From the NCBI RefSeq assembly GCF_017875645.1, contig NZ_JAGGMR010000001.1, forward strand, positions 2,294,001 to 2,358,000: 64,000 bases of DNA. The letters are read 5' to 3'. Made by a program: the position numbers and the translations under genes. Origin of the DNA: Nocardia goodfellowii (GTDB taxonomy: Bacteria; Actinomycetota; Actinomycetes; Mycobacteriales; Mycobacteriaceae). The notes under the pieces are model-generated. The model saw only the letters and a list, made by a program, of their open reading frames with translations. It had not been told where the DNA came from and ran no database searches. Of this stretch, positions 1 through 64,000 are shown piece by piece. Position 1 is the first letter of the stretch; each line of letters opens with the position of its first letter.

Positions 1-356
1 GACCAGCCGAGACCGATCAGCAGCACGCCGCCGAGAATGCCCGCGATGGTGGCGATCAGAAAACTGGACCGCACCACATCACGCACCGCGCGGTCGGCCG
101 TGTGGCCGTTCTTACCCGCGGCGCTGACCTCGGCGGCGATCCGGTTGCCCGTGCCGGTGATCAACCCGACGCACATGGTGCGAATCTGGTTGAACAGCAC
201 CAGCGCCAACCCGCCGGCCGCGACCTGACGCACCCCGAGCGTGCCCATCAACGCGATGTTCGTCGTCGATACGGCGATCTGGGCCAGCTGGGTGAGCGCG
301 ATCGGCGTGGCCAGCGCGGTGAGGCGCTTGGAGTCGGCGCGGTACTGCGACAGCAT
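1..356 (-). CDS. MATE family efflux transporter (partial, C-terminus off the window)
   Basis: Only the first ~118 codons are inside the window. The frame opens at ATG 356 (a GTG lies directly before it), 43 bases after the SbnA-like gene stops, behind a GGAGGGGG ribosome site. The translation has an alternating hydrophobic pattern with the N-terminal signature LATPIALTQLAQIAVSTTNI, then MGTLGV and an FNQIRTMCVG segment, typical of MatE/DinF-type drug or metabolite antiporters. As the last gene of the iron-box operon, its likely job is export of the finished metallophore; that role is inferred from position. The rest of the gene, and possibly more biosynthetic genes, lie to the left of the window. 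Confidence 0.75.
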   Translation of the reverse strand, partial: MLSQYRADSKRLTALATPIALTQLAQIAVSTTNIALMGTLGVRQVAAGGLALVLFNQIRTMCVGLITGTGNRIAAEVSAAGKNGHTADRAVRDVVRSSFLIATIAGILGGVLLIGLGW

Positions 357-399
357 CACCACGCCCCCTCCGCTCCGTACCCGCTGCTCCGACCGATCC

Positions 400-1434
400 T
401 CATCGGGCATTCACCAGTTGATCGGTGCGGTGGGCGGGTGCGTAACGGTCCAGCAGTTCCAGCACCTCGCGTTCGGCGGCGGTGTCGAGCAGATCGCGCT
501 CCTTCATCCAGTCGTCGTCGAAGACTGTGTCCAGGTATTTCTCGCCGCCATCGCAGACGATGGTGACCACGGTCGAGCCGGGCGGGAACTCCGCCAGGCG
601 GGTGAGCCCGGCGTGCACCGAACCGCCCGCGGAGCCGCCGATCATCAGGCCCAGCTTCGCTGCGACCGCCCGAGCGGTGGCGAAGGCGGCCACGTCCGAC
701 ACCTTGACGCCCTCGTCCAGCAGCGAATAGTCGACGGCGGTACCGATGGTCGCGCCCGGCGGCGTGCCGGTGCCCGACTGCCAGTACGGCCCGCCCGGTC
801 CACCGAACGCGATCGAGCCGACCGGTTCCACACCGATCACATGCGGGGTGCAGCCGAGCTGACGTAACCGGGTCGCGGTGCCGAACAGCGAACCGCCGGT
901 GCCCACCGCGGAGAGCAGGATGTCGACCCGCGGCACGTCTGCCAGCAATTCCTCGGCCACGGGGTAGTAGCCGACCGCGTTGGCGTCATTGTTGTGCTGT
1001 TCGGTGAAATAGGCGTCCGGCAGCCCGGCCGCCATCGCCTCGGCCAGGTCTTCCCGGGCCGAGGTGGCCAGGTTGTCATCACCCTCGTCGGCGACGAACA
1101 CCAGTTCCGCACCCATCGCTCGCATCGCTCGCAACTTGTCCTTACACGCGTGATGATCGACCACTGCGGTAAAGCGATACCCACGTTCGGCAGCAACTAC
1201 CGCAAGGCCGAGCCCGGTGTTCCCGGACGTCGACTCGATGATATGCCCGCCATCGGGCAGCAAACCGCGCCGCTCGGCATCGTCGACCATGGCGCGCGCC
1301 ATCCGGATCTTGGCCGCGCCCGTCGGATTGAACTGCTCCAGTTTCAGCAGCAGCCGGGTGCCGGTGTCGGTACGGGCCAGTTCGAACAGCGGGGTGCGGC
1401 CGATCAGATCCGTCACGCGCGTGACGAGCGGCAT
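400..1434 (-). CDS. SbnA-like PLP-dependent diaminopropionate-forming synthase (cysteine synthase fold)
   Basis: A fold-type II PLP enzyme of 344 residues. The PLP lysine is expected at K42 within GAAKIR, where cysteine synthases have GSxKDR. STSGNTG near residue 75 binds the substrate carboxylate, and GTGGS plus GGSAGG hold the cofactor phosphate. In the SbnA family O-phosphoserine condenses with glutamate (SbnA itself) or, in aminopolycarboxylate pathways, probably aspartate, to give an N-carboxyethyl amino acid later split by the SbnB partner. The ATG at 1434 sits behind GAGGAG and opens directly on the conserved LIGRTPL start, so a longer upstream frame is rejected. It follows the decarboxylase by 50 bases and precedes the exporter. 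It is distinct from the cystathionine beta-synthase at 49.9 kb, which has the usual GSSKDR motif and CBS domains. Confidence 0.85.
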   Translation of the reverse strand: MPLVTRVTDLIGRTPLFELARTDTGTRLLLKLEQFNPTGAAKIRMARAMVDDAERRGLLPDGGHIIESTSGNTGLGLAVVAAERGYRFTAVVDHHACKDKLRAMRAMGAELVFVADEGDDNLATSAREDLAEAMAAGLPDAYFTEQHNNDANAVGYYPVAEELLADVPRVDILLSAVGTGGSLFGTATRLRQLGCTPHVIGVEPVGSIAFGGPGGPYWQSGTGTPPGATIGTAVDYSLLDEGVKVSDVAAFATARAVAAKLGLMIGGSAGGSVHAGLTRLAEFPPGSTVVTIVCDGGEKYLDTVFDDDWMKERDLLDTAAEREVLELLDRYAPAHRTDQLVNAR

Positions 1435-1484
1435 GGGTGTCTCCTCATCAAGGGTCTGCGGGTGGTGCGGTGGAACCGGGGTAA

Positions 1485-4400
1485 CTAGGAGTCGAACGTC
1501 CAGCGGACGCGCTCGCCGGGCGCGTCGTGCAGCACGATCTTCGGTGGAATCGGCAGGTCGTGGAAAGCGGATTCGTTCGAATCCATTTGGTAACCGGCGG
1601 TATTCGGGTAAATGAGCAGGTCGCCCACCTCGGCGTGCCGGGGCAGCGGGATACGCCGCCAGCTGAGCATGTCGGATTCGAGGCAGGTGGCTGCGCCGAC
1701 GGCGGCCGGTGTCGGGGTGCCCGGCCGGTGTGGCCACAGCACCGGATCCGGCAGGAACTCGCTGTCGAACCACTGCTCGGACAGGCTGAGGCTGGTTCCG
1801 TCCACGGTCAGCACTTGGTACGGCCGGCCGTGCGCGAACCGGGTCTTGCCGCCCTGCACGCGGAACACGGTGCTGCCCGCATTGTCCAGCAGTGCCCGGC
1901 CCGGTTCGATGGCCAGCCGGATATCGTTGTCGCGCAACCGCTCTCCCAAACGACGCTGCTCCAGCACCGCCGACAGCATGGCGGGTCCCGGTGCCGGGAA
2001 ATGGTACGGATAGAACGAGTCGAAGTTCTTACCGGCGTGGAACCACTCGCTGTTCACGCCCGCCGTGAATTCGGTCCAGGCCTGCTCGGGTACGTAATCC
2101 ACGCCGAATCCACCACCGATCGAGATGGTGGTGACCGGGTGGCCGAGTTTCCGTGCCGCGAGGCAGTGATCGATGAGCTCCTCGGCCTGTCCGGCCCGGG
2201 CGGCAGCGTCATACCCCGAGAGGTGAAAACTGAAGCCCTCCAACTGAATCGGCTCCAGCCCGGCCGGCCCCGCCGCACCGATCACCGACATCGCCGCGCC
2301 GATCTCGCTATCGGACAGTCCGAACCGGCTCGCCGAACCAGCCGGCAGCACCCGCAGCAGCACCCGCGCCGGCGTCGCCGCCGAGGCGATCCGTTCCAAC
2401 CGCCGCAACTCGTCCAACGCGTCCAGCGCGATCAACGCCCCGTGCCGCACCGCCAGCCACAGCAGATCATCCGACTTGGCCGGCCCGGTCACCATGAGCT
2501 CATTGCCCCGCACACCCTGCGCCAGCGCGGCAGTCAACTCCCCGACACTGGAAACATCGACGCCGGTGCCGTTTTCGGCACAGGCCCGCGCGACACAACC
2601 GGCCTTGTTCGCCTTCTTGCCGTAGTAGATCGCGCCGTCGACACCCGCGTCCACGAAGACATCACGGAAACCCTGGATATTGCGCGCGACCCGCTGCGGA
2701 TACATCAGATGAAACGGACCACCTACCGCAAAGGCGATGTCCTCCAGCAGGTGCTGGTCATCTAGGACCCGCTGCTCCCACTCGTCACGATGAGCGGGCA
2801 GGGGGAGAGCGACGGTGTCCACCGAAATAGTTTCCGAGGCAGTCGCTTCCGAATCGATCGACGCGGACGGTTCCGTATCCGTAGCCTCGTCGGAACAGGC
2901 GACCTCGGAGGAGGCATCGGCGAAAGGAACCGCGGGCGCTTCGGTCTTGTCCAGATCCGGGCGGGGTTTCCGATCCCACCTGGCGCGCTGCGCCGGGGGT
3001 TCGGCTGAGGCGCGCATCGATGAAACAGGCTGTGCGGCAGCCGCTTCTCGGCGCAGGGGGTCGACCGCAGGTTCCGGAACTGATTTCTGTGGGGCGACAT
3101 CTTTGACTGCGCCGGTGCGGCGGATGTCGTCCAGGAAGGGACCGGCCAGGGGTGAGTCGCCCTGGGTGCTGGTGTCGACGGAGGTCTTCGTGTCGGCCGT
3201 GGCCTGGGTGTCGGTGTCGAGGGGGCTCTTGCTGTCGGCCGTGACGTGAGTGTTGGTGACGATTGAGTTTTTCTGCGCACCCGTGACCTGGGTTTCGGCA
3301 TCGACCGGTGCGTCGTCCCCGCCCTTAGTCTCGCTCGCGAGGTTGGTGTCGGTGTCGACGGGAGCGGCGTCTTCGGTGTTGTCCGGGGTTTTGGTGTCGA
3401 GAGCGGTCCCGGGGTGGCTCGCGAACTGGGTCTCGGCGTTGACGGGCGACTCGCTCGGGCCTCCGACCTGTGCCTCGGCGTCCGCGGGTGTCCTGTCCCC
3501 GGCCTGGGCCTCTACTTCGCCCTCGCCCTCGGAGTGGTCGGCGTCGATCGGGTCCTCTTCGACCGAATTGCGAACAGCTGCCGCGATATCGTCCGGCATG
3601 GTCGAGTGCTGCACTGCCGGGTCAGCGTCAACGTCACTCGGAATCAGTGTTTGCGAAACCGATTCGCCAGCCGTCCCATCCATTTCGAGTTCGGCCGGTG
3701 TGATGTCATCGATGCACGGCTCACCCTCGTTCTCGATGTCTGTATCAGTTGCGAGATCATGCGTGACTTCGCCGCTGCGGAACTCGTTCAGCGGATCATC
3801 GGCAGACCCGCCGAACACCGCGGCGGTAGGCGCGTTGGTCGTCGTGCCGAGTGATTCGGTGGTGGTTGTGTCGGTCCCGACCACAGTTGTGCCGGTTGCT
3901 GATTCGGTGGGAGTCGCCTCGTTCTGGACTCCGGTCGAGTCGAGGGTCGCCGACTCGACAGTTTCCGAGGTGCCGGAGCCGAGCTCGATCGACTCGGAAG
4001 CGGTCACCTCCTCCGATCGTGCATCGATGACTGCGAGTTCGTCGGAGAACATTTCAGGAAAGTCAGCTTCAGCTGCGAGTTCGGGCGTGGTTCCGCCCGT
4101 TGAGAATTCATCCAGCGGATCGTCGGCGGGAGCGTCGACCAACTCGGTCGATTCGGCAGCGGCCACCGCGCTCGGACGCGCATCGAGTTCGCCGTAGATC
4201 TCTTCGGGGAAGCCCGCATCAGCAATGAGATCGACTTCGCTCGAGCGGAATTCGTTCAGCGGATCGTCGGCTGGGGCCACATCGACCAACTCGGCTTCGC
4301 TATCGTCCCCTGGTGTGTGGGTTGCGGCTTCGGTGTCGTCCGCTGTGGTGCTTGCCAGTTCCGCGATAGTCGCCTCGACCTCGCACGCTGCCGGGTTACC

Positions 4401-4898
4401 GGCCGCCAACGCTTCCGCTGTGCCGGAACCGGACTCGATCGATTCAAGGGCCGTCGCCGCGCAGCGCTGCGTATCGGTAACCGTCAGTTCGTCGGCGACT
4501 GTCTCGGGGGTGCCCGCTTCAGTTGTGGTTGACGGCGTGCGCTTTCGGGACTTCGACTTCTTACGCCCGGGGCGAGCGCCGCCGGGGCCGGGGTGGGCAT
4601 CGACGGGCTTGCTGTCGGCCGTGGTCGGTTCGGTGGCGACGCGGGGGTCGGGTTCGGGGTTGGGGACGTGGGGGTCTGGGGGGTCGGGGATGCGGGGGTT
4701 CTGGTCCGGGGGGCTCGGATCGCGTGGATCGGGGTCCGGGGATCGGGGGTCGGGGTCCGCGGGGCCGTCGGGGGCCGGGCCGGGGATCCGCGGGTCGTGG
4801 TCGGCCTTCGCGGGGGCGTCGGATTCCACGTCGAACAGCGCCAGATTGTCGGTATCGAACAGGCCTATGGTCAGTTCGGCGGTGGAGTCTAATCCCAC
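1485..4898 (-). CDS. Type III PLP-dependent decarboxylase (Y4yA/SbnH-like) with giant disordered N-terminal extension
   Basis: The protein has 1137 residues. Residues ~695-1137 are an alanine-racemase/ornithine-decarboxylase-type domain. YYGKKANK places the Schiff-base lysine at about K762, IEPGRALLDN is the PLP-phosphate/substrate region, and SIGGGFGVDY is the glycine loop. Such enzymes decarboxylate carboxylated diamine intermediates, as SbnH does in staphyloferrin B synthesis. Residues 1-690 are low-complexity: Pro/Asp-rich repeats (to ~90), a basic RKKSKSRKR patch (~110), then acidic Thr/Ser/Asp/Glu sequence with three ADDPL[N/D]EF motifs at 210, 258 and 366 and many PVDAETQ-like units (~440-600). 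Family members are normally near 450 residues. The GTG start overlaps the SbnB-like stop by 10 bases and has GGAGG at the right spacing; codon 3 is the rare TTA. The frame is open throughout, so I treat the extension as real, though an internal start for a short form cannot be excluded. Confidence 0.8.
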   Translation of the reverse strand: MGLDSTAELTIGLFDTDNLALFDVESDAPAKADHDPRIPGPAPDGPADPDPRSPDPDPRDPSPPDQNPRIPDPPDPHVPNPEPDPRVATEPTTADSKPVDAHPGPGGARPGRKKSKSRKRTPSTTTEAGTPETVADELTVTDTQRCAATALESIESGSGTAEALAAGNPAACEVEATIAELASTTADDTEAATHTPGDDSEAELVDVAPADDPLNEFRSSEVDLIADAGFPEEIYGELDARPSAVAAAESTELVDAPADDPLDEFSTGGTTPELAAEADFPEMFSDELAVIDARSEEVTASESIELGSGTSETVESATLDSTGVQNEATPTESATGTTVVGTDTTTTESLGTTTNAPTAAVFGGSADDPLNEFRSGEVTHDLATDTDIENEGEPCIDDITPAELEMDGTAGESVSQTLIPSDVDADPAVQHSTMPDDIAAAVRNSVEEDPIDADHSEGEGEVEAQAGDRTPADAEAQVGGPSESPVNAETQFASHPGTALDTKTPDNTEDAAPVDTDTNLASETKGGDDAPVDAETQVTGAQKNSIVTNTHVTADSKSPLDTDTQATADTKTSVDTSTQGDSPLAGPFLDDIRRTGAVKDVAPQKSVPEPAVDPLRREAAAAQPVSSMRASAEPPAQRARWDRKPRPDLDKTEAPAVPFADASSEVACSDEATDTEPSASIDSEATASETISVDTVALPLPAHRDEWEQRVLDDQHLLEDIAFAVGGPFHLMYPQRVARNIQGFRDVFVDAGVDGAIYYGKKANKAGCVARACAENGTGVDVSSVGELTAALAQGVRGNELMVTGPAKSDDLLWLAVRHGALIALDALDELRRLERIASAATPARVLLRVLPAGSASRFGLSDSEIGAAMSVIGAAGPAGLEPIQLEGFSFHLSGYDAAARAGQAEELIDHCLAARKLGHPVTTISIGGGFGVDYVPEQAWTEFTAGVNSEWFHAGKNFDSFYPYHFPAPGPAMLSAVLEQRRLGERLRDNDIRLAIEPGRALLDNAGSTVFRVQGGKTRFAHGRPYQVLTVDGTSLSLSEQWFDSEFLPDPVLWPHRPGTPTPAAVGAATCLESDMLSWRRIPLPRHAEVGDLLIYPNTAGYQMDSNESAFHDLPIPPKIVLHDAPGERVRWTFDS

Positions 4899-5899
4899 AG
4901 GGGCACCTCCGTGCCGCGTCCTTCGGCGATCGCACGCTCGGCGAGGGCGTGCGCGACAGCGATATCGGTGAGCACGAGTCCAGAGTTGTAGACGAAGATC
5001 TTCTCTTCGTCGCTGCGGCGCGCCACGGCGCGGCGGGACAATATTTGCGGCAGTTCCGCGTCCACCGTCCGCAGCCGCCCGTCCGGCCCGGCCATGTCGG
5101 TGCCGGTCAGCTGCATTTGCTCGGCGCTGGTGGCGACGACGCGGTCGGCCTCGATCAGGGTGGACGGGGCCAGCCCGTACCCGACGAGGACCACGGTGGA
5201 ACCCGGCGCCACGTCAGCGGCTTCGAGCGCGACCTCGGTGCCGGGGCCCGCGGTCGCGAGCACCACGTCGGCGTGCGCGGCGGCCGCGCGCGCGTCGGTC
5301 ACGGTTTCCAGCAGGGCGTGCGGATGGTGTTCGGCCAGTTGGCGGTGCACCGCGTCGATGCCCTCCGGATGTGTGCCGTACAGCATCAACTTGCGCAGCC
5401 CGGGGTTCGCGGCGAGCAGATGCGGCAGGGCGTTGCGGCCCTGGGTGCCGGTGCCGATGAGCAGCACGCTCTCCGCGCCGCGGCGCATGGTCTCGCGCAC
5501 CAGCAGCGCCGACACGGCCGGGGTGCGCAGCGCGCCGACGCGGGCGCAGTCCATCATCGCGATCGGCGCACCGGTGGTGTCGTCGTAAAGGGTGATGGTG
5601 GTGTAGTAGCGCTTGGTGCTGCGGTCGTGGCCGGGGTCGAACTTGTAGGAGGTCTTCATCGCCACGACGCGGCGGCGGCCGTCCCGGCCGAGCATCGCGT
5701 AGGCCACCGACCAGCCGTCCGGATTCGCCACGCTGAGTTTGCGTGGATTGTCCGAAAGTCCCTCGGCAAAGGCCAGATACGCGTCCTCCACCGCGCGCAC
5801 GACATCGGCGGGCGTGATCGGTACGTCGGCCAGATCGGTTCGGCTCAGTACGCGCAATGGCGTCGCTCGATCACGAGTGTTCAACGGATCCTCGATCAT
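4889..5899 (-). CDS. SbnB-like ornithine cyclodeaminase/mu-crystallin family dehydrogenase
   Basis: A 336-residue NAD-dependent enzyme. The Rossmann motif is LLIGTGTQGRN. MKTSYKFDPGHDRSTKRYYTT and the DCARVGALRTPAVSALLVR strand carry the residues that bind the carboxylate in ornithine cyclodeaminases. SbnB oxidatively cleaves the SbnA product to release 2,3-diaminopropionate and a keto acid, so an adjacent SbnA/SbnB pair is diagnostic of diaminopropionate chemistry. I place the start at ATG 5899 (MIEDPLNTRD), 29 bases inside the oxygenase gene. A longer frame to 5998 would add an arginine-rich, non-conserved stretch. It is followed by the decarboxylase with a 10-base overlap, so translation is probably coupled across three genes. 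Confidence 0.85.
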   Translation of the reverse strand: MIEDPLNTRDRATPLRVLSRTDLADVPITPADVVRAVEDAYLAFAEGLSDNPRKLSVANPDGWSVAYAMLGRDGRRRVVAMKTSYKFDPGHDRSTKRYYTTITLYDDTTGAPIAMMDCARVGALRTPAVSALLVRETMRRGAESVLLIGTGTQGRNALPHLLAANPGLRKLMLYGTHPEGIDAVHRQLAEHHPHALLETVTDARAAAAHADVVLATAGPGTEVALEAADVAPGSTVVLVGYGLAPSTLIEADRVVATSAEQMQLTGTDMAGPDGRLRTVDAELPQILSRRAVARRSDEEKIFVYNSGLVLTDIAVAHALAERAIAEGRGTEVPLWD

Positions 5900-7004
5900 C
5901 TCGGTCCCAACCTGCTCCCGCCACCGCATCCGCTCGCGCCGACTCCGCCGGCCGCGCACCACCAGCGAACGGGGCGACAATTCGCTGGCCGTACCCATTC
6001 TCGTCGGCTTCCGCGGCCCGGCGCCGCCGTTCGGGCAGGCGGATGTTGACGCGCTTGAGCCACCGGTCGGTGCCGTCGTACCGCGCGGTGAAGGGCACCC
6101 GGCCGTGCACGGCGACGTCGTTGTCCACCAGCAGCAACTCGCCGGGGTGCAGTGCGGCGGTGACGCAGACCCGTTCCAGTTCGGCCGTCAGATGCGCGTA
6201 GGCCGCGCGGAACTCCGGCCCGGCGTCATCGAGCGGAGTGTAAGCGGGGTCGTAGCGAAGGGTGAGATCCGCTGTGCCGTCCAGGGTTTCGGACCAAATG
6301 GTGGGCAGGGGCGGCGCGGTGTGCCGCTCGTGTCCGGTGCCGTAGGAGACGTCCGGCAGGATCGGCAGCGTGGGCGTCCGGAGCAGCCGGTGCTCGTCCG
6401 CGCTGAGTACGACCCGCCGCACCGAGGACACCGTGGTGCCGACCAGATCGGGGTTGCGCAGGCAGCCCAGCATCAGCAGGTTCGCGCGCTGCGGATGGAA
6501 CGCGTCCTCGGTGTGCGGGGACAGCAGCGCCTTGCTGCTCGCGCCGGACTGCTCGTCTTCGTGCCCCGGCGTGGGCAGGATGTTGTTCACCAGCCGCCCG
6601 TCCTGCTGGCCCTGCCAACCGAAAGGCTCACCGGCGCAACGCGCCAGCAGCAACATGACGATGTCCAGTTCGCTCCAGCGCACCGCCTCGCGCCAGCTGT
6701 GCGGCGTCGGCCCGAGTTCGTCGTCGGACAGCGGCAGACTGCTGACGATGGTGGCGCCCGCGCTAGTGGCGGGTGCGCGCATGGCTTCGCGCACGGTGCC
6801 GGGCAATTCGGTGGACCAGCGATCGATATGTCCGGCGAGCGCCGGGTTGGTCAGCGCCCGGCCGACTCCGCCGGGCTGCGCGGCCAATGTGGTGCAGATC
6901 TCACGGGCGAGCGCACGCACCGCCTGGCCGTCCGCCGACGGGAGCTCGCGTCGTTCGATGTCCTGTGGGTGAAGCGTTTTACGTTCGGAGAGAACGCTTT
7001 TCAC
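5871..7004 (-). CDS. Fe(II)/2-oxoglutarate oxygenase of the clavaminate synthase / arginine-asparagine hydroxylase type
   Basis: A TauD/TfdA-superfamily protein of 377 residues. HTEDAFHPQRA at ~164 supplies the first two iron ligands as HxE, the variant used by VioC, AsnO and other free-amino-acid beta-hydroxylases rather than the usual HxD. DNDVAVHGRVPFTARYDG near 320 carries the distal histidine, and DRWLKRV the arginine for 2-oxoglutarate. The likely reaction is beta-hydroxylation of arginine or a related amino acid for the metallophore; the exact substrate is inferred. GTG 7004 is preferred because AAGGGA sits just upstream; ATG 7025 is the alternative. It is first in the operon and lies behind the iron box at 7082-7100. 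The 3' end overlaps the SbnB-like gene by 29 bases. Confidence 0.8.
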   Translation of the reverse strand: MKSVLSERKTLHPQDIERRELPSADGQAVRALAREICTTLAAQPGGVGRALTNPALAGHIDRWSTELPGTVREAMRAPATSAGATIVSSLPLSDDELGPTPHSWREAVRWSELDIVMLLLARCAGEPFGWQGQQDGRLVNNILPTPGHEDEQSGASSKALLSPHTEDAFHPQRANLLMLGCLRNPDLVGTTVSSVRRVVLSADEHRLLRTPTLPILPDVSYGTGHERHTAPPLPTIWSETLDGTADLTLRYDPAYTPLDDAGPEFRAAYAHLTAELERVCVTAALHPGELLLVDNDVAVHGRVPFTARYDGTDRWLKRVNIRLPERRRRAAEADENGYGQRIVAPFAGGARPAESARADAVAGAGWDRDDRGSVEHS

Positions 7005-7081
7005 CGGGAGGTCCCTTCTTCGCATTAGTCGAAAAGCGGGTTAAGACGTGTCGCACTGCGAAGCTAGTACCTCGCGCCGCC

Positions 7082-7100
7082 TTAAGCAAGGCTTACCTAA
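7082..7100 (-). promoter_or_regulatory. Iron box (IdeR/DmdR-type operator) upstream of the metallophore operon
   Basis: TTAAGCAAGGCTTACCTAA matches the 19-base actinobacterial iron-box consensus TTAGGTTAGGCTAACCTAA at 15 of 19 positions and keeps its dyad. It lies 78-96 bases before the first gene. In mycolata IdeR with ferrous iron represses siderophore genes at such sites. A Zur site (TGAAAATnATTTTCA type) was looked for and not seen. Confidence 0.7.
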
Positions 7101-7263
7101 GCGAGTCGGGAAAAATAGCGAAGTCGCATGAAATCGTAGGGGTCGCGTAGCTATCGGTCCAACGCAGTGCCGCGTGTCGAGGGTGGAAATCCGTTGAGCA
7201 GGGACGATGCCGGTCCCCGCGGGTGTTCAGGAGTCTTGGCACCGGCGGACGGACAGCTTTGCG

Positions 7264-10152
7264 CTAACCGAGTAGCTCGCGGGTTGCGCTGTGTGCCGGT
7301 TCGGCGAGAATCGATGCGGCGAAGCCGGATTCGACGATCCGGCCCTGATCCAGCACGATGACACCGGCGCAGTGCCCCGCCACCAGTCTCATGTCGTGGG
7401 TGATCACCAGCAGGGCGGTGCCGCGCGCGGCGCGGATGCGATCCAGCAGGCGCATGATCGACGACGCGGTCGCGTGATCGAGCGCGGAGGTGATCTCGTC
7501 GCAGACGAGCACGGCGGGTTCGGCCGCCAAGGCGCGCGCCAGCGCGACCCGCTGGCGCTGCCCGCCGGATAGTTGATGCGGATAGCGGCGCGCCAATTCC
7601 GGTGCGAGGTCGACGGATTCGAGTAGATCGGTGATCCGTTGCGGCACAGCGCTTTTCGATACGCCACCGATGCGGCGCAGCGGGCGCGCCAGGGTTTGGG
7701 CGACGGTTCGGCGCGGATTCAGCGCGGACAGCGGATTCTGGGTCACCAGCTGGATTCCGTTCCCCGCGTAACGGATTCGGCGGCCGCGGCCGAGGCGCAC
7801 GGGCCTACCGCCGAGCTCCAGCGATCCGGTCGCGGTGCGATGCAGCCCCGCGATCACCCGCGCCAGGGTGGTCTTCCCGGCCCCGGACGCGCCTACCACC
7901 GCCAGCGCCGAGCCCGCGCCCAGTTCGAAGTCGACCGCCGACAGGACGGGTCGCCCACAGATCTCCGCGGTGATGTTGCTAGCGCGTAGCACGGCTTTTT
8001 GTCGGTCCGCACCATTACGATCTGCCGCATGAAAGCCATTGGGACCTTCTCCGTCGCCGCCTTCGTCCCGACCGACGTCGTGCCCGACCCACCGATCAGC
8101 ACCGCGCTTCCGGTCGGCATCGCCACGATGGAGAAGCAGTTCGCCGGCGAACTCACCGGCCGCTCGGCGACTTTGTTCACCTCCGCCTTCGATATGTCCA
8201 CCGGTGCGGGCACCTACCTCGCGATGGAATCCTTCGAGGGCACCCTCGACGGCCGCACCGGCAGCTTCAACTTCGTCCACTCGGCGACCACCGGCGGCAC
8301 CGATCGCACGAACGAGTTCTTCCTCATCGTCCCCAACAGCGGCACCGGTGAGCTCACCGGCATCACCGGCACCGGCGGGTTGAGCGTCGATGCCGAAGGC
8401 GGGCACCACATCTGGTTCGACTACGAACTTCCCGGCGCGTAGCTCCTCCGGTAGCGGCGTGCCGAGCTCGAGGATGCTGTCGGCGACGGCGTGAATGGTG
8501 GCGGTGTCGTGCCCGGACAGCAGCACCGCGATGCCGCGTTCGGTCGCGACGCGCCGCAACAACTCGGCGATTTCGGTGCGCAGGGTGCCGTGCAGTCCGG
8601 CGAGCGGTTCATCGAGGACGAGGATTTCGGTGCGCCGCACCAGCGCACGGGCCAGGGCGACGCGGCGCTGCTGCCCGCCCGAGAGTTCTGCCGGATACCG
8701 GCGCAGATGTTCGGCGGAAAGCCCGACCAGCGCCAATGTTTCGAGCAGCGCGGTGTCGGCGGGATCGTCCGCGACCTCGGCCAGCAACTTGCGGACCCGC
8801 ATGAGGGGATTGAGCGACGAACCGGGATCCTGGCCGACATAGGCGATGTGACGGTGGCGGAATCGTTGCAGCGCAGCAGGATCCAGCGCGAACACATCCT
8901 GATCGGCTACCGTCACCGACCCGGTCGAGCGAGCCGCACCCGCCGGTAGGTGGCCGAGCAGAGCGCGCATCAGCGTGGTCTTGCCCGATCCCGAGGGACC
9001 GGTCAGCGCGGTGACTGTGCCCGGCCTGATGCGAAAGCTGATGGGCCCGAACAGCTCCTGGCCGTTATGACCGCGCACAGCCAACGCCTCGACGACCACA
9101 ACCGCGTCATCCGGCGGGAACTCCGTCGTGTCGTTCGACTGCGGCTGTCCCGTTCCGGCGCTTCGGCGTTCCGGACAGGCGGGGGAGCGCGCATCGCCGT
9201 CTACGGTCGTTTCGGGATAACCGATGGAACCCGCTTCGGTACCGGCATCGACCTGTTCCGCCGAACCCGCTGGATCAAGGGGATGCGCCGAGCCGAATCG
9301 TGATGTCAGCGCCGCGGCATCGGCCGAGTCCACACTCGGCCCGGATCGACCTTCCGCGCGGCCGAATCCGTCGACCGCGAGGTTCACGCTGACGGCGACG
9401 ATCGCGATCGCGAGGCTTGGTGCGAGCACGGACCACGGGTTGAGTAGCAGCCCGGAGGTGTTCTCGCGCACCATGACCGCCCAGTTCGCGGCGCCCAGAC
9501 TGGTCGGCAACTGCAGGAACGACGCGGTGCTGACCATGTAGACGCCGACGACGAAACGCAGGCCGAGCTGGGAGGCGAGTACCTGGCGCAGGTTCGGGAC
9601 GACTTCGCGAAAAACCAGGTGCGGCAGCCGTTCACCGCCGGCCTCGGCGCTTTCGACGTAGCCGCTGGCCGCGATTCCCGCTGCCGCTGCCGCGAAGACC
9701 CGGGCGCAGTAGGGCGCCCCGAACAGCAGCGCGACCACGACCAGTCCGTAGGTGCCCGCGTCCGGCCAGGAGGTCAGCACGAGCAGGATGCCGAGCACGG
9801 CGGGCATCAGCATCGCGAAATCGGTCGCGCTCTCGATGAGAACGCCGACCCGCGGGCGCAGCGCCGCGACCGTACCCAGTACACACGCCACCGCGGTCAC
9901 GAGAATGGCGATCGCCGCGGCCACGATCAGCAGACCCCAACCGCCATAAAGTAATTGGCTGAACACGTCGCGGCCCAGGCGATCGGTTCCCAGCCAGGCA
10001 TCGGCACTCGGCCGGCCGAACGGAATGCCGATCGCTTGCTCCGCCGGGCGCGGCGCCAGCGACGGCCCCAGCGCGGCGGCCACGATGACGAGCAGCGCGG
10101 GCAGGATGGTCAGGAGCGGGGCGAGGCGCGCCCGCCAGTGCGACAGTCTCAT
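7264..10152 (-). CDS. Fused Opp/Dpp-type ABC importer: permease (DppC-like) - ATPase - ATPase
   Basis: One open frame of 962 residues. Residues ~1-270 are a six-helix DppC-like permease with the GTDRLGRDVF periplasmic signature. A Ser/Pro/Asp-rich linker follows to ~355. ATPase 1 has Walker A GPSGSGKTT (~384), LSGGQQRR (~487) and LVLDEP (~510). Residues ~570-720 are the antisense of a DUF3224 gene and look like no ABC domain. ATPase 2 has GASGAGKTT (~752), LSGGQRQR (~858) and VLVCDEITSALD. A GTG at 7992 could start ATPase 2 as a separate protein of 242 residues, in which case ATPase 1 has no nearby stop of its own. The start overlaps the upstream permease stop as ATGA. The family imports peptides, nickel or opine-type metallophores; here the context argues for metallophore uptake. 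Confidence 0.75.
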   Translation of the reverse strand: MRLSHWRARLAPLLTILPALLVIVAAALGPSLAPRPAEQAIGIPFGRPSADAWLGTDRLGRDVFSQLLYGGWGLLIVAAAIAILVTAVACVLGTVAALRPRVGVLIESATDFAMLMPAVLGILLVLTSWPDAGTYGLVVVALLFGAPYCARVFAAAAAGIAASGYVESAEAGGERLPHLVFREVVPNLRQVLASQLGLRFVVGVYMVSTASFLQLPTSLGAANWAVMVRENTSGLLLNPWSVLAPSLAIAIVAVSVNLAVDGFGRAEGRSGPSVDSADAAALTSRFGSAHPLDPAGSAEQVDAGTEAGSIGYPETTVDGDARSPACPERRSAGTGQPQSNDTTEFPPDDAVVVVEALAVRGHNGQELFGPISFRIRPGTVTALTGPSGSGKTTLMRALLGHLPAGAARSTGSVTVADQDVFALDPAALQRFRHRHIAYVGQDPGSSLNPLMRVRKLLAEVADDPADTALLETLALVGLSAEHLRRYPAELSGGQQRRVALARALVRRTEILVLDEPLAGLHGTLRTEIAELLRRVATERGIAVLLSGHDTATIHAVADSILELGTPLPEELRAGKFVVEPDVVPAFGIDAQPAGAGDAGELTGAAVGDDEEELVRAIGAAGGRRVDEVEAAGAAVEGALEGFHREVGARTGGHIEGGGEQSRRAAGEFAGELLLHRGDADRKRGADRWVGHDVGRDEGGDGEGPNGFHAADRNGADRQKAVLRASNITAEICGRPVLSAVDFELGAGSALAVVGASGAGKTTLARVIAGLHRTATGSLELGGRPVRLGRGRRIRYAGNGIQLVTQNPLSALNPRRTVAQTLARPLRRIGGVSKSAVPQRITDLLESVDLAPELARRYPHQLSGGQRQRVALARALAAEPAVLVCDEITSALDHATASSIMRLLDRIRAARGTALLVITHDMRLVAGHCAGVIVLDQGRIVESGFAASILAEPAHSATRELLG
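7982..8443. repeat. 9-bp direct repeats bracketing the nested DUF3224 gene
   Basis: GCGCGTAGC occurs at 7982-7990 and again at 8435-8443. The two copies are 453 bases apart, exactly 151 codons, and both are read on the minus strand as the codons for LRA in the same frame. Collapsing the interval would join ATPase 1 (ending PEELRA) directly to ATPase 2 (SNITAEI). The repeats may be the trace of the event that placed DUF3224 here; a chance match is possible at this length. Confidence 0.6.
8029..8442 (+). CDS. DUF3224 domain protein nested antisense inside the ABC fusion gene
   Basis: A small protein of 137 residues with the DUF3224 hallmarks: GTFSVAAFVP at the start, ATMEKQFAGELTGRS, YLAMESFEGTLDGRTGSF and a closing IWFDYEL. 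The family folds as an allene-oxide-cyclase-like barrel of unknown function and is common as single genes in actinobacteria. It is complete, from ATG 8029 to TAG 8442, with no clear ribosome site before it. It reads opposite to the surrounding ABC gene, whose frame stays open straight through it. The full-length, well-conserved pattern argues that DUF3224 is the true gene in this interval. Confidence 0.8.
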   Translation: MKAIGTFSVAAFVPTDVVPDPPISTALPVGIATMEKQFAGELTGRSATLFTSAFDMSTGAGTYLAMESFEGTLDGRTGSFNFVHSATTGGTDRTNEFFLIVPNSGTGELTGITGTGGLSVDAEGGHHIWFDYELPGA

Positions 10153-11183
10153 CCGCGCCCCCGCAGCGACCAGGCGCGGATGCCGTCGGCGACCGCGAGC
10201 ATCACCATGATGGCCACACCGGACAGGGCGACGACGGCGGCGACGACCGAGGTATCCCGGTCGGCGACCGAACCGGCCAGCACGGCACCGAGTCCCGGAT
10301 AATTGAAGATGGTCTCGACCACCAGCGAGCCGCCGAGCACCATGCCGACGGTGGTGGCGAAGCTGGCCACGATGGTGGGCGCCGCGAACGGAAGAACGTG
10401 GCGAACCAGCAGCACCCGAGTCGAAAGGCCGTCCAGGACAGCGCTGTCGACGTGTGGCGCCTGCGCCGCGTCGGCGAGTGCGGCGCGCACCACCCGCGTG
10501 TTCCAGCCGATCTGCGGGATGGCCAGCGCGAGTACCGGCAGCACCAGCATGTCCGCGCTGACCGGGAACCCGGAGCGGTCGGTGATGGTGACGGCGGGCA
10601 GCCAGCCGGTGGCCAACGCGAACACCATGATCAGTAGCGTCGCGAGGACGAATTCCGGCACCGCCGCCGCAACCGTGGTCGCTGGCTGCAGGATTCGGGT
10701 CAGCGCGGTCCGCGATCGGGCGGCCCAACCGGCCGAGTTGTTCCGCTCCGGAGCGCCGGTCCTGGCACTGCCGCCCACAGTGACGCGCTCGGGTCTCGAG
10801 CCCGCTCCCAGTGGCGGTGTGGCGGCGGCCCACCATGCCCCGACGAGCAGTGAAACCACCACCGTCACCACGAGCGCGAGCCCACCGAGCAGCAGCGTCG
10901 GCGGAAACTTGTCCGCGAGCAGCTCATTGATGGAGCGGCCCCGCGCCGTGCGACCGAAGTCGCCGGTCAGCACGCCCGTCATCCAGTCGAAGAATCGCAC
11001 GACCAGCGGCCGGTCCAGGCCGAGTTCGTGTTCCTTGGCCGCGACCTGCTGCGCCGACGCCTCGCGGCCGAGGACCGCGCGGCCGGTTCCACCCGGCAGC
11101 AGATCCACGGCCACGAAAACCGTTGCCAGCAGCGCGATCAGCAGGCCGACGCGCCGGAACACCAGTCGTGCGAAGGACTTCAC
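10149..11183 (-). CDS. Opp/Dpp-type ABC transporter permease (DppB-like)
   Basis: A 344-residue inner-membrane permease with the GsiC/DppB architecture: an N-terminal helix (LVFRRVGLLIALLATVFVAV), the extracellular ELGLDRPLVVRFFDWM segment, then five helices with the HVLPFAAPTIVASF cytoplasmic coupling loop. A Gly/Ser/Arg-rich insert of about 40 residues sits between helices 2 and 3 and is not usual for the family. The GTG start overlaps the binding-protein stop as GTGA, and its own stop overlaps the next gene as ATGA. All three transporter proteins should therefore be made together. Confidence 0.85.
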   Translation of the reverse strand: MKSFARLVFRRVGLLIALLATVFVAVDLLPGGTGRAVLGREASAQQVAAKEHELGLDRPLVVRFFDWMTGVLTGDFGRTARGRSINELLADKFPPTLLLGGLALVVTVVVSLLVGAWWAAATPPLGAGSRPERVTVGGSARTGAPERNNSAGWAARSRTALTRILQPATTVAAAVPEFVLATLLIMVFALATGWLPAVTITDRSGFPVSADMLVLPVLALAIPQIGWNTRVVRAALADAAQAPHVDSAVLDGLSTRVLLVRHVLPFAAPTIVASFATTVGMVLGGSLVVETIFNYPGLGAVLAGSVADRDTSVVAAVVALSGVAIMVMLAVADGIRAWSLRGRG

Positions 11184-12691
11184 TCCAGCCAGGCCCGTTC
11201 CAGCTGCACGCGGGCGAAGCCGCCGAGCGTGGGCAGGTCACGCACCTTGGCGGAGGCGATGTCGATGCCGTCGGCCATGCCCCACACCAGATAGCCGCCG
11301 CGGTCGTGCTGGATCCGCTGCAGCGTCTTGCAGGCCGCCACGTATTCCGCGTCATCACGCGCCGCGAGGGCTTTCGCGGTGGCCGCGTCGAATTCCGGGT
11401 CCTTGAAGGCGGTTTCGTTGCGGTTGGACCGGCTCGACAGCAGTTTGTCGGCGTAGAACAGGGTGGAGTCGTTGGTGCCCCAGGACACCGTGTAGAACGG
11501 CGCGTTCAACCAGGTCTGGTCGTAGAAGGCGTTGGACTCCTGCGTGACGATCTCGAGCTTGATCCCGATCTCGGTGAGCTGGGTGGCGAGCACCCGGGCG
11601 GACTCCACCTCGCCGGGCGCTTCGGCTTTGGTGACCAGCGGATAGGTCTTGCCGGTATCGAAGTTCGCCTCGCGCAGCAGGGTTTTCGCCCGTTCCACCT
11701 CGCGGACCCGCTGCGGGATCGAGGTGTCGTAGTTCGGGTCGGCGGTGCCGAGAATGTCGTTAGCGACGGTGCCGTATCCCGAATGCACCTGGTCCACCAG
11801 GGCTTTCCGGTCGACGCCGAGCCGGATCGCGGTGCGCACCCGGGCATCGGCGAACGGTCCGTCCGAGGTCCGCATCGCCACACCCAGCATGGTGTCGTTC
11901 GAGCGCCGCACGACCTGCAGATCGCCCCGCCCCTCGGCGGTCCGGCCGGCGATCGCGCCCACGTTGGAAGCCAGATCGATCTGTCCGCCGAGCACCGCGT
12001 TGCCCAGCGCCGTGGCGCTTTCGAACATGGTCACCTCGATGGCGTCCAGCAGCGGCGCGGGCCCGTGCCAGCGCTCGTTGCGCACCAGCCGCGCGTTGCC
12101 GCCCTGGTAGGACTCCAGCCGGAACGGTCCGGTACCGACAGCCTTGGTGAAATCGGTGGTGCCCGCCTTCACGGTGAAGGTCATCAACCGGACCAGCAGC
12201 GGCAGTTGGGAATTGGGTTCCGGCACGGTCAGGACGATCCGGTTGGGCCCGTCCGCGTTGATGTCTTCGGCGGCGACCGGCATCTTCGACGCCCCGCCGA
12301 CCGTGCGCAGCCTGCGCAGCGACCACACCACATCCTCGGAGGTGACCGGCGTCCCGTCGTGGAAGGTCGCGCCCTCGGCGAGGGTGAAGGTCCACCGCTT
12401 GCGTTCGGCGTCGGACTCCCACTTGCTCGCCAGCCGCGGCGCCACGTTCGGGTCCGCGCCGGGCACGGTCAACGCGTCGTAAACCAGTGCGGTGATGAGG
12501 AAGTCGCTGTCGTTGCTGAGATTGGCGTGCGGGTCGCGTTCGATCCGCGCCGCGGTGCCCACCGCGCCGACCCGGAGCGTCCCGCCGCGCGCCGGCCCGC
12601 TGGACTTCTCGCCGTCCGAGCACGCGGCCAGCAGCAGTAGCGCTCCGACTCCTACGCCGCCTCGTAGCAGCTGTCGCCGATTCCAATCCAT
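11180..12691 (-). CDS. Extracellular solute-binding lipoprotein, family 5 (DppA/NikA/CntA type)
   Basis: A 503-residue precursor. The signal peptide starts MDWNRRQLLRG (a twin-arginine-like pair) and ends in the lipobox LAAC, so it is anchored by a lipidated cysteine outside the membrane. The mature part shows the SBP_bac_5 pattern, with ATFHDGTPVTSEDVVWSLRR and AIRLGVDRKALVDQ. This family captures peptides, nickel or opine metallophores for ABC import. ATG 12691 follows GAGGAAGG. An iron-box-like palindrome lies ~55 bases upstream. Given the adjacent biosynthetic operon I infer binding of a ferric aminopolycarboxylate. Confidence 0.85.
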   Translation of the reverse strand: MDWNRRQLLRGGVGVGALLLLAACSDGEKSSGPARGGTLRVGAVGTAARIERDPHANLSNDSDFLITALVYDALTVPGADPNVAPRLASKWESDAERKRWTFTLAEGATFHDGTPVTSEDVVWSLRRLRTVGGASKMPVAAEDINADGPNRIVLTVPEPNSQLPLLVRLMTFTVKAGTTDFTKAVGTGPFRLESYQGGNARLVRNERWHGPAPLLDAIEVTMFESATALGNAVLGGQIDLASNVGAIAGRTAEGRGDLQVVRRSNDTMLGVAMRTSDGPFADARVRTAIRLGVDRKALVDQVHSGYGTVANDILGTADPNYDTSIPQRVREVERAKTLLREANFDTGKTYPLVTKAEAPGEVESARVLATQLTEIGIKLEIVTQESNAFYDQTWLNAPFYTVSWGTNDSTLFYADKLLSSRSNRNETAFKDPEFDAATAKALAARDDAEYVAACKTLQRIQHDRGGYLVWGMADGIDIASAKVRDLPTLGGFARVQLERAWLE

Positions 12692-12745
12692 GCCGGTGCC
12701 TTCCTCGATAACCGCGTGCCCCGCCGGAACACGCCGACGGCCAGG

Positions 12746-12764
12746 CCAGGCTAGCCTAATTCGC
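12746..12764 (-). promoter_or_regulatory. Probable iron box upstream of the ABC importer
   Basis: On the minus strand GCGAATTAGGCTAGCCTGG contains the perfect dyad AGGCTAGCCT and the core TTAGGCTAGCCT. It matches about 11 of 19 consensus positions, weaker than the site at 7082-7100 but centred on the same core. Its position before the binding-protein gene suggests joint iron control with the biosynthetic operon. Confidence 0.5.
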
Positions 12765-12970
12765 CTGGCGGCTCGCCGGATATCGGCTCCCCGCACAGTC
12801 GCCCGGCGCGCACACCACCAAACGGCCGCCGTCGCAGGTATTTCGAACGCGCCGCGCGGACCTGCGACGACGCGCCGGACGACGATCGCCACCGGCCCTC
12901 GTTTGCGTTGTTCGTCGCAATCCGGGGGAGCACTCCGAAACACCTGGATGATGGAGGAGTGCTCCCGAAA

Positions 12971-13681
12971 ATGACCGGCGTTGTGGCCGCTGCGATGGTG
13001 ACCCTGGTTCTCGCCGGATGCGGGGGCGCGGGCACGCTGACACCGATCCCCGAGGGGATACCGCCCGGGCCGGGCCTGCCCGTGCCCGCGATCGATCTCG
13101 ATGCGCCCGGCCGTTCCGCCGCACAACTGACGGACTGGGCCGACGGGCAGAGCGGCCTCGGCATTCCGGATGTCGCCCTGTCGGCCTACGGGTACGCCGC
13201 GGCGGTCATGGCCAGATCCCGGCCGGATTGCGGCATCGCCTGGACGACTCTCGCCGGGATCGCCAGCGTGGAGAGCAAACACGGCACCCACGGCAGGTCG
13301 GAGCCCGGCGCCGACGGCGCCGTACGCCCGCCGATCATCGGGATACCGCTGGACGGTGCGCCGGGCGTCGCCGAAATCAGGGATACCGACGGCGGCAAGC
13401 TCGACGGCGACACGGTGTACGACCGCGCCGTCGGCCCACTGCAATTCATCCCGGAGACGTGGCGGCGCTGGGGCGTAGACGCCAACGGCGACGGTTTCGC
13501 CGATCCGCACAGCATCGACGACGCGGCGCTCACCGCGGCGCGATACCTGTGCGCGAGCGGCGGCGATCTCACCTCCGAAGTCGGTTGGCATCGCGCGCTT
13601 CTGACCTACAACCAGTCCAATCAGTACATGCGCACCGTGCGCGACCGCGCCGCCGCCTATAGCGTCGGCCGGCGGGTGTGA
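12971..13681 (+). CDS. Lipoprotein lytic murein transglycosylase (LpqU-like)
   Basis: A 236-residue protein with a signal peptide ending in the lipobox LAGC, then a Pro-rich stretch, then an SLT-type transglycosylase domain. ASVESKHGTHGR carries the catalytic glutamate; DRAVGPLQFIPETWRRWGVDANGDG and TYNQSNQYMRTV are the conserved goose-lysozyme-like motifs. It cleaves peptidoglycan glycan strands at the cell surface. ATG 12971 is chosen because GGAGG lies about 13 bases upstream; the GTG at 12959 is too close to that site. In Mycobacterium the equivalent gene (lpqU) also stands directly before enolase. Confidence 0.85.
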   Translation: MTGVVAAAMVTLVLAGCGGAGTLTPIPEGIPPGPGLPVPAIDLDAPGRSAAQLTDWADGQSGLGIPDVALSAYGYAAAVMARSRPDCGIAWTTLAGIASVESKHGTHGRSEPGADGAVRPPIIGIPLDGAPGVAEIRDTDGGKLDGDTVYDRAVGPLQFIPETWRRWGVDANGDGFADPHSIDDAALTAARYLCASGGDLTSEVGWHRALLTYNQSNQYMRTVRDRAAAYSVGRRV

Positions 13682-13753
13682 GGTGCGCGCCCCGACAGTT
13701 CCAGGGACTTTTTGAGTGTGTGCCAAGGGTCGGGCCGCACAGCACTGCGCTAG

Positions 13754-15103
<1,350 letters not shown>

Positions 15104-15119
15104 GCACTAGGAGCAGATC

Positions 15120-15776
15120 ATGGCGGAGCGACGTGCGCGCGGCACCGGGTCAGGCCGACCGAAAAAGGCCCCGGACCGCCGCACGTCGCGTGCTGCCAGG
15201 TCCCGGCCGCGAGCGGGTTCGGATACCGAGACCGCCGCGCGGCCCGCGGCCGTCAAACGCGCGCGGCGACGGGTGGATTCGTCGCCGACAGTGCGAAAGA
15301 CCGGCCCGCGCAAGACCTCTCGTAGCGACAAGCACGAACGCACCATTCTCGGGCTGCCCACCGGTAAGGCGGTCATCCTGGCGGTGGTGGTGTGCGCGCT
15401 CGCGCTGACCCTCGCGGTCCCGATGCGCACCTATTTCTCCCAGCGGGCCGAGGCCGCGGAACTCGCCCAGCAGCGGCGCGATCTGGAGGCCGATCTGGAT
15501 CGGTTGCGCGATCGCCGTGCCCAGCAACAGGACCAGCGCTACATCATCTCCGAGGCGCGCAACCGGTTGCGCCTGGTCATGCCGGGGGAGACGCCCTACA
15601 TCGTGCAGGTGCCGGGCATCGAGGCGCCCGCTCCGCCGCCCGCGCCGACCAAATCCAAGACACCCGATCCCTGGTACACCGAACTCTGGGAGACCATTTC
15701 CCAGCCGCCGGCTCCCGCGACGGAGCCGGCACCGGCGCCCGCCCCGCCGGCGGCCGATCCGGAAGGACCCAGATGA
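15120..15776 (+). CDS. Septum formation initiator family protein (FtsB/DivIC)
   Basis: A 218-residue bitopic membrane protein. A basic, disordered N-terminus (1-75) is followed by one helix at ~83-101, an extracytoplasmic coiled coil (~108-140) and a Pro/Ala-rich tail. This is the FtsB/DivIC layout: in the divisome it pairs with FtsL and FtsQ to control septal synthesis. Both disordered ends are longer than in enterobacterial FtsB, as is usual in mycolata. It lies 16 bases after enolase, as in Mycobacterium (Rv1024). Its stop overlaps the next short frame by four bases. Confidence 0.9.
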   Translation: MAERRARGTGSGRPKKAPDRRTSRAARSRPRAGSDTETAARPAAVKRARRRVDSSPTVRKTGPRKTSRSDKHERTILGLPTGKAVILAVVVCALALTLAVPMRTYFSQRAEAAELAQQRRDLEADLDRLRDRRAQQQDQRYIISEARNRLRLVMPGETPYIVQVPGIEAPAPPPAPTKSKTPDPWYTELWETISQPPAPATEPAPAPAPPAADPEGPR

Positions 15777-15853
15777 CCGAGCGAAGCGAGGGAACTATCA
15801 ACACAGCACCTCCGGTCACCGCGCAGCCGAGCGCCGGCGAGGCGCAGCGGTGA
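15773..15853 (+). CDS. Possible 26-codon linking ORF between ftsB and DUF501
   Basis: ATG 15773 overlaps the ftsB stop as ATGA. The frame runs 26 codons and stops at TGA 15851-15853, overlapping the GTG start of the DUF501 gene as GTGA. The peptide is Thr/Ala/Glu-rich with no recognised domain. It may only be the space between two genes, or it may let ribosomes pass from ftsB to DUF501. No independent ribosome site was seen. Confidence 0.3.
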   Translation: MTERSEGTINTAPPVTAQPSAGEAQR

Positions 15854-16368
15854 CCGCACCGACCGAACGCGATCTGGAAATCATCGCCGGCCAGCTGGGC
15901 CGGGAACCGCGCGGCGTGCTGGCCGTCGCCTACCGCACCCCGGACGGGCTGCCCGCGGTGGTGAAGACCGCGCCGCGGCTGCCGGACGGCACTCCCTTCC
16001 CGACGCTGTACTACCTGACGGATCCGCGGCTGACCGCCGAGGCGAGCCGGCAGGAGTCCGCCGGTGTGATGCGCGAGATGACCGAACGGCTGGCGCGCGA
16101 TCCGGAACTGGCCGCGGCCTACCGGCGTGCGCACGAGAGCTACCTGGCCGAGCGGAACGAGATCGAGTCGCTCGGTACGGACTTCACCGGCGGCGGCATG
16201 CCGGAGCGGGTGAAATGCCTGCACGTCTTGATCGCCCATTCCTTGGCGAAGGGCCCGGGGGTGAACCCGTTCGGTGACGAGGCGGTCGCGCTGGCGGCCG
16301 AGAACGGGCTGCGCGGTACCGCCGTTCCGGCGGACTGGCCGAAATACGAGGCGGGACGAGATCTATGA
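15850..16368 (+). CDS. DUF501 domain-containing protein
   Basis: A 172-residue cytoplasmic protein of the DUF501 family, function unknown. The family pattern is visible: GQLGREPRGVLAVAYRTPDG, FPTLYYLTDPRL, then LGTDFTGGGMPERVKCLH followed by AHSLAKGPGVNPFGDEAV near the C-terminus, where the Cys/His pair could suit metal binding. The gene sits between ftsB and ppx, as in Mycobacterium (Rv1025). The GTG start at 15850 is the first that keeps the conserved N-terminus, and the stop overlaps the ppx start as ATGA. Confidence 0.9.
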   Translation: MTAPTERDLEIIAGQLGREPRGVLAVAYRTPDGLPAVVKTAPRLPDGTPFPTLYYLTDPRLTAEASRQESAGVMREMTERLARDPELAAAYRRAHESYLAERNEIESLGTDFTGGGMPERVKCLHVLIAHSLAKGPGVNPFGDEAVALAAENGLRGTAVPADWPKYEAGRDL

Positions 16369-17342
16369 CCGAATCGCGTAGCGACGCCGCGGGGCAGGGC
16401 AGCCGGGTCGCGGCTGTCGACTGCGGTACCAACTCCATTCGACTGCTGATCGCCGACGTGCTCGCCGACGGCAAACTGGCCGACGTGCACCGCGAGATGC
16501 GGATCGTGCGGCTCGGTCAGGGTGTCGACGCGACCGGCGCGCTGAATCCCGAAGCGATCGAACGCACCCGCGTCGCGCTGGCCGATTACGCGACACTCAT
16601 GCGGGACGCGGGCGTCACCCGGGTTCGTATGGTCGCCACCTCCGCCACCCGCGACGCCTCCAATCGCGAGGACTTCTTCGCCATGGCCCGTACCGAACTC
16701 GGCACCGTGGTGCCGGGCGCGGAAGCCGAGGTGATCACCGGTGACGAGGAAGCGCGGCTGTCTTTTTCCGGCGCTGTCGGCGAGCTGTCGAACGCCGAGG
16801 GCCCGTTCGTCGTCGTCGATCTCGGCGGCGGCTCCACCGAATTGGTTTTCGGCGACAGCTCCGGGGTGCGGGCGGCGTTCTCCGCCGATATCGGTTGCGT
16901 CCGCATCACCGAGCGCTGCCTCCCGGGTAATCCGCCCACCCCGGAACAGGTCTCGGCGGCACAGGAATTCGCGGCCGAGCGACTCGCTGAGGCCTTCGCG
17001 CGGGTCCCGGTGGACGGTGCCCGGACCTGGGTCGGCGTCGCGGGGACGATGACCACCATCGCCGCCGTCGCCCTGGACCTGCCCGAGTACGACTCGGCGA
17101 AGGTGCATCTCACCCGTCTGAGCCTGGACGAGGTTCGCGCGGTCTGTGATCGGCTGATCGGCATGAACCACGACCAGCGTGCCGCCCTGGGGCCCATGCA
17201 CCCCGGCCGAGTCGACGTCATCGGCGGCGGCGGTGTCATCACCGAGGTGCTCGCCGCGGAACTGGCGAGCCGCGCGGATATCACCGAACTAGTCGTGAGT
17301 GAGCACGACATCCTGGACGGCATCGCCCTGTCCATCGCCTGA
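16365..17342 (+). CDS. Ppx/GppA family exopolyphosphatase / guanosine pentaphosphatase
   Basis: A 325-residue ASKHA-fold phosphatase acting on polyphosphate or (p)ppGpp in the cytoplasm. Phosphate-1 motif: VAAVDCGTNSIRLL (~15-28). Phosphate-2 motif: VVVDLGGGSTELVF (~147-160). The catalytic GDEEARLSFSGA and GVAGTMTTIAA are also present. It lacks the C-terminal HD domain of long Ppx forms, matching the short ppx2-type proteins of mycolata. It is coupled to DUF501 by ATGA and is last in the operon, followed by a strong hairpin. Confidence 0.92.
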   Translation: MTESRSDAAGQGSRVAAVDCGTNSIRLLIADVLADGKLADVHREMRIVRLGQGVDATGALNPEAIERTRVALADYATLMRDAGVTRVRMVATSATRDASNREDFFAMARTELGTVVPGAEAEVITGDEEARLSFSGAVGELSNAEGPFVVVDLGGGSTELVFGDSSGVRAAFSADIGCVRITERCLPGNPPTPEQVSAAQEFAAERLAEAFARVPVDGARTWVGVAGTMTTIAAVALDLPEYDSAKVHLTRLSLDEVRAVCDRLIGMNHDQRAALGPMHPGRVDVIGGGGVITEVLAAELASRADITELVVSEHDILDGIALSIA

Positions 17343-17360
17343 ACCGCACCTCTGCGGCCG

Positions 17361-17388
17361 TTCAGCCCCGGCGATCGCCGGGGCTGAA
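17361..17388 (+). terminator. Intrinsic terminator-like hairpin after ppx
   Basis: A perfect 12-base-pair stem (TTCAGCCCCGGC) with a GATC tetraloop, 19 bases after the ppx stop. There is no T-tract, as is common in actinobacteria. Confidence 0.7.
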
Positions 17389-17690
17389 GGTCGTCGCGAC
17401 ACGCCGGTACGGATCGAAGCGCAGTCAGAGCGATCTGCGATGACGAAAATCTCCAGCAAATTTTCCGCAGACAAACGTCTGGAATAGTGAACGTGGCGGA
17501 GGTCGCATACGGCGGCCGATTGCCCACTCGCGGTCCGTTTACCAGCGCAAACTGCGCGATTCGCGCCCAGGAATTTTGCTTCGGTGCACAGCCGTCGCGT
17601 CGATCCGGACATACCCCATCGAGCATTCGGATTCGCGGCACGCCGAGGGTGATTTGCTGCACAGTTGCGATTTATGCCAATCTCTCGGGT
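17389..17690. other. Intergenic region upstream of the POT transporter
   Basis: About 300 bases without a convincing gene. The transporter frame extends into it without conserved sequence, so it is read as leader. It is slightly A/T-richer around 17440-17490, a plausible promoter area. No palindrome or known riboswitch was recognised. Confidence 0.5.
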
Positions 17691-19157
17691 ATGTCCCAAA
17701 GTGTGGTACCCGATCAAGACGTGGCTGGTCGGACTCTGTTCGGTCATCCGATCGGGTTGACCAACCTGTTCGGTGTCGAGATGTGGGAGCGCTTCTCCTT
17801 CTACGGAATGCTCACCATCCTCGGGTACTACCTGTACTACTCGGCGACCGAAGGCGGACTGGGCCTCGACAAGGCCACCGGTGTCGGCATCGTCGGCGCC
17901 TACGGCGGCCTGGTCTACCTGTCCACGGTCCTCGGCGGCTGGATCGCCGACCGTGTTCTCGGCATGGAGCGGACCGTCTTCTACGGCGGCATCATCGTCG
18001 TGTGCGGTCACCTCGCGCTCGCCGTCATCCCCGGCCTGGCCGGTGTCGGGATCGCCCTGCCGTTGATCGCGCTCGGTTCCGGCGCGCTGAAGGCCAATGC
18101 CTCGTCCCTGCTCGGCACGCTCTATCCGAAGGGCGACGCGCGCGTCGACGGCGGCTTCACGCTGTTCTATCTGGGTATCAACCTCGGCGCCTTCGTCGGC
18201 CCGCTGCTCACCGGTCTGCTGCAATCGCGCGTCGGGTTCCATTACGGCTTCGGCGCCGCCGCCATCGGTATGGCGCTGGGCCTGACTCAGTACGCGGTCT
18301 TCCGGCGCAACCTCGGCACCGCCGGCCGGGAGGTACCGAACCCGCTGCCGCACACCGCGATCCCGAAGGTGGCGGGCCTCGCCGCCCTCGCCGCGATGCT
18401 GATCGCCGCGGCCTGGGCCACCGGGCTCGTCACGCTGGAAAACCTGGCCGAGGTCACCACCGGCATCATCGTGGTCGCCTCGCTCGCCTATTTCGTAATC
18501 ATGCTGACCAGCAAGAAGGTCGACGCGGTGGAGCGCACCCGGGTGCGCGCGTTCATCCCGCTGTTCATCGCGAACGCGGTGTTCTGGTCGCTGTTCCAGC
18601 AGATCTTCACCGTGCTCGCGGTCTACTCCGACGAGCGGATGAACTGGAGCATTTTCGGGTGGGAAGCTCCCTCGAACTGGATCGGCTCGGCCGAACCGGT
18701 GTGGATCATCGCGCTCTCGCCGCTGTTCGCCCTGATGTGGACCAAGCTGGGTTCGCGCGCGCCGAGCACGCCGCGCAAGTTCGCGCTCGGCGTGATCGGC
18801 ATGGGCGCGGCGTTCCTGCTGTTCGTCCCGCTGTCCGGCTACTCGGGCAAGAGTGTGCCGGCGCTGTTCGTGCTGCTGATCATGGGCGCGTTCGCCGTCT
18901 CCGAGTTGCTGCTCTCGCCGATCGGACTGGCGGTTACCACGCAACTCGCCCCGAAAGCCTTCCGTGCGCAGATGATGGCTTTGTACTTCTTCTCTGTCGG
19001 AATCGGAACTTCCATGGCGGGCGTGCTGGCCCGCTTCTACTCCGATGAAAACGAGACCGCCTACTTCGGCCTCATCGGCGCGGCGGCGATCGCCGCGGGT
19101 CTGGTTGTCCTCGGGCTGGTCCCGTGGATCAGCCGGCGTATGGAAGGCGTCCACTAG
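17691..19157 (+). CDS. Proton-dependent oligopeptide transporter (POT/PTR family)
   Basis: A 488-residue major-facilitator protein with 12-14 hydrophobic segments. The POT signature EMWERFSFYGM lies at ~33-43 (the ExxER motif couples protons to peptide). SGALKANASSLLGTLY and FYLGINLGAFVGP match the second PTR signature. It imports di- and tripeptides across the inner membrane. The start is placed at ATG 17691 because upstream codons are not conserved-looking and the MSQSVVPDQD start leads straight into GHPIGLTNLF; the ribosome site is weak. The amino-acid permease follows 50 bases later, so the two may share a transcript. Confidence 0.9.
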   Translation: MSQSVVPDQDVAGRTLFGHPIGLTNLFGVEMWERFSFYGMLTILGYYLYYSATEGGLGLDKATGVGIVGAYGGLVYLSTVLGGWIADRVLGMERTVFYGGIIVVCGHLALAVIPGLAGVGIALPLIALGSGALKANASSLLGTLYPKGDARVDGGFTLFYLGINLGAFVGPLLTGLLQSRVGFHYGFGAAAIGMALGLTQYAVFRRNLGTAGREVPNPLPHTAIPKVAGLAALAAMLIAAAWATGLVTLENLAEVTTGIIVVASLAYFVIMLTSKKVDAVERTRVRAFIPLFIANAVFWSLFQQIFTVLAVYSDERMNWSIFGWEAPSNWIGSAEPVWIIALSPLFALMWTKLGSRAPSTPRKFALGVIGMGAAFLLFVPLSGYSGKSVPALFVLLIMGAFAVSELLLSPIGLAVTTQLAPKAFRAQMMALYFFSVGIGTSMAGVLARFYSDENETAYFGLIGAAAIAAGLVVLGLVPWISRRMEGVH

Positions 19158-19207
19158 CCGCCGCGGCCAGTGCGCTGAAGCTCAACCCCTTGTTGAAGGA
19201 GAAATCA

Positions 19208-20710
19208 GTGGCGATCCAGGAAACACCGGACAAGGTTCCGGTGCCACGCCGCACGGGACTGTTCCGGACCAAATCGGTCGAGCAGTCCATCCGGGACACC
19301 GACGAACCCGACTCGAAGCTGCGAAAAGACCTGACCGCCTGGGATCTCACCATCTTCGGCGTCGCGGTCGTGATCGGCGCGGGCATCTTCACCCTGACCG
19401 CGCGCACCGCGGGCAACGTCGCCGGACCCTCGGTGTCGCTCGCGTTCGTGCTCGCCGCGATCGCCTGCGGCCTGACCGCGCTGTGCTACGCGGAATTCGC
19501 CTCCACGGTGCCGGTCGCGGGCAGCGCCTACACCTTCTCCTACGCCACCTTCGGTGAGCTCGCCGCCTGGATCATCGGCTGGGACCTGATCCTGGAGTTC
19601 GCGCTCGCCGCCTCCGTGGTCGCCAAGGGCTGGTCGCAATACCTGGCCACGGTGTTGTCGAGCGAGACCACCGTGCACTTCGGGTCGATCTCCTTCGACT
19701 GGGGTGCGGTGCTGCTCATCGCCATCCTCGGCGTGCTGCTGGCCGTCGGCACCAAGGTCTCCTCGCGCGTGTCGGCCATCGCGGTCGCCATCAAGCTGGC
19801 CGTTATCGCGCTGGTGCTCGTGGTGGGCCTGACCTACTTCAACAAGGACAACCTCTCGCCCTACATCCCGCCGGCGGAACCGGCCGGCGACGGCGGCAGC
19901 GGTATCCATCAGTCGCTGTTCTCCCTGCTCACCGGCGCCGGTAGCAGCAGCTTCGGCTGGTTCGGCCTGCTCTCCGCGGCGAGCCTGGTGTTCTTCGCGT
20001 TCATCGGTTTCGACGTCGTGGCCACCGCCGCGGAGGAGACCAAGAACCCGCAGAAGGCGCTGCCCCGCGGCATCCTCGGCTCGCTGGCCATCGTCACCGT
20101 GCTCTACGTGGCGGTCTCGCTGGTGCTCACCGGCATGGTGCCCTACACCGATCTGCAAGGTGACAATGCCACGCTCGCAACGGCATTCGCCATCCACGGC
20201 GCGGACTGGGCGAAGAACCTGATCTCCATCGGCGCGCTGGCCGGCCTCACCACCGTCGTCATGGTGATGTACCTGGGTCAGACCCGCGTGCTGTTCGCCA
20301 TGTCCCGGGACGGCCTGCTGCCGCGCAAGCTCGCGCACACCGGCTCCAAGGGCACGCCGGTGCGGCTGACCGCCATCGTCGGCGTGGTCTGCGCGGTGCT
20401 CGCCGGTTTCGTGGACTTCGGCACGCTCGAGGAGATGGTCAACATCGGCACGCTGTTCGCCTTCGTGCTGGTCTCGATCGGGGTGCTGATCCTGCGCAAG
20501 TCCCGCCCCGACCTGCCGCGCGGCTTCCGCGTCCCGTGGGTCCCGGTGATCCCGATCCTGGCGGTGCTGGCCTGCCTGTGGCTGATGCTGAACCTGTCGG
20601 TGGAGACCTGGCTGCGGTTCGTCATCTGGATGGCGATCGGCATGGTGCTCTACTTCGTCTACAGCCGCCGGCATTCGCTGCTGGGCAAGGCTGAAGCCGA
20701 GCGGAAGTAA
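19208..20710 (+). CDS. APC family amino-acid permease (YfnA/CAT type)
   Basis: A 500-residue permease with about 12 helices. GVAVVIGAGIFTLTARTAG in helix 1 is the substrate-binding glycine motif, and AGSAYTFSYATFGELAAWIIGW is the second family motif. AAEETKNPQKALPRGI is the loop typical of cationic-amino-acid-type carriers. Substrate cannot be told from sequence. The GTG start follows AAGGAGAAA. A very strong terminator follows the stop, so this closes the peptide/amino-acid uptake pair. Confidence 0.9.
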   Translation: MAIQETPDKVPVPRRTGLFRTKSVEQSIRDTDEPDSKLRKDLTAWDLTIFGVAVVIGAGIFTLTARTAGNVAGPSVSLAFVLAAIACGLTALCYAEFASTVPVAGSAYTFSYATFGELAAWIIGWDLILEFALAASVVAKGWSQYLATVLSSETTVHFGSISFDWGAVLLIAILGVLLAVGTKVSSRVSAIAVAIKLAVIALVLVVGLTYFNKDNLSPYIPPAEPAGDGGSGIHQSLFSLLTGAGSSSFGWFGLLSAASLVFFAFIGFDVVATAAEETKNPQKALPRGILGSLAIVTVLYVAVSLVLTGMVPYTDLQGDNATLATAFAIHGADWAKNLISIGALAGLTTVVMVMYLGQTRVLFAMSRDGLLPRKLAHTGSKGTPVRLTAIVGVVCAVLAGFVDFGTLEEMVNIGTLFAFVLVSIGVLILRKSRPDLPRGFRVPWVPVIPILAVLACLWLMLNLSVETWLRFVIWMAIGMVLYFVYSRRHSLLGKAEAERK

Positions 20711-20715
20711 CCCGG

Positions 20716-20753
20716 CGATAAGGGGCCCGCGGACCGTCGCGGGCCCCTTATCG
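20716..20753 (+). terminator. Strong intrinsic terminator after the amino-acid permease
   Basis: A 16-base-pair perfect stem (CGATAAGGGGCCCGCG) with a six-base loop, beginning six bases after the stop codon. Confidence 0.85.
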
Positions 20754-21124
20754 ACTGCGTCAGCAGGAGTTGCGGCCAGGTTGCGGGGCTCTTGTGCGAG
20801 TTGCCAAATACTCTTGGTTCGCCGCGTTTTCGCTGAGCCGAACCCCTCGGTGATACGCCCAGGTCAAGCGTCCAATTCCAATGTGGCGGACGCGATCCCG
20901 GCAGTCCCCACCGCTGCCGCGACCACGGCCGACACCACGTCAGCCAGTAGCTACCCTGCCATCCGCAAGTAACTCACCGATCGCCGCGATCTCAGACCAT
21001 AGCCGACCGCTATCGAACCCTAACCCGCCCAGCTGAGATGTTTGCCAATCCGTCGCCGGGGAACATTGCAAGGATGGCTGCCGGAATTCCGGTACAGCCG
21101 TACGAGTCGGTAGTCTGAACCTCC
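20754..21124. other. Intergenic region before tRNA-Leu
   Basis: 370 bases with no gene I can support. Short open frames on both strands have poor codon bias and no ribosome site. The tRNA promoter must lie at its right end, but no clear -35/-10 pair was identified. Confidence 0.5.
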
Positions 21125-21201
21125 ACGCCCCCATAGCCCAATTGGCAGAGGCAGCGGACTTAAAATCCGCAAAGTGTCGGTTCGAGTCCGACTGGGGGCA
21201 C
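21125..21201 (+). tRNA. tRNA-Leu (anticodon UAA), class I shape
   Basis: A complete cloverleaf with the CCA end encoded. The acceptor stem GCCCCCA pairs with TGGGGGC. The D arm is GCCC/AGGC, and the anticodon stem GCGGA/TCCGC holds loop CTTAAAA, giving anticodon TAA. The T arm is GTCGG TTCGAGT CCGAC, and the discriminator is A. The variable region is only five bases (AAAGT), whereas bacterial leucine tRNAs normally carry a long class II variable arm. By anticodon it should read UUA; its charging identity deserves checking. Confidence 0.9.
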
Positions 21202-21238
21202 CAAACCAGAACCACACTGGGCCTGACCTGGGAGTTCG

Positions 21239-22744
21239 TCATAGTCCGCCCTGGGGTCGTCGGGCGGAACCGTCAATACCGCCCCGAGCCATGCCATTTC
21301 CATCGGGCACGGCGAATCGGGACGACGGCCGGCGGCTCAGGCCGACAGCGAGCACGGTGGCAACCGCCAGCATGGCGGCCGCGATCGTGATGTAGCTGTA
21401 CACGCCCGTCGCGGAGTTCACCGTCGTCCCGTCGATGATCGTCTGAGTGGACGAGAGCACGGCCGCACCCACGAACGTCACGACCACTGAGCCGAACGCG
21501 CCCACGACCGCGACCATGCTGGAGACCGCGGCCTGGCGATCGGCCGACACGAGCGATCCCGCCAGGTTGAAGCCGGTGGTCAGGAGCGCACCCAACGTGC
21601 ACTGCAGCAGAAAGGAGCAGGCGATCGCGGCGGGCAGCCAGGACGCCCCGGTGAGCATCCCGGCGGCGCCGACCGTGCCGACCGTCGTGGCGGCGGCCAG
21701 CGTCGCCGCCGGTCCGATCCGAGTCGCGAGCCAGCCCGAGAACACTCCGCCGACGACAACCCCGATCGCGGGAATCCCGAACAGCAGGCCCAGCATTCCC
21801 TGGGCGCCGAGCCCGTAGCCGAGCTGCTGCTCGTGCGAGACCTGGGCGATCAGGCTGAGGAGCTGATCCATGCTCTGCGTCGCCCCCGTGGCGAGCACGA
21901 TGACGAGCAGTGTGAGCAGCAGGGGCCGCCCGAGGTTTCTGATGTCGATCACCGGATCGGTAACCCGCCGGGAATGCCGCACCCAGCACGTCAGCGCGAT
22001 CAGACCGGCGCCGAGCAGGGTCAGCGGGATCGCGCCGAACCAGCCGAACTCCGGACCCAGGCTGATATAGCCGAGCACCGTGGCCAGGCCGGTGCCCAGT
22101 AGGACGGCCCCGCCGACGTCGAGCCGGCCCGACGTCCTGGTCGTGGATTCTGGGATGGTGGCGCGCACGGCGACGGCGGCGACGGCACCGAGTGCGGCTG
22201 CCGTCATGAAGACGACGCGGAAGCCCAGCTCGGCGACCAGATCCTCGTAGAAGAAGGCGGCGCCGAGGTTGAGCACTGCGGAGCCGGTGGTGACGATCCC
22301 GACCGCGGGCATCGCGATCCGTGGTTCACAGAGTTCGCGGACGATCGTGGCGGAGAGGAAGACCGACGCGATGACGGCGCCTTGGGCCAGGCGTCCGAGG
22401 ATGAACACCAGCATGTTCGGCGCTATCACGCAGATGACGGAGCCGATACAGCCGATGAGTAGCGTGATGAGGAGCATCCGGCGCCTGCCGCGCAGGTCGG
22501 CGCTCCGGCCCAGCAGCGGGGCCCACAGCGCACCGGCGAGCACCGCACTGGAGCTGATCCAGGCCGCCTGATCGGTTTGGAAGTGCTCGAGCATCTGCGG
22601 GAGGAAGAGCAGCGGCGCCACGATCACGGTGTCCGCCATCAGGTTCCCGATGAGGAGTGCCGCGATCTGTGCGGCGAGGCGCTTGTTCCACCGTCTGTGC
22701 CGTGTCGTGTCCGGTGGCAGGCCGGTGTCCGGCGTGGTGTTCAC
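21239..22744 (-). CDS. MFS multidrug transporter (14-helix EmrB/QacA type)
   Basis: A 501-residue efflux pump. MADTVIVAPLLFLPQ in helix 1 and LLGRSADLRGRRRMLL (the loop 2-3 MFS motif) are visible, followed by about 14 hydrophobic segments. The family expels drugs by proton antiport. The GTG start at 22744 has AAAGGAG at good spacing. A palindrome identical in pattern to those around the tetR gene lies 145 bases upstream at 22889, so the regulator at 23.0 kb very probably controls it. Confidence 0.88.
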   Translation of the reverse strand: MNTTPDTGLPPDTTRHRRWNKRLAAQIAALLIGNLMADTVIVAPLLFLPQMLEHFQTDQAAWISSSAVLAGALWAPLLGRSADLRGRRRMLLITLLIGCIGSVICVIAPNMLVFILGRLAQGAVIASVFLSATIVRELCEPRIAMPAVGIVTTGSAVLNLGAAFFYEDLVAELGFRVVFMTAAALGAVAAVAVRATIPESTTRTSGRLDVGGAVLLGTGLATVLGYISLGPEFGWFGAIPLTLLGAGLIALTCWVRHSRRVTDPVIDIRNLGRPLLLTLLVIVLATGATQSMDQLLSLIAQVSHEQQLGYGLGAQGMLGLLFGIPAIGVVVGGVFSGWLATRIGPAATLAAATTVGTVGAAGMLTGASWLPAAIACSFLLQCTLGALLTTGFNLAGSLVSADRQAAVSSMVAVVGAFGSVVVTFVGAAVLSSTQTIIDGTTVNSATGVYSYITIAAAMLAVATVLAVGLSRRPSSRFAVPDGNGMARGGIDGSARRPQGGL

Positions 22745-22888
22745 GAAAGCTCCTTTGCGATGGTCGTGCGGTCGGTGCCGCACGGGAGTGATGTCGCGGG
22801 GGACGTGTGGTCGTCTCCTCGATCACGAAGCTGATGAACGCGGTGACCTGCGGTCAGCTCCGTGTGATTCCCGCTGACACGGCTTCAC

Positions 22889-22903
22889 CTTAACTAAGTT
22901 AAG
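22889..22903. promoter_or_regulatory. TetR-family operator, copy 1 (upstream of the MFS pump)
   Basis: CTTAACTAAGTTAAG is a 15-base dyad, half-site CTTAAC, identical in pattern to the two copies beside tetR at 23672 and 23708. The region is sharply A/T-rich against the local background. Confidence 0.75.
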
Positions 22904-23026
22904 GAACTCTGACAATGGGAGCGCTCGACACGTGCGGTGAGCGGAAGAAGTTCACTTGTCCAGGGGCGGAGCGTTTCTCAGGGCTGGACCCCGTGTGGTT
23001 ACCTCTTGCGACGGTGCGGCCGGCTG

Positions 23027-23671
23027 TCAGGGCAGTTGGGCCGCGAGCCCGTCGAGGAGAACGGCGAGCTGCCGTTCGAACCTCGGGTCGCCGTCGTCGC
23101 GGAGATGCCCGGCGGCCTTGACCAGTTCGGCGCCTTCGCCGAGCCACGCATCACGTCCGGCGAGCGAGTATCGATCGGGGTCGGCGCCGGCGGACGGGCT
23201 GCGCTCCTGCTCTTCGATGACGAAGCCGACCACGAAGGCGCCCACCAGATCGAGGGTGTCGTCTGCCTGGGGCAGTGAGAACCCGGCCGCGGTCAAGCGT
23301 GCGAGCCACGATTCTTTCGCCTTCACCAGTTCAGGGTCGGTGAAACGCGTGCCGCTGAAGGTGCGCGCACCATCCCGGTGCATCAGGTACTGCGACCGCA
23401 GGACGCGGGCGTAGGCGGCTACGTCGTCCCGCCACTCGCCGCCCGGCGGGATCGCCGCGAGGGCACCGGTGACGCGGCGCATGACGAAGGTGCTCATCTC
23501 GTCGAGCAGCTCCTGTTTGTCGCGGACGTGCCAGTACAGGGCGGGTGCCTTGACGTCGAGCCGGGAGGCGAGCGCGCGGACGGTGAGGGCGTCCATGCCC
23601 TGCTCATCGAGCAGTTCGAGTGCCGCTGCCACGATCCGCTCCCGCGTGATTCCCTTTGCCACGGTTGACAT
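23027..23671 (-). CDS. TetR/AcrR family transcriptional repressor (TetR_C class)
   Basis: 214 residues. The N-terminal helix-turn-helix reads ITRERIVAAALELLDEQG, then LTVRALASRLDVKAPALYWHV. The C-terminal part resembles the tetracycline-repressor dimer/ligand domain. It is transcribed away from the oxidoreductase gene. ATG 23671 directly abuts an operator at 23672-23686, so bound repressor would cover its own start region. It is expected to repress itself, the oxidoreductase and the MFS pump until a ligand binds. Confidence 0.9.
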   Translation of the reverse strand: MSTVAKGITRERIVAAALELLDEQGMDALTVRALASRLDVKAPALYWHVRDKQELLDEMSTFVMRRVTGALAAIPPGGEWRDDVAAYARVLRSQYLMHRDGARTFSGTRFTDPELVKAKESWLARLTAAGFSLPQADDTLDLVGAFVVGFVIEEQERSPSAGADPDRYSLAGRDAWLGEGAELVKAAGHLRDDGDPRFERQLAVLLDGLAAQLP

Positions 23672-23686
23672 CTTAACAACGTTAAG
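23672..23686. promoter_or_regulatory. TetR-family operator, copy 2
   Basis: CTTAACAACGTTAAG, a perfect 6-3-6 inverted repeat immediately before the tetR start codon; autoregulatory site. Confidence 0.75.
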
Positions 23687-23707
23687 GCACTGTTTTCGGC
23701 ATCGTAG

Positions 23708-23722
23708 ATTAACTTAGTTAAG
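23708..23722. promoter_or_regulatory. TetR-family operator, copy 3
   Basis: ATTAACTTAGTTAAG, a near-perfect copy overlapping the AAGGAG ribosome site of the oxidoreductase gene, 36 bases centre-to-centre from copy 2. Confidence 0.75.
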
Positions 23723-23732
23723 GAGCTCGCCA

Positions 23733-24692
23733 ATGCGTGCAGCAGTCGTCAATACCCCCGGCGCGACACCGGTCTGCGCGGACTTCCCGGATCCGGAACA
23801 ACGGCCGGGTCAGGCACCGCTGCGGCTGGTGGGCGCCGGTTTGCACCACATCGTCCGTGGGCAGGCCACCGGTGGCCATTACGGCAGTGTCCAGGCATAT
23901 CCCCTTGTGCCGGGCGTCGACGCCGTGGCCCGGACCGGCGACGGCCGACTCGTCTTCACCGGCTTCGCCCGATCGCCGTGGGGGACTATGGCGGAATGGC
24001 TGGTCACGCCGTTCGAGGTCGAGCTGCCCGCCGGGGTCGATCCGCTTGCGGTCGCCGCCGGGATGAATCCCGCCCTCTCCGGCTGGATGCCGCTGATTGC
24101 CCGGCTCGCGGAGGCAAGCGAGCTCGGCACCGTGCTGGTGCTCGGTGCGACCGGCGCCTCCGGCGGTCTGGCGGTGCGGGCCGCGCTGTCCCTCGGTGCG
24201 AAACAGGTCATTGCGGTCGGGCGTGACCGCACCGCGCTGGAGCGACTGCGCGGCCCGCGCGTAGTCACCGTTCCGCTCGCACCGGACGCACCCGACACCT
24301 GGTCGGACGCCCTCGGATCGGTCGTTGCCGAGATGCAGCCCGCCCTCGTCCTCGACTATGTGTGGGGTCCCGTCGCCGAGGCCGCCTTCGCGGCATTGGG
24401 GCAGACCGCCCCGGTCGACGACAGCGTGCTGGTCGATTACGTGCAGATCGGCTCGCTCGCCGGAACCGAGGCAGCGCTGCCCGCGGCGCTACTGCGCAGC
24501 CGACGACTCCGGGTCAGAGGCAGTGGCATGGGCTCGGTATCGAAGCAGCAAATGATCGCCGAGCTTCCCGCCATCCTTGCCCGCTTCGCCGACGGCACCT
24601 TCGACGCGCCGTACACCGCGTACCCGCTCAGCCGCGTCGGCGAAGCCTGGGCGCACCAGGGGCACAGCCGGGCCGTCATCGTCCCGGACTGA
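23733..24692 (+). CDS. Medium-chain dehydrogenase/reductase (quinone oxidoreductase-like)
   Basis: 319 residues. The N-terminal GroES-like part contains LVPGVDAVAR, and the Rossmann part has VLVLGATGASGGLAVRAAL. No zinc-binding cysteine cluster is seen, so it is a zinc-free, NADPH-type reductase. The substrate is unknown; the shared operators with an efflux pump suggest a role in modifying a toxic compound. The start ATG follows AAGGAG by seven bases. The gene ends ~130 bases before a long terminator hairpin. Confidence 0.85.
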   Translation: MRAAVVNTPGATPVCADFPDPEQRPGQAPLRLVGAGLHHIVRGQATGGHYGSVQAYPLVPGVDAVARTGDGRLVFTGFARSPWGTMAEWLVTPFEVELPAGVDPLAVAAGMNPALSGWMPLIARLAEASELGTVLVLGATGASGGLAVRAALSLGAKQVIAVGRDRTALERLRGPRVVTVPLAPDAPDTWSDALGSVVAEMQPALVLDYVWGPVAEAAFAALGQTAPVDDSVLVDYVQIGSLAGTEAALPAALLRSRRLRVRGSGMGSVSKQQMIAELPAILARFADGTFDAPYTAYPLSRVGEAWAHQGHSRAVIVPD

Positions 24693-24822
24693 CCGGGATG
24701 ACCGCGTGCGGGGCCACCAGCGCCGGCACTGTTGGCCGATATTGCTGACATCGATTGGCGGGCGGCGCATCCCGGGGGTCGCGGGTCATCGACTGCGAGC
24801 AACATAGCCGGGTTGCGCCCGC

Positions 24823-24861
24823 AAGACCAACGGCCCGAGATAGCCTCGGGCCGTTGGTCTT
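24823..24861. terminator. Bidirectional terminator hairpin
   Basis: A 17-base-pair perfect stem (AAGACCAACGGCCCGAG) with a five-base loop, between the convergent oxidoreductase and DUF4870 genes. Confidence 0.85.
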
Positions 24862-24908
24862 CGGTCAGTCACCGCCGCGAAAGCCGTTCGGAGCCTTCGG
24901 CTTTGCCG

Positions 24909-25322
24909 TCACTTGACCGAGTTGGCCAACCGATCGGCGTACGGGGCGACGAAGCTGCCGATGAAGGGTAGTTCTGCCCGGACACCACCGGTCTTGTTCG
25001 CCTGGAGCATCGCCATGATCCAGACGACGACCGCGAAGACCGCGACCGCGAAGCCGATGAGGCTGAAGATGATGCCCAGGGCTCCGAGCAGCGAGCCGAT
25101 GATGCTCAGCACGATGTTGACCACCGAGACCGAGCCGAAGAAGATGATCGATTGGGAGGCATGGAATTTCACGTCGGGATCGTTCTTTCCCACAAAGAGG
25201 AAGATGATTCCGGTGAGCCAGCCCAGCGCGTAGGACAGGATCGCGCTGGTTTTCTTGTCCAAGCCGGCGGATTGTGGTTGGTTCGTGGGGAATTGCGAAG
25301 ATGTCATGGGGTAAGTAGACAC
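24909..25322 (-). CDS. DUF4870 domain-containing membrane protein
   Basis: 137 residues. After a polar N-terminus come three to four hydrophobic segments. KKTSAILSYALGWLTGIIFLF, KFHASQSIIFFG and LPFIGSFVAPYA form the DUF4870 pattern. The function is unknown. The GTG at 25322 is chosen because AGGAG lies eight bases before it; ATG 25307 would put that site too far away. It stands alone between a terminator and an unrelated hydrolase. Confidence 0.85.
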   Translation of the reverse strand: MSTYPMTSSQFPTNQPQSAGLDKKTSAILSYALGWLTGIIFLFVGKNDPDVKFHASQSIIFFGSVSVVNIVLSIIGSLLGALGIIFSLIGFAVAVFAVVVWIMAMLQANKTGGVRAELPFIGSFVAPYADRLANSVK

Positions 25323-25445
25323 CCCCCACCTCTCCTACCGATCCCAGGTTTCAGTATGTGGGATAGGGCGTGGCCATCCGAGGACGAGGGGCCTCGCCAT
25401 GGTTGTCTCGAGACTACTGCCGTGGGCCTCGAAACGCGCGTTGGA

Positions 25446-26309
25446 TCAGCTGTCGAGCACCTCGTGCAGGACTCGCGCGAATGCCTCCGGTTCACCCGGA
25501 TATCCGGACTCGGGGCCGGTGAAGCCGCCGTGATGGCTCGGGAAGAGAACCGGCTTGTGGCCGAGCCGGTGGGCGATCGCCGTGGAGGTTCGTTCGGTGA
25601 CCGTGCCCTTCGACTCCTCGCCGTAGCCGAGGACGATCCGGGTCGAGGCCGCGGTGAGAGCGCCGATGTCGGGGCGATAGGCGAGGACCGGGCGGGAACG
25701 CTGTGACAGCAGCGGGTGGTCGCGGGCGCCGTCGTCCTCGACCGGCAGGCCGAACAGCGCGGGATCGGCGGCGGGCGCGGCGAAATAGTCGTCGGTGTAT
25801 TCGCCCTGCCAGGACGTCATCGCGATGAAGGCCGCCATGCCCGCGCCGAAGCCCTTCGCCGCGTAGGCGTCGCGATATCCGTCCGCCGCGCGTGCGGCGG
25901 CCTCGGCATCGGGGAGCACTGTCAGCATGGGTGGTTCATGGGCCACCAATGTGGTCACGGCCTCGGGGTGCGCGGTCACGAGCGCCAGCGCGACGATGGC
26001 TCCGCCGCTGCTGGCGAAGAGCTCTACCGGGCCGGCGCCGAGGGCCTCGATGACGGCGTGCACGTCGGCGGCGTGTACGTCGGGAACATTGTCGACCTGT
26101 CCGTCGGAACGGACGCTGCGGCCGAGTCCGCGCGGGTCGTAGGTGACCACGGTGCGATCGGTGAAATAGGAAGCGAGCGTGGTGAATCCGCTGGCGTCCA
26201 TGGGGAGGCCGGTCATGAGCAGTGGGGGTCGTCCATCGGCGGTCGGGAGTGGGCCGTGGACGTCGTAGGTGAGCGTTGCGCCGGGGACTTCGAGCTGGTG
26301 TGTGGTCAT
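25446..26309 (-). CDS. Alpha/beta hydrolase
   Basis: 287 residues with the canonical fold pattern: MTGLPMDASGF oxyanion region, VVTYDPRGLGRS strand, nucleophile elbow FASSGGAIVAL (serine in ASSGG rather than GxSxG), and FPSHHGGFTG carrying the catalytic histidine near the end. It is cytoplasmic, without signal peptide. Substrate unknown. Transcribed alone. Confidence 0.88.
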   Translation of the reverse strand: MTTHQLEVPGATLTYDVHGPLPTADGRPPLLMTGLPMDASGFTTLASYFTDRTVVTYDPRGLGRSVRSDGQVDNVPDVHAADVHAVIEALGAGPVELFASSGGAIVALALVTAHPEAVTTLVAHEPPMLTVLPDAEAAARAADGYRDAYAAKGFGAGMAAFIAMTSWQGEYTDDYFAAPAADPALFGLPVEDDGARDHPLLSQRSRPVLAYRPDIGALTAASTRIVLGYGEESKGTVTERTSTAIAHRLGHKPVLFPSHHGGFTGPESGYPGEPEAFARVLHEVLDS

Positions 26310-26378
26310 GCTGATACTGACGTGTCCGGCGGCGAGAATTCATCGCGCGGTGTGCTGACCTGAATCCATGTCCTCGAA

Positions 26379-26403
26379 CGACCCGATCTGGGTGATCGGG
26401 TCG
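26379..26403. terminator. Hairpin in the divergent spacer
   Basis: A 10-base-pair stem (CGACCCGATC) with a five-base loop. It lies upstream of both neighbouring genes, so it is not an obvious terminator for either; its role is uncertain. Confidence 0.35.
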
Positions 26404-26598
26404 CTCGCCTGTTCCGCACCGACTGGACCAATCGATTTCACCCGCCCTGATCCGCGGATCCCTTCGACCGCAAGCCACTGAAATTACCTGCGGCTCTTGG
26501 CTTCCGAACCGGGCGGACATTCGAGATACTGGAACGTTGTCACCGATCTGTGGCTTCCGGGCCTGCGGTGGGGGATTCACGAACAGAGTGGGGGAGAG

Positions 26599-26898
26599 AT
26601 GGCAGTGTTCGGGTTCGAAGTCACTCCTGGCGCGCTACGCGCCGCGTCCGAGGCCGCGCGGCAGGCAGCGGGTGTCGTACGCGAACTGGAGGTAGGCCGG
26701 GTGGCGGAACTTGCCGCCGCGCTGCCCGGGACGGAGTCCGCTACGACCGCAGCGAAGCTCGCCCGGCACTGGAAGGCCGCCGGCAAGAAGTGGGCCAAGG
26801 GCATGGATGTCTACGCGGCCACGGCGGCCTCGGCCGCTGACACGTACCGAACGCAGGACAGAGCCGGTGCGCGGGGCATCGAGGCAGGTGGCCTGTAG
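26599..26898 (+). CDS. Type VII secretion partner protein (EspC/WXG100-like)
   Basis: 99 residues, mostly helical and alanine-rich. It begins AVFGFEVTPGALRAAS, a form of the F-x-V-x-P-x-x-L start shared with the 99-residue protein at 37.2 kb. Size, helix-turn-helix character and position before a larger partner fit small proteins that pair with a type VII substrate for export. ATG 26599 follows GGGGGAG. The stop overlaps the GTG of the next gene by one base, so the two are made together. Confidence 0.75.
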   Translation: MAVFGFEVTPGALRAASEAARQAAGVVRELEVGRVAELAAALPGTESATTAAKLARHWKAAGKKWAKGMDVYAATAASAADTYRTQDRAGARGIEAGGL

Positions 26899-28076
26899 TG
26901 GCTACCTGGGACGAACTCAAGCAGTGGCAGCCCGATGCGGTCGGCAAAATCGGCGACCGCCTCGCGGCGCAGAAAAAGCTCGTTGTCGATCTACAAGACG
27001 AACTCGACGATGCGCAACCGGCCCGGTGGGACGGGCCGGCCGCGGAAGCCGCCGCGTCCCGCCTTCGCATCCGTCGTCAAGAGTTGGAGGAGTTCGCCGC
27101 GAGAGTCGCTGCGGCGGTGAAGATCATCGACGACACCGAGCTGTCTGTGCGGGACCTGGTTCGCAGCGTCACAGCGACGGAGGAACTGGCCGCCAAGTAC
27201 GGCTACCGGATCGAGAACGGCACCGTGGTCGAAACCTCGAACGCTGAGGGGTTCTTCACGGAGACGGCCCTGCGGATGGAGGTGCAGGCCGTCCTGGCCC
27301 GAGCCGCCACCATCGACTCCGAGCTGAACTCCGTGCTCGGCCGCGTCCTGTCCGGCGAGATCGACGACGCGGGAGCCACTACTCTCGCGGCAGCCGCCGC
27401 GGCCGGCGAAGATCGCATCGTCGACGAGCAGCGCCATCGCGATCTGCTGGCGAAGTACCAGGTCAAAACCGACGGCACGCAGATATGGCCGACCGGCCTG
27501 ACCGGCTGGATCGCGGATCGGAGAGGGGTTTCCCGGGAGCGGCTCACCGAGGCCGAGATAAGAATGCTCGACGACCTGCAAATGCGTAAGGGACTCATGG
27601 GGCTCAAAGAGTTCGCCGACATTCGGCAGGACGCGCTTCATGTGGCCGGGCAGAAGTTCAACGGAATGGGCAAAACGGACGGGCACATGGACGCCTTCCG
27701 GCATGCCTACTGGAATGCGGTCATGACGCAGCGCTACGGCGAGCAGTGGACGAGAGAGTTCACCACCGCCCACGAGCGGAATCCGTCCAGCCATCAGGTC
27801 CCGGTGGCGATGGACCTGCACAACAATGAGGTGGGCCGCCAGATCGCGCGAGCCAACCCCGACGCCAGTCCCGAGCAGTTGGCGAATCTGGTCAAGCGAG
27901 CGGTCGATGACGGCAAAACGGTGGTCATCGACCGAAACGACATACTCGTACCCTCCAACGAAGTGAATCCCGGCGGCACCCGCGATACCCCGAGTTCGCC
28001 TTGGCCGACCACGAATCCGGAGCGTGCTGACGACCGCGATCCCGGCCGGCCGACGGCGAAACCGGACCAGTACTGA
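26898..28076 (+). CDS. Probable type VII-secreted effector/toxin with C-terminal DAFRHAYW domain
   Basis: 392 residues. The N-terminal ~100 are helical (MATWDELKQWQPDAVGKI..., WDGPAAEAAASRL), like the export domain of WXG/LXG effectors. A helical middle follows. Residues ~255-320 contain TDGHMDAFRHAYWNAVMTQR, AHERNPSS and AMDLHNNEVGRQ, a His/Asp/Glu-rich core suggesting a hydrolytic or metal site. It resembles DUF6973-type domains at the ends of secreted bacterial proteins. The tail is Pro/Asp-rich. The downstream lipoprotein may be its immunity factor. The enzymatic activity is not known to me. Confidence 0.65.
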   Translation: MATWDELKQWQPDAVGKIGDRLAAQKKLVVDLQDELDDAQPARWDGPAAEAAASRLRIRRQELEEFAARVAAAVKIIDDTELSVRDLVRSVTATEELAAKYGYRIENGTVVETSNAEGFFTETALRMEVQAVLARAATIDSELNSVLGRVLSGEIDDAGATTLAAAAAAGEDRIVDEQRHRDLLAKYQVKTDGTQIWPTGLTGWIADRRGVSRERLTEAEIRMLDDLQMRKGLMGLKEFADIRQDALHVAGQKFNGMGKTDGHMDAFRHAYWNAVMTQRYGEQWTREFTTAHERNPSSHQVPVAMDLHNNEVGRQIARANPDASPEQLANLVKRAVDDGKTVVIDRNDILVPSNEVNPGGTRDTPSSPWPTTNPERADDRDPGRPTAKPDQY

Positions 28077-28077
28077 C

Positions 28078-28521
28078 ATGCGGCACTTGACCCTGCTTGT
28101 ACTTCTCGCACTGCTGACGGGGTGCGGCGCGAACATTTCGGGAGTAACGGTGGAATTCGACGAAAAGCTCGAGACGGCGATCGTCGAGCTGGCCCGTTCC
28201 GGCGGCTCGCGACCACTCGTGGAGCTGGCCCCGGGCGACTGGACCTCGGTGCACGTGCTCACCGGACCCGCGACCGGCGCACAGATCGAACGGGAGTTGG
28301 GCCGAACCGTCGAGGTCGAGGGAGACGGCACCTACGGCGGAGACTACATCCAGGACGGCAACCTCTTGGTCTTCCAACGCGACGGCAGCATCGTCCGGAT
28401 GCTGAGCCTGGGCCAACTCGCCGCGCTCGCCGAGGGGGAATACCGTCCGGATGTTGTGCTGCGGGCGCGCGCCGGCGTCATCGAGATGACGGATCCGGAT
28501 GGACGACGGGCGGGCAGGTAG
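28078..28521 (+). CDS. Small lipoprotein, candidate immunity protein
   Basis: 147 residues. The signal peptide MRHLTLLVLLALLTGC ends in a lipobox, so the mature protein is anchored outside the membrane. The rest is acidic with no recognised domain. It begins one base after the effector stop. A lipid-anchored immunity protein would fit an effector that acts at the cell surface; this is inference from context. It is followed by a strong terminator. Confidence 0.7.
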   Translation: MRHLTLLVLLALLTGCGANISGVTVEFDEKLETAIVELARSGGSRPLVELAPGDWTSVHVLTGPATGAQIERELGRTVEVEGDGTYGGDYIQDGNLLVFQRDGSIVRMLSLGQLAALAEGEYRPDVVLRARAGVIEMTDPDGRRAGR

Positions 28522-28585
28522 CTCACGGAAGCGTTGGCAGGCGGGCCTTTTGGGCACGATGTGCGAGACCCGCTGCTTACGACCG

Positions 28586-28619
28586 TCTCGTCGCTGATGG
28601 CAACGCATCAGCGACGAGA
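28586..28619. terminator. Terminator hairpin between convergent genes
   Basis: A 14-base-pair stem (TCTCGTCGCTGATG) with a six-base loop, 64 bases after the lipoprotein stop and 27 bases before the monooxygenase stop. Confidence 0.75.
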
Positions 28620-28645
28620 GTTCGCGACCGGCGCCTATTCGCCGC

Positions 28646-30160
28646 TCATGTGCGGCTTCGCACGTAGGTGCGGGCTGGGCTGGGCGGCGCTGTGGTGAAC
28701 GAGTAGGCCGGGCTGTGGGCTAGTCGCTGTTCGAACTCCCGCACGGTGCTCGGCCACGGGTTGGTCACTCGCTCGGCGCTTTTGAACCAGCTGGCCGCGC
28801 CTTGCGGCCACACCGTGGCTGCCATGGCGGTTGTCAGCCACGCTCGATATTTCGTCATCGCCGCCTCGGAGACCTCGATCGGCGCGCCGCGCCGGGCAGC
28901 CAATCGGAGGCAGCGCACGATGTAGCGGGCCTGGACATCCTTCATCAGCGGGTTGGAGTTCGCCGGAGTGAAGCTGTGCGGGCCCGCGATCATGTACATA
29001 TTCGGAAACTGTGGGACAGCCAGGCCCCAAAACGCTTGCGGGCCACCCCACTCGTCCCACACCCGGTGCAGATCGGCACCGTCGCGCCCGGTGACCGTGA
29101 CGCCGCCGAAGAACTGCTGGGCCTGAAAGCCGGTGGCCCACACGATTACGTCCGCGCGCCGCTCGCGTCCGTCCACGGTGCGGATTCCCGCGGGTGTCAG
29201 GTGGTCGATGGCGTCGGTGACGAGCTCGACGTTGGGCCGCATCAGCGCGGGGTAGAAATTGCTGTCCATCAGAATGCGTTTCTCGCCGATCGCGTAGGGC
29301 GGCAACAATTTGCGCCGTAGCGCGCGGTCGGGCACCTGGCGTCGCAGTTGCCAGCGCGCCAGCCACTCGGCCGGCAGCGCGGACCAGCCGCCGCGCATGA
29401 TCGGCGCGAGCACCGCGTCGCCCACATACGACAGCGCCGCGCGGTGCGCCCGATGCGCGCCCGGCACATGTTCGAGCACCCACTGCGCCACCGGTCCGAA
29501 CCGAGCGGCGGGCTTGGGCAGCACCCACGCCGCGGACCGCTGGTACACCGTCACCGACCGCGCCGTGCGGGCGAGCTCCGGAAGCATCTGCGCCGCACTC
29601 GATCCGGTGCCGACCACCGCGATATCGCCGTCCATGCCGTCGGGCACCGCCCATTGCGCCCGATCCGCGGAATGGAACGCACGCCCCGAGAATTGATCGG
29701 TCCCGGGAAACTCTGGTATCCGAGGACGATGCAATTGCCCGATAGCCCAGATCACCGCGCCGGCCTGGATCGGGCCGCGCGGCGTAATCAAAGTCCAGCG
29801 GCCCGCGACCTCATCGAAAGTGGCGGCCGAAACCCCGGCGTGGGTATACAGATGGCGTTCCAAATCATGATCGCGCACGACCTGACGCATGTAATCCAAG
29901 ATCGCCGCCTGGCTGGGATACCGAACCCGTGCATCCCGGAATTGATCGAAGCCGAAGCTGTAAAGATGGGAGGGCACATCGCAAGTGCATCCGGGATAGA
30001 CGTTATCCCGCCATACGCCGCCTGCCCCCTCCGCTTCCTCGAGGATGACAAAATCCGATATCCCCGCGTCTTTCAGCCGTTTGGCCATGGTTACCCCGGC
30101 GAACCCAGCGCCCACGATCGCGACCGCGTACGTCGCTGTTGACGAGCGAGCAGATGACAT
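28646..30160 (-). CDS. Flavin-containing Baeyer-Villiger-type monooxygenase
   Basis: 504 residues. The FAD motif is VAIVGAGFAGVTMAKRL at the N-terminus. YPGCTCDVPSHLYSF is typical of class B monooxygenases. FSGRAFHSADRAQW is a slightly stretched form of the Baeyer-Villiger fingerprint. The NADPH motif is VVGTGSSAAQ, and VIWATGF closes the site. Such enzymes insert oxygen into ketones using NADPH and oxygen. A candidate substrate is not indicated by the neighbours. Transcribed alone. Confidence 0.88.
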   Translation of the reverse strand: MSSARSSTATYAVAIVGAGFAGVTMAKRLKDAGISDFVILEEAEGAGGVWRDNVYPGCTCDVPSHLYSFGFDQFRDARVRYPSQAAILDYMRQVVRDHDLERHLYTHAGVSAATFDEVAGRWTLITPRGPIQAGAVIWAIGQLHRPRIPEFPGTDQFSGRAFHSADRAQWAVPDGMDGDIAVVGTGSSAAQMLPELARTARSVTVYQRSAAWVLPKPAARFGPVAQWVLEHVPGAHRAHRAALSYVGDAVLAPIMRGGWSALPAEWLARWQLRRQVPDRALRRKLLPPYAIGEKRILMDSNFYPALMRPNVELVTDAIDHLTPAGIRTVDGRERRADVIVWATGFQAQQFFGGVTVTGRDGADLHRVWDEWGGPQAFWGLAVPQFPNMYMIAGPHSFTPANSNPLMKDVQARYIVRCLRLAARRGAPIEVSEAAMTKYRAWLTTAMAATVWPQGAASWFKSAERVTNPWPSTVREFEQRLAHSPAYSFTTAPPSPARTYVRSRT

Positions 30161-30405
30161 CGAACGGACTCCTCAGCATGGTCGAAGAAGGTGGGTTCAA
30201 AACACAAAGAGCGCTGCATGAAGTCCACGCAATTAGCGTGAATGGCAACGGAACTTTAAACCACACCTGTCGGTAGCGTCGGATCGCCACACCCAGCCGA
30301 AGGTTTCATTTGATTCGTCGATCAGTCGCCGCGACGTTTCCGGAGAATGAGTTGTTGCCAATGCATTAAATGCGGTGCCACGCAATCCCCGTGCGACGCG
30401 AGCGG

Positions 30406-30567
30406 TTACCCGCGGACGGCACGCAATGCCTCGGGGGTCAGATCTTTCAGGCTCAGGTACCCGTCCACCGCCATGATCAGGTCGGCCTGCACTCGGTCGC
30501 CGATGTCCTGCGCTTCGAAACCTGGCTTGCCCCAGCACATCCCGAGCTGGTCGTCACGCTGCGGCAC
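30406..30567 (-). CDS. Possible small ORF downstream of the MHYT gene
   Basis: A 53-codon frame from GTG 30567 to TAA 30406 with high G/C at third positions and an acidic product (ending LTPEALRAVRG). It would be the third gene after hypX and the MHYT gene. No convincing ribosome site is seen, and the frame is open upstream without a better start, so it may be the end of a decayed gene. The opposite strand is also open here, which weakens the call. Confidence 0.3.
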   Translation of the reverse strand: MPQRDDQLGMCWGKPGFEAQDIGDRVQADLIMAVDGYLSLKDLTPEALRAVRG

Positions 30568-30664
30568 GACAAACTGCTGGGCCGGGTCCTCGATCCGCAG
30601 GGTCGTTCCATCGCCGTGGTCGCCCCCGATATCTGGAGCGACCCCGGCGGTCGGTCCGCTCGAG

Positions 30665-31531
30665 TCAGCGGCGGCTGAGTTCCCGGCCGTGCGCCGGTTG
30701 CCGCAGTCCCCAATCGGCGGACCCGCGGTTGCGGACCTCGTCGGTGGTCGGCCAGTGCGTGGACGGCTCGCGCGGCGCGCGGTCCAGACGTATGTCGCGG
30801 GTGCTGCGCTCGTCGATCTCGGCGAAACCGACCAGGATGACCAGCATCATCAGCACCAGGGTGATGGTGACGATGAGCGGGGTGAGCAACTGGGTGGGTT
30901 CGACGCCGCTGTCCGGAGTCACGGCGGCGTGCTGGGTGCTGTGCGTGGCGTGCATGGCATACATTCCGGTGTAATGCATTCCGCACACGGCCAGGCCCAT
31001 GATGGTCGCCGCGCCGAGGGTGGCGAACAGGCCGCGCACGTGCAGCATGAACCACAGCGCGGCGGTCGCGGCGACCACCGCGATGACGATCGACAGCGCT
31101 ACCGTGCCGGTCGAATACTCCATCTCCACGCCGGTCTTCATGGCGAACATGCCCAGGTAGTGCATGGCGGCTACACCGAGCCCGGTGATCGCGCCGCCGA
31201 CCGGGAGCGCGATGATCTCGCGTCCGCCGCGGACCACGATGGACAGCCCGATCCACACGAACACGATCGCGATGGCGGCGCTGAGCAGCGTCAGCGGGAC
31301 GTCGTAGCGGATCGTGGCGCCGGGAATGGCGAAGCCGAGCATGGCGGTGAAGTGCATGACCCAGATGCCCGCGCCGCCGAGCGAGACCGCGGCCGCGGCG
31401 AGCCAGCCGACCGGCCATTCGGCCAGCCTTGCGTGGGAGGTACAGCGCAGTCCGAGCAATGAGCCGAGAACAGAGATGCAGAAGGCCACGACGGGCGTGA
31501 CCAATCCGTAGCTGAAGTGATCGAGTTGCAT
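30665..31531 (-). CDS. MHYT-domain membrane sensor protein
   Basis: 288 residues with seven predicted helices. Three helices carry the signature Met-His pair: WVMHFTAML (~58), AAMHYLGMFAM and CGMHYTGMYAM. MHYT domains are proposed to hold copper through these residues and to sense O2, CO or NO, usually fused to signalling domains. Here the protein has only a polar ~60-residue tail and no output domain. The gene starts 16 bases after hypX behind CGGAGC, so the two form an operon. Confidence 0.88.
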   Translation of the reverse strand: MQLDHFSYGLVTPVVAFCISVLGSLLGLRCTSHARLAEWPVGWLAAAAVSLGGAGIWVMHFTAMLGFAIPGATIRYDVPLTLLSAAIAIVFVWIGLSIVVRGGREIIALPVGGAITGLGVAAMHYLGMFAMKTGVEMEYSTGTVALSIVIAVVAATAALWFMLHVRGLFATLGAATIMGLAVCGMHYTGMYAMHATHSTQHAAVTPDSGVEPTQLLTPLIVTITLVLMMLVILVGFAEIDERSTRDIRLDRAPREPSTHWPTTDEVRNRGSADWGLRQPAHGRELSRR

Positions 31532-31547
31532 TGGTGCTCCGTTGTTT

Positions 31548-33236
31548 TCAGCCGAGCAGATGGGCCGGGGTCGCGGTCGCGCAAACCTTGTAGACGAAGT
31601 TCTGCCGCAATTCGTGATAGGGCGAACCGGGTGCGAAGTTCTCGCTCATCCGCGCGAGTTCCTCGGCGCGGTACGCGGAAAGGGGTTTGACGGCCTCGTC
31701 GGCCGCGAGGCGGCGCTTCTTCTCGACTACGCGGTCCGCCAGTTCCGGCGAATCGGCCAGCGCCGTGGCTTCGGTGCGCACCCAGGCCCAGAACGCCGCC
31801 GGGCTGCCGGGGATCACCTGATCCACCAGGCCCAGCGCGTGGGCGGCGCGGGCGCCGACCGGAAGCGTCTGCTGGGTCAGGCGTTCGGCGGTCGCGGCGC
31901 CGACCCGGCGCGGCAACGTGTAGGTCCAGTACTCCGAGCCGTACAGGCCCATCAGCTGGTAATGCGGGTTGACCACGGCGGATTCGCGGCACCACACCTC
32001 GTCGGCGGCCAGCGCCAGCATGATGCCGCCGGCCGCGGCGTTGCCGGGCAGCGCGGCGATCACCACCTTGTCGGTCGTGGTGAGGATGGCCTCGACCAGA
32101 TCGTCCATCGCGTTGATATTGCGCCACGATTCCGCGCCCGGATCGGCGGCGGCCTCGATTACGTTCAGGTGGATGCCATTGGAGAAGAAGTCCCGTTCGG
32201 GGCCCAGGACCAGCACGTTGATCGGACGGGTGCGGGCCTGCTCGTAGGCGTAGAGCAGGCGGCGGCACTGATCGGTGCTCATCGCGCCACCGGCGAAGGC
32301 GAATTCCAGGTAGCCGACCGAATCCCGTTCGCGGTAGCGGATTTCCGACCAGGTGTCACGGGTCGCGGCCACGGCGGGGGAGACCGGCACCTCCGGCACC
32401 GCGGGCAGCAATTCGCCGAGGACATCGGTCGCGGGCTGTTTGAAGGTCGGTGGGCCGCCCGGGGTGCGCCGGGCGCGCAGCTGCGGCAGCCACACCGCGC
32501 CGTCGACGGTGGCCCGGCAGATGGCGCCGTCGCGGGTGGCGAGCACGGTGCCGGGCACGCCGCGCAACTGGTCCTCGTTGTGCCCGCCGTGCAGGAAGAA
32601 TTCGTGGCCGAACAGTTCGTCGAGGACGCCCGGCTGCGAGTCGGCGGCGCGCAGTTTGCGCAGTACGGTGGCGGTGTTGTCGGCGGTCCAGTCGATGCTC
32701 CGGTACGGCTGGGCATGGTAGGGCCGCAACCGGCCCCGCACGTCCGGCCGGGCGTAATCCAAAGGCTCCGGGGTGAATTCGCCGCTCTCGAACCGCTCCA
32801 CCGCCAGCAGCACCGCGGCCAGCGCGGCATCGGCGACCTCATTGCGGTACAGCGAGCTCTTGCCGACCGCGGTCACCGGGAACGGCACCGAAGCCCAGAT
32901 CGGGCCGGCGTCCATTTCGGCGACCGCCTGCAGCACGGTCACACCCCAGGTCCGCGCGCCCTCGCTGATCGCCCAGTCCAGCGAAGAGGGACCCCGGTCG
33001 CCCTTGGGGCCGGGATGCAGGATGAGCACGGTGTGCTCGGTCCAGATATCTTCCGGGATCGCCTTGGTCAGCATCGGCGCGAGGATCAGCTCCGGCTGGA
33101 AGCGCGCGACCCCGGCGCGCAGCGGTTCGTCGCCTAATGCCAGCTCGACGCCGACCTGATGGCCACGGGCTCGTAATTCGGTGTGGACGCGCTGCGTGAG
33201 GCTGTTGAACGCGCTGGCGACCAGCAGGATGCGCAA
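31548..33236 (-). CDS. hypX: HypX/HoxX hydrogenase maturation protein (formyltransferase plus enoyl-CoA-hydratase domains)
   Basis: 562 residues, the usual size of HypX. The N-terminal domain is a formyl-tetrahydrofolate hydrolase/transferase, with the HypX-typical HPGPKGDRGPSSLDWAI. The C-terminal domain is a crotonase, with oxyanion region PGNAAAGGIMLALAADEVW. HypX makes formyl-CoA from formyl-tetrahydrofolate and decarbonylates it to the CO ligand of [NiFe]-hydrogenase under air. TTG 33236 is the start, with GGAGTAAACC directly before it. No hydrogenase or other hyp gene lies within the window. Confidence 0.9.
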   Translation of the reverse strand: MRILLVASAFNSLTQRVHTELRARGHQVGVELALGDEPLRAGVARFQPELILAPMLTKAIPEDIWTEHTVLILHPGPKGDRGPSSLDWAISEGARTWGVTVLQAVAEMDAGPIWASVPFPVTAVGKSSLYRNEVADAALAAVLLAVERFESGEFTPEPLDYARPDVRGRLRPYHAQPYRSIDWTADNTATVLRKLRAADSQPGVLDELFGHEFFLHGGHNEDQLRGVPGTVLATRDGAICRATVDGAVWLPQLRARRTPGGPPTFKQPATDVLGELLPAVPEVPVSPAVAATRDTWSEIRYRERDSVGYLEFAFAGGAMSTDQCRRLLYAYEQARTRPINVLVLGPERDFFSNGIHLNVIEAAADPGAESWRNINAMDDLVEAILTTTDKVVIAALPGNAAAGGIMLALAADEVWCRESAVVNPHYQLMGLYGSEYWTYTLPRRVGAATAERLTQQTLPVGARAAHALGLVDQVIPGSPAAFWAWVRTEATALADSPELADRVVEKKRRLAADEAVKPLSAYRAEELARMSENFAPGSPYHELRQNFVYKVCATATPAHLLG

Positions 33237-33703
33237 GGTTTACTCCATCAGGCGGATATCTGCGACATGGCGGTGCGTCCCGGTTGTCCGGTTCGGCACC
33301 AAGGGAAGTTAGCCGTAACCCTGCCGTCATGCACCTTGGTCGCTTGACCTGGCGGCGGTGGCGCACCGCGATTGCGCCGCTCGAAGACGCTGGTCCGCAC
33401 GGCTTTTCGTGCGGCGCGGCGCACAGTGATAGCGACTGGCTAATGTGTTCTTTAAAACAAGTTGATTGAAATTCGGATCCTCTGGGTAATCGATTCGCTT
33501 CGAAATCCCCGCCTCGAGAGTTGCCCGGCGAGTGTGCTGAGGCGTAGGACGGAGTCACGCAGCACAGCTGCGGCCGGTCCCCGATCGTGCCCGGCCTGCT
33601 TCGATCGCAGGACAGGCGGACCCCGGAATCGCTACTGTCCGAAGATATTCCGGGGCAGTCGGATGAGGGTCGCCCCGGTTCTGCTCGATGTCAGGAGAAC
33701 GCA
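33237..33703. other. Intergenic region between hypX and the oligopeptide-binding protein
   Basis: 467 bases holding the divergent promoters. A run around 33440-33480 is A/T-rich for this genome. The next gene's frame is open leftward to 33587, but that part lacks conserved sequence. No gene or recognisable regulatory motif could be supported. Confidence 0.5.
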
Positions 33704-35302
33704 GTGAGATTCACAAGAGCTGGTGCGTTGATCGGGGCGGTGCTACTGGCCACAAGCCTGGGGCTGTCCGCGTGCGGAACGGATGACGGCGCCGACGAGG
33801 GCATCGTCACCACCAATGGTGGCGAGCCGCAGAATCCCCTGGTGCCCGGAAACACCAATGAGAACATGGGCGGCCGCGTCGTCGACCGGCTGTTCGCGGG
33901 CCTGAAGTATTACGACGCCGACGGCCAGGCGCACGACGAGATGGCCGAGAAGATCGAGACCACCGACCGGAAGAACTACAAGATCACCATCAAGCCGGAT
34001 TGGAAGTTCACCGACGGCACCACGGTCAAGGCGAAGAACTTCGTCGACGCGTGGAACTACACCGCACTCGGCAGCAACGCCCAGCTGCAGAGTTACGTGT
34101 TCACGCCGATTCTCGGATTCGACGAGGTGTCGGCCGAAAAGCCCACCGCGCAGACGATGAAGGGGCTGAAGGTCATCGACGATCGGACCTTCACGGTGGA
34201 ATTGCAGTTCCCCTCCATCGATTTCGAGATCGGTCTGGGTTACTCGCCGTTCTACCCGCTGCCGGACGCCGCGTTCAAGGACATGAAGGCCTTCGGCGAG
34301 GCCCCGATCGGCAACGGCCCCTACAAGTTCAAGACCTGGGAACACAACGTCAAGATCGATCTGGAGCCGAATCCGGACTACCGGGGCGGCCGCCCGGCCA
34401 AGAACAAGGGCCTGCGGTTCGTGCACTATCAAACCTTCGAAACGGCCTACGCCGACCTGCAGGCCGGCAACCTGGACACTCTCGACACCATCCCGTCGAG
34501 TGCCATCGCCACGTATAAGAACGATCTCGGCGATCGGGCGATCACCAAGCCGACCGCGCAGAACCAGCACATCGGCGTCCAGTCGAATGTTCCCCATTTC
34601 GCCGGGGAGGAAGGCGTGCTGCGCCGCAAGGCGATTTCGATGGCGATCAACCGGGAGCAGATCTGCGACAAGATCTTCCACGGCACCCGTAATCCGGCCC
34701 GCGATTTCACCGCCAGCACCCTGCCCGGGTTCAACGGCAATCTGCCCGGCGCGGAGGTGCTGAAGTACAACCCGGACGAGGCCAAGAAGCTGTGGGCCCA
34801 GGCCGACGCCATCGCACCCTGGTCGGGACGCTACGAGATCGCCTACAACTCCGACGGTGGCCACCAGGAATGGATCGAAGCCGTCGCCAACAGTGTGAAG
34901 AACGTGCTGGGCATCGAAGCGGTCGGCACACCGTATCCGACGTTCAAGGACATTCGCGGGCTGATCACCGGCCGCACCATCGGCAAGGCGTTCCGCTACG
35001 GCTGGCAGGGTGACTACCCGACGATGCTGCAGTTCCTCACCGCGAATTACTACAGCCACTCGGGCACCAACAATGTCGATTACAAGAGCCCCGAGTTCGA
35101 CAAGCTGCTCGATGCCGCACTGGCGGCCGCGTCGCTGGACGAGTCCTACAAGATCATCGCCGAAGCCCAGGCGCTGATGCTCCGGGACATGGTCGATATC
35201 CCGATTCTCGACTACGTGGCCAATGCCGGCCGGTCGGACAAGGTGAAGAAGGCCGAACTCTCCTGGAACGGTCTGTTCGACTTCGAGGGAATCGAGAAGT
35301 AG
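33704..35302 (+). CDS. Oligopeptide-binding lipoprotein (SBP family 5, OppA-like)
   Basis: 532 residues. The signal peptide ends in the lipobox LSAC. The mature part has TDGTTVKAKNFVDAWNYT, GNGPYKFKTWEH and AISMAINREQICDKIF, the OppA pattern. It captures peptides outside the membrane for an ABC importer. The GTG start follows CAGGAGAACGCA. There is no permease or ATPase next to it; it may serve the transporters at 7-11 kb or 61-64 kb or one elsewhere. A terminator follows. Confidence 0.9.
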   Translation: MRFTRAGALIGAVLLATSLGLSACGTDDGADEGIVTTNGGEPQNPLVPGNTNENMGGRVVDRLFAGLKYYDADGQAHDEMAEKIETTDRKNYKITIKPDWKFTDGTTVKAKNFVDAWNYTALGSNAQLQSYVFTPILGFDEVSAEKPTAQTMKGLKVIDDRTFTVELQFPSIDFEIGLGYSPFYPLPDAAFKDMKAFGEAPIGNGPYKFKTWEHNVKIDLEPNPDYRGGRPAKNKGLRFVHYQTFETAYADLQAGNLDTLDTIPSSAIATYKNDLGDRAITKPTAQNQHIGVQSNVPHFAGEEGVLRRKAISMAINREQICDKIFHGTRNPARDFTASTLPGFNGNLPGAEVLKYNPDEAKKLWAQADAIAPWSGRYEIAYNSDGGHQEWIEAVANSVKNVLGIEAVGTPYPTFKDIRGLITGRTIGKAFRYGWQGDYPTMLQFLTANYYSHSGTNNVDYKSPEFDKLLDAALAAASLDESYKIIAEAQALMLRDMVDIPILDYVANAGRSDKVKKAELSWNGLFDFEGIEK

Positions 35303-35312
35303 GTCGCTCGGA

Positions 35313-35344
35313 CGAGGGGGACTTCCGTACGGAGGTCCCCCTCG
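35313..35344. terminator. Terminator hairpin after the OppA-like gene
   Basis: A 14-base-pair stem with one G-T wobble (CGAGGGGGACTTCC) and a GTAC loop, 11 bases after the stop. Confidence 0.75.
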
Positions 35345-35378
35345 GCCGATTACGACCAAGGCAGGCCGGGCAGCAGCT

Positions 35379-37250
35379 TCATGGCACCGGAATCCGCGGG
35401 CCGAGTTCCGGGTTGTCGGTGACCCGGGGGTCGGCGTAGGGCTGCTTGCCCAGCTGCTGTGCGGCCTGCGCGGCCAGCAGATCGGCCACTTCGTCCTTCA
35501 GATCGCCGTCGTCGCCGAGATCGATGTCAACATAATCGGTTTCGATGCCGCGCTCCCGATACGCGTGCACCTCGCCGCCCGCGATAACGCCCGAGATATT
35601 GCGGAAAGCGGTGGAATTCGGGTCGTCCCAGTACTTTCCGTGGCCCGCCGAGCCGAACACCACCTCCTGCTCACCGTCGCCGTCGTAATCGCCGTAATAG
35701 CCGGTGTCCAAGCGGGTGACGCCCGGCATCGTGTCCGGATCGGTGCCCTGCGGATGACCACCGTGCGGATTGCTTTCCGGGATGCCCGGCAGATCGAGCC
35801 AGGACGGGAGCCCGGTGTCGCGGGGCGCGGATTGGGCTGCGCCGATCAAGTCGCCGGGGGCTGTCATGGAGTAGCGCCGTACATCCGGATTCGGGTTCTG
35901 CCATGCCTTGTCTTCCACGCCCGTGCCGGCCGAGGAGGCGTGCAGGATGCGGTCGGCGCGCAGGCCCTGCTGTTCCGCGGTGCCGACGATCGACCCGCCG
36001 TAGGAATGCCCGACATAGGTGACCGGGGTGCCCGGCGACCGCTGCGCGACCTCGCGATCGACCTCCTTGCCGAACTCGACCAGCTTCGGGGCCATATCCT
36101 CGGCGTACTTCGGGTTCATCGCGCCGGACGGACCGAGATCCCGCGGGAAATCGCCCGCCATATAGAGGAATACCGGCCCGTTGGTCTGATCGGCCAGATG
36201 CCACGCGGCCGCCTGGTTGGACGCGGACCCGTCCAGGTTTGTCGAGGTGCCGGGCACGTAGACGCCGACTCCCGTTGTGCGGTCGGTGAATTCACCGACC
36301 ATCTCGATCATGTGACCGGCGCCCTCATCGGCCCGGAACATGATGAACTTCCGGTCCAGCCGGGCATCGTCGGCGGCACCGACACCGGCGGCGCGCACCG
36401 ATTCGAGGGCCGGATTCTGGTCCGACTCCGACCCGGTCTTCAGTACCGTGTCGGTCTTGGCCGGGTCATCGATCGGCTCGAGCAAGCCGGTCAGGCGCCG
36501 CACCCGATCCTGATCCGGATGTGGTTTGTGTTTCTCCTGTTGGATGGCGTTGCGGATATTGATCTCATTGGCGGCGATCCGGATCGGGAACGGAACGCCG
36601 TTCAGGTTGCCCATCACCTCCGGGTTCGCGACCACCAGCGCCCGGATATCGGCCGCGCTCAGCTGTGCCAGCGCGGCCGCGCGCTGGTCGGGGGTCAGCG
36701 CCGCCAACTGGGTGACGACGTCGTCGGGATCACGCGAAGTGCCCTGGAATACGATGTCGCGGCGGCCATCCCGGATCGCGGCGAGATCGGCCTGGATGGC
36801 ACGCAGCCGTGCGCCGTAGGTGTTGTCGATCCGTTCGACCTCGTCGAGCCCGGTGAGGATATTCAGCTGGAACACACCGGCTTCGGTGTGCTCGCCGTCC
36901 GGATGGGTGACGTAGCCGGTGTCGTCGACCGTGCAGCCCGCGGCCTGTGCGGCCGTCCGCTGCGCCAGCACGTAGTGCCGGGCCGTCTCGAACTCCCGGT
37001 GCGTGTCCTCGGCTTCGTCGGCGAACTGGACCAGCAGTCCGCGCACCTCGTGCGCGTGATCGATCTCCTCGTTCGTCCGCTGCCAGGCCGCGTCCCTGGT
37101 CTGGCCACGCCACTCCCGCGCCGCGTCCATCGCGCGCGACGAATCGGTGAGCGAGTCGTAGAGCGCCACCGCGTTCGCGTTCGCCACCATGGCCGCCTGA
37201 CGCAGGCCCGCGAGGTCCCACCCCGCGAGCTGCGCGATGGTCGGCCGCAT
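35379..37250 (-). CDS. DUF1023 alpha/beta hydrolase, likely type VII secretion-linked
   Basis: 623 residues. The N-terminal ~200 are helical and coiled, opening LAGWDLAGLRQAAMVANANA, like type VII export domains. The C-terminal half is the DUF1023 hydrolase: KFIMFRADEGAGH, VGVYVPGTSTNL, and the nucleophile elbow YVGHSYGGSIVG with serine at ~415. EEQ-type acidic stretches and a calcium-site-like DYDGDGEQEVVFG follow near 525. The ATG overlaps the stop of the 99-residue partner by one base. A lipase/esterase role at the cell envelope is likely but the substrate is unknown. Confidence 0.8.
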   Translation of the reverse strand: MRPTIAQLAGWDLAGLRQAAMVANANAVALYDSLTDSSRAMDAAREWRGQTRDAAWQRTNEEIDHAHEVRGLLVQFADEAEDTHREFETARHYVLAQRTAAQAAGCTVDDTGYVTHPDGEHTEAGVFQLNILTGLDEVERIDNTYGARLRAIQADLAAIRDGRRDIVFQGTSRDPDDVVTQLAALTPDQRAAALAQLSAADIRALVVANPEVMGNLNGVPFPIRIAANEINIRNAIQQEKHKPHPDQDRVRRLTGLLEPIDDPAKTDTVLKTGSESDQNPALESVRAAGVGAADDARLDRKFIMFRADEGAGHMIEMVGEFTDRTTGVGVYVPGTSTNLDGSASNQAAAWHLADQTNGPVFLYMAGDFPRDLGPSGAMNPKYAEDMAPKLVEFGKEVDREVAQRSPGTPVTYVGHSYGGSIVGTAEQQGLRADRILHASSAGTGVEDKAWQNPNPDVRRYSMTAPGDLIGAAQSAPRDTGLPSWLDLPGIPESNPHGGHPQGTDPDTMPGVTRLDTGYYGDYDGDGEQEVVFGSAGHGKYWDDPNSTAFRNISGVIAGGEVHAYRERGIETDYVDIDLGDDGDLKDEVADLLAAQAAQQLGKQPYADPRVTDNPELGPRIPVP

Positions 37251-37549
37251 CAGCGCGCCGCCAATTTCCCGAACTCCGTTGCGATTTCGGCATCCCGCTC
37301 GGCGATCTCGCCCGCGAATCTGTCCACCAGATCGGCCATGGTGGTGAACCTGCCCGCGATGGACGCCACCGCTTGCCGCGCCGGATCCGCACTGTCGCGC
37401 ACCGCCGCCAGTACCGCACTGCCCTCGCCGCCGACTTCGGACAACGCCGACCACGCGAGCCCGGTGAGATCCCCGGCCTCCCGCCGCCAGATACCGGAAA
37501 TGTTCGTCAACTGCTCGGGCCGCACCCCGAACCGATCCTCGTCGCCCAC
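37250..37549 (-). CDS. Type VII secretion partner protein (EspC/WXG100-like)
   Basis: 99 residues, all helical, starting GDEDRFGVRPEQLTNISGIW. It has the same length as the protein at 26.6 kb and shares its F-x-V-x-P-x-x-L start and its position before a large effector-like partner. GTG 37549 follows GGGAGAG; an upstream extension has no ribosome site. It probably forms a heterodimer with the N-terminal helices of the DUF1023 protein for export. Confidence 0.75.
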   Translation of the reverse strand: MGDEDRFGVRPEQLTNISGIWRREAGDLTGLAWSALSEVGGEGSAVLAAVRDSADPARQAVASIAGRFTTMADLVDRFAGEIAERDAEIATEFGKLAAR

Positions 37550-37653
37550 ATCTCTCCCTGTGTCGTTCGTCCAGCACAGTGCGTTCACTGACTTCGACGC
37601 GGCGTCGGCACGATCGGTTCCCTGTTCCGGCGGCGAAGTTCCGGCGACCCGCG

Positions 37654-38463
37654 CTAGGCGGTGAGTCGCGCGGTCAAGGCGCGGGCGTCCCGGGGAGCCA
37701 TGACTTTCGCGTCATTGTCGAAGTAGACGTAGACGTCGCCGTGCCGCACCCAGTCGCGAATCTTGCCCGCCCACATGTCCAGGCCCTCGTCGGTGTAGCC
37801 GCTGACGTACAGCTCTTCGTGGCCGTGCAGACGGATGTAGGTGAAGTCGGCGGTGACGTCCTCGAGCATCGGATACTTGCCCGCGGTGTCGGCGATGACC
37901 AGCGCGATGCCGAATTCCCGGAGCAGGTCCGGGAATTCGCGGGTGACGAAACTGGGGTGACGGATTTCCAGGGCGTGCCGGAGCGGGCGATCGGCGTCGG
38001 TGCTCAGCCACGGGTCCGCCACCCGGTCGTCGTGCCGGTTCGCGATCTCCACCGCCTCGGTGGTGCTGCGGGGCAGGCGGGCGAAGAAGTCGGCGAGCAG
38101 CGCGGCGTCGAAGGCGAAATTCGGCGGCAGTTGCCACAGGAACGGACCCAGCTTCGGGCCCAGTGCGAGCACGCCGGAGGCGAGGAAGTTCGACAGCAGG
38201 GTGTCGCCGTCGCGCAGCCGCTTCATATGGGTGATGAAGCGACTGCCCTTCACCGCGAACACGAAATCGTCCGGGGTCTGCGCGGCCCACTTCTGATAGC
38301 TGGCCGGCTTCTGCAGCGCGTAGAACGAGCCGTTGATCTCTACCGTGCCGAATTGTTCTGCCAGATAAGCCAATTCGCTGCGCTGGGGCAGCCCCTTCGG
38401 ATAGAAGACGCCCCGCCATGGCGGGTACAGCCAGCCCGAGGTGCCGATGCGGATCTCGCCCAT
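37654..38463 (-). CDS. DUF72 (YecE family) protein
   Basis: 269 residues, a TIM-barrel of unknown function. Family motifs include IRIGTSGWLYPPWRGVFYP at the start, VEINGSFYALQKPASYQKWA, FVFAVKGSRFITH, FLWQLPPNF and ALEIRHPSF, ending VYVYFDND. It lies 16 bases after the permease gene that is under the TPP riboswitch and may be co-transcribed, though no functional link is known. Confidence 0.9.
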   Translation of the reverse strand: MGEIRIGTSGWLYPPWRGVFYPKGLPQRSELAYLAEQFGTVEINGSFYALQKPASYQKWAAQTPDDFVFAVKGSRFITHMKRLRDGDTLLSNFLASGVLALGPKLGPFLWQLPPNFAFDAALLADFFARLPRSTTEAVEIANRHDDRVADPWLSTDADRPLRHALEIRHPSFVTREFPDLLREFGIALVIADTAGKYPMLEDVTADFTYIRLHGHEELYVSGYTDEGLDMWAGKIRDWVRHGDVYVYFDNDAKVMAPRDARALTARLTA

Positions 38464-38479
38464 CCGACCATAGTGGCAG

Positions 38480-39838
38480 CTACCGCGGCGCGCGGGCCGC
38501 CGAAACGCGGCCGACGAGCCAGGCGACCAGCCCCGCCGCCAGGAACGACAGCAGCGACGCGCTCATCCAGGCCTGCTTGGTGAAACCCAAGGCCTCCTGC
38601 ACGTTTACCCAGAAACGCGTCCACATGCCCGCGGCGCCGGGGTTGATCAGCTGGTACACGGACAGACCCACCAGCCAGGCGAAGACCATGCCCCAGCGCG
38701 AGGGCGCGTCCTCGGCGGTGTTCCAGGAACCTTTGGCGCGCAGGAAGAAATCGGCCACCAGCACGCCCAGCAGTGGTACGAAGACCGAGCCGATCAGGCC
38801 GAGGAACCCGAAGTAGTCGTCCATCCGCAACCACAGCGCGAGCACCGTGATCAGCACGCCGAGCCCGATCGACAGGACGCGCCGGTCGATGCGCGGCCAC
38901 AGGTTCTGGATCGAGACGGCCGTGGAGTAGACGTTGGCGAAGGACTGATCCGCCTCGCGCAGCACCAGGATGAAGAAGAAGAACCCGCCCAGCGTGACGT
39001 GCAGGAACGGTCCGTAGGTGCCGCTGTCACCGGTGGCCAGGGCCAGCGCGAGCAGGCCCAGGATGTAGGCGACGATCTGGGTCAGCGCGTAGGAGCCGCT
39101 GGCCGCACCGAACGCCGCCCGGCTGCTCTTGGAGTGGCGGGTGTAGTCGGCGGCCACCGGCATCCAGGAGATCGAGACCGCCAGGGCGGCATCGGTGGCG
39201 ATCCAGAACAGGCTCCAGTCGACTCCGAACGGGCCGTTGCCCTTCGGGCCCGGGTTGATGGTCAGGTCGGGGATGCCCGCCCGGAAGAACTGGAGGTAGA
39301 ACCAGGCCAGCGCGACGACCACGCCGATGGTGACGAACCGGCGCAGCATGCGCACCGAGCCGAGCGGCCAGATCGTCAGCACCGTGGTGATCAGGCCCGC
39401 CGCCACCACATAGAGCCAGCGCGGACCGCCGCCGAAAAGTTCCTCCGCCGCGCTGCCGATGACGATCAACTCGAAGGTGCCCCAGCCGATCAGCTGCGCG
39501 ATATTCAGGATCGTCGGCAAATAGCTGAGTTTCGCGCCGAACAGCCCGCGCAGCAGCACCATCGCCGGCTTGCCGGTGCGCGCGCCGGGGACCGCCGCCA
39601 GCCCGAGCATGAGCCCGCCGAGCACGGTCCCGATGATCATCGCGACGATGCCCGCGGCGATGGACAGCTGCAACGCGTGGTCGGAATCGGGGGCCAGCAC
39701 CGTGTAGGCGCCGGAGAAGGCGAACAGGCTGACGCCGAGATTGGCCCAGAAGGCGCTCTGGTCCCAGAACGACAGCACCTTGGGTGCGGGCTGGTCGAGG
39801 GTGAGCGGCGCTTCGTGCGCCGCGGATGGATCAGACAT
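38480..39838 (-). CDS. cytX: NCS1-family permease, predicted hydroxymethylpyrimidine (thiamine precursor) transporter
   Basis: 452 residues with 12 hydrophobic segments. SFWDQSAFWANLGVSLFAFSGAY, the helix-1 substrate motif of nucleobase-cation symporters, and SISWMPVAADYTRHSK in helix 6 are clear. Cytosine permease relatives placed under a thiamine riboswitch are known as CytX and take up hydroxymethylpyrimidine. The TPP riboswitch directly before the start codon gives the substrate class here. DUF72 follows downstream. Confidence 0.85.
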   Translation of the reverse strand: MSDPSAAHEAPLTLDQPAPKVLSFWDQSAFWANLGVSLFAFSGAYTVLAPDSDHALQLSIAAGIVAMIIGTVLGGLMLGLAAVPGARTGKPAMVLLRGLFGAKLSYLPTILNIAQLIGWGTFELIVIGSAAEELFGGGPRWLYVVAAGLITTVLTIWPLGSVRMLRRFVTIGVVVALAWFYLQFFRAGIPDLTINPGPKGNGPFGVDWSLFWIATDAALAVSISWMPVAADYTRHSKSSRAAFGAASGSYALTQIVAYILGLLALALATGDSGTYGPFLHVTLGGFFFFILVLREADQSFANVYSTAVSIQNLWPRIDRRVLSIGLGVLITVLALWLRMDDYFGFLGLIGSVFVPLLGVLVADFFLRAKGSWNTAEDAPSRWGMVFAWLVGLSVYQLINPGAAGMWTRFWVNVQEALGFTKQAWMSASLLSFLAAGLVAWLVGRVSAARAPR

Positions 39839-39841
39839 ACT

Positions 39842-39940
39842 TCGAGCACTTTCCCTACGTCGGCATTACCCGGACAGGTTCGCGCGGTCGGCGGAGCTGA
39901 TACCGCCCTCTCAGCCCGGCCGTGCCCGAGCTCCCGCAGT
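39842..39940 (-). promoter_or_regulatory. TPP riboswitch (THI element)
   Basis: Read on the minus strand it has the conserved CTGAGAGGG with flanking stems, GAACCTGTCCGGGTAAT and the closing TAGGGAAAG. These elements bind thiamine pyrophosphate. The aptamer ends within a few bases of ATG 39838, and its GGGAAAG is the only Shine-Dalgarno-like sequence, so control is probably by hiding the ribosome site. Confidence 0.92.
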
Positions 39941-40125
39941 GGAATGGTTCGGCCGAATAGTACACGTGACCATCTCAGTGGTGGGATGTCTCGTTCTGCC
40001 TGCTCACCAGGGGTGTGGATGCTTGTGGATAGATCTTGTGCGGATCGCTGAACGGTAGGCTGCGATAGTGCTGCCGGGGTGGAGGATTCGCCGAACCCGG
40101 GGCGTGCGAGAGGGGGGCGAGCGCG

Positions 40126-41169
40126 GTGCGAGCATTCTGCGGAGCGGTCGGTGCGCGATGGCGGCGGTGGTCGCGGTGGCGGCGGGCGGGGGCGATCGCC
40201 GGACTGATCCTCGGTCTGGCGGTCACGACGGTGGCCGCGTCGGCCGTCGCGTTGCGGTTGGAATACGCGGGCGATCCGCCCCCGGACGCGCGGACCCGGG
40301 GACGCGACGCGGTGTGGCTGGGCCACGCCTGGGTCGACGGCCGCAAGACCGATGCCGATATCGCCGCACTGGCGACGCTACTGTCCGGCACCGGCGTCAA
40401 AGATCTGTTCGTGCACACCGGTCCGTTCGCCCGCGACGGCAGCGTGCCGGACGAGCTCCATCCGCGGGCCCGCTGGTTCGTCGACGCGGTACACCGAAGC
40501 CTGCCCGGAATTCGCGTGCAGTCCTGGCTCGGCCAGCTCGTCGAACCGGAATTCGACGATCTCGACATGGCCGTTCCGGCCACCCGAGCCCAGATCACCG
40601 CGTCCGCGGTCAAGGTGCTGGATCTCGGATTCGACGGCGTGCACCTGGATCTGGAGCCGGTCCGTTCCGGTTCCGGCGACTTCCTCTCGATCGTGGACCA
40701 GGTCGGGGCGGTCACGAGGGGACGTGCCGTGCCGCTGTCGGTCTCGGCCCCGCAGATCGATCCGCTGCCCGGTCTGCACTCGGTCGGCATCGCGCTGCGT
40801 GAGCACGGAAAGTGGTGGTCGCAAGCCTATTTCGCGGAGGTGGCGCGCCGCGTCGATCAGGTCGCGCTGATGTCCTATGACACCGCGATGCCCACGGAAT
40901 CGCTGTACGGCGGTTACGTCGCTCAGCAGACCGCACTGGCGCTGGCGGTCACTCCCGCCCAGGTCGACCTGCTCATGGGCGCACCGGCGTTCTGGGCCGA
41001 CGACATCGCGCATCATGGCGCGGCGGAAACCGTGCCTGCGGCCATTCGCGGCATTCGCCTGGGATTGGGACGTGAGGACCGGCACCGGCAAACCTTCGGC
41101 GTCGCCCTGTACGTCGATTTCGCTGCCACCCCAGAGGATTGGGCCGCTTACCGTCGGGACTGGTGCTAG
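40126..41169 (+). CDS. Secreted or membrane-anchored GH18-fold protein
   Basis: 347 residues. A basic N-terminus is followed by one hydrophobic segment (~23-43), a signal anchor. The rest has the TIM-barrel pattern of family 18 glycosidases, with LGFDGVHLDLEPV at ~167 in place of DGxDxDxE, and QVALMSYDTAMP. The acidic pair in HLDLEP keeps the catalytic glutamate, so activity on a glycan is possible. The GTG start follows an AGAGGGGGG run. Transcribed alone. Confidence 0.75.
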   Translation: MRAFCGAVGARWRRWSRWRRAGAIAGLILGLAVTTVAASAVALRLEYAGDPPPDARTRGRDAVWLGHAWVDGRKTDADIAALATLLSGTGVKDLFVHTGPFARDGSVPDELHPRARWFVDAVHRSLPGIRVQSWLGQLVEPEFDDLDMAVPATRAQITASAVKVLDLGFDGVHLDLEPVRSGSGDFLSIVDQVGAVTRGRAVPLSVSAPQIDPLPGLHSVGIALREHGKWWSQAYFAEVARRVDQVALMSYDTAMPTESLYGGYVAQQTALALAVTPAQVDLLMGAPAFWADDIAHHGAAETVPAAIRGIRLGLGREDRHRQTFGVALYVDFAATPEDWAAYRRDWC

Positions 41170-41306
41170 CTGTCCCTGCGCACCGACCCTCACCCGGTCC
41201 GCTCAGTGCGGCCGGGTGACGCCGGGGCGTCGTCCGCGCGGTACTTCCTGTCCTGACCTGGGATTGTGGTCGCTACGAATCGACACGACCAGACTGTCCC
41301 GCAGGG

Positions 41307-41423
41307 TCACTGACCGTCGTTATCCGGTGACTCGGGGGTATGCGGCTCCTGCCCCCGCGCCTTCCGCTTCAGGACGACTACGCCCACCAGCACTGCGATA
41401 CCGATGATCACAAGTAGCTCCAT
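41307..41423 (-). CDS. Small single-helix membrane protein
   Basis: A 38-residue frame from ATG 41423 to TGA 41307. Residues 2-18 (ELLVIIGIAVLVGVVVL) are a clean membrane helix, followed by KRKAR and a polar tail: a positive-inside small protein. It is divergent from the MerR unit and shares its 64-base upstream gap. No strong ribosome site is seen, so confidence is moderate. Confidence 0.45.
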   Translation of the reverse strand: MELLVIIGIAVLVGVVVLKRKARGQEPHTPESPDNDGQ

Positions 41424-41449
41424 ATGCGCTGGATACCCGGAATCGGGGC

Positions 41450-41481
41450 TTGCAATCAGTACCCGGGTACCGGCTTACCGT
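41450..41481 (+). promoter_or_regulatory. MerR-type promoter with long spacer and palindrome
   Basis: TTGCAA at 41450 and TACCGT at 41476 are separated by 20 bases, the overlong spacer typical of MerR-activated promoters. The perfect dyad GTACCCGGGTAC sits in the middle. The next ATG is seven bases after the -10. Confidence 0.6.
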
Positions 41482-41487
41482 GGAGTC

Positions 41488-41826
41488 ATGGAACATGACG
41501 GATGGGTTTCGGACGCCTGCACCTTGCCGACGGCGCGGCAGCCGGTCCGTGTGGCCGAGTTCGACCAGTTCTTCGCCGCGGCCGTGCGGCGGCTACGGCG
41601 CCCGGAGCGCACCCGGCTGGAATTGGTCGTCGATCCGGTCCACGAGACGCGGGCCCGGGAACTGGCGGCGCTGGAAACCGCATGCTGCTCGTTTTTCGCC
41701 TTCGGGTTCGACAGCACCGCCGACGGTGTGAACATGCGCATCGAGGTGCCGGCGAACCGGATCGACGTGCTGGACGGCCTGCATCGGAACGTGGCAGCGG
41801 CCCTGGCGGAACGGGAAAGAACATGA
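41488..41826 (+). CDS. Small cysteine-containing protein linked to MerR
   Basis: 112 residues, no signal peptide or helix. Cysteines are at 11 (DACTLPTA) and as a pair at 66-67 (ETACCSFFAFGF); the arrangement suggests thiol chemistry or metal binding. I do not recognise a named family. ATG 41488 follows GGAG; an upstream frame is not conserved-looking. The MerR gene overlaps its stop as ATGA, so the regulator and this protein are made together from the promoter above. Confidence 0.75.
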   Translation: MEHDGWVSDACTLPTARQPVRVAEFDQFFAAAVRRLRRPERTRLELVVDPVHETRARELAALETACCSFFAFGFDSTADGVNMRIEVPANRIDVLDGLHRNVAAALAERERT

Positions 41827-42233
41827 CGGACAACGGGTTACGCACCGGACAGGTGGCAGCCGCGGCGGGAGTCAACGTGCAGACGCTGCGGTACTACGAG
41901 CGTCGCGGGCTGTTGCGGGAGCCGCGGCGTTCGCTCGGCGGCCACCGGGTTTACCCGCCCGAGACGGTGACCTTCCTGCGCGTCGTCAAAGCGGCTCAGC
42001 GGCTCGGCTTCACCCTGGACGAAGTCGCGGATTTACTGGCGGACAGCGGTTTACGTCGCACTCGTGCCGGTCTGCGGAACCGCGCCGAAGCCAAGCTGGC
42101 CGAGGTCGACGCGAAACTCGCCGAGCTGACCACCGTTCGCGACACCCTGCACGCCGCCCTCGCGGCGGGTTGCGACGATCTCCTGGTCTGCGCTGAAGTT
42201 CCCGGCTGCCCGGTTCCGTTCGAAGCAGCCTGA
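41823..42233 (+). CDS. MerR family transcriptional regulator
   Basis: 136 residues. The winged helix reads RTGQVAAAAGVNVQTLRYYERRGLL, then GGHRVYP. A dimerising coiled coil follows (~85-112). The C-terminus has cysteines at 117, 123 and 129 (CDDLLVCAEVPGC), near the C117/C126 ligands of mercury MerR, but there is no cysteine near position 82. It is probably a soft-metal or thiol sensor. Three of its leucines use TTA codons, unusual for this genome. Confidence 0.85.
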   Translation: MTDNGLRTGQVAAAAGVNVQTLRYYERRGLLREPRRSLGGHRVYPPETVTFLRVVKAAQRLGFTLDEVADLLADSGLRRTRAGLRNRAEAKLAEVDAKLAELTTVRDTLHAALAAGCDDLLVCAEVPGCPVPFEAA

Positions 42234-42275
42234 AATCCGGATGCCGCCCGGCGCCGCGCCTGCGATCATTGCTGG

Positions 42276-43118
42276 ATGGGGAGTGTTCTGATGACCGGGG
42301 ATCTGCACGGCAACACCAGCCATGCCCTCGACCTGCTGCGGGTCGCGGTGCGCGAGGACTGCGAAAGAATGTTCGTGCTGGGCGATTTCGGCGCCTGGGA
42401 GCACACCGCCGCCGGGCGCCGCTATTTCGACGTGGTGGACCGGGCGGCGCGCAAGGCGAAAGTCCGGGTGTATTTCCTGGACGGCAACCACGACAAGTCC
42501 TCATTGCTGCACGAACTCTACGGCTCCGAACCCGACGACGAGGGTTTCCTGGTGTGCCGCAAGAACCTTCGTTACGCGCCCCGCGGCCATCGGTGGAGCT
42601 GGGCGGGCACCCGGTTCGCCGCGTTCGGCGGCGCGTATTCGGTGGACAAGGCCCCGCGGCTGGCCGCCGAGGCACAGCGGGCGCGGAAAGCGGAGCGGCG
42701 CAGGCACTTCGGGTCGGCCCGGCGACCGGTGACCGAGGGCACCCTGTGGTTCCCCGAGGAACAGATGACCGACGAGGAATGCGACGCACTGCTCGCCGCC
42801 GATCCCACTCCGGTGGACGTACTGCTCACCCACGACAAGCCGCGGGCCGCCGAGCCGGCGTGGAACCGCAAGAACCTGCCCGAATGCCTGCCCAACCAGG
42901 AGCGCATCCAGCGCGTGGTCGACACCCTGCGGCCGCGACTGGTACTGCACGGGCACCTGCACTTCCGCTACACCGATCAACTCGACGGCACCCGGGTGGA
43001 AGGTCTGGGCGCCGATCCGGCCGCCTCCCAGCCGGGCGGCTACCAGAGTTCGGATTCCTGGCTGGTGGTCCCGCTGCCGTACGCGCCCGAAGTCGCGGTG
43101 CGACGCGAAATCGCCTGA
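42276..43118 (+). CDS. Metallophosphoesterase (calcineurin-like)
   Basis: 280 residues with the full two-metal motif set: GDLHGN, LGDFGAWE, DGNHD, LLTHDKP and HGHLH. It is a cytoplasmic phosphatase or nuclease of unknown substrate. ATG 42291 has a better ribosome site (GGGGAG), but the first strand SVLMTGDLHG needs the residues before it, so ATG 42276 is kept. It follows merR by 42 bases. Confidence 0.88.
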   Translation: MGSVLMTGDLHGNTSHALDLLRVAVREDCERMFVLGDFGAWEHTAAGRRYFDVVDRAARKAKVRVYFLDGNHDKSSLLHELYGSEPDDEGFLVCRKNLRYAPRGHRWSWAGTRFAAFGGAYSVDKAPRLAAEAQRARKAERRRHFGSARRPVTEGTLWFPEEQMTDEECDALLAADPTPVDVLLTHDKPRAAEPAWNRKNLPECLPNQERIQRVVDTLRPRLVLHGHLHFRYTDQLDGTRVEGLGADPAASQPGGYQSSDSWLVVPLPYAPEVAVRREIA

Positions 43119-43127
43119 GCCCGAACG

Positions 43128-43673
43128 TCAACCGGCCAGGCAGGCGTCGCGTGCGGTGTTCTTGCTCGCGTTGAACTTGTCGACCGAGGCGTTCAACGTG
43201 TCGACATCCACCCGCCGCTCCACATTGTCGGCCACCACATTGCTGTCGTCGCGGTAGACCCGCAACGGGTCGGCGATGCGGGACGGGAGATCGGCGCTCA
43301 GCTGCGCGGTCAACTCGGTGGCGCCGCCGCGCAGTGTGTTCACGGCGTCGGTGGCTTTGGCGTCCACATCGGGAGCGTCGGCTTCACCCGCGGCGATGTA
43401 GGCGTTGAACGAGGTGATGGACTTCGAGGTGACCTCGGCGAAGGTTTCGCAGGCGGTCTCGATCGCAGCCTCCGCCGCGGCGGCCTTGGACGAGGAGGCC
43501 GCGATCGAGGACGAGATCGACGAGGCGGTCACCTCGGAGGTGTAGGAGGCGAGATCGGTCTGATTGGCCTCGGCGGCGCCGTCGATCTGTTTGGCACAGG
43601 CCCCGAGGAAGATGATGCCGGTAGCGGTCGCGGCTGCCGCGGCGGCCAGGCCGGCGCGCTCTAGTCGTCGCAT
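43128..43673 (-). CDS. Lipoprotein of unknown function
   Basis: 181 residues. The signal peptide ends in the lipobox LGAC. The mature part is Ala/Ser/Asp-rich and helical (ASYTSEVTASSISSSIAASS), with regularly spaced polar residues, like cell-wall-associated lipoproteins of mycolata. No domain is recognised. ATG 43673 follows GAGAGGCG; longer starts would put arginines before the signal peptide. Confidence 0.75.
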   Translation of the reverse strand: MRRLERAGLAAAAAATATGIIFLGACAKQIDGAAEANQTDLASYTSEVTASSISSSIAASSSKAAAAEAAIETACETFAEVTSKSITSFNAYIAAGEADAPDVDAKATDAVNTLRGGATELTAQLSADLPSRIADPLRVYRDDSNVVADNVERRVDVDTLNASVDKFNASKNTARDACLAG

Positions 43674-43803
43674 CGTGTAGCGCCTCTCTGATATCCCTCG
43701 GAGCCCGATGACGCTGCGCGGTCGGAATCGGACGTTTCGACGGTACTGGGTCGGCGGCGTTCCCGTCGGCTGGGCCACCAACCGATACCCATCCGTACCC
43801 CGA

Positions 43804-43835
43804 AGGGGCCCGTGACCTGGAAGTCACGGGCCCCT
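43804..43835. terminator. Terminator hairpin
   Basis: A 13-base-pair perfect stem (AGGGGCCCGTGAC) with a six-base loop, just after the DUF305 stop on the minus strand. Confidence 0.8.
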
Positions 43836-43847
43836 ATGGGATCTGCG

Positions 43848-44486
43848 TCAGTTCGGCAGCGCGGCGAGCATGCCGTTCATCGTGTCGATCTCGGCCTGCT
43901 GGGCGGAGACCACCGCCCGCGCCAACGCCACCGACTCCGGATTGACGCCGTGGGCGATCTCGGGTTCCGCCATGGCGATCGCGCCCTGGTGATGCTGGAT
44001 CATCATTTCCAGCCACTGCCGGTCGAACGCGGTTCCGTTGGCCGCGCGCAGGGCGTTCATCTGCTCGGTCGACATCATGCCGGGCATGGTCGAGCCGTGC
44101 CCGCCGTGTTCTCCCGACGCACTCGGTGCGGGTTTGCCGAAACTTTGCAGCAGCGTGCTCATCTGTTGCATCTCCGGTGCCTGGGCCTGTTCCACCGCCG
44201 TCGCCAGGGCGAGCAGTTGCGGGTTCTGACTGCGGCCCGGCACCAGTTCGGCCATCTCCACGGCCTGCGCGTGATGCGGGTACATCCCTTGCAGGAAGGC
44301 GACATCGGCGTCGTTGAAATCGGTACGGGCCCCCGGGCTGGAGGTGGCCACCGCGCTCGACGACGACGCGCTCGACGACGCGCCGTGGTCCATACCGGGC
44401 ATGGACTCGGAATCGTCGCTACATCCGGCGGCGAGGAGCCCGATCGCGGCGATCGCCAGGGTGATTCGGGTACGACTGGTGAACAT
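43848..44486 (-). CDS. DUF305 lipoprotein
   Basis: 212 residues. The signal peptide ends LAAGC. A Met/His-rich stretch (MPGMDHGASSS) is followed by two DUF305 units: FLQGMYPHHAQAVEMAEL and MMIQHHQGAIAMAEPEI, each with His/Met pairs suited to copper or another soft metal. The family is found in metal and stress loci but has no proven function. It follows the DUF6153 gene by 51 bases and ends at a terminator. Confidence 0.9.
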   Translation of the reverse strand: MFTSRTRITLAIAAIGLLAAGCSDDSESMPGMDHGASSSASSSSAVATSSPGARTDFNDADVAFLQGMYPHHAQAVEMAELVPGRSQNPQLLALATAVEQAQAPEMQQMSTLLQSFGKPAPSASGEHGGHGSTMPGMMSTEQMNALRAANGTAFDRQWLEMMIQHHQGAIAMAEPEIAHGVNPESVALARAVVSAQQAEIDTMNGMLAALPN

Positions 44487-44537
44487 GTTTGTACTCCTGG
44501 GAAATTGGGGGTGATTCGGGATTGGGCGCGGGGCCCA

Positions 44538-45011
44538 TCAGATCCGCAAAATCGACAATTCGGCCAGGGATAGGACAGTCCACGGCGGCGGGCGTTCCCG
44601 CTCGGCCCGCCACAGGCGCGGCAGCGCGCGAAGGCCGTCCGCTCGCGCGGCGGCGACGTAATAGAGCAGCACGAGCATCAGCGCGAGCCCGAGCGTCGTC
44701 AGAATGAAGACGCACCCGTGCGGTCCGGCATGTCCGGTATCGCAATCCGCACCGCCGCAACCGGTCTCGGCGCTGCTGATCTGCGGCGGGGTGCCGGCGT
44801 CGAGGGGGTTGTCATGTCCTCGGCCGGCGATGTGCTCCGCTGGGTGTGTGCCGGAGACATCATGCAGACCGCTGGTCGCGGCATGATGGGCAGCACCGGA
44901 AGGCAGGGCGAAAACGCCCGCGTGCATGGCCACGATTCCCGCGAGCAGCGCCAGCACCGCCAGCATCCGGGTGGCCCCGGACGCTCGAAGCAGTGGGTGC
45001 TGGTCGACCAC
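44538..45011 (-). CDS. DUF6153-type membrane protein
   Basis: About 157 residues with two helices: MLAVLALLAGIVAMHAGVF near the start and a second at CVFILTTLGLALMLVLLYYV. Between them is a loop rich in His and Cys (GCGGADCDTGHAGPHGC). Proteins of this shape often sit beside DUF305 genes, suggesting a shared metal role. The start is uncertain: GTG 45011 is used, ATG 44966 is possible, and GTG 45068 would overlap the previous stop as GTGA. Confidence 0.65.
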   Translation of the reverse strand: MVDQHPLLRASGATRMLAVLALLAGIVAMHAGVFALPSGAAHHAATSGLHDVSGTHPAEHIAGRGHDNPLDAGTPPQISSAETGCGGADCDTGHAGPHGCVFILTTLGLALMLVLLYYVAAARADGLRALPRLWRAERERPPPWTVLSLAELSILRI

Positions 45012-45064
45012 GGCGCCGAGTGTAATCACGGCCCACGCGGTGCCGCAAATACCCCTGGCCGGTA

Positions 45065-45631
45065 TCACTGGGTGGCGATATCGATCACCAGGCGCGTCGG
45101 ATTGCTCAGCGTGCTTACCGTGAACGGCGGCCGGTCGGCGTGCACCCCGATGAACGACTGGGTGATGCCCTCGTACACGGCCGTCCGATATACCCCGGCG
45201 ATGCCGGGTGCGATCGGATCTGTCGCCGGGTCCGGGCCGGCATACGGCTCGACCCCGCTGTCGAACGGATACGCCGACCCGGTGATCCGCACCTCCAGGA
45301 TCGACTGCCCCGCCACCTCGACGGCCTTGCCGCTGCCGTCCTGCGTGGCCTGATCGGCGTATTGCACGGTCCAGCCCGGTGTGCCGGGGCCGCCCAGGTC
45401 GTAGACGACGCGGTCGTACCCGGCTTGCCGGCCGATCCGCACGCCGGTGACCGTGAGACCCGCCTCGGCCGAGGGCGCCTGTTCCTTGGGTAAGGCGTCC
45501 CCTGGTGGCTGGGTGGGTGCGTCGATGAATGTGCTCGTCGTGTCCGCGGGCGCGGGCTCCGAGCCGCGCTCGTCGCAGCCCGCGAGCAGGACCGCCGAGA
45601 CCACGGCCAGCAGCACCATCGTGTTACGCAT
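45065..45631 (-). CDS. AMIN-like domain lipoprotein
   Basis: 188 residues. The signal peptide ends LLAGC. The C-terminal ~120 residues match the AMIN-like pattern: VRIGRQAGYDRVVYDLGG, the hallmark of the beta-sheet fold. This is probably a cell-wall-binding surface protein. ATG 45631 directly precedes the signal peptide. It heads the minus-strand run that continues with the DUF6153-type and DUF305 genes. Confidence 0.85.
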   Translation of the reverse strand: MRNTMVLLAVVSAVLLAGCDERGSEPAPADTTSTFIDAPTQPPGDALPKEQAPSAEAGLTVTGVRIGRQAGYDRVVYDLGGPGTPGWTVQYADQATQDGSGKAVEVAGQSILEVRITGSAYPFDSGVEPYAGPDPATDPIAPGIAGVYRTAVYEGITQSFIGVHADRPPFTVSTLSNPTRLVIDIATQ

Positions 45632-45835
45632 GTGGCAGATGTTACTGAGCGAATCGCCCCGTGACGGGAACCAGCAATCGCCGTGTCGCGCAGGCCCATT
45701 CGGTCCCCCGTCCAGGTATCGAATTGCTTTGTGAGACTCTGCATTTCGAGTATCGCAAAAATCTCCGCAGATCCGATCTGGCCGATTTGCCGGGGTGAAT
45801 GAGACTTTCGGGCAACGATCTAGCACACTTGACGT

Positions 45836-46987
45836 GTGGGAGATGTCGAGGATGTCCTAGGCCGACTGCGGCGGTATCCGGATGTGGAGGCGCTGAACCT
45901 CTATGCCGTCGATGCCGCGGATCGGCTGATTCTCGATGTCGCCGACGAGCAGTTGGCCTCCGCCGGTAACGGAAAGGTTGCTGTAATCGGCGACAGTTAC
46001 GGTGCGCTGACCCTCGGTGCGATCGCCGCGCACGACCTGCGCGAGGTCCGCGTGCACCAGGACCTGCTCACCGGCGAGCTCGCCCTGGCCAACAACGCCA
46101 GAACGCTCGGCCTCACCGATCGCTATAGCGCGCACGGCCTCACCGAGAAGCTGCTGGCCGACGCGCGCGTGGTGCTGCTGCGCCTGCCCCGAGTGCTGAC
46201 CGGGCTCGCGGAGGTCGCCGACGCCATCGCGCGCTACGCCGACCCCGAGGTCACGGTGATCGCCGGCGGCCGGGACAAATACCTGACCAAATCCATGAAC
46301 GACGTACTCGCCGAATACTTCTCGGAGGTGCGGGCCAGCCGCGGCCGGCAGAAGTCGCGCACCCTGCTGGTGTCCGGGCCGAAACCGGTGGGGCCGGAGC
46401 AGTTCCCGATGTGCGAACACATCGAGGACCTCGGCCTCGACGTGGTCGCGCACGGCGCCGCGTTCTCCGGGGCCCGTCTGGATATCGGCACCCGATTCCT
46501 GCTCCAGCATCTGAAGTTGATGAAGCCCGACGCTCGCGACGCCATCGATCTCGGTTGCGGCACCGGTATTCTCGCCGTCGCGCTGGCCAAGGCCCGCCCG
46601 GCGATCCGGGTGATGGGCACTGACCAGTCGGCCGCCGCGGTGGCGTCGGCGCGGGCGACGGTGGCGGCCAACCACGTCGACGATCGCGTCACCGTGGTGC
46701 GCGACGACGCCATGTCCTCCGCCGCGGACAACAGCGCCGACCTCGTGCTGTGCAACCCGCCGTTCCACGTCGGCGCCGCCGTGCACACCGGCTCGGCGAT
46801 CAAGATGTTCGTCGAGACCGGACGGGTGCTGCGCCCCGGCGGCGAGCTGTGGACCGTCTACAACTCGCACCTGAACTACCGCGGCGTGGTGGAGAAGATG
46901 GTCGGCCGCACCGAAGTCGTCGGGCGCAACCGGAAGTTCACGGTGACTCGATCGGTCCGTGGCCTGCACGATGCCCAGCAGCGGTAG
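45836..46987 (+). CDS. Class I SAM-dependent methyltransferase (RlmG/RsmC-like)
   Basis: 383 residues in two lobes: a degenerate N-terminal methyltransferase-like domain and a C-terminal active one. The SAM motif is AIDLGCGTGILAVAL at ~236, and LCNPPFHVG at ~305 is the N6/N2-type catalytic motif. RlmG and RsmC share this two-lobe layout and methylate guanine N2 in ribosomal RNA, so an rRNA target is likely. The GTG start lies in a region without a clear ribosome site; the transcript may be leaderless. Confidence 0.88.
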   Translation: MGDVEDVLGRLRRYPDVEALNLYAVDAADRLILDVADEQLASAGNGKVAVIGDSYGALTLGAIAAHDLREVRVHQDLLTGELALANNARTLGLTDRYSAHGLTEKLLADARVVLLRLPRVLTGLAEVADAIARYADPEVTVIAGGRDKYLTKSMNDVLAEYFSEVRASRGRQKSRTLLVSGPKPVGPEQFPMCEHIEDLGLDVVAHGAAFSGARLDIGTRFLLQHLKLMKPDARDAIDLGCGTGILAVALAKARPAIRVMGTDQSAAAVASARATVAANHVDDRVTVVRDDAMSSAADNSADLVLCNPPFHVGAAVHTGSAIKMFVETGRVLRPGGELWTVYNSHLNYRGVVEKMVGRTEVVGRNRKFTVTRSVRGLHDAQQR

Positions 46988-47124
46988 AGTCCAGTCCGAT
47001 ATGTCCAACTCGGGCAAACCCCACCTGGGAACTTGCCAAGGGGCGTACACGTTGAACCAGGCAGTTGACGAACGAGCGCACGGCTCGAACGACAGCAGCA
47101 GCAACGACTGAAGGAAGGGACGCA

Positions 47125-48000
47125 GTGCGTACCACGAGCAATCCGGTTTTCAAGAACCTGCCCAAGCAGCAGGGCGGCGGTGGCTACGCCAACTTCGGCC
47201 AGGGTATGCCCGGCGCACCGGCCGGCCAGCCGTACGGCAACCAGTACCCGCCGAACCAGTACGGCCAGCCCGGCCAGTATCAGCCGTACACCCCGCCTGC
47301 GCAGACCACCCGCTCGATCACCATCGACGACATCGTCACCAAGACGGCGATGACGCTCGGCGTGCTCTCGGTGACGGCGCTGGTCTCCTACATCCTGTCC
47401 GCCACCAGCGCCAACAACGCCTTGGCCATGCCGCTGATGCTCGTCGGGCTGATCGGTGGCCTGGTGCTGGCGCTGGTCGCGATCTTCGGCAACAAGACCG
47501 ACAACCCCGCGATCGTGCTGCCCTACGCGGCATTCGAGGGCCTGTTCCTCGGTGCGATCTCGTTCGTGTTCGCCAACATCATCAGTGTCGGCGGCACCGG
47601 CATGATCGCCCAGGCGGTCCTCGGCACCTTCGGCGTCTTCGCGGGCATGCTCGTCGTCTACAAGACCGGAGCCATCCGGGTCACCCCGCGTTTCACCCGC
47701 ATGATCATCGGCGCCACCATCGGCGTCGTGGTGCTGATGCTGGGCAACCTGATCGCCAGCTTCTTCACCGACGGCGGCTTCGGCCTGCGCGACGGCGGCC
47801 CGATCGCGATCATCTTCAGCCTGATCTGCATCGCCATCGCCGCGTTCAGCTTCCTGCTGGACTTCGACGCCGCCGACGACCTGATCCGCGCCCAGGCGCC
47901 GGAGAAGGCGGCCTGGAGCGTGGCCTTCGGCCTGACCGTCACCCTGGTCTGGCTGTACCTCGAGATCCTGCGTCTGCTGAGCTACTTCAACAACGACTAG
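47125..48000 (+). CDS. Bax inhibitor-1 / YccA family membrane protein
   Basis: 291 residues. A Gly/Pro/Tyr/Gln-rich N-terminus (~1-70) is followed by seven helices with the family patterns LPYAAFEGLFLGAISF and the closing DFDAADDLI. YccA modulates FtsH-type proteolysis in E. coli; BI-1 proteins are also calcium-leak channels. The exact role here is unknown. GTG 47125 follows GAAGGAAGGGA; the longer frame from 47065 lacks this site. Confidence 0.9.
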   Translation: MRTTSNPVFKNLPKQQGGGGYANFGQGMPGAPAGQPYGNQYPPNQYGQPGQYQPYTPPAQTTRSITIDDIVTKTAMTLGVLSVTALVSYILSATSANNALAMPLMLVGLIGGLVLALVAIFGNKTDNPAIVLPYAAFEGLFLGAISFVFANIISVGGTGMIAQAVLGTFGVFAGMLVVYKTGAIRVTPRFTRMIIGATIGVVVLMLGNLIASFFTDGGFGLRDGGPIAIIFSLICIAIAAFSFLLDFDAADDLIRAQAPEKAAWSVAFGLTVTLVWLYLEILRLLSYFNND

Positions 48001-48012
48001 TAGCCACGAACA

Positions 48013-48050
48013 GTGAAAGGGCGGTCACCGTACGGTGACCGCCCTTTCAC
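48013..48050. terminator. Bidirectional terminator hairpin
   Basis: An 18-base-pair near-perfect stem (GTGAAAGGGCGGTCACCG) between two convergent genes. Confidence 0.85.
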
Positions 48051-48060
48051 GTTTCCGGTC

Positions 48061-49278
48061 TCAGCTCAGGCGCTCGATGACCATCGCCATGCCCTGGCCG
48101 CCGCCGACGCACATGGTCTCCACACCGAACTGCTTGTCGTAGGTCTGCAGGTTGTTGATCAGCGTGGTGGTGATGCGCGCGCCGGTCATACCGAACGGGT
48201 GGCCCAGCGCGATCGCGCCGCCCGACACGTTCAGCTTGTCCTCGTCGATCTTCAGCTCCCGGGCCGAGCCGAGGACCTGCACCGCGAAGGCCTCGTTGAT
48301 CTCGAACAGGTCGATGTCGGAGACGCTCTTGCCGGCCAGCGCGAGGGCGCGCTTGACGGACTCGATCGGGCCCAAGCCCATGATCTCGGGGGACAGACCC
48401 GAGACGCCCGTGGACACGATGCGCGCCAGCGGGGTCAGGCCCATCTCCTTGGCCTTGGTATCGCTCATGATGACGAGCGCGGCGGCGCCGTCGTTGAGCG
48501 GACAGCAGTTACCGGCGGTGATGGTGCCGTCGGGCCGGAACACCGGCTTGAGCTGGCTGACCTTCTCGTAGGTGACGCCGGCGCGCGGGCCGTCGTCGGT
48601 GGACACCACGGTGCCGTCGGGCAGGGTGACCGGGGTGATCTCGCGCTCGAAGAAGCCGTTCTTGATGGCCTCCTCCGCGCGGTTCTGCGAGCGGACACCC
48701 CAGTGGTCCTGGTCTTCCCGGGAGATGCCGGTCAGGGTGGCGACGTTCTCGGCGGTCTGGCCCATCGCGATGTAGGCGTCGGGCAGCAGGCCGTCTTCGC
48801 GCGGGTCGTGCCACACCACGCCGCCCTCGGCGGCCTTGGCGGTGCGCGCCTCGGCGTCGGCGAACAGCGGGTTCTTGGTGTTGGGCCAGCTGTCGGCGGA
48901 ACCGTTCTTGTAGCGGGAGACGGTCTCGACGCCGGCGGAGATGAAGACCTCACCTTCGCCGGCCTTGATCGCGTGGAACGCCATCCGGGTGGACTGCAGC
49001 GAGGACGCGCAGTAGCGGTGCACGGTGGTGCCGGGCACGGTGTCGTAGCCGAGCATGACCGCGACGTTGCGTGCGATGTTGAAACCCTGCTCACCGCCGG
49101 GCGAGCCGCAACCGAGGATCAGGTCATCGATCTGGGTGGGGTCGAGCGCGGGCACTTTCTCCAGCGCGGCGCGCACGATCTGCACGGTGAGATCGTCGGG
49201 ACGCATATCCACCAGCGAGCCCTTGGCGGCACGGCCGATGGGCGAGCGGGCGGTCGAAACGATAACTGCCTCAGGCAT
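48061..49278 (-). CDS. Acetyl-CoA C-acyltransferase (thiolase, FadA3-like)
   Basis: 405 residues. The acylated cysteine is C90 in VHRYCASSLQ, the histidine lies in GHPFGMTG, and the second cysteine is in MCVGGGQG. NEAFAVQVL is the conserved Asn/Glu motif. It cleaves or forms the C-C bond of 3-oxoacyl-CoA. In Mycobacterium the orthologue (fadA3) also stands close to cbs, metB, greA and mca. The start follows a weak GGAG. Confidence 0.93.
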   Translation of the reverse strand: MPEAVIVSTARSPIGRAAKGSLVDMRPDDLTVQIVRAALEKVPALDPTQIDDLILGCGSPGGEQGFNIARNVAVMLGYDTVPGTTVHRYCASSLQSTRMAFHAIKAGEGEVFISAGVETVSRYKNGSADSWPNTKNPLFADAEARTAKAAEGGVVWHDPREDGLLPDAYIAMGQTAENVATLTGISREDQDHWGVRSQNRAEEAIKNGFFEREITPVTLPDGTVVSTDDGPRAGVTYEKVSQLKPVFRPDGTITAGNCCPLNDGAAALVIMSDTKAKEMGLTPLARIVSTGVSGLSPEIMGLGPIESVKRALALAGKSVSDIDLFEINEAFAVQVLGSARELKIDEDKLNVSGGAIALGHPFGMTGARITTTLINNLQTYDKQFGVETMCVGGGQGMAMVIERLS

Positions 49279-49360
49279 GAGGGCTCCTTCGGTACTGCGG
49301 CGTGGCGAGCTCAGTTTTGTACTGGCGCATCTATGTGTACCGAACTCCTGGATCCCAGGG

Positions 49361-49813
49361 TCAGGCAGGTACGTCGAAACCGGCGTGCGCGGGCACGCTC
49401 GCGGCGTCGGTGGTGACGACCACCTCGACGCGGCCCGGCCCGGTGTCCTGGAACAGCGAGTACAGAATGCTGCCGTAGATGCCGACCACGACGGGGTTGC
49501 TGTAGACGCCCGCCGCGCCGGTGGTCATATTGCGCCAGGCCACGGTGGTCCGGACTTCGCACAGCGGCGCGAGGGGATACTGGCCGGGCCCGACCCCGGC
49601 GACCGGATCGGCCCGCATATTGATGATGGCCCGTCCCGGCCACTGTTCGCTGGTGTCGGCCCAGGTGCGGACAGTGGTCCAGCACAGGCCGCCGTGCGCG
49701 AGGGTGGTCACTTGCGGAAACGGCGTCGTGGCGGCGTTCGCCGCCGCGGCGGGGACCAGGGTGCAGGCCGCGGTGGCTAACAGGGCGGCACGAGCGATGT
49801 TGGGCTGCCTCAT
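49361..49813 (-). CDS. Small secreted protein
   Basis: 150 residues. A signal peptide ends near AAANA/AT. The mature protein has conserved-looking Trp and Cys residues (GLCWTTVRTWAD, APLCEVRTTVAW), suggesting a disulphide-linked small beta domain. No family is recognised. TATTAT lies directly upstream, about nine bases before the ATG, suggesting a leaderless transcript. Confidence 0.7.
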   Translation of the reverse strand: MRQPNIARAALLATAACTLVPAAAANAATTPFPQVTTLAHGGLCWTTVRTWADTSEQWPGRAIINMRADPVAGVGPGQYPLAPLCEVRTTVAWRNMTTGAAGVYSNPVVVGIYGSILYSLFQDTGPGRVEVVVTTDAASVPAHAGFDVPA

Positions 49814-49930
49814 GTTTGCGAATAATAGGTGTGAACCCGGCACTTCGGGTGCGGCCGCGCGGTGCGCACGTCCGGCTGTCCGGACACCGGGCGCGTGCGG
49901 CGAAATTCCGGCTTCTGCAACGATGGGGGC

Positions 49931-51322
49931 ATGCGCATCGCGAACCATGTCGTCGACCTCATCGGCAATACGCCCCTGGTTCGGTTGAACTCGGTGGTGG
50001 AACCGGAAGCGGGCCTGCTGGCCGCCAAGATCGAATACCTGAACCCGGGCGGCAGTTCCAAGGACCGCATCGCGGTGAAGATGATCGACGCCGCGGAAGC
50101 GGCCGGGCTGCTGAAGCCGGGCGGCACCATCGTCGAGCCGACCTCCGGCAACACCGGCGTCGGGCTCGCGCTGGTCGCCCAGCAGCGCGGCTACAAGTGC
50201 GTGTTCGTCTGCCCGGACAAGGTTTCCGAGGACAAGCGCAATGTGCTGCGCGCCTATGGCGCCGAGGTCGTGGTCTGCCCGACCGCGGTCGCGCCCGAGG
50301 ATCCGGCCAGCTACTACAACGTCTCCGACCGGCTGGTGCGCGAGATCGACGGTGCCTGGAAGCCGGACCAGTACTCCAACCCGGGCGGGCCGGACAGCCA
50401 CTACGAGACGACCGGCCCGGAGATCTGGCGCGACACCGAAGGCAAGGTCACCCACTTCGTCGCGGGCGTCGGCACCGGCGGCACCATCACCGGCACCGGC
50501 CGCTACCTCAAGGAGGTCTCCGGCGGCAAGGTGAAGATCGTCGGCGCGGACCCGGAGGGCTCGGTGTACTCCGGCGGCACCGGCCGGCCGTACCTGGTCG
50601 AGGGCGTCGGCGAGGATTTCTGGCCCTCGGCCTACGACCCGGCCGTCCCCGACGAGATCATCGCCGTCTCCGACGCGGACTCCTTCGATATGACGCGGCG
50701 CCTGGCCCGCGAGGAGGGGCTGCTGGTCGGCGGCTCCTGCGGAATGGCGGTCGTGGCGGCCATCGAGGTGGCGCGCCGCGACCCGAACAACGTGGTGGTC
50801 GTGTTGTTGCCGGACGGCGGCCGCGGGTACCTGTCGAAGATCTTCAACGACCAGTGGATGAGCTCTTACGGCTTCCTGCGCACCCGGCTCGACGGCAGTG
50901 TCGCCGAGCCGCTCGTCGGTGACGTGCTGCGCGGCAAGTCCGGCGCGCTGCCGGATCTGGTGCACACCCACCCGTCGGAGACGTTGCGCGACGCCATCGA
51001 GATCCTGCGCGAGTACGGCGTCTCGCAGATGCCGGTCGTCGGCGCCGAGCCGCCGGTGATGGCGGGTGAGGTCGCGGGCAGCGTCACCGAACGCGATCTG
51101 CTGTCGGCGGTGTTCGAAGGCCGCGCGCATCTGACGGATTCGGTGGCCCAGCACATGAGCCCGTCGTTCCCGCTGATCGGATCCGGCGAACCGATCTCGG
51201 CGGCCACCAAGGCGCTGTCGGACACCGACGCGCTGATGGTGGTGGAGGACGGCAAGCCGGTCGGGGTCATCACCCGGCACGATCTGCTCGGATTTTTGAG
51301 CACGGGGAGCATAGGGCACTGA
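49931..51322 (+). CDS. cbs: Cystathionine beta-synthase
   Basis: 463 residues. The PLP fold-type II domain has NPGGSSKDR (K44), PTSGNTGVGLAL and GTGGTITG. Two CBS domains (~340-460) include MSPSFPLIG and GVITRHDLLGF. It condenses serine and homocysteine to cystathionine in reverse transsulfuration. The metB partner lies downstream at 54.1 kb. The start MRIANHVVDLIGNTPL is typical. Same order as Rv1077. Confidence 0.95.
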   Translation: MRIANHVVDLIGNTPLVRLNSVVEPEAGLLAAKIEYLNPGGSSKDRIAVKMIDAAEAAGLLKPGGTIVEPTSGNTGVGLALVAQQRGYKCVFVCPDKVSEDKRNVLRAYGAEVVVCPTAVAPEDPASYYNVSDRLVREIDGAWKPDQYSNPGGPDSHYETTGPEIWRDTEGKVTHFVAGVGTGGTITGTGRYLKEVSGGKVKIVGADPEGSVYSGGTGRPYLVEGVGEDFWPSAYDPAVPDEIIAVSDADSFDMTRRLAREEGLLVGGSCGMAVVAAIEVARRDPNNVVVVLLPDGGRGYLSKIFNDQWMSSYGFLRTRLDGSVAEPLVGDVLRGKSGALPDLVHTHPSETLRDAIEILREYGVSQMPVVGAEPPVMAGEVAGSVTERDLLSAVFEGRAHLTDSVAQHMSPSFPLIGSGEPISAATKALSDTDALMVVEDGKPVGVITRHDLLGFLSTGSIGH

Positions 51323-51501
51323 CCCGATAAACGCACGCGGCGATTCGGTCGCCGATTCATCGCGACCGAATAACCATTCCTTCGCAAACGGCAAATTGCT
51401 GGCAAACTGCTGGTTTAGCACTTCGAGGCGGGGTACAACAGCTCCGAAGGTCGCCTCGGCAACCGTCAGGCGTCGTCGAATAGCAGCGAAGGGAAGCGCC
51501 C

Positions 51502-52332
51502 GTGCAAACCTCCATTTTGGCTATCGATATCGACTTCCGGCAAGGGTGGAACGATGCGTGGAGTGCGATCGCGACGTTCGTGCCCAAGTTCATCGGCTTC
51601 CTGGCGATCCTGTTCATCGGCTGGATCGTCGCCAAGGCCATCGCCGCCATCGTGCGCCGCGTCCTCGACCGGGTCGGGTTCGAAAAACTCGTAGATCGCG
51701 GCGGCATCAAGAACATGATGGCGCGCAGCAACTGGACCGCGTCGCAGATGCTGGCGAAACTGGCGTACTACGCCGTGCTGCTGATCACCCTGCAGCTGGG
51801 CTTCGGCGTCTGGGGTCCGAACCCGGTGAGCGACATGCTCAACGGCATCGTCAGCTGGCTGCCCAAGCTGGCCGTGGCGATCGTCATCGTCATCGTCGCC
51901 GCCGCGATCGCGCGCGTGGTGCACGAGATGGTGTCGGCCGCGCTGGGCGGTCTGTCCTACGGTGCGCTCCTGGCGCGCGTGGCGTCGGTCTTCATCTGGG
52001 CGCTGGGCATCATCGCCGCCCTGAACCAGGTCGGCGTCGCCACCGCGGTCACCGAGCCGGTCCTGTGGGCCGTGCTGCTCACCGTCGCGGGTGTCCTGAT
52101 CGTCGGCGTGGGTGGCGGCCTGGTCCGCCCGATGCAGTCGCGCTGGGACGGCTGGCTGGACAAGGTCGAGGGTGAGATGCCGGCGCTGCGCGGCCATACC
52201 GAGGCCTACAAGCGTGGTCGTGAGGACGTCTCGCGTCAGCAGGCCTGGCAGGACCAGTCCGCGACGACCACCACCCGCTACACCAGCGCTACCGGTGCCG
52301 AACCGGGCGACCGCACCCCCCGAATGGGCTGA
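51502..52332 (+). CDS. Membrane protein with mechanosensitive-channel TM-helix repeats
   Basis: 276 residues with five to six helices. FVPKFIGFLAILFIGWIVAKAIAAIVRRVLDRVG and the similar WLPKLAVAIVIVIVAAAIARVVHEMV are two copies of the conserved TM-helix repeat that precedes MscS domains, but no MscS beta domain follows, so it is a short relative. GTG 51502 follows GAAGGGAAG. Followed by a strong terminator. Confidence 0.8.
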   Translation: MQTSILAIDIDFRQGWNDAWSAIATFVPKFIGFLAILFIGWIVAKAIAAIVRRVLDRVGFEKLVDRGGIKNMMARSNWTASQMLAKLAYYAVLLITLQLGFGVWGPNPVSDMLNGIVSWLPKLAVAIVIVIVAAAIARVVHEMVSAALGGLSYGALLARVASVFIWALGIIAALNQVGVATAVTEPVLWAVLLTVAGVLIVGVGGGLVRPMQSRWDGWLDKVEGEMPALRGHTEAYKRGREDVSRQQAWQDQSATTTTRYTSATGAEPGDRTPRMG

Positions 52333-52346
52333 TTCGCCCTACTGCG

Positions 52347-52390
52347 AATGTCCGCCGTGAGCTTCGGCTCGCGGCGGACATTTGTTTTTC
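52347..52390 (+). terminator. Intrinsic terminator with T-tract
   Basis: A 16-base-pair stem with one mismatch and a TTCG loop, followed by TTTGTTTTT: a classical terminator. Confidence 0.88.
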
Positions 52391-52775
52391 AGTTGATCGT
52401 CTGGGCCTGGACACAGACCGCGGCCAGCCGCAATTGCATCCAATCCGCCTCGCGCCAATCGGCGGGCGCGCTGCCGGTCATCGGGGTGGCGATCATCTCC
52501 GCCAGCTCCTGTGCCGTGGCGGGCTGGTGCTCGCGGGCCTGATCGAGCAGGCCGCGGACATATCCGGCGAGCAGCAGCAGCGGCGGCACCTGCGCGGCAT
52601 CCTCGACACCGTGGTCGAGAATGTCGCGCAGGGCCGCGCCGTGCTGGTCCAATACGGCCGACAACGCAGGATTCTCCGCGGCTGCGGCGAGCGCCGGTTC
52701 CCCGTGCGATTCGTGCAGGCGGTTCAGGATTCTGCGCGCCGACACTTCGAGCAACGCGGGGCCGAGCAAGAACAT
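52389..52775 (-). CDS. DUF6401-type protein
   Basis: 128 residues, cytoplasmic, helical. The pattern (SARRILNRLHESHGEPALAA, LSAVLDQHGAALRDILDH, WREADWMQLRL) resembles the DUF6401 group found near actinobacterial natural-product genes, though none lies beside it here. The function is unknown. Confidence 0.65.
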   Translation of the reverse strand: MFLLGPALLEVSARRILNRLHESHGEPALAAAAENPALSAVLDQHGAALRDILDHGVEDAAQVPPLLLLAGYVRGLLDQAREHQPATAQELAEMIATPMTGSAPADWREADWMQLRLAAVCVQAQTIN

Positions 52776-52853
52776 TGGCCGACTGTAGCAATCATGCAGC
52801 GTTTATCAAAATGTGATCTGCGGCGCAATTATCGGCGGCGTCGAAAGTGTCTG

Positions 52854-54017
52854 TCAGCGAAACGCATTCGCGTCCGTGAGTGCTTTCCCGAGTACCAATT
52901 GGTGGACTTCGGCGGTGCCCTCGTAGGTCAGCACGGACTCCAGGTTGTTCGCATGCCGCAGCACCGGATAATCCAGCGTGATGCCGTTCGCGCCGAGGAT
53001 CGTGCGGCACTCCCTGGCGATCTTGATCGCTTCCCGGGTGCTGTTCAGTTTGCCCGCGCTGACCTGGTCCGACAGCAGCTCGTGCCGGTCCTTGAGCCGC
53101 CCCAGATGCAGCGCCAGCAGCTGACCCTTGCCGTACTCGAGGGCCATGTCGGCCAGCTTGGCCTGGGTCAGCTGATAGGCGGCCAGCGGCTTGTCGAACA
53201 CCTCGCGGGTCCGGGCGTACTCGATGGTGGCCGCCAGGCAGTCCCGGGCGGACCCCAGCGCGCCGAAGATGATGCCGAAACGGGCCTCGCTCAGACAGGC
53301 CAGCGGCGCGGCGAGCCCGCGCGATTCCGGCAGCACCGCGTCGGCGGGCAGTCGCACGTCGTCGAAATCCAGTTCCGCGGTGACCGACGCGCGCAGCGAC
53401 AACTTGCGGTGCATCTCGCGCGCGACGAACCCCGGGGTGTCGGTGGGGACGATGAAGCCGCGGATCTTGTCCTCGGTCTGGGCCCACACGATGGCGACAT
53501 CGGCGACCGACCCGTTGGTGATCCACATCTTGGACCCGTTGAGCACCCAGTCCGCGCCGTCGCGCACCGCGCGGGTCCGCATGCCGCCGGGATTGGAACC
53601 GAAATCGGGTTCGGTCAGCCCGAAGCAACCGATGACGCGCCCCTCGGCCATACCGGGCAGCCACTGCTGCTTCTGTTCCTCGGAACCGAACTTGTGGATC
53701 GCGGTCATGGCGAGCGAGCCCTGCACCGAAACCATGCTGCGCACACCGGAATCCACCGCTTCCAGCTCCTGGCAGGCCAGGCCGTAGGTGGTCGCCGACA
53801 TGCCCGCGCAGCCGTAGCCCGCCAGGTGCATGCCGAGCAGGCCGAGCTTGCCGAGCTCGGGGGCCATCTCGCGGGCCGGGAAGGTGCCCGCCTCGAACCA
53901 ATCCGCGATGTGCGGCCGGAGCTTTCGCGCCGCGAAGTCGCGTACGGTGTCGCGGATTTCGCGCTCGTCGGCACTGAGCAAGGAGTCGGTGGCGAAAAGT
54001 TCATCAACGCTGAGCAT
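52854..54017 (-). CDS. Acyl-CoA dehydrogenase (glutaryl-CoA dehydrogenase-like)
   Basis: 387 residues with the standard three-part fold: FGLTEPDFGSNPGG and MWITNGSVADVAIVWA bind FAD, and the catalytic glutamate lies in LTYEGTAEVHQL near 367. Sequence style, including SVQGSLAMTAIHKFGSEEQK, is nearest to glutaryl-CoA dehydrogenases; the exact substrate is not certain. Divergent from metB. Confidence 0.9.
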   Translation of the reverse strand: MLSVDELFATDSLLSADEREIRDTVRDFAARKLRPHIADWFEAGTFPAREMAPELGKLGLLGMHLAGYGCAGMSATTYGLACQELEAVDSGVRSMVSVQGSLAMTAIHKFGSEEQKQQWLPGMAEGRVIGCFGLTEPDFGSNPGGMRTRAVRDGADWVLNGSKMWITNGSVADVAIVWAQTEDKIRGFIVPTDTPGFVAREMHRKLSLRASVTAELDFDDVRLPADAVLPESRGLAAPLACLSEARFGIIFGALGSARDCLAATIEYARTREVFDKPLAAYQLTQAKLADMALEYGKGQLLALHLGRLKDRHELLSDQVSAGKLNSTREAIKIARECRTILGANGITLDYPVLRHANNLESVLTYEGTAEVHQLVLGKALTDANAFR

Positions 54018-54111
54018 GTGCTCACGCTACCGCCGGGGATGTGCCCGGAGCCTCCGTTCGCGCACCGCCCCGATTCCAGGCAGAATATTCAGCCCATTTA
54101 GGCTGTCGCTC

Positions 54112-55257
54112 ATGAGCGAAGGGCTGGGTTTCTCCACACGGGCCGTGCACGCCGGATTCGATCCGGATCCGCAAACCGGCGCGGTGAACGTGCCCATCTA
54201 CGCGAGCTCCACCTTCGCCCAGGATGGCGTCGGCGGCCTGCGTGGCGGCTTCGAGTACGCCCGCACCGGCAACCCCACCCGCCAGGCGCTGGAAGCCAAC
54301 CTCGCCGCGCTGGAGTCCGGTCGGTTCGGTCGCGCCTTCGCCTCCGGCATGGCGGCCACCGACTGCGCACTGCGCGCCACCCTGCGCCCCGGCGACCACG
54401 TCGTCATCCCGGACGATGCCTACGGCGGCACCTTCCGGCTCATCGACAAGGTGTTCACCCAGTGGGGCATCACGCATTCCCCCGCGGCGGTCTCCGATGT
54501 CGACGCGGTCCGCGCCGCGATCCGCTCGAACACCAAGCTGGTCTGGATCGAGACCCCCACCAACCCGCTGCTGAACATCGGTGACATCCCGGCGCTGGCC
54601 GAGGTGGCGCACGAGGCGGGCGCGAAGCTGGTGGTGGACAACACCTTCGCCACCCCGTATCTGCAGCAGCCGCTGCTGCTCGGCGCCGACATCGTCACCC
54701 ACTCGACCACCAAGTACCTGGGCGGTCACTCCGACGTGGTGGGCGGCGTGCTGGTCACCGACGATCCGGAGCTGGACGCGGCGTTCGCGTTCCTGCAGAA
54801 CGGCGCGGGCGCGGTGCCCGGCCCGTTCGACGCCTACCTGACCATGCGCGGCACGAAGACCTTGGCACTGCGCATGGAGCGCCACTGCGACAACGCCGAG
54901 CTCCTCACCGAGTTCCTGGCCAAGCATCCGGCCATTTCCCACGTCATCTACCCCGGCCTGGCCGAACATCCCGGGCACGCCGTCGCCGACAAGCAGATGC
55001 GCCGCTTCGGCGGCATGATCTCGGTCCGGCTGCACGGCGGCAAGGAAGCGGCACACGACTTCTGCTCGCGCACCAAGATCTTCACCCTGGCCGAATCGCT
55101 GGGCGGTGTGGAGTCGCTGATCGAGCACCCCGGCGCTATGACGCACGCGTCCACCGAGGGGTCCGACCTGGAGGTCCCCGCGGATCTGGTGCGCTTGTCG
55201 GTCGGCATCGAGGACGGCGCCGACCTGCTCGCCGATATCGAGCAGGCACTGGGCTAG
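54112..55257 (+). CDS. metB: Cystathionine gamma-synthase / gamma-lyase family enzyme
   Basis: 381 residues of the Cys/Met PLP family. The lysine lies in HSTTKYLGGHSD (~201). ASGMAATDCALR and VWIETPTNPLL are cofactor contacts, and SLGGVESLIEHPG closes the site. In Mycobacterium the equivalent protein is named MetB and may act in both directions of transsulfuration. It pairs logically with cbs upstream. ATG 54112 directly follows the A/T-rich promoter area. Confidence 0.93.
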   Translation: MSEGLGFSTRAVHAGFDPDPQTGAVNVPIYASSTFAQDGVGGLRGGFEYARTGNPTRQALEANLAALESGRFGRAFASGMAATDCALRATLRPGDHVVIPDDAYGGTFRLIDKVFTQWGITHSPAAVSDVDAVRAAIRSNTKLVWIETPTNPLLNIGDIPALAEVAHEAGAKLVVDNTFATPYLQQPLLLGADIVTHSTTKYLGGHSDVVGGVLVTDDPELDAAFAFLQNGAGAVPGPFDAYLTMRGTKTLALRMERHCDNAELLTEFLAKHPAISHVIYPGLAEHPGHAVADKQMRRFGGMISVRLHGGKEAAHDFCSRTKIFTLAESLGGVESLIEHPGAMTHASTEGSDLEVPADLVRLSVGIEDGADLLADIEQALG

Positions 55258-55274
55258 GGGAGCCACACATGACG

Positions 55275-55308
55275 AAGCGGCCGCACTCGGGATCGGGTGC
55301 GGCCGCTT
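55275..55308. terminator. Terminator hairpin between convergent metB and greA
   Basis: A 12-base-pair stem (AAGCGGCCGCAC) with a ten-base loop. Confidence 0.8.
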
Positions 55309-55340
55309 GCGTCTGTGACGGGTTTCGGTTGACCTCGCGG

Positions 55341-55835
55341 TCAGCTGTGGTAGGGCTCCGCGCTGACCAGGGTGACCTTCATGATGTTGCCGTTGGGCAA
55401 CTGGTACTCGCGGGTCTCGCCGACCTTGGCATCGATGAGCGCCCCGCCGAGCGGCGACGCGGGGGAGTAGGTCTCCAGCTTGGAATCGCTGAGGCCCTCT
55501 TCGCGGGTAGCGATGAGGAAGGTCTCGGTATCGGATTCGTCACCGTCGTAGTAGACCTTGACGACCGAACCGGGCAGCGCCACACCGGACTTGGTGGGCG
55601 CGACACCGACCTTCGCGTTGTTCAGCAGTTCCTGCAGCTGGCGAATGCGCGCCTCCTGCTGGCCCTGCTCTTCACGCGCGGCGTGGTAGCCGCCGTTCTC
55701 CTTGAGGTCACCCTCTTCACGGCGTTCATTGATCTCGGCAGCGATGACGGGACGGTTGGCGATGAGCGCGTCGAGTTCGCCCTTGAGCCTGTCGTGCGAC
55801 TCCGGGGTCAGCCAGGTCACTTGCGTCTCAGTCAT
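55341..55835 (-). CDS. greA: Transcription elongation factor GreA
   Basis: 164 residues. The N-terminal coiled coil carries the conserved acidic tip [20 protein letters not shown], and the C-terminal FKBP-like domain follows ([17 protein letters not shown]). It rescues backtracked RNA polymerase by stimulating transcript cleavage. ATG 55835 follows GGGAG at eight bases; the GTG at 55844 is too close. A TAAAAT -10 element lies ~230 bases upstream on the minus strand. Confidence 0.95.
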
Positions 55836-56131
55836 CTCGATCACTCCCTAGTAGTTGTTCCCGGCGAGCCGGGATTCCCTGTAACTGCTGCAGCACCCAC
55901 CCGGGAGCGGGCGCGCACCAGCCGGCGACCAGTTCGATCGGTGGGAGGCTCGAAGACTTCCTACAGATCTGATCCCGGGCAAACCCGAAAACCCGGGATT
56001 CACTGCGCTGGCCGCCAATGCAGCAAACACGGCTCCGAGGTCCGGAACCGTGTATCACGCCATTTTAGCATGAATCACAAACATGCAGGTCGGAACTTGT
56101 TTTGTGTCCGAGCGGCGCCGTGCGGGCAGGC

Positions 56132-56572
56132 TCACCCGGCTCGAAGGTAAGCGGGCACCTCATCGGTGCAGCCGTAGACGTTGCCGGCCGAGGGCCGGGA
56201 CGAGGACTTGACCGTTGTGGTCAATTCGACCGTGCTGCCACGGTCCTGCGGCGGGATCAGCACCTCGCGCCGGCCGATTTCCGCACTGTTGCTCGACATC
56301 ACCCGCACGAAGCAGACCACGGCCTGCCCGGGGTCCTTACGCGTGACCTTGAACCGGACCGTCATGGTGGAGTCGTCGATCTGCTGGTAGCCGAGCCCCT
56401 CGGCCTCGATGTCCTTCGGCCCGTATTTCTGATAGCCGAGGAAAGCCACGCCGACACCGGCGAGCACCACCAGCACACTCAGGACGAGAGGGATCCAGGG
56501 CCGCCCAGGTCGCGGAACCTTGCCGTAGCGGTCGGCGTGTCGCGCCGAGGCAGTGGACTCCGCGTCGCTCAT
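56132..56572 (-). CDS. DUF4307 membrane protein
   Basis: 146 residues: a polar N-terminus, one helix (~27-47, PLVLSVLVVLAGVGVAFLGYQKYG), then a beta-rich extracytoplasmic domain with RFKVTRKDPGQAVVCFVRV, the DUF4307 pattern. Function unknown. Lies between greA and mca as Rv1081c does. Confidence 0.9.
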   Translation of the reverse strand: MSDAESTASARHADRYGKVPRPGRPWIPLVLSVLVVLAGVGVAFLGYQKYGPKDIEAEGLGYQQIDDSTMTVRFKVTRKDPGQAVVCFVRVMSSNSAEIGRREVLIPPQDRGSTVELTTTVKSSSRPSAGNVYGCTDEVPAYLRAG

Positions 56573-56660
56573 TGCTGATCACTCCGGGGGGTAGGTCGGA
56601 ACAAAAGTGGGTCGGATGGAACTATAGGGAACGACCATCCGACACCCGCGACCGAGAGCG

Positions 56661-57569
56661 ATGGTGAACGAAATCGTGAGTGGCCTTCGCCTCATGGCGG
56701 TGCACGCCCATCCGGACGACGAGTCCAGCAAGGGTGCCGCGACGACCGCACGTTACGCCGACGAAGGACACGACGTCCTGATCGTCACACTGACCGGCGG
56801 CGAACGCGGCAGCATCCTGAATCCCGCCATGGATACCCCCGGCGTGCTGGATCGCATCAACGAGATCCGCCGCGAGGAAATGGCGGCCGCCGCCCGCGCG
56901 CTGGGCGTGCGTCAGACCTGGCTCGGCTTCGTCGACTCCGGGCTGCCGGAAGGCGATCCGCTGCCGCCGCTGCCCGAGGGCTGCTTCGCGCTGGTTCCGC
57001 TGGAGGAGGCGACCGAGGCGCTGGTGCGGGTCGTGCGCGAATTCAAGCCGCACGTCATGACCACGTACGACGAGACGGGCGGCTACCCGCATCCCGACCA
57101 CATCCAGTGCCACCTGGTGTCGGTCGCCGCGTTCGAAGCCGCGGGCGACCCGGACAAGTTCCCGGACGCGGGCGAGCCGTGGACGCCGCTGAAGCTGTAC
57201 TACGACCACGGCTTCTCGATGAAGCGACTGGAGCTCTTCGCCGCCGAGTACGAGCGCATGGGCAAACCGTTCCCGCTGCAGGAGTGGCTGGACCGGATCC
57301 GGCAGTACGCGGTGGAGCGCGGCGACGTGATGTCGCGGGTCACCACCCAGATCGAATGCGGCAAGTACTTCCCGCAGCGCGACGACGCCCTACGCGCGCA
57401 CGCTACCCAGATCGACCCGAACGGCGCGTTCTTCGCGATTCCGCTGGAGATGCAGCAGCGGCTGTGGCCGACCGAGGAGTTCGAGCTGGCCCAGACCCGG
57501 GTGCGCACCGCCATTCCGGAGAACGACCTGTTCGCGGGCATCGCGGATCCGTCTGGAGTTCAGGGCTGA
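56661..57569 (+). CDS. mca: Mycothiol S-conjugate amidase
   Basis: 302 residues of the PIG-L/LmbE zinc hydrolase family. [14 protein letters not shown] holds the zinc ligands, [16 protein letters not shown] the third, and [23 protein letters not shown] is the Mca-specific C-terminal block. It releases mercapturic acids from mycothiol conjugates for detoxification, proof of mycothiol chemistry in this organism. GTG 56676 is an alternative start closer to the mycobacterial N-terminus. Confidence 0.95.
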
Positions 57570-57841
57570 TGTTGCTCGCAGTGCTCGCCCAGACCCCCGG
57601 TACGCCGACCGGTCCCGAATTCGGCAAGGCCTCGCCGCTCGGCTTGGTCATCGTGCTGCTGCTGCTCGCCGGGACGGTGCTGCTGGTGCGCTCGATGAAC
57701 CGGCATCTGAAGAACCTGCCGGAGACCTTCGAGCCCGAGCATCCGGAACCGGATCAGGAAGCCGACGAGGGCACCGAACCGGGGATCACGCGGCTGTCCA
57801 AGGACGAGCCCGGCACCGGAGGTAGCGCGCAGCCGAGCTGA
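57569..57841 (+). CDS. Small single-helix membrane protein
   Basis: 90 residues. A Pro/Gly-rich N-terminus, one helix (~24-42, LGLVIVLLLLAGTVLLVRS) and a long acidic tail (FEPEHPEPDQEADEGTEPG). The ATG overlaps the mca stop by one base, so it is a coupled companion, as Rv1083 is in Mycobacterium. Function unknown. Confidence 0.85.
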   Translation: MLLAVLAQTPGTPTGPEFGKASPLGLVIVLLLLAGTVLLVRSMNRHLKNLPETFEPEHPEPDQEADEGTEPGITRLSKDEPGTGGSAQPS

Positions 57842-57955
57842 GCCCGCCGGGTTCAGCTCGCTGACCTGCGGAAGTCACACTTTCTCGCTCCGATTCGTCA
57901 TAGAGGTACCGGACGCCTTCCGCACCGCACACCTCGACAAAGGAGCTTCCCGATC

Positions 57956-58051
57956 ATGAACGCACCCGCGCGGACCAGGCCTCCGGGGTCGCTCCGAAAG
58001 GTGCTCTCGCCCAGACCGTTTCGATGGTGCGCCGCGTTGTCGCACAGATAG
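57956..58051 (+). CDS. Possible 31-codon leader ORF
   Basis: ATG 57956 stands ten bases after AAAGGAG, a better ribosome site than that of the following oxidase, and the frame stops at TAG 58051. The peptide is Arg/Pro-rich without a known family. It lies in the 348-base gap before the oxidase; nothing else was identified there. Could be a regulatory leader peptide or chance. Confidence 0.3.
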   Translation: MNAPARTRPPGSLRKVLSPRPFRWCAALSHR

Positions 58052-58189
58052 CCCGGCCGCCGAATACCGGACCACCGGCCTGACGCCGACCTCGTGGGCT
58101 TTCGCGCGCCCAACCGGACCCTGAGCTGATCGCGGCTCATCCCACAGCCGCCGGTCCCGATTCCGATACCTCCGAACCAAGGAACAACC

Positions 58190-59500
58190 ATGTCTTTTCC
58201 AGAATTGCGTGCTGCCCTGACCGGGCAGATCCTGCTGCCCGGTGACGAGGGCTTCGACGCCGCCGCCCAGCCGTGGAATACGACGGTCGCGCAACCGGTC
58301 GCCGCGGTGGTGACAGCGGCTTCGGTCGCCGATGTCGCCGCGGTCGTCCGGCACGCCGCCGACGCCGGTATCCAGGTGGTCGCGCAGCCGACCGGACATG
58401 GCGCCGCCGGTGGTATCGACACCGCGATCCTGCTGCGCACCGGTCAGCTCGACCGGATCGAGATCGACGCCGACCAGCGCGTCGCCACGGTGGGCGCGGG
58501 CGCCAACTGGGGTGCGATCCAGGCGGCGGCCGGTGCGCACGGGCTGACCGGGCTCGCGGGCAGCAATCCGGTGGTCGGCGTGACCGGCTACACCCTCGGC
58601 GGCGGACTGAGCTGGTTCAGCCGCAAATACGGCTGGGCCTCGGATGCGGTGCGCGCTTTCGAGATCGTCGACGCTGCCGGTGACCCGGTGCGGGTGACCG
58701 CCGACTCCGACCCGGACCTGTTCTGGGCGTTGCGCGGCGGCGGTGGCGACTTCGCCATCGTGACCGGATTCGAATTCGAGCTGTTCCCCGCGCCGGGTCT
58801 CTACGGCGGCCGGGTGATGTGGCCGGGCGAGCGGACCGCCGAGGTGTTCGCGCTGTTCCAGCGTGTGACCGCGGACGCGCCGGACGAATTGTCGGTGTGG
58901 TTCAACCGGGTTCAGTTCCCGGGCGCACCCGCCATGGTCGGACTGGACGCCGCCTACCTCGGTGACCCCGAACGAGGACGGGCGCTGCTGGCGGTGTTGG
59001 ACGAGCTCGGCGGGGCGGTCTCCGATACTCGCGGCGAGATCGCGATCGCCGACCTCGGCACCATTACCGCCGAGCCCACCGCGCCCAGTCCGTCGGTCTC
59101 ACGCGGTGAGTTGTTCACCGAGCTCGGTGACGCGGTGTTGCGGACCGTGCTGGACGAGCCGGTCGCGCCGCTGATCGGTATTCAGGTCCGGCACCTCGGC
59201 GGCGCGCTGGCCCGGGCGCGCTCCGGCGGCGGCGCGGCGGGTCCGGTCACCGAGCCGTACGCGCTGTATCTGCTCGGGCTCGGTCTGCCGCACCTGATCG
59301 AATCGGTCAGGCAGCGCCAGGACGAGATGGTGGCGGCGCTGAGTGGGTCCCTCAGCGGCCGTAAGCCGTTCACGTTCCTGAACGCGTCGGAGTCGGCCGC
59401 GGCGGCCTTCGACGCGCCGACGCTGGCACGGCTGCGGGAGATCAAGCAGGTCCGGGATCCGAAGTCGGTGATCCGGTCCAATTTCCCGGTGCTCGGCTGA
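58190..59500 (+). CDS. FAD-linked oxidase (PCMH/BBE type)
   Basis: 436 residues. The FAD domain has PTGHGAAGG (histidine at the 8-alpha-FAD attachment position) and GVTGYTLGGGLSWFSRKYGWASD. The usual second attachment cysteine is replaced by SNPVV, so at most one covalent flavin bond is possible. The C-terminus lacks a full berberine-bridge segment. Oxidises an unknown alcohol or amine with O2. The ribosome site is AAGGAACA. Confidence 0.88.
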   Translation: MSFPELRAALTGQILLPGDEGFDAAAQPWNTTVAQPVAAVVTAASVADVAAVVRHAADAGIQVVAQPTGHGAAGGIDTAILLRTGQLDRIEIDADQRVATVGAGANWGAIQAAAGAHGLTGLAGSNPVVGVTGYTLGGGLSWFSRKYGWASDAVRAFEIVDAAGDPVRVTADSDPDLFWALRGGGGDFAIVTGFEFELFPAPGLYGGRVMWPGERTAEVFALFQRVTADAPDELSVWFNRVQFPGAPAMVGLDAAYLGDPERGRALLAVLDELGGAVSDTRGEIAIADLGTITAEPTAPSPSVSRGELFTELGDAVLRTVLDEPVAPLIGIQVRHLGGALARARSGGGAAGPVTEPYALYLLGLGLPHLIESVRQRQDEMVAALSGSLSGRKPFTFLNASESAAAAFDAPTLARLREIKQVRDPKSVIRSNFPVLG

Positions 59501-59516
59501 CGCAGCGCTTTTCGCG

Positions 59517-59544
59517 GGCCGCGGATCCCACCGGATCCGCGGCC
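59517..59544 (+). terminator. Terminator hairpin
   Basis: A 12-base-pair stem (GGCCGCGGATCC) with a CACC loop, 17 bases after the oxidase stop. Confidence 0.75.
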
Positions 59545-59828
59545 GTTCGCCGATCTGGTTGCGGGGCAGCCGGAAACGCGTGACCGCACCGCGGCTCGCC
59601 ATCGGAGTCTCGACCGAAGTCGCCGATGACGCAGCGCCCCAACCGGTTCGGCCGACGCGCCGAGCTTCGGTGGCCCAGTGACATGGCGCACAACTGGTAG
59701 GGAACGATATGGGAAGTAACACAGTTGTTTTCACCGTCGTTCATGCTGGGTAACCCGATGCTGCGGTTGCCTCCACTTGTCAGCCGATCGTGCTATCAAT
59801 GCTGCATCCGCTCGAGCGAAGGAAGCCC

Positions 59829-60413
59829 ATGGAAACTGCGCCTACCCGTCCCGCCGGCGTGATCGGTCAGATCGATCGCGCGTTGGATGCCACCGGAAGG
59901 ATCGTCGAGGCGGTGGCCGACGCGCAGCTCGCGGTGGCCACGCCCTGCCGGGATTGGGATGTGCGCACCGTGCTGAACCACACCGTGGCCGGCATGCACC
60001 AGGTCGCCGCCGCACTGAGCGGTATGGGGTCGGGAGCCGAACGCGAGGATGATTGGCTGGGCTCGGATCCGCAGGGCGCCTACGCCGCGGCCGCCGAGAT
60101 CGACCGCGCGGCCTGGCATCGCCCCGATGCCTTGAGTGCACAGGTCGACAGCCCGCTCGGTGCGCTGCCCGGCACCGCGGTCGCGGTCATCCATCTCACC
60201 GAAATCCTGGTGCACGGAGTGGATATCGCGGTGGCCATCGACCGGGCCGATCTCGCCGACGACGAACTGTGCGCGGAGATGCTCAGCCTCATGGCGGCGC
60301 AGGGCGGCATCGATGCCTTCCGCCGGCCCGGCATTTTCGAGGCCGAAGTCGAGGCACCCGCCGACGCACCCGCGCACCGGAAATTGCTCGCCTACGCCGG
60401 GCGCGATTGGTAG
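59829..60413 (+). CDS. TIGR03086 family metal-binding protein (DinB / mycothiol maleylpyruvate isomerase-like)
   Basis: 194 residues. TPCRDWDVRTVLNHTVAGMHQV carries the first metal histidine; HLTEILVHGVDIAVAI has the other two. The family uses a helical bundle to bind a divalent metal and, in some members, mycothiol. ATG 59829 follows AAGGAAG. Convergent with the GyrI-like gene, whose last base adjoins. Confidence 0.9.
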   Translation: METAPTRPAGVIGQIDRALDATGRIVEAVADAQLAVATPCRDWDVRTVLNHTVAGMHQVAAALSGMGSGAEREDDWLGSDPQGAYAAAAEIDRAAWHRPDALSAQVDSPLGALPGTAVAVIHLTEILVHGVDIAVAIDRADLADDELCAEMLSLMAAQGGIDAFRRPGIFEAEVEAPADAPAHRKLLAYAGRDW

Positions 60414-60983
60414 TCAGAGCCGCCGAGCCGGGTGGCGCAGAATCGTTTTCGTCTTCGGGCCGGGTGTCCGCCGCGGATCCGAGAGATAGATCTCGTGGTG
60501 TCTGCCGTTCATGGTCAACCCCTCGGCAGACATGAAAGCGTCCATCCGGGCCAGCGTTTCGGGTTCGGTCGCATACGGTCCGAGGTGCAGCGCCTGGACC
60601 GTCAGCCCCTCGTGCACCCGCTCGATCGTGACGGGCTTCTCGACGAGCTCGGCGGCCGCCCGCTCGGTCGCCACCTCAGGCATGCGAATCAGCAACTGCC
60701 AGTGCCATTCCTCGCGCGGCACCGTCAACGGCGGCCGATCGGATTCGACCCACCACAGGCCCTCCAGCTTCGGCACCACGAAATCCTGCTCCGCCGCCTT
60801 GGCTGCCTTCTTGATCCCGTAGGCCGTCCGGTACAGCGCGGTCAGCGCCTCGGTGTACTCCGGCCCCGCGGGCGCGCCCATTCCGGTGACCGTCAGGTAG
60901 TGGTAGGGCTCGAACGTCCGAAGCTCGGGTTCGGTCGAGGCCGTGTAGTAGTGCTTGTCGCTCTTCGCGAGATCGATCTTCAC
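60414..60983 (-). CDS. GyrI-like small-molecule-binding domain protein
   Basis: 189 residues with the SOUL/GyrI fold pattern: YHYLTVTGMGAPAG, VPKLEGLWWVES, WHWQLLIRMPEVA and VQALHLGPYATEPETLARM. Proteins of this kind bind hydrophobic molecules; some have cyclopropane-hydrolase activity. Role unknown. Confidence 0.88.
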   Translation of the reverse strand: MKIDLAKSDKHYYTASTEPELRTFEPYHYLTVTGMGAPAGPEYTEALTALYRTAYGIKKAAKAAEQDFVVPKLEGLWWVESDRPPLTVPREEWHWQLLIRMPEVATERAAAELVEKPVTIERVHEGLTVQALHLGPYATEPETLARMDAFMSAEGLTMNGRHHEIYLSDPRRTPGPKTKTILRHPARRL

Positions 60984-61080
60984 AGCGATGCTCCTTCCGG
61001 GTTCGCGTCGAGCCTGCGCCCTCCCGTAACTGGAGTGTCAACCCGGCGAATCCGCCACCACGTCGTGCCCGGCGGCGCAC

Positions 61081-62739
61081 TCAGGACGGGCGGCTGAGCT
61101 CGGGCAGACGCGGAACCGATGCCACCAGTCGACGGGTGTAATCATGCTGCGGCGCGACCAGCACCGAGTCGACCGCGCCGGACTCGACGACCTGTCCGTC
61201 CTTCATCACGACGACCCGGTCCGCGATGTGCCGCACCACGCCGAGGTCGTGCGAGATGAGCAGCAGGGCGGTGCCGAACTCGGCCTGCAATTCGGCGAGC
61301 AGGTCCAGGATCTGGGCTTGGACCGACACGTCGAGCGCGGACACCGGTTCGTCGGCGACGATCAGCGCGGGGTTGGGCGCGAGCGCGCGGGCGATGGCGA
61401 CACGCTGCCGCTGTCCGCCGGACAGGGTGCGCGGATGGCGGTCGAGGAAGTCGCGCCCGAGCCGCACCGCGTCGAGGATGTCGCGCACCCGGTCCGCGCG
61501 GGCGCGCCCGCGCAGACCGACCGTATCCAGGCTCTCCCCGATGATGCGGGCCACGGTGTAGCGCGGGTCGAAGGAGCTCAGCGGGTCCTGCGCGATCAGT
61601 TGCGCGGTGCTGCGGTGGGGGCGGAGTTCCCGCTCGGAATACTCGCTCCACGGTTGGCCGTCCACCACGATGCGACCAGAACTCGGCGTGAGCAGGCGCA
61701 GGGCGAGCCGGGCCGTCGTGGTCTTGCCGGAGCCCGACTCGCCCACGATCCCGAGTGTCTCGCCGGCGAACAGATCGAAGTCGACGCCGTCGACCACGGT
61801 GCGAGCGTCGGGTCTGGAGCCATAGGTTTTGCGAAGACCCTGGACCGACAACACGATTCGCGTGTTGTGGACTGTTCGAGGCGGCAGCGGCCTGCGCTCG
61901 TGGAACTCGGTTGCCGAGTCTTCGGCTATCGCCAGCCTCGTCCCGCGCGAGGCAGCCGAGGGGACGGCGGCGAGCAGTCTTTTCGTGTAGGGGTGTTCCG
62001 GACGCGTCAAAACAGCCCGCGTCGCTCCCGATTCGACGACTTCGCCGTCTTTCATGACCAGCACTCGATCGGCCAGCTCGGCGACGACCGCCAGATCATG
62101 ACTGATCAGCAGCAGTGCGTTGCCCGCTGCCTTACGCTGCCGCAGCAGTTCCAGAATCTGTTGCTGCACAGTGACATCGAGCGCGGTGGTCGGTTCGTCG
62201 GCGATGATCAGGCGGGGATCGCCCGCGATCGCCGTCGCGATCAGCACCCGCTGGCGTAGTCCGCCGGACAGCTCGTAGGGGTACTGCCGCAGTCGCCGCT
62301 CGGGCTCGGGCACACCGACATCGGTGAGCAGCCGCACGCTGCGTTCGGTGCGGGCGCGCCCGCGCAGGCCGGTCAGCGCGCGTTGCGCCGCGGCCAGCTG
62401 TGCGCCCACCGTGCACAGTGGATCGAGGGACACGAGCGCGTCCTGCAAGACGAATCCGATGTCGCTGCCCCGGATTCGGCGCCACTGGCGCTCGCGGTAC
62501 CCGCGCGCGTCCTGTCCGGACAGCTCCAGCCGGTCGGCGCGCACCACCGCGCCCGCGCCGGCCAGACCGACCAGCGCGCGTGCCGTCACCGACTTTCCCG
62601 AGCCGGATTCGCCGACCAGCGCCACCGCTTCGCCCGGATCGATCCGCAGATCGATGCCCTTGACCACATCCCGGATCCCGGCCGCGCCCGGAAAGCCGAT
62701 GCGCAGGTTCGTGACCGCGACCGGACTCCGCTCGTTCAC
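61081..62739 (-). CDS. Opp/Dpp-type ABC transporter, double ATPase (DppD-DppF fusion)
   Basis: 552 residues with two complete ATPases. First: Walker [30 protein letters not shown]. Second: [29 protein letters not shown]. Both have the oligopeptide-type C-terminal tail ([24 protein letters not shown]). It powers uptake through the two permeases upstream. The GTG start overlaps the permease stop as GTGA. Contrast: in the 7 kb system the same two ATPases are fused to a permease as well. Confidence 0.92.
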
Positions 62740-63557
62740 AGCGCGGACCTTCCTTCGTAGTGTCGTTGCCAATGCCGCCCGAGGGAACTCACCGCGATGA
62801 CCGTCGCGGTGACGGCCACGCCGGGCAGTACCGCGATCCACCAGGCGTTGCGCAGATAGTTGCGGCCCTCGGCGAGCATGGCGCCCCATTCCGGTTCCGG
62901 CGGCTGCGGACCCATGCCGAGGAAGCTCAGTCCGGCTGCGCCGAGGATGGCCGTCCCGAGTCCGATGGTGGCCAGGATGGGCACCTGCGCCACCGCGTGC
63001 GGCAGCACATGCCGCCGCACCAGCGTGGCCCGGGTGAGTCCGAAGGTGCGTGCCTGTTCGACGTAGCCGGACTCCTGCACGACGAGGGTCTGTGCGCGCA
63101 CCACCCGGGCGAATCGAGGGACCGAGGCGATACCGAGCGCGAAGATCAGGTTCGTGGTTCCCGGCCCGGTGAACGAGATCAGCACCAGTGCGAGCAGCAG
63201 ATCGGGGAATGCGGAGACCACGTCGAGGAAGCGGGTGATCAGTTCGTCGAGCGCGCCCCGGGCCAACCCGGACAGCAGACCCAGCGCGGTGCCCGCCACG
63301 ACCGCGATCGCGACGGCCGTGACGCCGATCAGCAGGGAGTAGCGCGCACCGTGCACCACGCGGGTGAAGACGTCGCGGCCCAGGTGATCGGTGCCGAACC
63401 AGTGCCGCGCGCTCGGGGGTAGTTGTGCGGCAAGAGGATCGGCGGCGAGGGGGTCGGTCCCGGCCAGTACGGCCGGAGCGAGCACCGCGATCGCGACCAG
63501 GCCGACGGCCAGCGCGGCCAGGGCGACGGCGACATGCTTCGTGCCGTTGACCCTCAT
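62736..63557 (-). CDS. ABC transporter permease (DppC-like)
   Basis: 273 residues, six helices, with FGTDHLGRDVFTRVVHGARYS and SGYVEQARTFGLTRATLVRRHVLPH, the coupling-helix region of dipeptide permeases. ATG 63557 overlaps the preceding permease stop as ATGA. Confidence 0.9.
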   Translation of the reverse strand: MRVNGTKHVAVALAALAVGLVAIAVLAPAVLAGTDPLAADPLAAQLPPSARHWFGTDHLGRDVFTRVVHGARYSLLIGVTAVAIAVVAGTALGLLSGLARGALDELITRFLDVVSAFPDLLLALVLISFTGPGTTNLIFALGIASVPRFARVVRAQTLVVQESGYVEQARTFGLTRATLVRRHVLPHAVAQVPILATIGLGTAILGAAGLSFLGMGPQPPEPEWGAMLAEGRNYLRNAWWIAVLPGVAVTATVIAVSSLGRHWQRHYEGRSAL

Positions 63558-64000
63558 CGCGTCGCCCCGCTCCGGGAGTCGCGGCGCAGTCGCGGGTCGA
63601 GCCACAGGTAGAGCACATCGACCAGGGTGCTGATCAGCACGTACACGAACGCGGACAGCACCGCCACCGCGAGCACCACCGGAAGATCCTGTGCCAGCAC
63701 GGCTTCCACCGTGACCCGGCCCAGACCGGGCCGCCCGAAGACCTCCTCGACGATCACCGCGCCGCCCAGCAATCCGCCGACCAGCCAACCGGTCAGGGTC
63801 ACCGCGGGCAGCGCGGCGTGCCGCAGTCCGTGCCGCAGCCGCAGCTCGCTCTCGCGCACCGACCAGGACCGCACCGTCACCGCGAACGGTTCGTCCAGCG
63901 CTCGCTCCAAACCGTCGCGTAGCACCTGGGAGATGACCGCGCCGAGGGACAATCCGAGCGCGAGCGCGGGCAGCACCAGTGCGGACAGGCCCTTGTTCGC
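63554..64000 (-). CDS. ABC transporter permease (DppB-like), partial
   Basis: The C-terminal ~148 codons are in the window; the start lies to the right. VREVESE-like coupling region (SVRESELRLRHGLRHAALPAV), VIVEEVFGRPGLGRVTVEAV and the last helix fit DppB. A binding-protein gene probably lies farther upstream, outside the window. Confidence 0.85.
   Translation of the reverse strand, partial: ANKGLSALVLPALALGLSLGAVISQVLRDGLERALDEPFAVTVRSWSVRESELRLRHGLRHAALPAVTLTGWLVGGLLGGAVIVEEVFGRPGLGRVTVEAVLAQDLPVVLAVAVLSAFVYVLISTLVDVLYLWLDPRLRRDSRSGATR

Follow-up and report, generated by a model that had tools for sequence, protein, structure and literature searches.

A predicted EDHA-type siderophore locus in Nocardia with a long acidic extension on its decarboxylase

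Introduction

Which chelator is made by the minus-strand operon at the left end of this Nocardia sequence, and for which metal? The DNA analysed, hereafter the window, is 64 kb long and comprises positions 2294001-2358000 of a 7.95-Mb Nocardia contig. A first-pass annotation had read its first 7100 nucleotides as an aminopolycarboxylate metallophore cluster, probably with an EDHA-like product. The EDHA family is already published in this genus: a survey counts 328 Nocardia windows in it (PMC11888242). The window locus is a further member of this family, and the family in Nocardia is not new. An aminopolycarboxylate cluster, cluster 7.2, has also been reported in Nocardia mangyaensis NH1 (PMC10920908). 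It shares with the window locus the genus, the iron-regulator site and the MATE transporter, but the excerpted account names no EDHA, hydroxylase, importer or extension.

Organization of the locus

All five genes that the first-pass annotation had placed on the minus strand between window positions 1 and 7100 are present, as judged by domain and family-model matches. They are read in the order hydroxylase, SbnB-like, decarboxylase, SbnA-like and MATE. The description of the operon as overlapping holds for most neighbouring frames, but not for the decarboxylase and SbnA-like frames, which lie about 50 nt apart. The locus is also bigger than had been proposed: the MATE gene runs left past the window edge and is completed at genome position 2292956, and an importer at 7264-12691 belongs to it. 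The features are listed below in window coordinates, with amino acid identities to Streptomyces scabiei 87.22.

1..410, minus strand: MATE-family exporter, N-terminal part (MatE, E 1.1e-27 for the complete protein; 51% to its S. scabiei counterpart)
400..1434, start about 1434, minus strand: SbnA-like PLP beta-replacement enzyme (PALP, 5e-59; SbnA model, 7.8e-67, below cut-off; 68%)
1485..2828, minus strand: PLP fold-III decarboxylase core (Orn_Arg_deC_N, 7.6e-24; 54%)
2829..4898, minus strand: in-frame N-terminal extension of the decarboxylase, about 690 residues, acidic and predicted to be disordered (composition and motifs)
4889..5998, likely start ATG at 5899, minus strand: SbnB-like dehydrogenase (OCD_Mu_crystall, 1.5e-23; SbnB model, 3.2e-29, below cut-off; 60%)
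5871..7025, likely start GTG at 7004, minus strand: Fe(II)/2-oxoglutarate arginine-hydroxylase-like oxygenase, HxE type (TauD, E 2.6e-13; 53%)
7082..7100, no strand assigned: iron box of the biosynthetic operon, TTAAGCAAGGCTTACCTAA (15/19 to the consensus)
7264..10152, minus strand: importer, single open frame with permease C, ATPase 1 and ATPase 2 (BPD_transp_1 and two ABC_tran; 51-54% to the S. scabiei parts)
7999..8442, plus strand: DUF3224 gene, antisense inside the linker between ATPase 1 and ATPase 2 (PF11528, 9.2e-35)
10149..11183, minus strand: importer permease B (BPD_transp_1, 5.3e-25; 49%)
11180..12691, minus strand: importer solute-binding protein, family 5, Opp/Dpp/Nik type (SBP_bac_5, 2.7e-69; 56%)
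12741..12759, no strand assigned: iron box of the importer operon, CCAGGCCAGGCTAGCCTAA (14/19)

Comparison with the S. scabiei EDHA cluster

Scanning genomes with an alignment of hydroxylases gave 205 relatives, and 80 named loci were kept. One of these is in S. scabiei 87.22 (NC_013929, 589747-600784), where nine genes by our own count span 11.0 kb from ATPase to MATE. The EDHA cluster of S. scabiei is given as 11 kb, scab_5231 to scab_5311, and is attributed to Spohn 2018 in PMC8914351, which contains no EDHA metabolite data of its own. Its MIBiG entry is BGC0002567 (PMC11888242). Because strain, size and gene count agree, we infer that the NC_013929 locus and the published EDHA cluster are the same genes.

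The first-pass annotation had proposed this comparison, and S. scabiei 87.22 proved to have every biosynthetic, export and import part. The two loci are alike in the ten protein parts compared, in a biosynthetic and export gene order that is identical, and in the two iron-box motifs of the S. scabiei control region. Five of the parts belong to the importer and are 49-56% identical. The five-gene order also occurs in seven of nine non-Nocardia loci examined around a hydroxylase match, while the remaining two have the hydroxylase match only. Judged by these features, the window locus belongs to the EDHA kind of cluster; the EDHA-like reading is borne out for gene set and biosynthetic order, and its chemistry is a prediction.

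The loci differ in three respects. The importer is divergent in S. scabiei but co-oriented with the biosynthetic operon in the window and in the sister locus (G115), as if inverted. Permease C and the ATPases share one frame in the window but not in S. scabiei. Finally, the decarboxylase extension of about 690 residues is absent from S. scabiei.

The binding protein of the importer has a start that looks lipoprotein-like by eye. An importer adjoins the cluster in seven of ten other Nocardia loci (20 kb each) and in all seven non-Nocardia loci whose gene order is fully of the Streptomyces type. The 20-kb loci L077, L078 and L086 showed no importer next to the cluster, and L078 gave weak ATPase matches only. 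Importer linkers are variable in the Nocardia clade and reach 909 nt. The DUF3224 gene, which also occurs in one other locus (L079), is not thought to be part of the pathway.

Predicted control by iron

Sites were scored against a 19-nt iron-box consensus. The operon had been described as lying behind an iron box, and a predicted site does stand at 7082-7100. It and the site at 12741 are the only matches of at least 14/19 on either strand of the 64 kb. The first precedes the hydroxylase gene and the second the binding-protein gene, giving one iron box per operon. These boxes are not the best matches of the genome, as four other places lie within three mismatches of the consensus and the window boxes have four and five.

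We surveyed 111 loci from 148 Nocardia genomes, of which one without SbnB was set aside. A site of at least 13/19 precedes the hydroxylase gene in 109 of the 110 loci scored, compared with 1 of 330 shuffled stretches. Two boxes of at least 13/19 share a control region in six Nocardia loci, in S. scabiei and in one Streptomyces-type locus, all eight having been selected for a divergent importer. These motifs suggest that the window operons are under iron-box control, which is a feature of the EDHA cluster.

Enzymes and predicted product

An HxE-type Fe/2OG arginine-hydroxylase-like gene comes first in the window operon, as in the S. scabiei cluster. Its nearest solved structure is 4m23, an L-arginine beta-hydroxylase, followed in order by 6daw (a non-heme iron hydroxylase), a variant of the 4m23 protein, CmnC, asparagine oxygenase and VioC entries. 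The HxE motif (PHTEDAFH) and the distal VHGR are unchanged across nine aligned hydroxylases, and an R-x-D-P stretch is likewise invariant between the Nocardia and Streptomyces-type proteins of the aligned set. The decarboxylase core is nearest to diaminopimelate and lysine/ornithine decarboxylases, and several of its relatives carry the name Y4yA family PLP-dependent enzyme. Its KKANK, GGGF and EPGR motifs and its C...D pair (C1072, D1076) are unchanged in 19 sequences. The SbnA-like protein scores 225.5 bits against an NCBIfam cut-off of 349.95, and the SbnB-like protein 102 against 326.9. None of the NCBIfam matches listed (for SbnA, the best 25 of 32) attains its curated cut-off; thus, by this test the window proteins are homologues and not equivalogs.

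Based on these comparisons, we consider it very likely that this locus directs the synthesis, export and re-uptake of an EDHA-type aminopolycarboxylate siderophore and is repressed by iron. We propose that the oxygenase would hydroxylate arginine and that the SbnA-like enzyme would link an amino acid to a C3 unit derived from serine. The decarboxylase, which in this lineage carries a long acidic and probably disordered N-terminal tail, may convert the C3 unit to an ethylenediamine bridge, and the SbnB-like enzyme, working in the reductive direction, may supply the other arm from a 2-oxo acid. The product would leave through the MATE protein, and its iron complex would be re-imported through the family-5 binding protein and the ABC transporter. 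When iron is ample, an IdeR/DmdR-type repressor would close both operons.

The same pathway logic might yield a relative of EDHA if the oxygenase acts on a different amino acid or position. Identities of 51-68% to the S. scabiei enzymes leave room for another arm or hydroxylation site, and the hydroxylase is at the low end with 53%. Its best NCBIfam model is GntD (9.9e-71), with VioC second (5e-60), and GntD is an enduracididine hydroxylase. The asparagine oxygenase among its solved relatives and the separate, well-supported branches of Nocardia and Streptomyces-type decarboxylases in the tree described below point the same way. However, the invariance of HxE, VHGR and R-x-D-P and the L-arginine beta-hydroxylase as nearest solved relative argue against this, and we regard another product as unlikely.

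A zinc-type paralogue in the same genome

Could the window operon make a zinc chelator of the EDDS type? The EDDS enzymes and exporter of Amycolatopsis japonicum belong to families related to those of the window operon, and the EDDS cluster is not known to have a hydroxylase gene. The window operon differs from that system in its hydroxylase and its iron-box motifs. The [S,S]-EDDS genes of A. japonicum are Zur-regulated (PMC6103462, PMC9252823).

A better candidate for an EDDS-like role than the window operon lies at 6892363-6897191 of the same genome, where SbnB-like, decarboxylase, SbnA-like and MATE genes occur without a hydroxylase. Its proteins are 47-57% identical to four of the five window proteins, a similarity that speaks for a zinc chelator from the window as well. 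It is preceded by TGACAATGATTGTCA, the sole exact match to the Zur-type pattern in the genome. With up to one mismatch, the whole genome has matches only at 6897259 and 2179420, and none precedes the window operon. ORFs near the second place appear by eye to encode ribosomal L33, ribosomal S14 and a COG0523-type GTPase, which are typical Zur targets.

The hydroxylase-free paralogue was found in 25 of the 148 Nocardia genomes (E 1e-160 or better). No iron-box match of at least 12/19 on the coding strand precedes any of these 25, and a Zur-like box (at least 10/12) precedes 11 of them, compared with 3 of 500 mononucleotide shuffles. We built midpoint-rooted trees from selected rows (12 Nocardia iron-type, 13 Streptomyces-type and nine zinc-type), with all 34 in the decarboxylase tree and 29 of these in the SbnA tree, as five stretches had no SbnA match. 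Both trees separate the Nocardia iron-box and Streptomyces-type loci from the Zur-box-type paralogues with branch support of 100/100. By identities, and for the decarboxylase and SbnA also by trees, the window enzymes are nearer to the S. scabiei set than to the zinc-type paralogues. The paralogue is probably EDDS-like, and we rejected an EDDS-type reading of the window operon as highly improbable, given its iron-box motifs, the absence of a Zur-type site before it, its hydroxylase and the trees.

It is scarcely credible that the SbnA/SbnB pair supplies free diaminopropionate to an NRPS or NIS pathway. In favour of that idea, the top NCBIfam matches of the two proteins are SbnA and SbnB. Both, however, score below cut-off, the decarboxylase and exporter are conserved alongside the pair, and no NRPS or NIS domain occurs in the eight ORFs examined over the 9 kb beyond the MATE gene on the left. 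The staphyloferrin B enzymes SbnA and SbnB are homologous to the window pair. The window differs from that system in its sub-cut-off scores, in the decarboxylase gene between the two genes and in having no NIS gene adjoining the cluster on the left side examined.

Distribution in Nocardia

At E 1e-60 or better, the hydroxylase was found in 147 and the decarboxylase in all 148 of the sampled Nocardia genomes; in the single genome without a hydroxylase match (G013), the decarboxylase lies 543 bases from a contig start. An iron-controlled EDHA-type system this widespread would be a near-core siderophore of Nocardia, which has human pathogens among its species. In a sample of the class, 31 of 394 genomes, including Nocardia, gave a hydroxylase match (E 1e-30), and many of the non-Nocardia matches are more distant relatives. 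In one Nocardia genome (G053), the 17.8 kb around the cluster yielded neither SbnB nor the importer, although this genome has a second hydroxylase and decarboxylase locus. With the paralogue present in 25 of 148 genomes and preceded by a Zur-type box in this one, a single cell may hold an iron/zinc pair of related chemistry.

The N-terminal extension of the decarboxylase

The first-pass annotation was right that a decarboxylase gene is present, but was silent on the N-terminal extension of about 690 residues that precedes the core of this 1137-residue protein. The extension is the unexpected, odd part of an otherwise known kind of locus. Its frame begins 10 nt short of where the sbnB stop codon ends, and no stop interrupts the roughly 690 codons from there to the core. 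In the 110 Nocardia loci (those from the 148 genomes that were fetched and have SbnB), the gap between sbnB and the core measures between 8 and 2405 nt. It keeps the reading frame in 80 loci, and in 79 the frame is also uninterrupted from a start codon at this position. The in-frame extension has at least 65 residues in 25 of the 110.

When the core was used as a query against database proteins 0.55-1.75 times as long as the window protein (7999 candidates), 23 proteins were returned. Six of these, all from Nocardia and including the window protein, have 918-1282 residues; thirteen have 627-801, and four have an additional domain, for example MATE or PALP. When the same number of candidates (7999) was scored with the extension only, the window protein and its sister alone were found. 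We rejected the idea that the extension is a known domain, as no part of the protein before residue 740 matched a Pfam family at E 0.001. Nor are acidic, disorder-like runs of this length general: among 43 window genes selected by a simple codon-bias rule, none has a longer one than the decarboxylase (360 residues). The runner-up has 217, and other genes show shorter runs.

The window extension has a net charge of -110. Net charge is negative in all 17 extensions measured, and two of the 19 could not be cut by pattern. On a charge-hydropathy plot the extension falls on the disordered side of the line and the core on the folded side; from this composition the extension is probably disordered. 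It contains three DDPLNEF-type motifs, LFDTDNLALFD, RKKSKSRKR and AEPPAQRARW. Among the six long proteins, DDPLNEF-type motifs occur in all, LFDTD..ALF in five, and AEPP..RARW in five, with one inserted residue in the sixth. A basic patch, separate from the AEPP..RARW motif, is present in five. In 12000 shuffles three motif patterns had no match and the basic cluster appeared in 3.8%, a significance that is overstated because the patterns were written after inspecting the six sequences.

Does the extension have a function? It could well have none, although we stop short of calling this probable. Either translation would then begin internally, at the core, and leave the extension out, or the extension would be translated and lengthen neutrally, as other spacers of the clade do, such as the importer linkers. 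Consistent with this, the extension is 42% identical in amino acids between the window and its sister, with a weak third-position bias (343 changes compared with 275 and 237), the frame is not conserved in 30 of the 110 loci, and an in-frame open start is absent from that place in 31. On the other hand, the open start is retained in 79 loci over gaps of such different lengths, and the conserved islands of the six long proteins and the uniformly negative charge also argue against a functionless spacer.

A more speculative suggestion, and one that we hold to be rather doubtful, is that the extension is a working, disordered and acidic scaffold. Its short motifs (LFDTDDLALFD, RKKRKPRKR, repeated DDPLNEF and AEPPAQRARW) might dock other EDHA enzymes or the membrane exporter and so gather an NRPS-free siderophore pathway into a membrane-linked complex or condensate. 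In its purpose, such an assembly would resemble the pyoverdine siderosome. Among the papers listed on Y4yA and on the siderosome and disorder, none was seen to treat this extension. For a small metabolic enzyme such a probably disordered tail is unusual, and in relatives its length varies from about six to about 840 residues. If it is functional, its lengthening within one Nocardia lineage would provide a natural length series on the action of such tails.

Frame fusions in the importer

The ABC transporter operon beside the biosynthetic genes was checked for frame fusions at 10 loci, 8 from Nocardia and 2 of the Streptomyces type. ATPase 1 and ATPase 2 shared one open frame at all 10, with a linker between them of 51 to 909 nt. 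At 6 of the 10 loci, permease C was also in one open frame with ATPase 1.

Fused-frame importer entry: window 7264-10152, minus strand; also loci L076 and L079-L082
DUF3224 gene: window 7999-8442, antisense to the importer

The DUF3224 gene lies within the linker that separates the two ATPase domains, and the importer frame stays open throughout this stretch. It is shared with the sister locus (L079) and was not found in the six other Nocardia loci in which the importer was seen.

Variation in the biosynthetic genes

Nocardia genome G113 had a single hydroxylase match, at 50% identity, and G056 carried two extra hydroxylase copies at 52%. Identities at this level are those of Streptomyces-type hydroxylases, which suggests transfer or replacement in both genomes.

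In genome G053, the operon (locus L212) lacks almost all of sbnB, and the importer was not found within the 17.8 kb fetched. This genome has a further hydroxylase and decarboxylase locus at 5169436-5172685.

In four database proteins (P0020, P0021, P0022 and P0023) the decarboxylase is fused to a second domain, which is PF00656, PALP (SbnA type) or MatE.

A gene for a band-7/SPFH protein (13311-14732 of locus L006) precedes the EDDS-like paralogue with its Zur-type box and has the same orientation.
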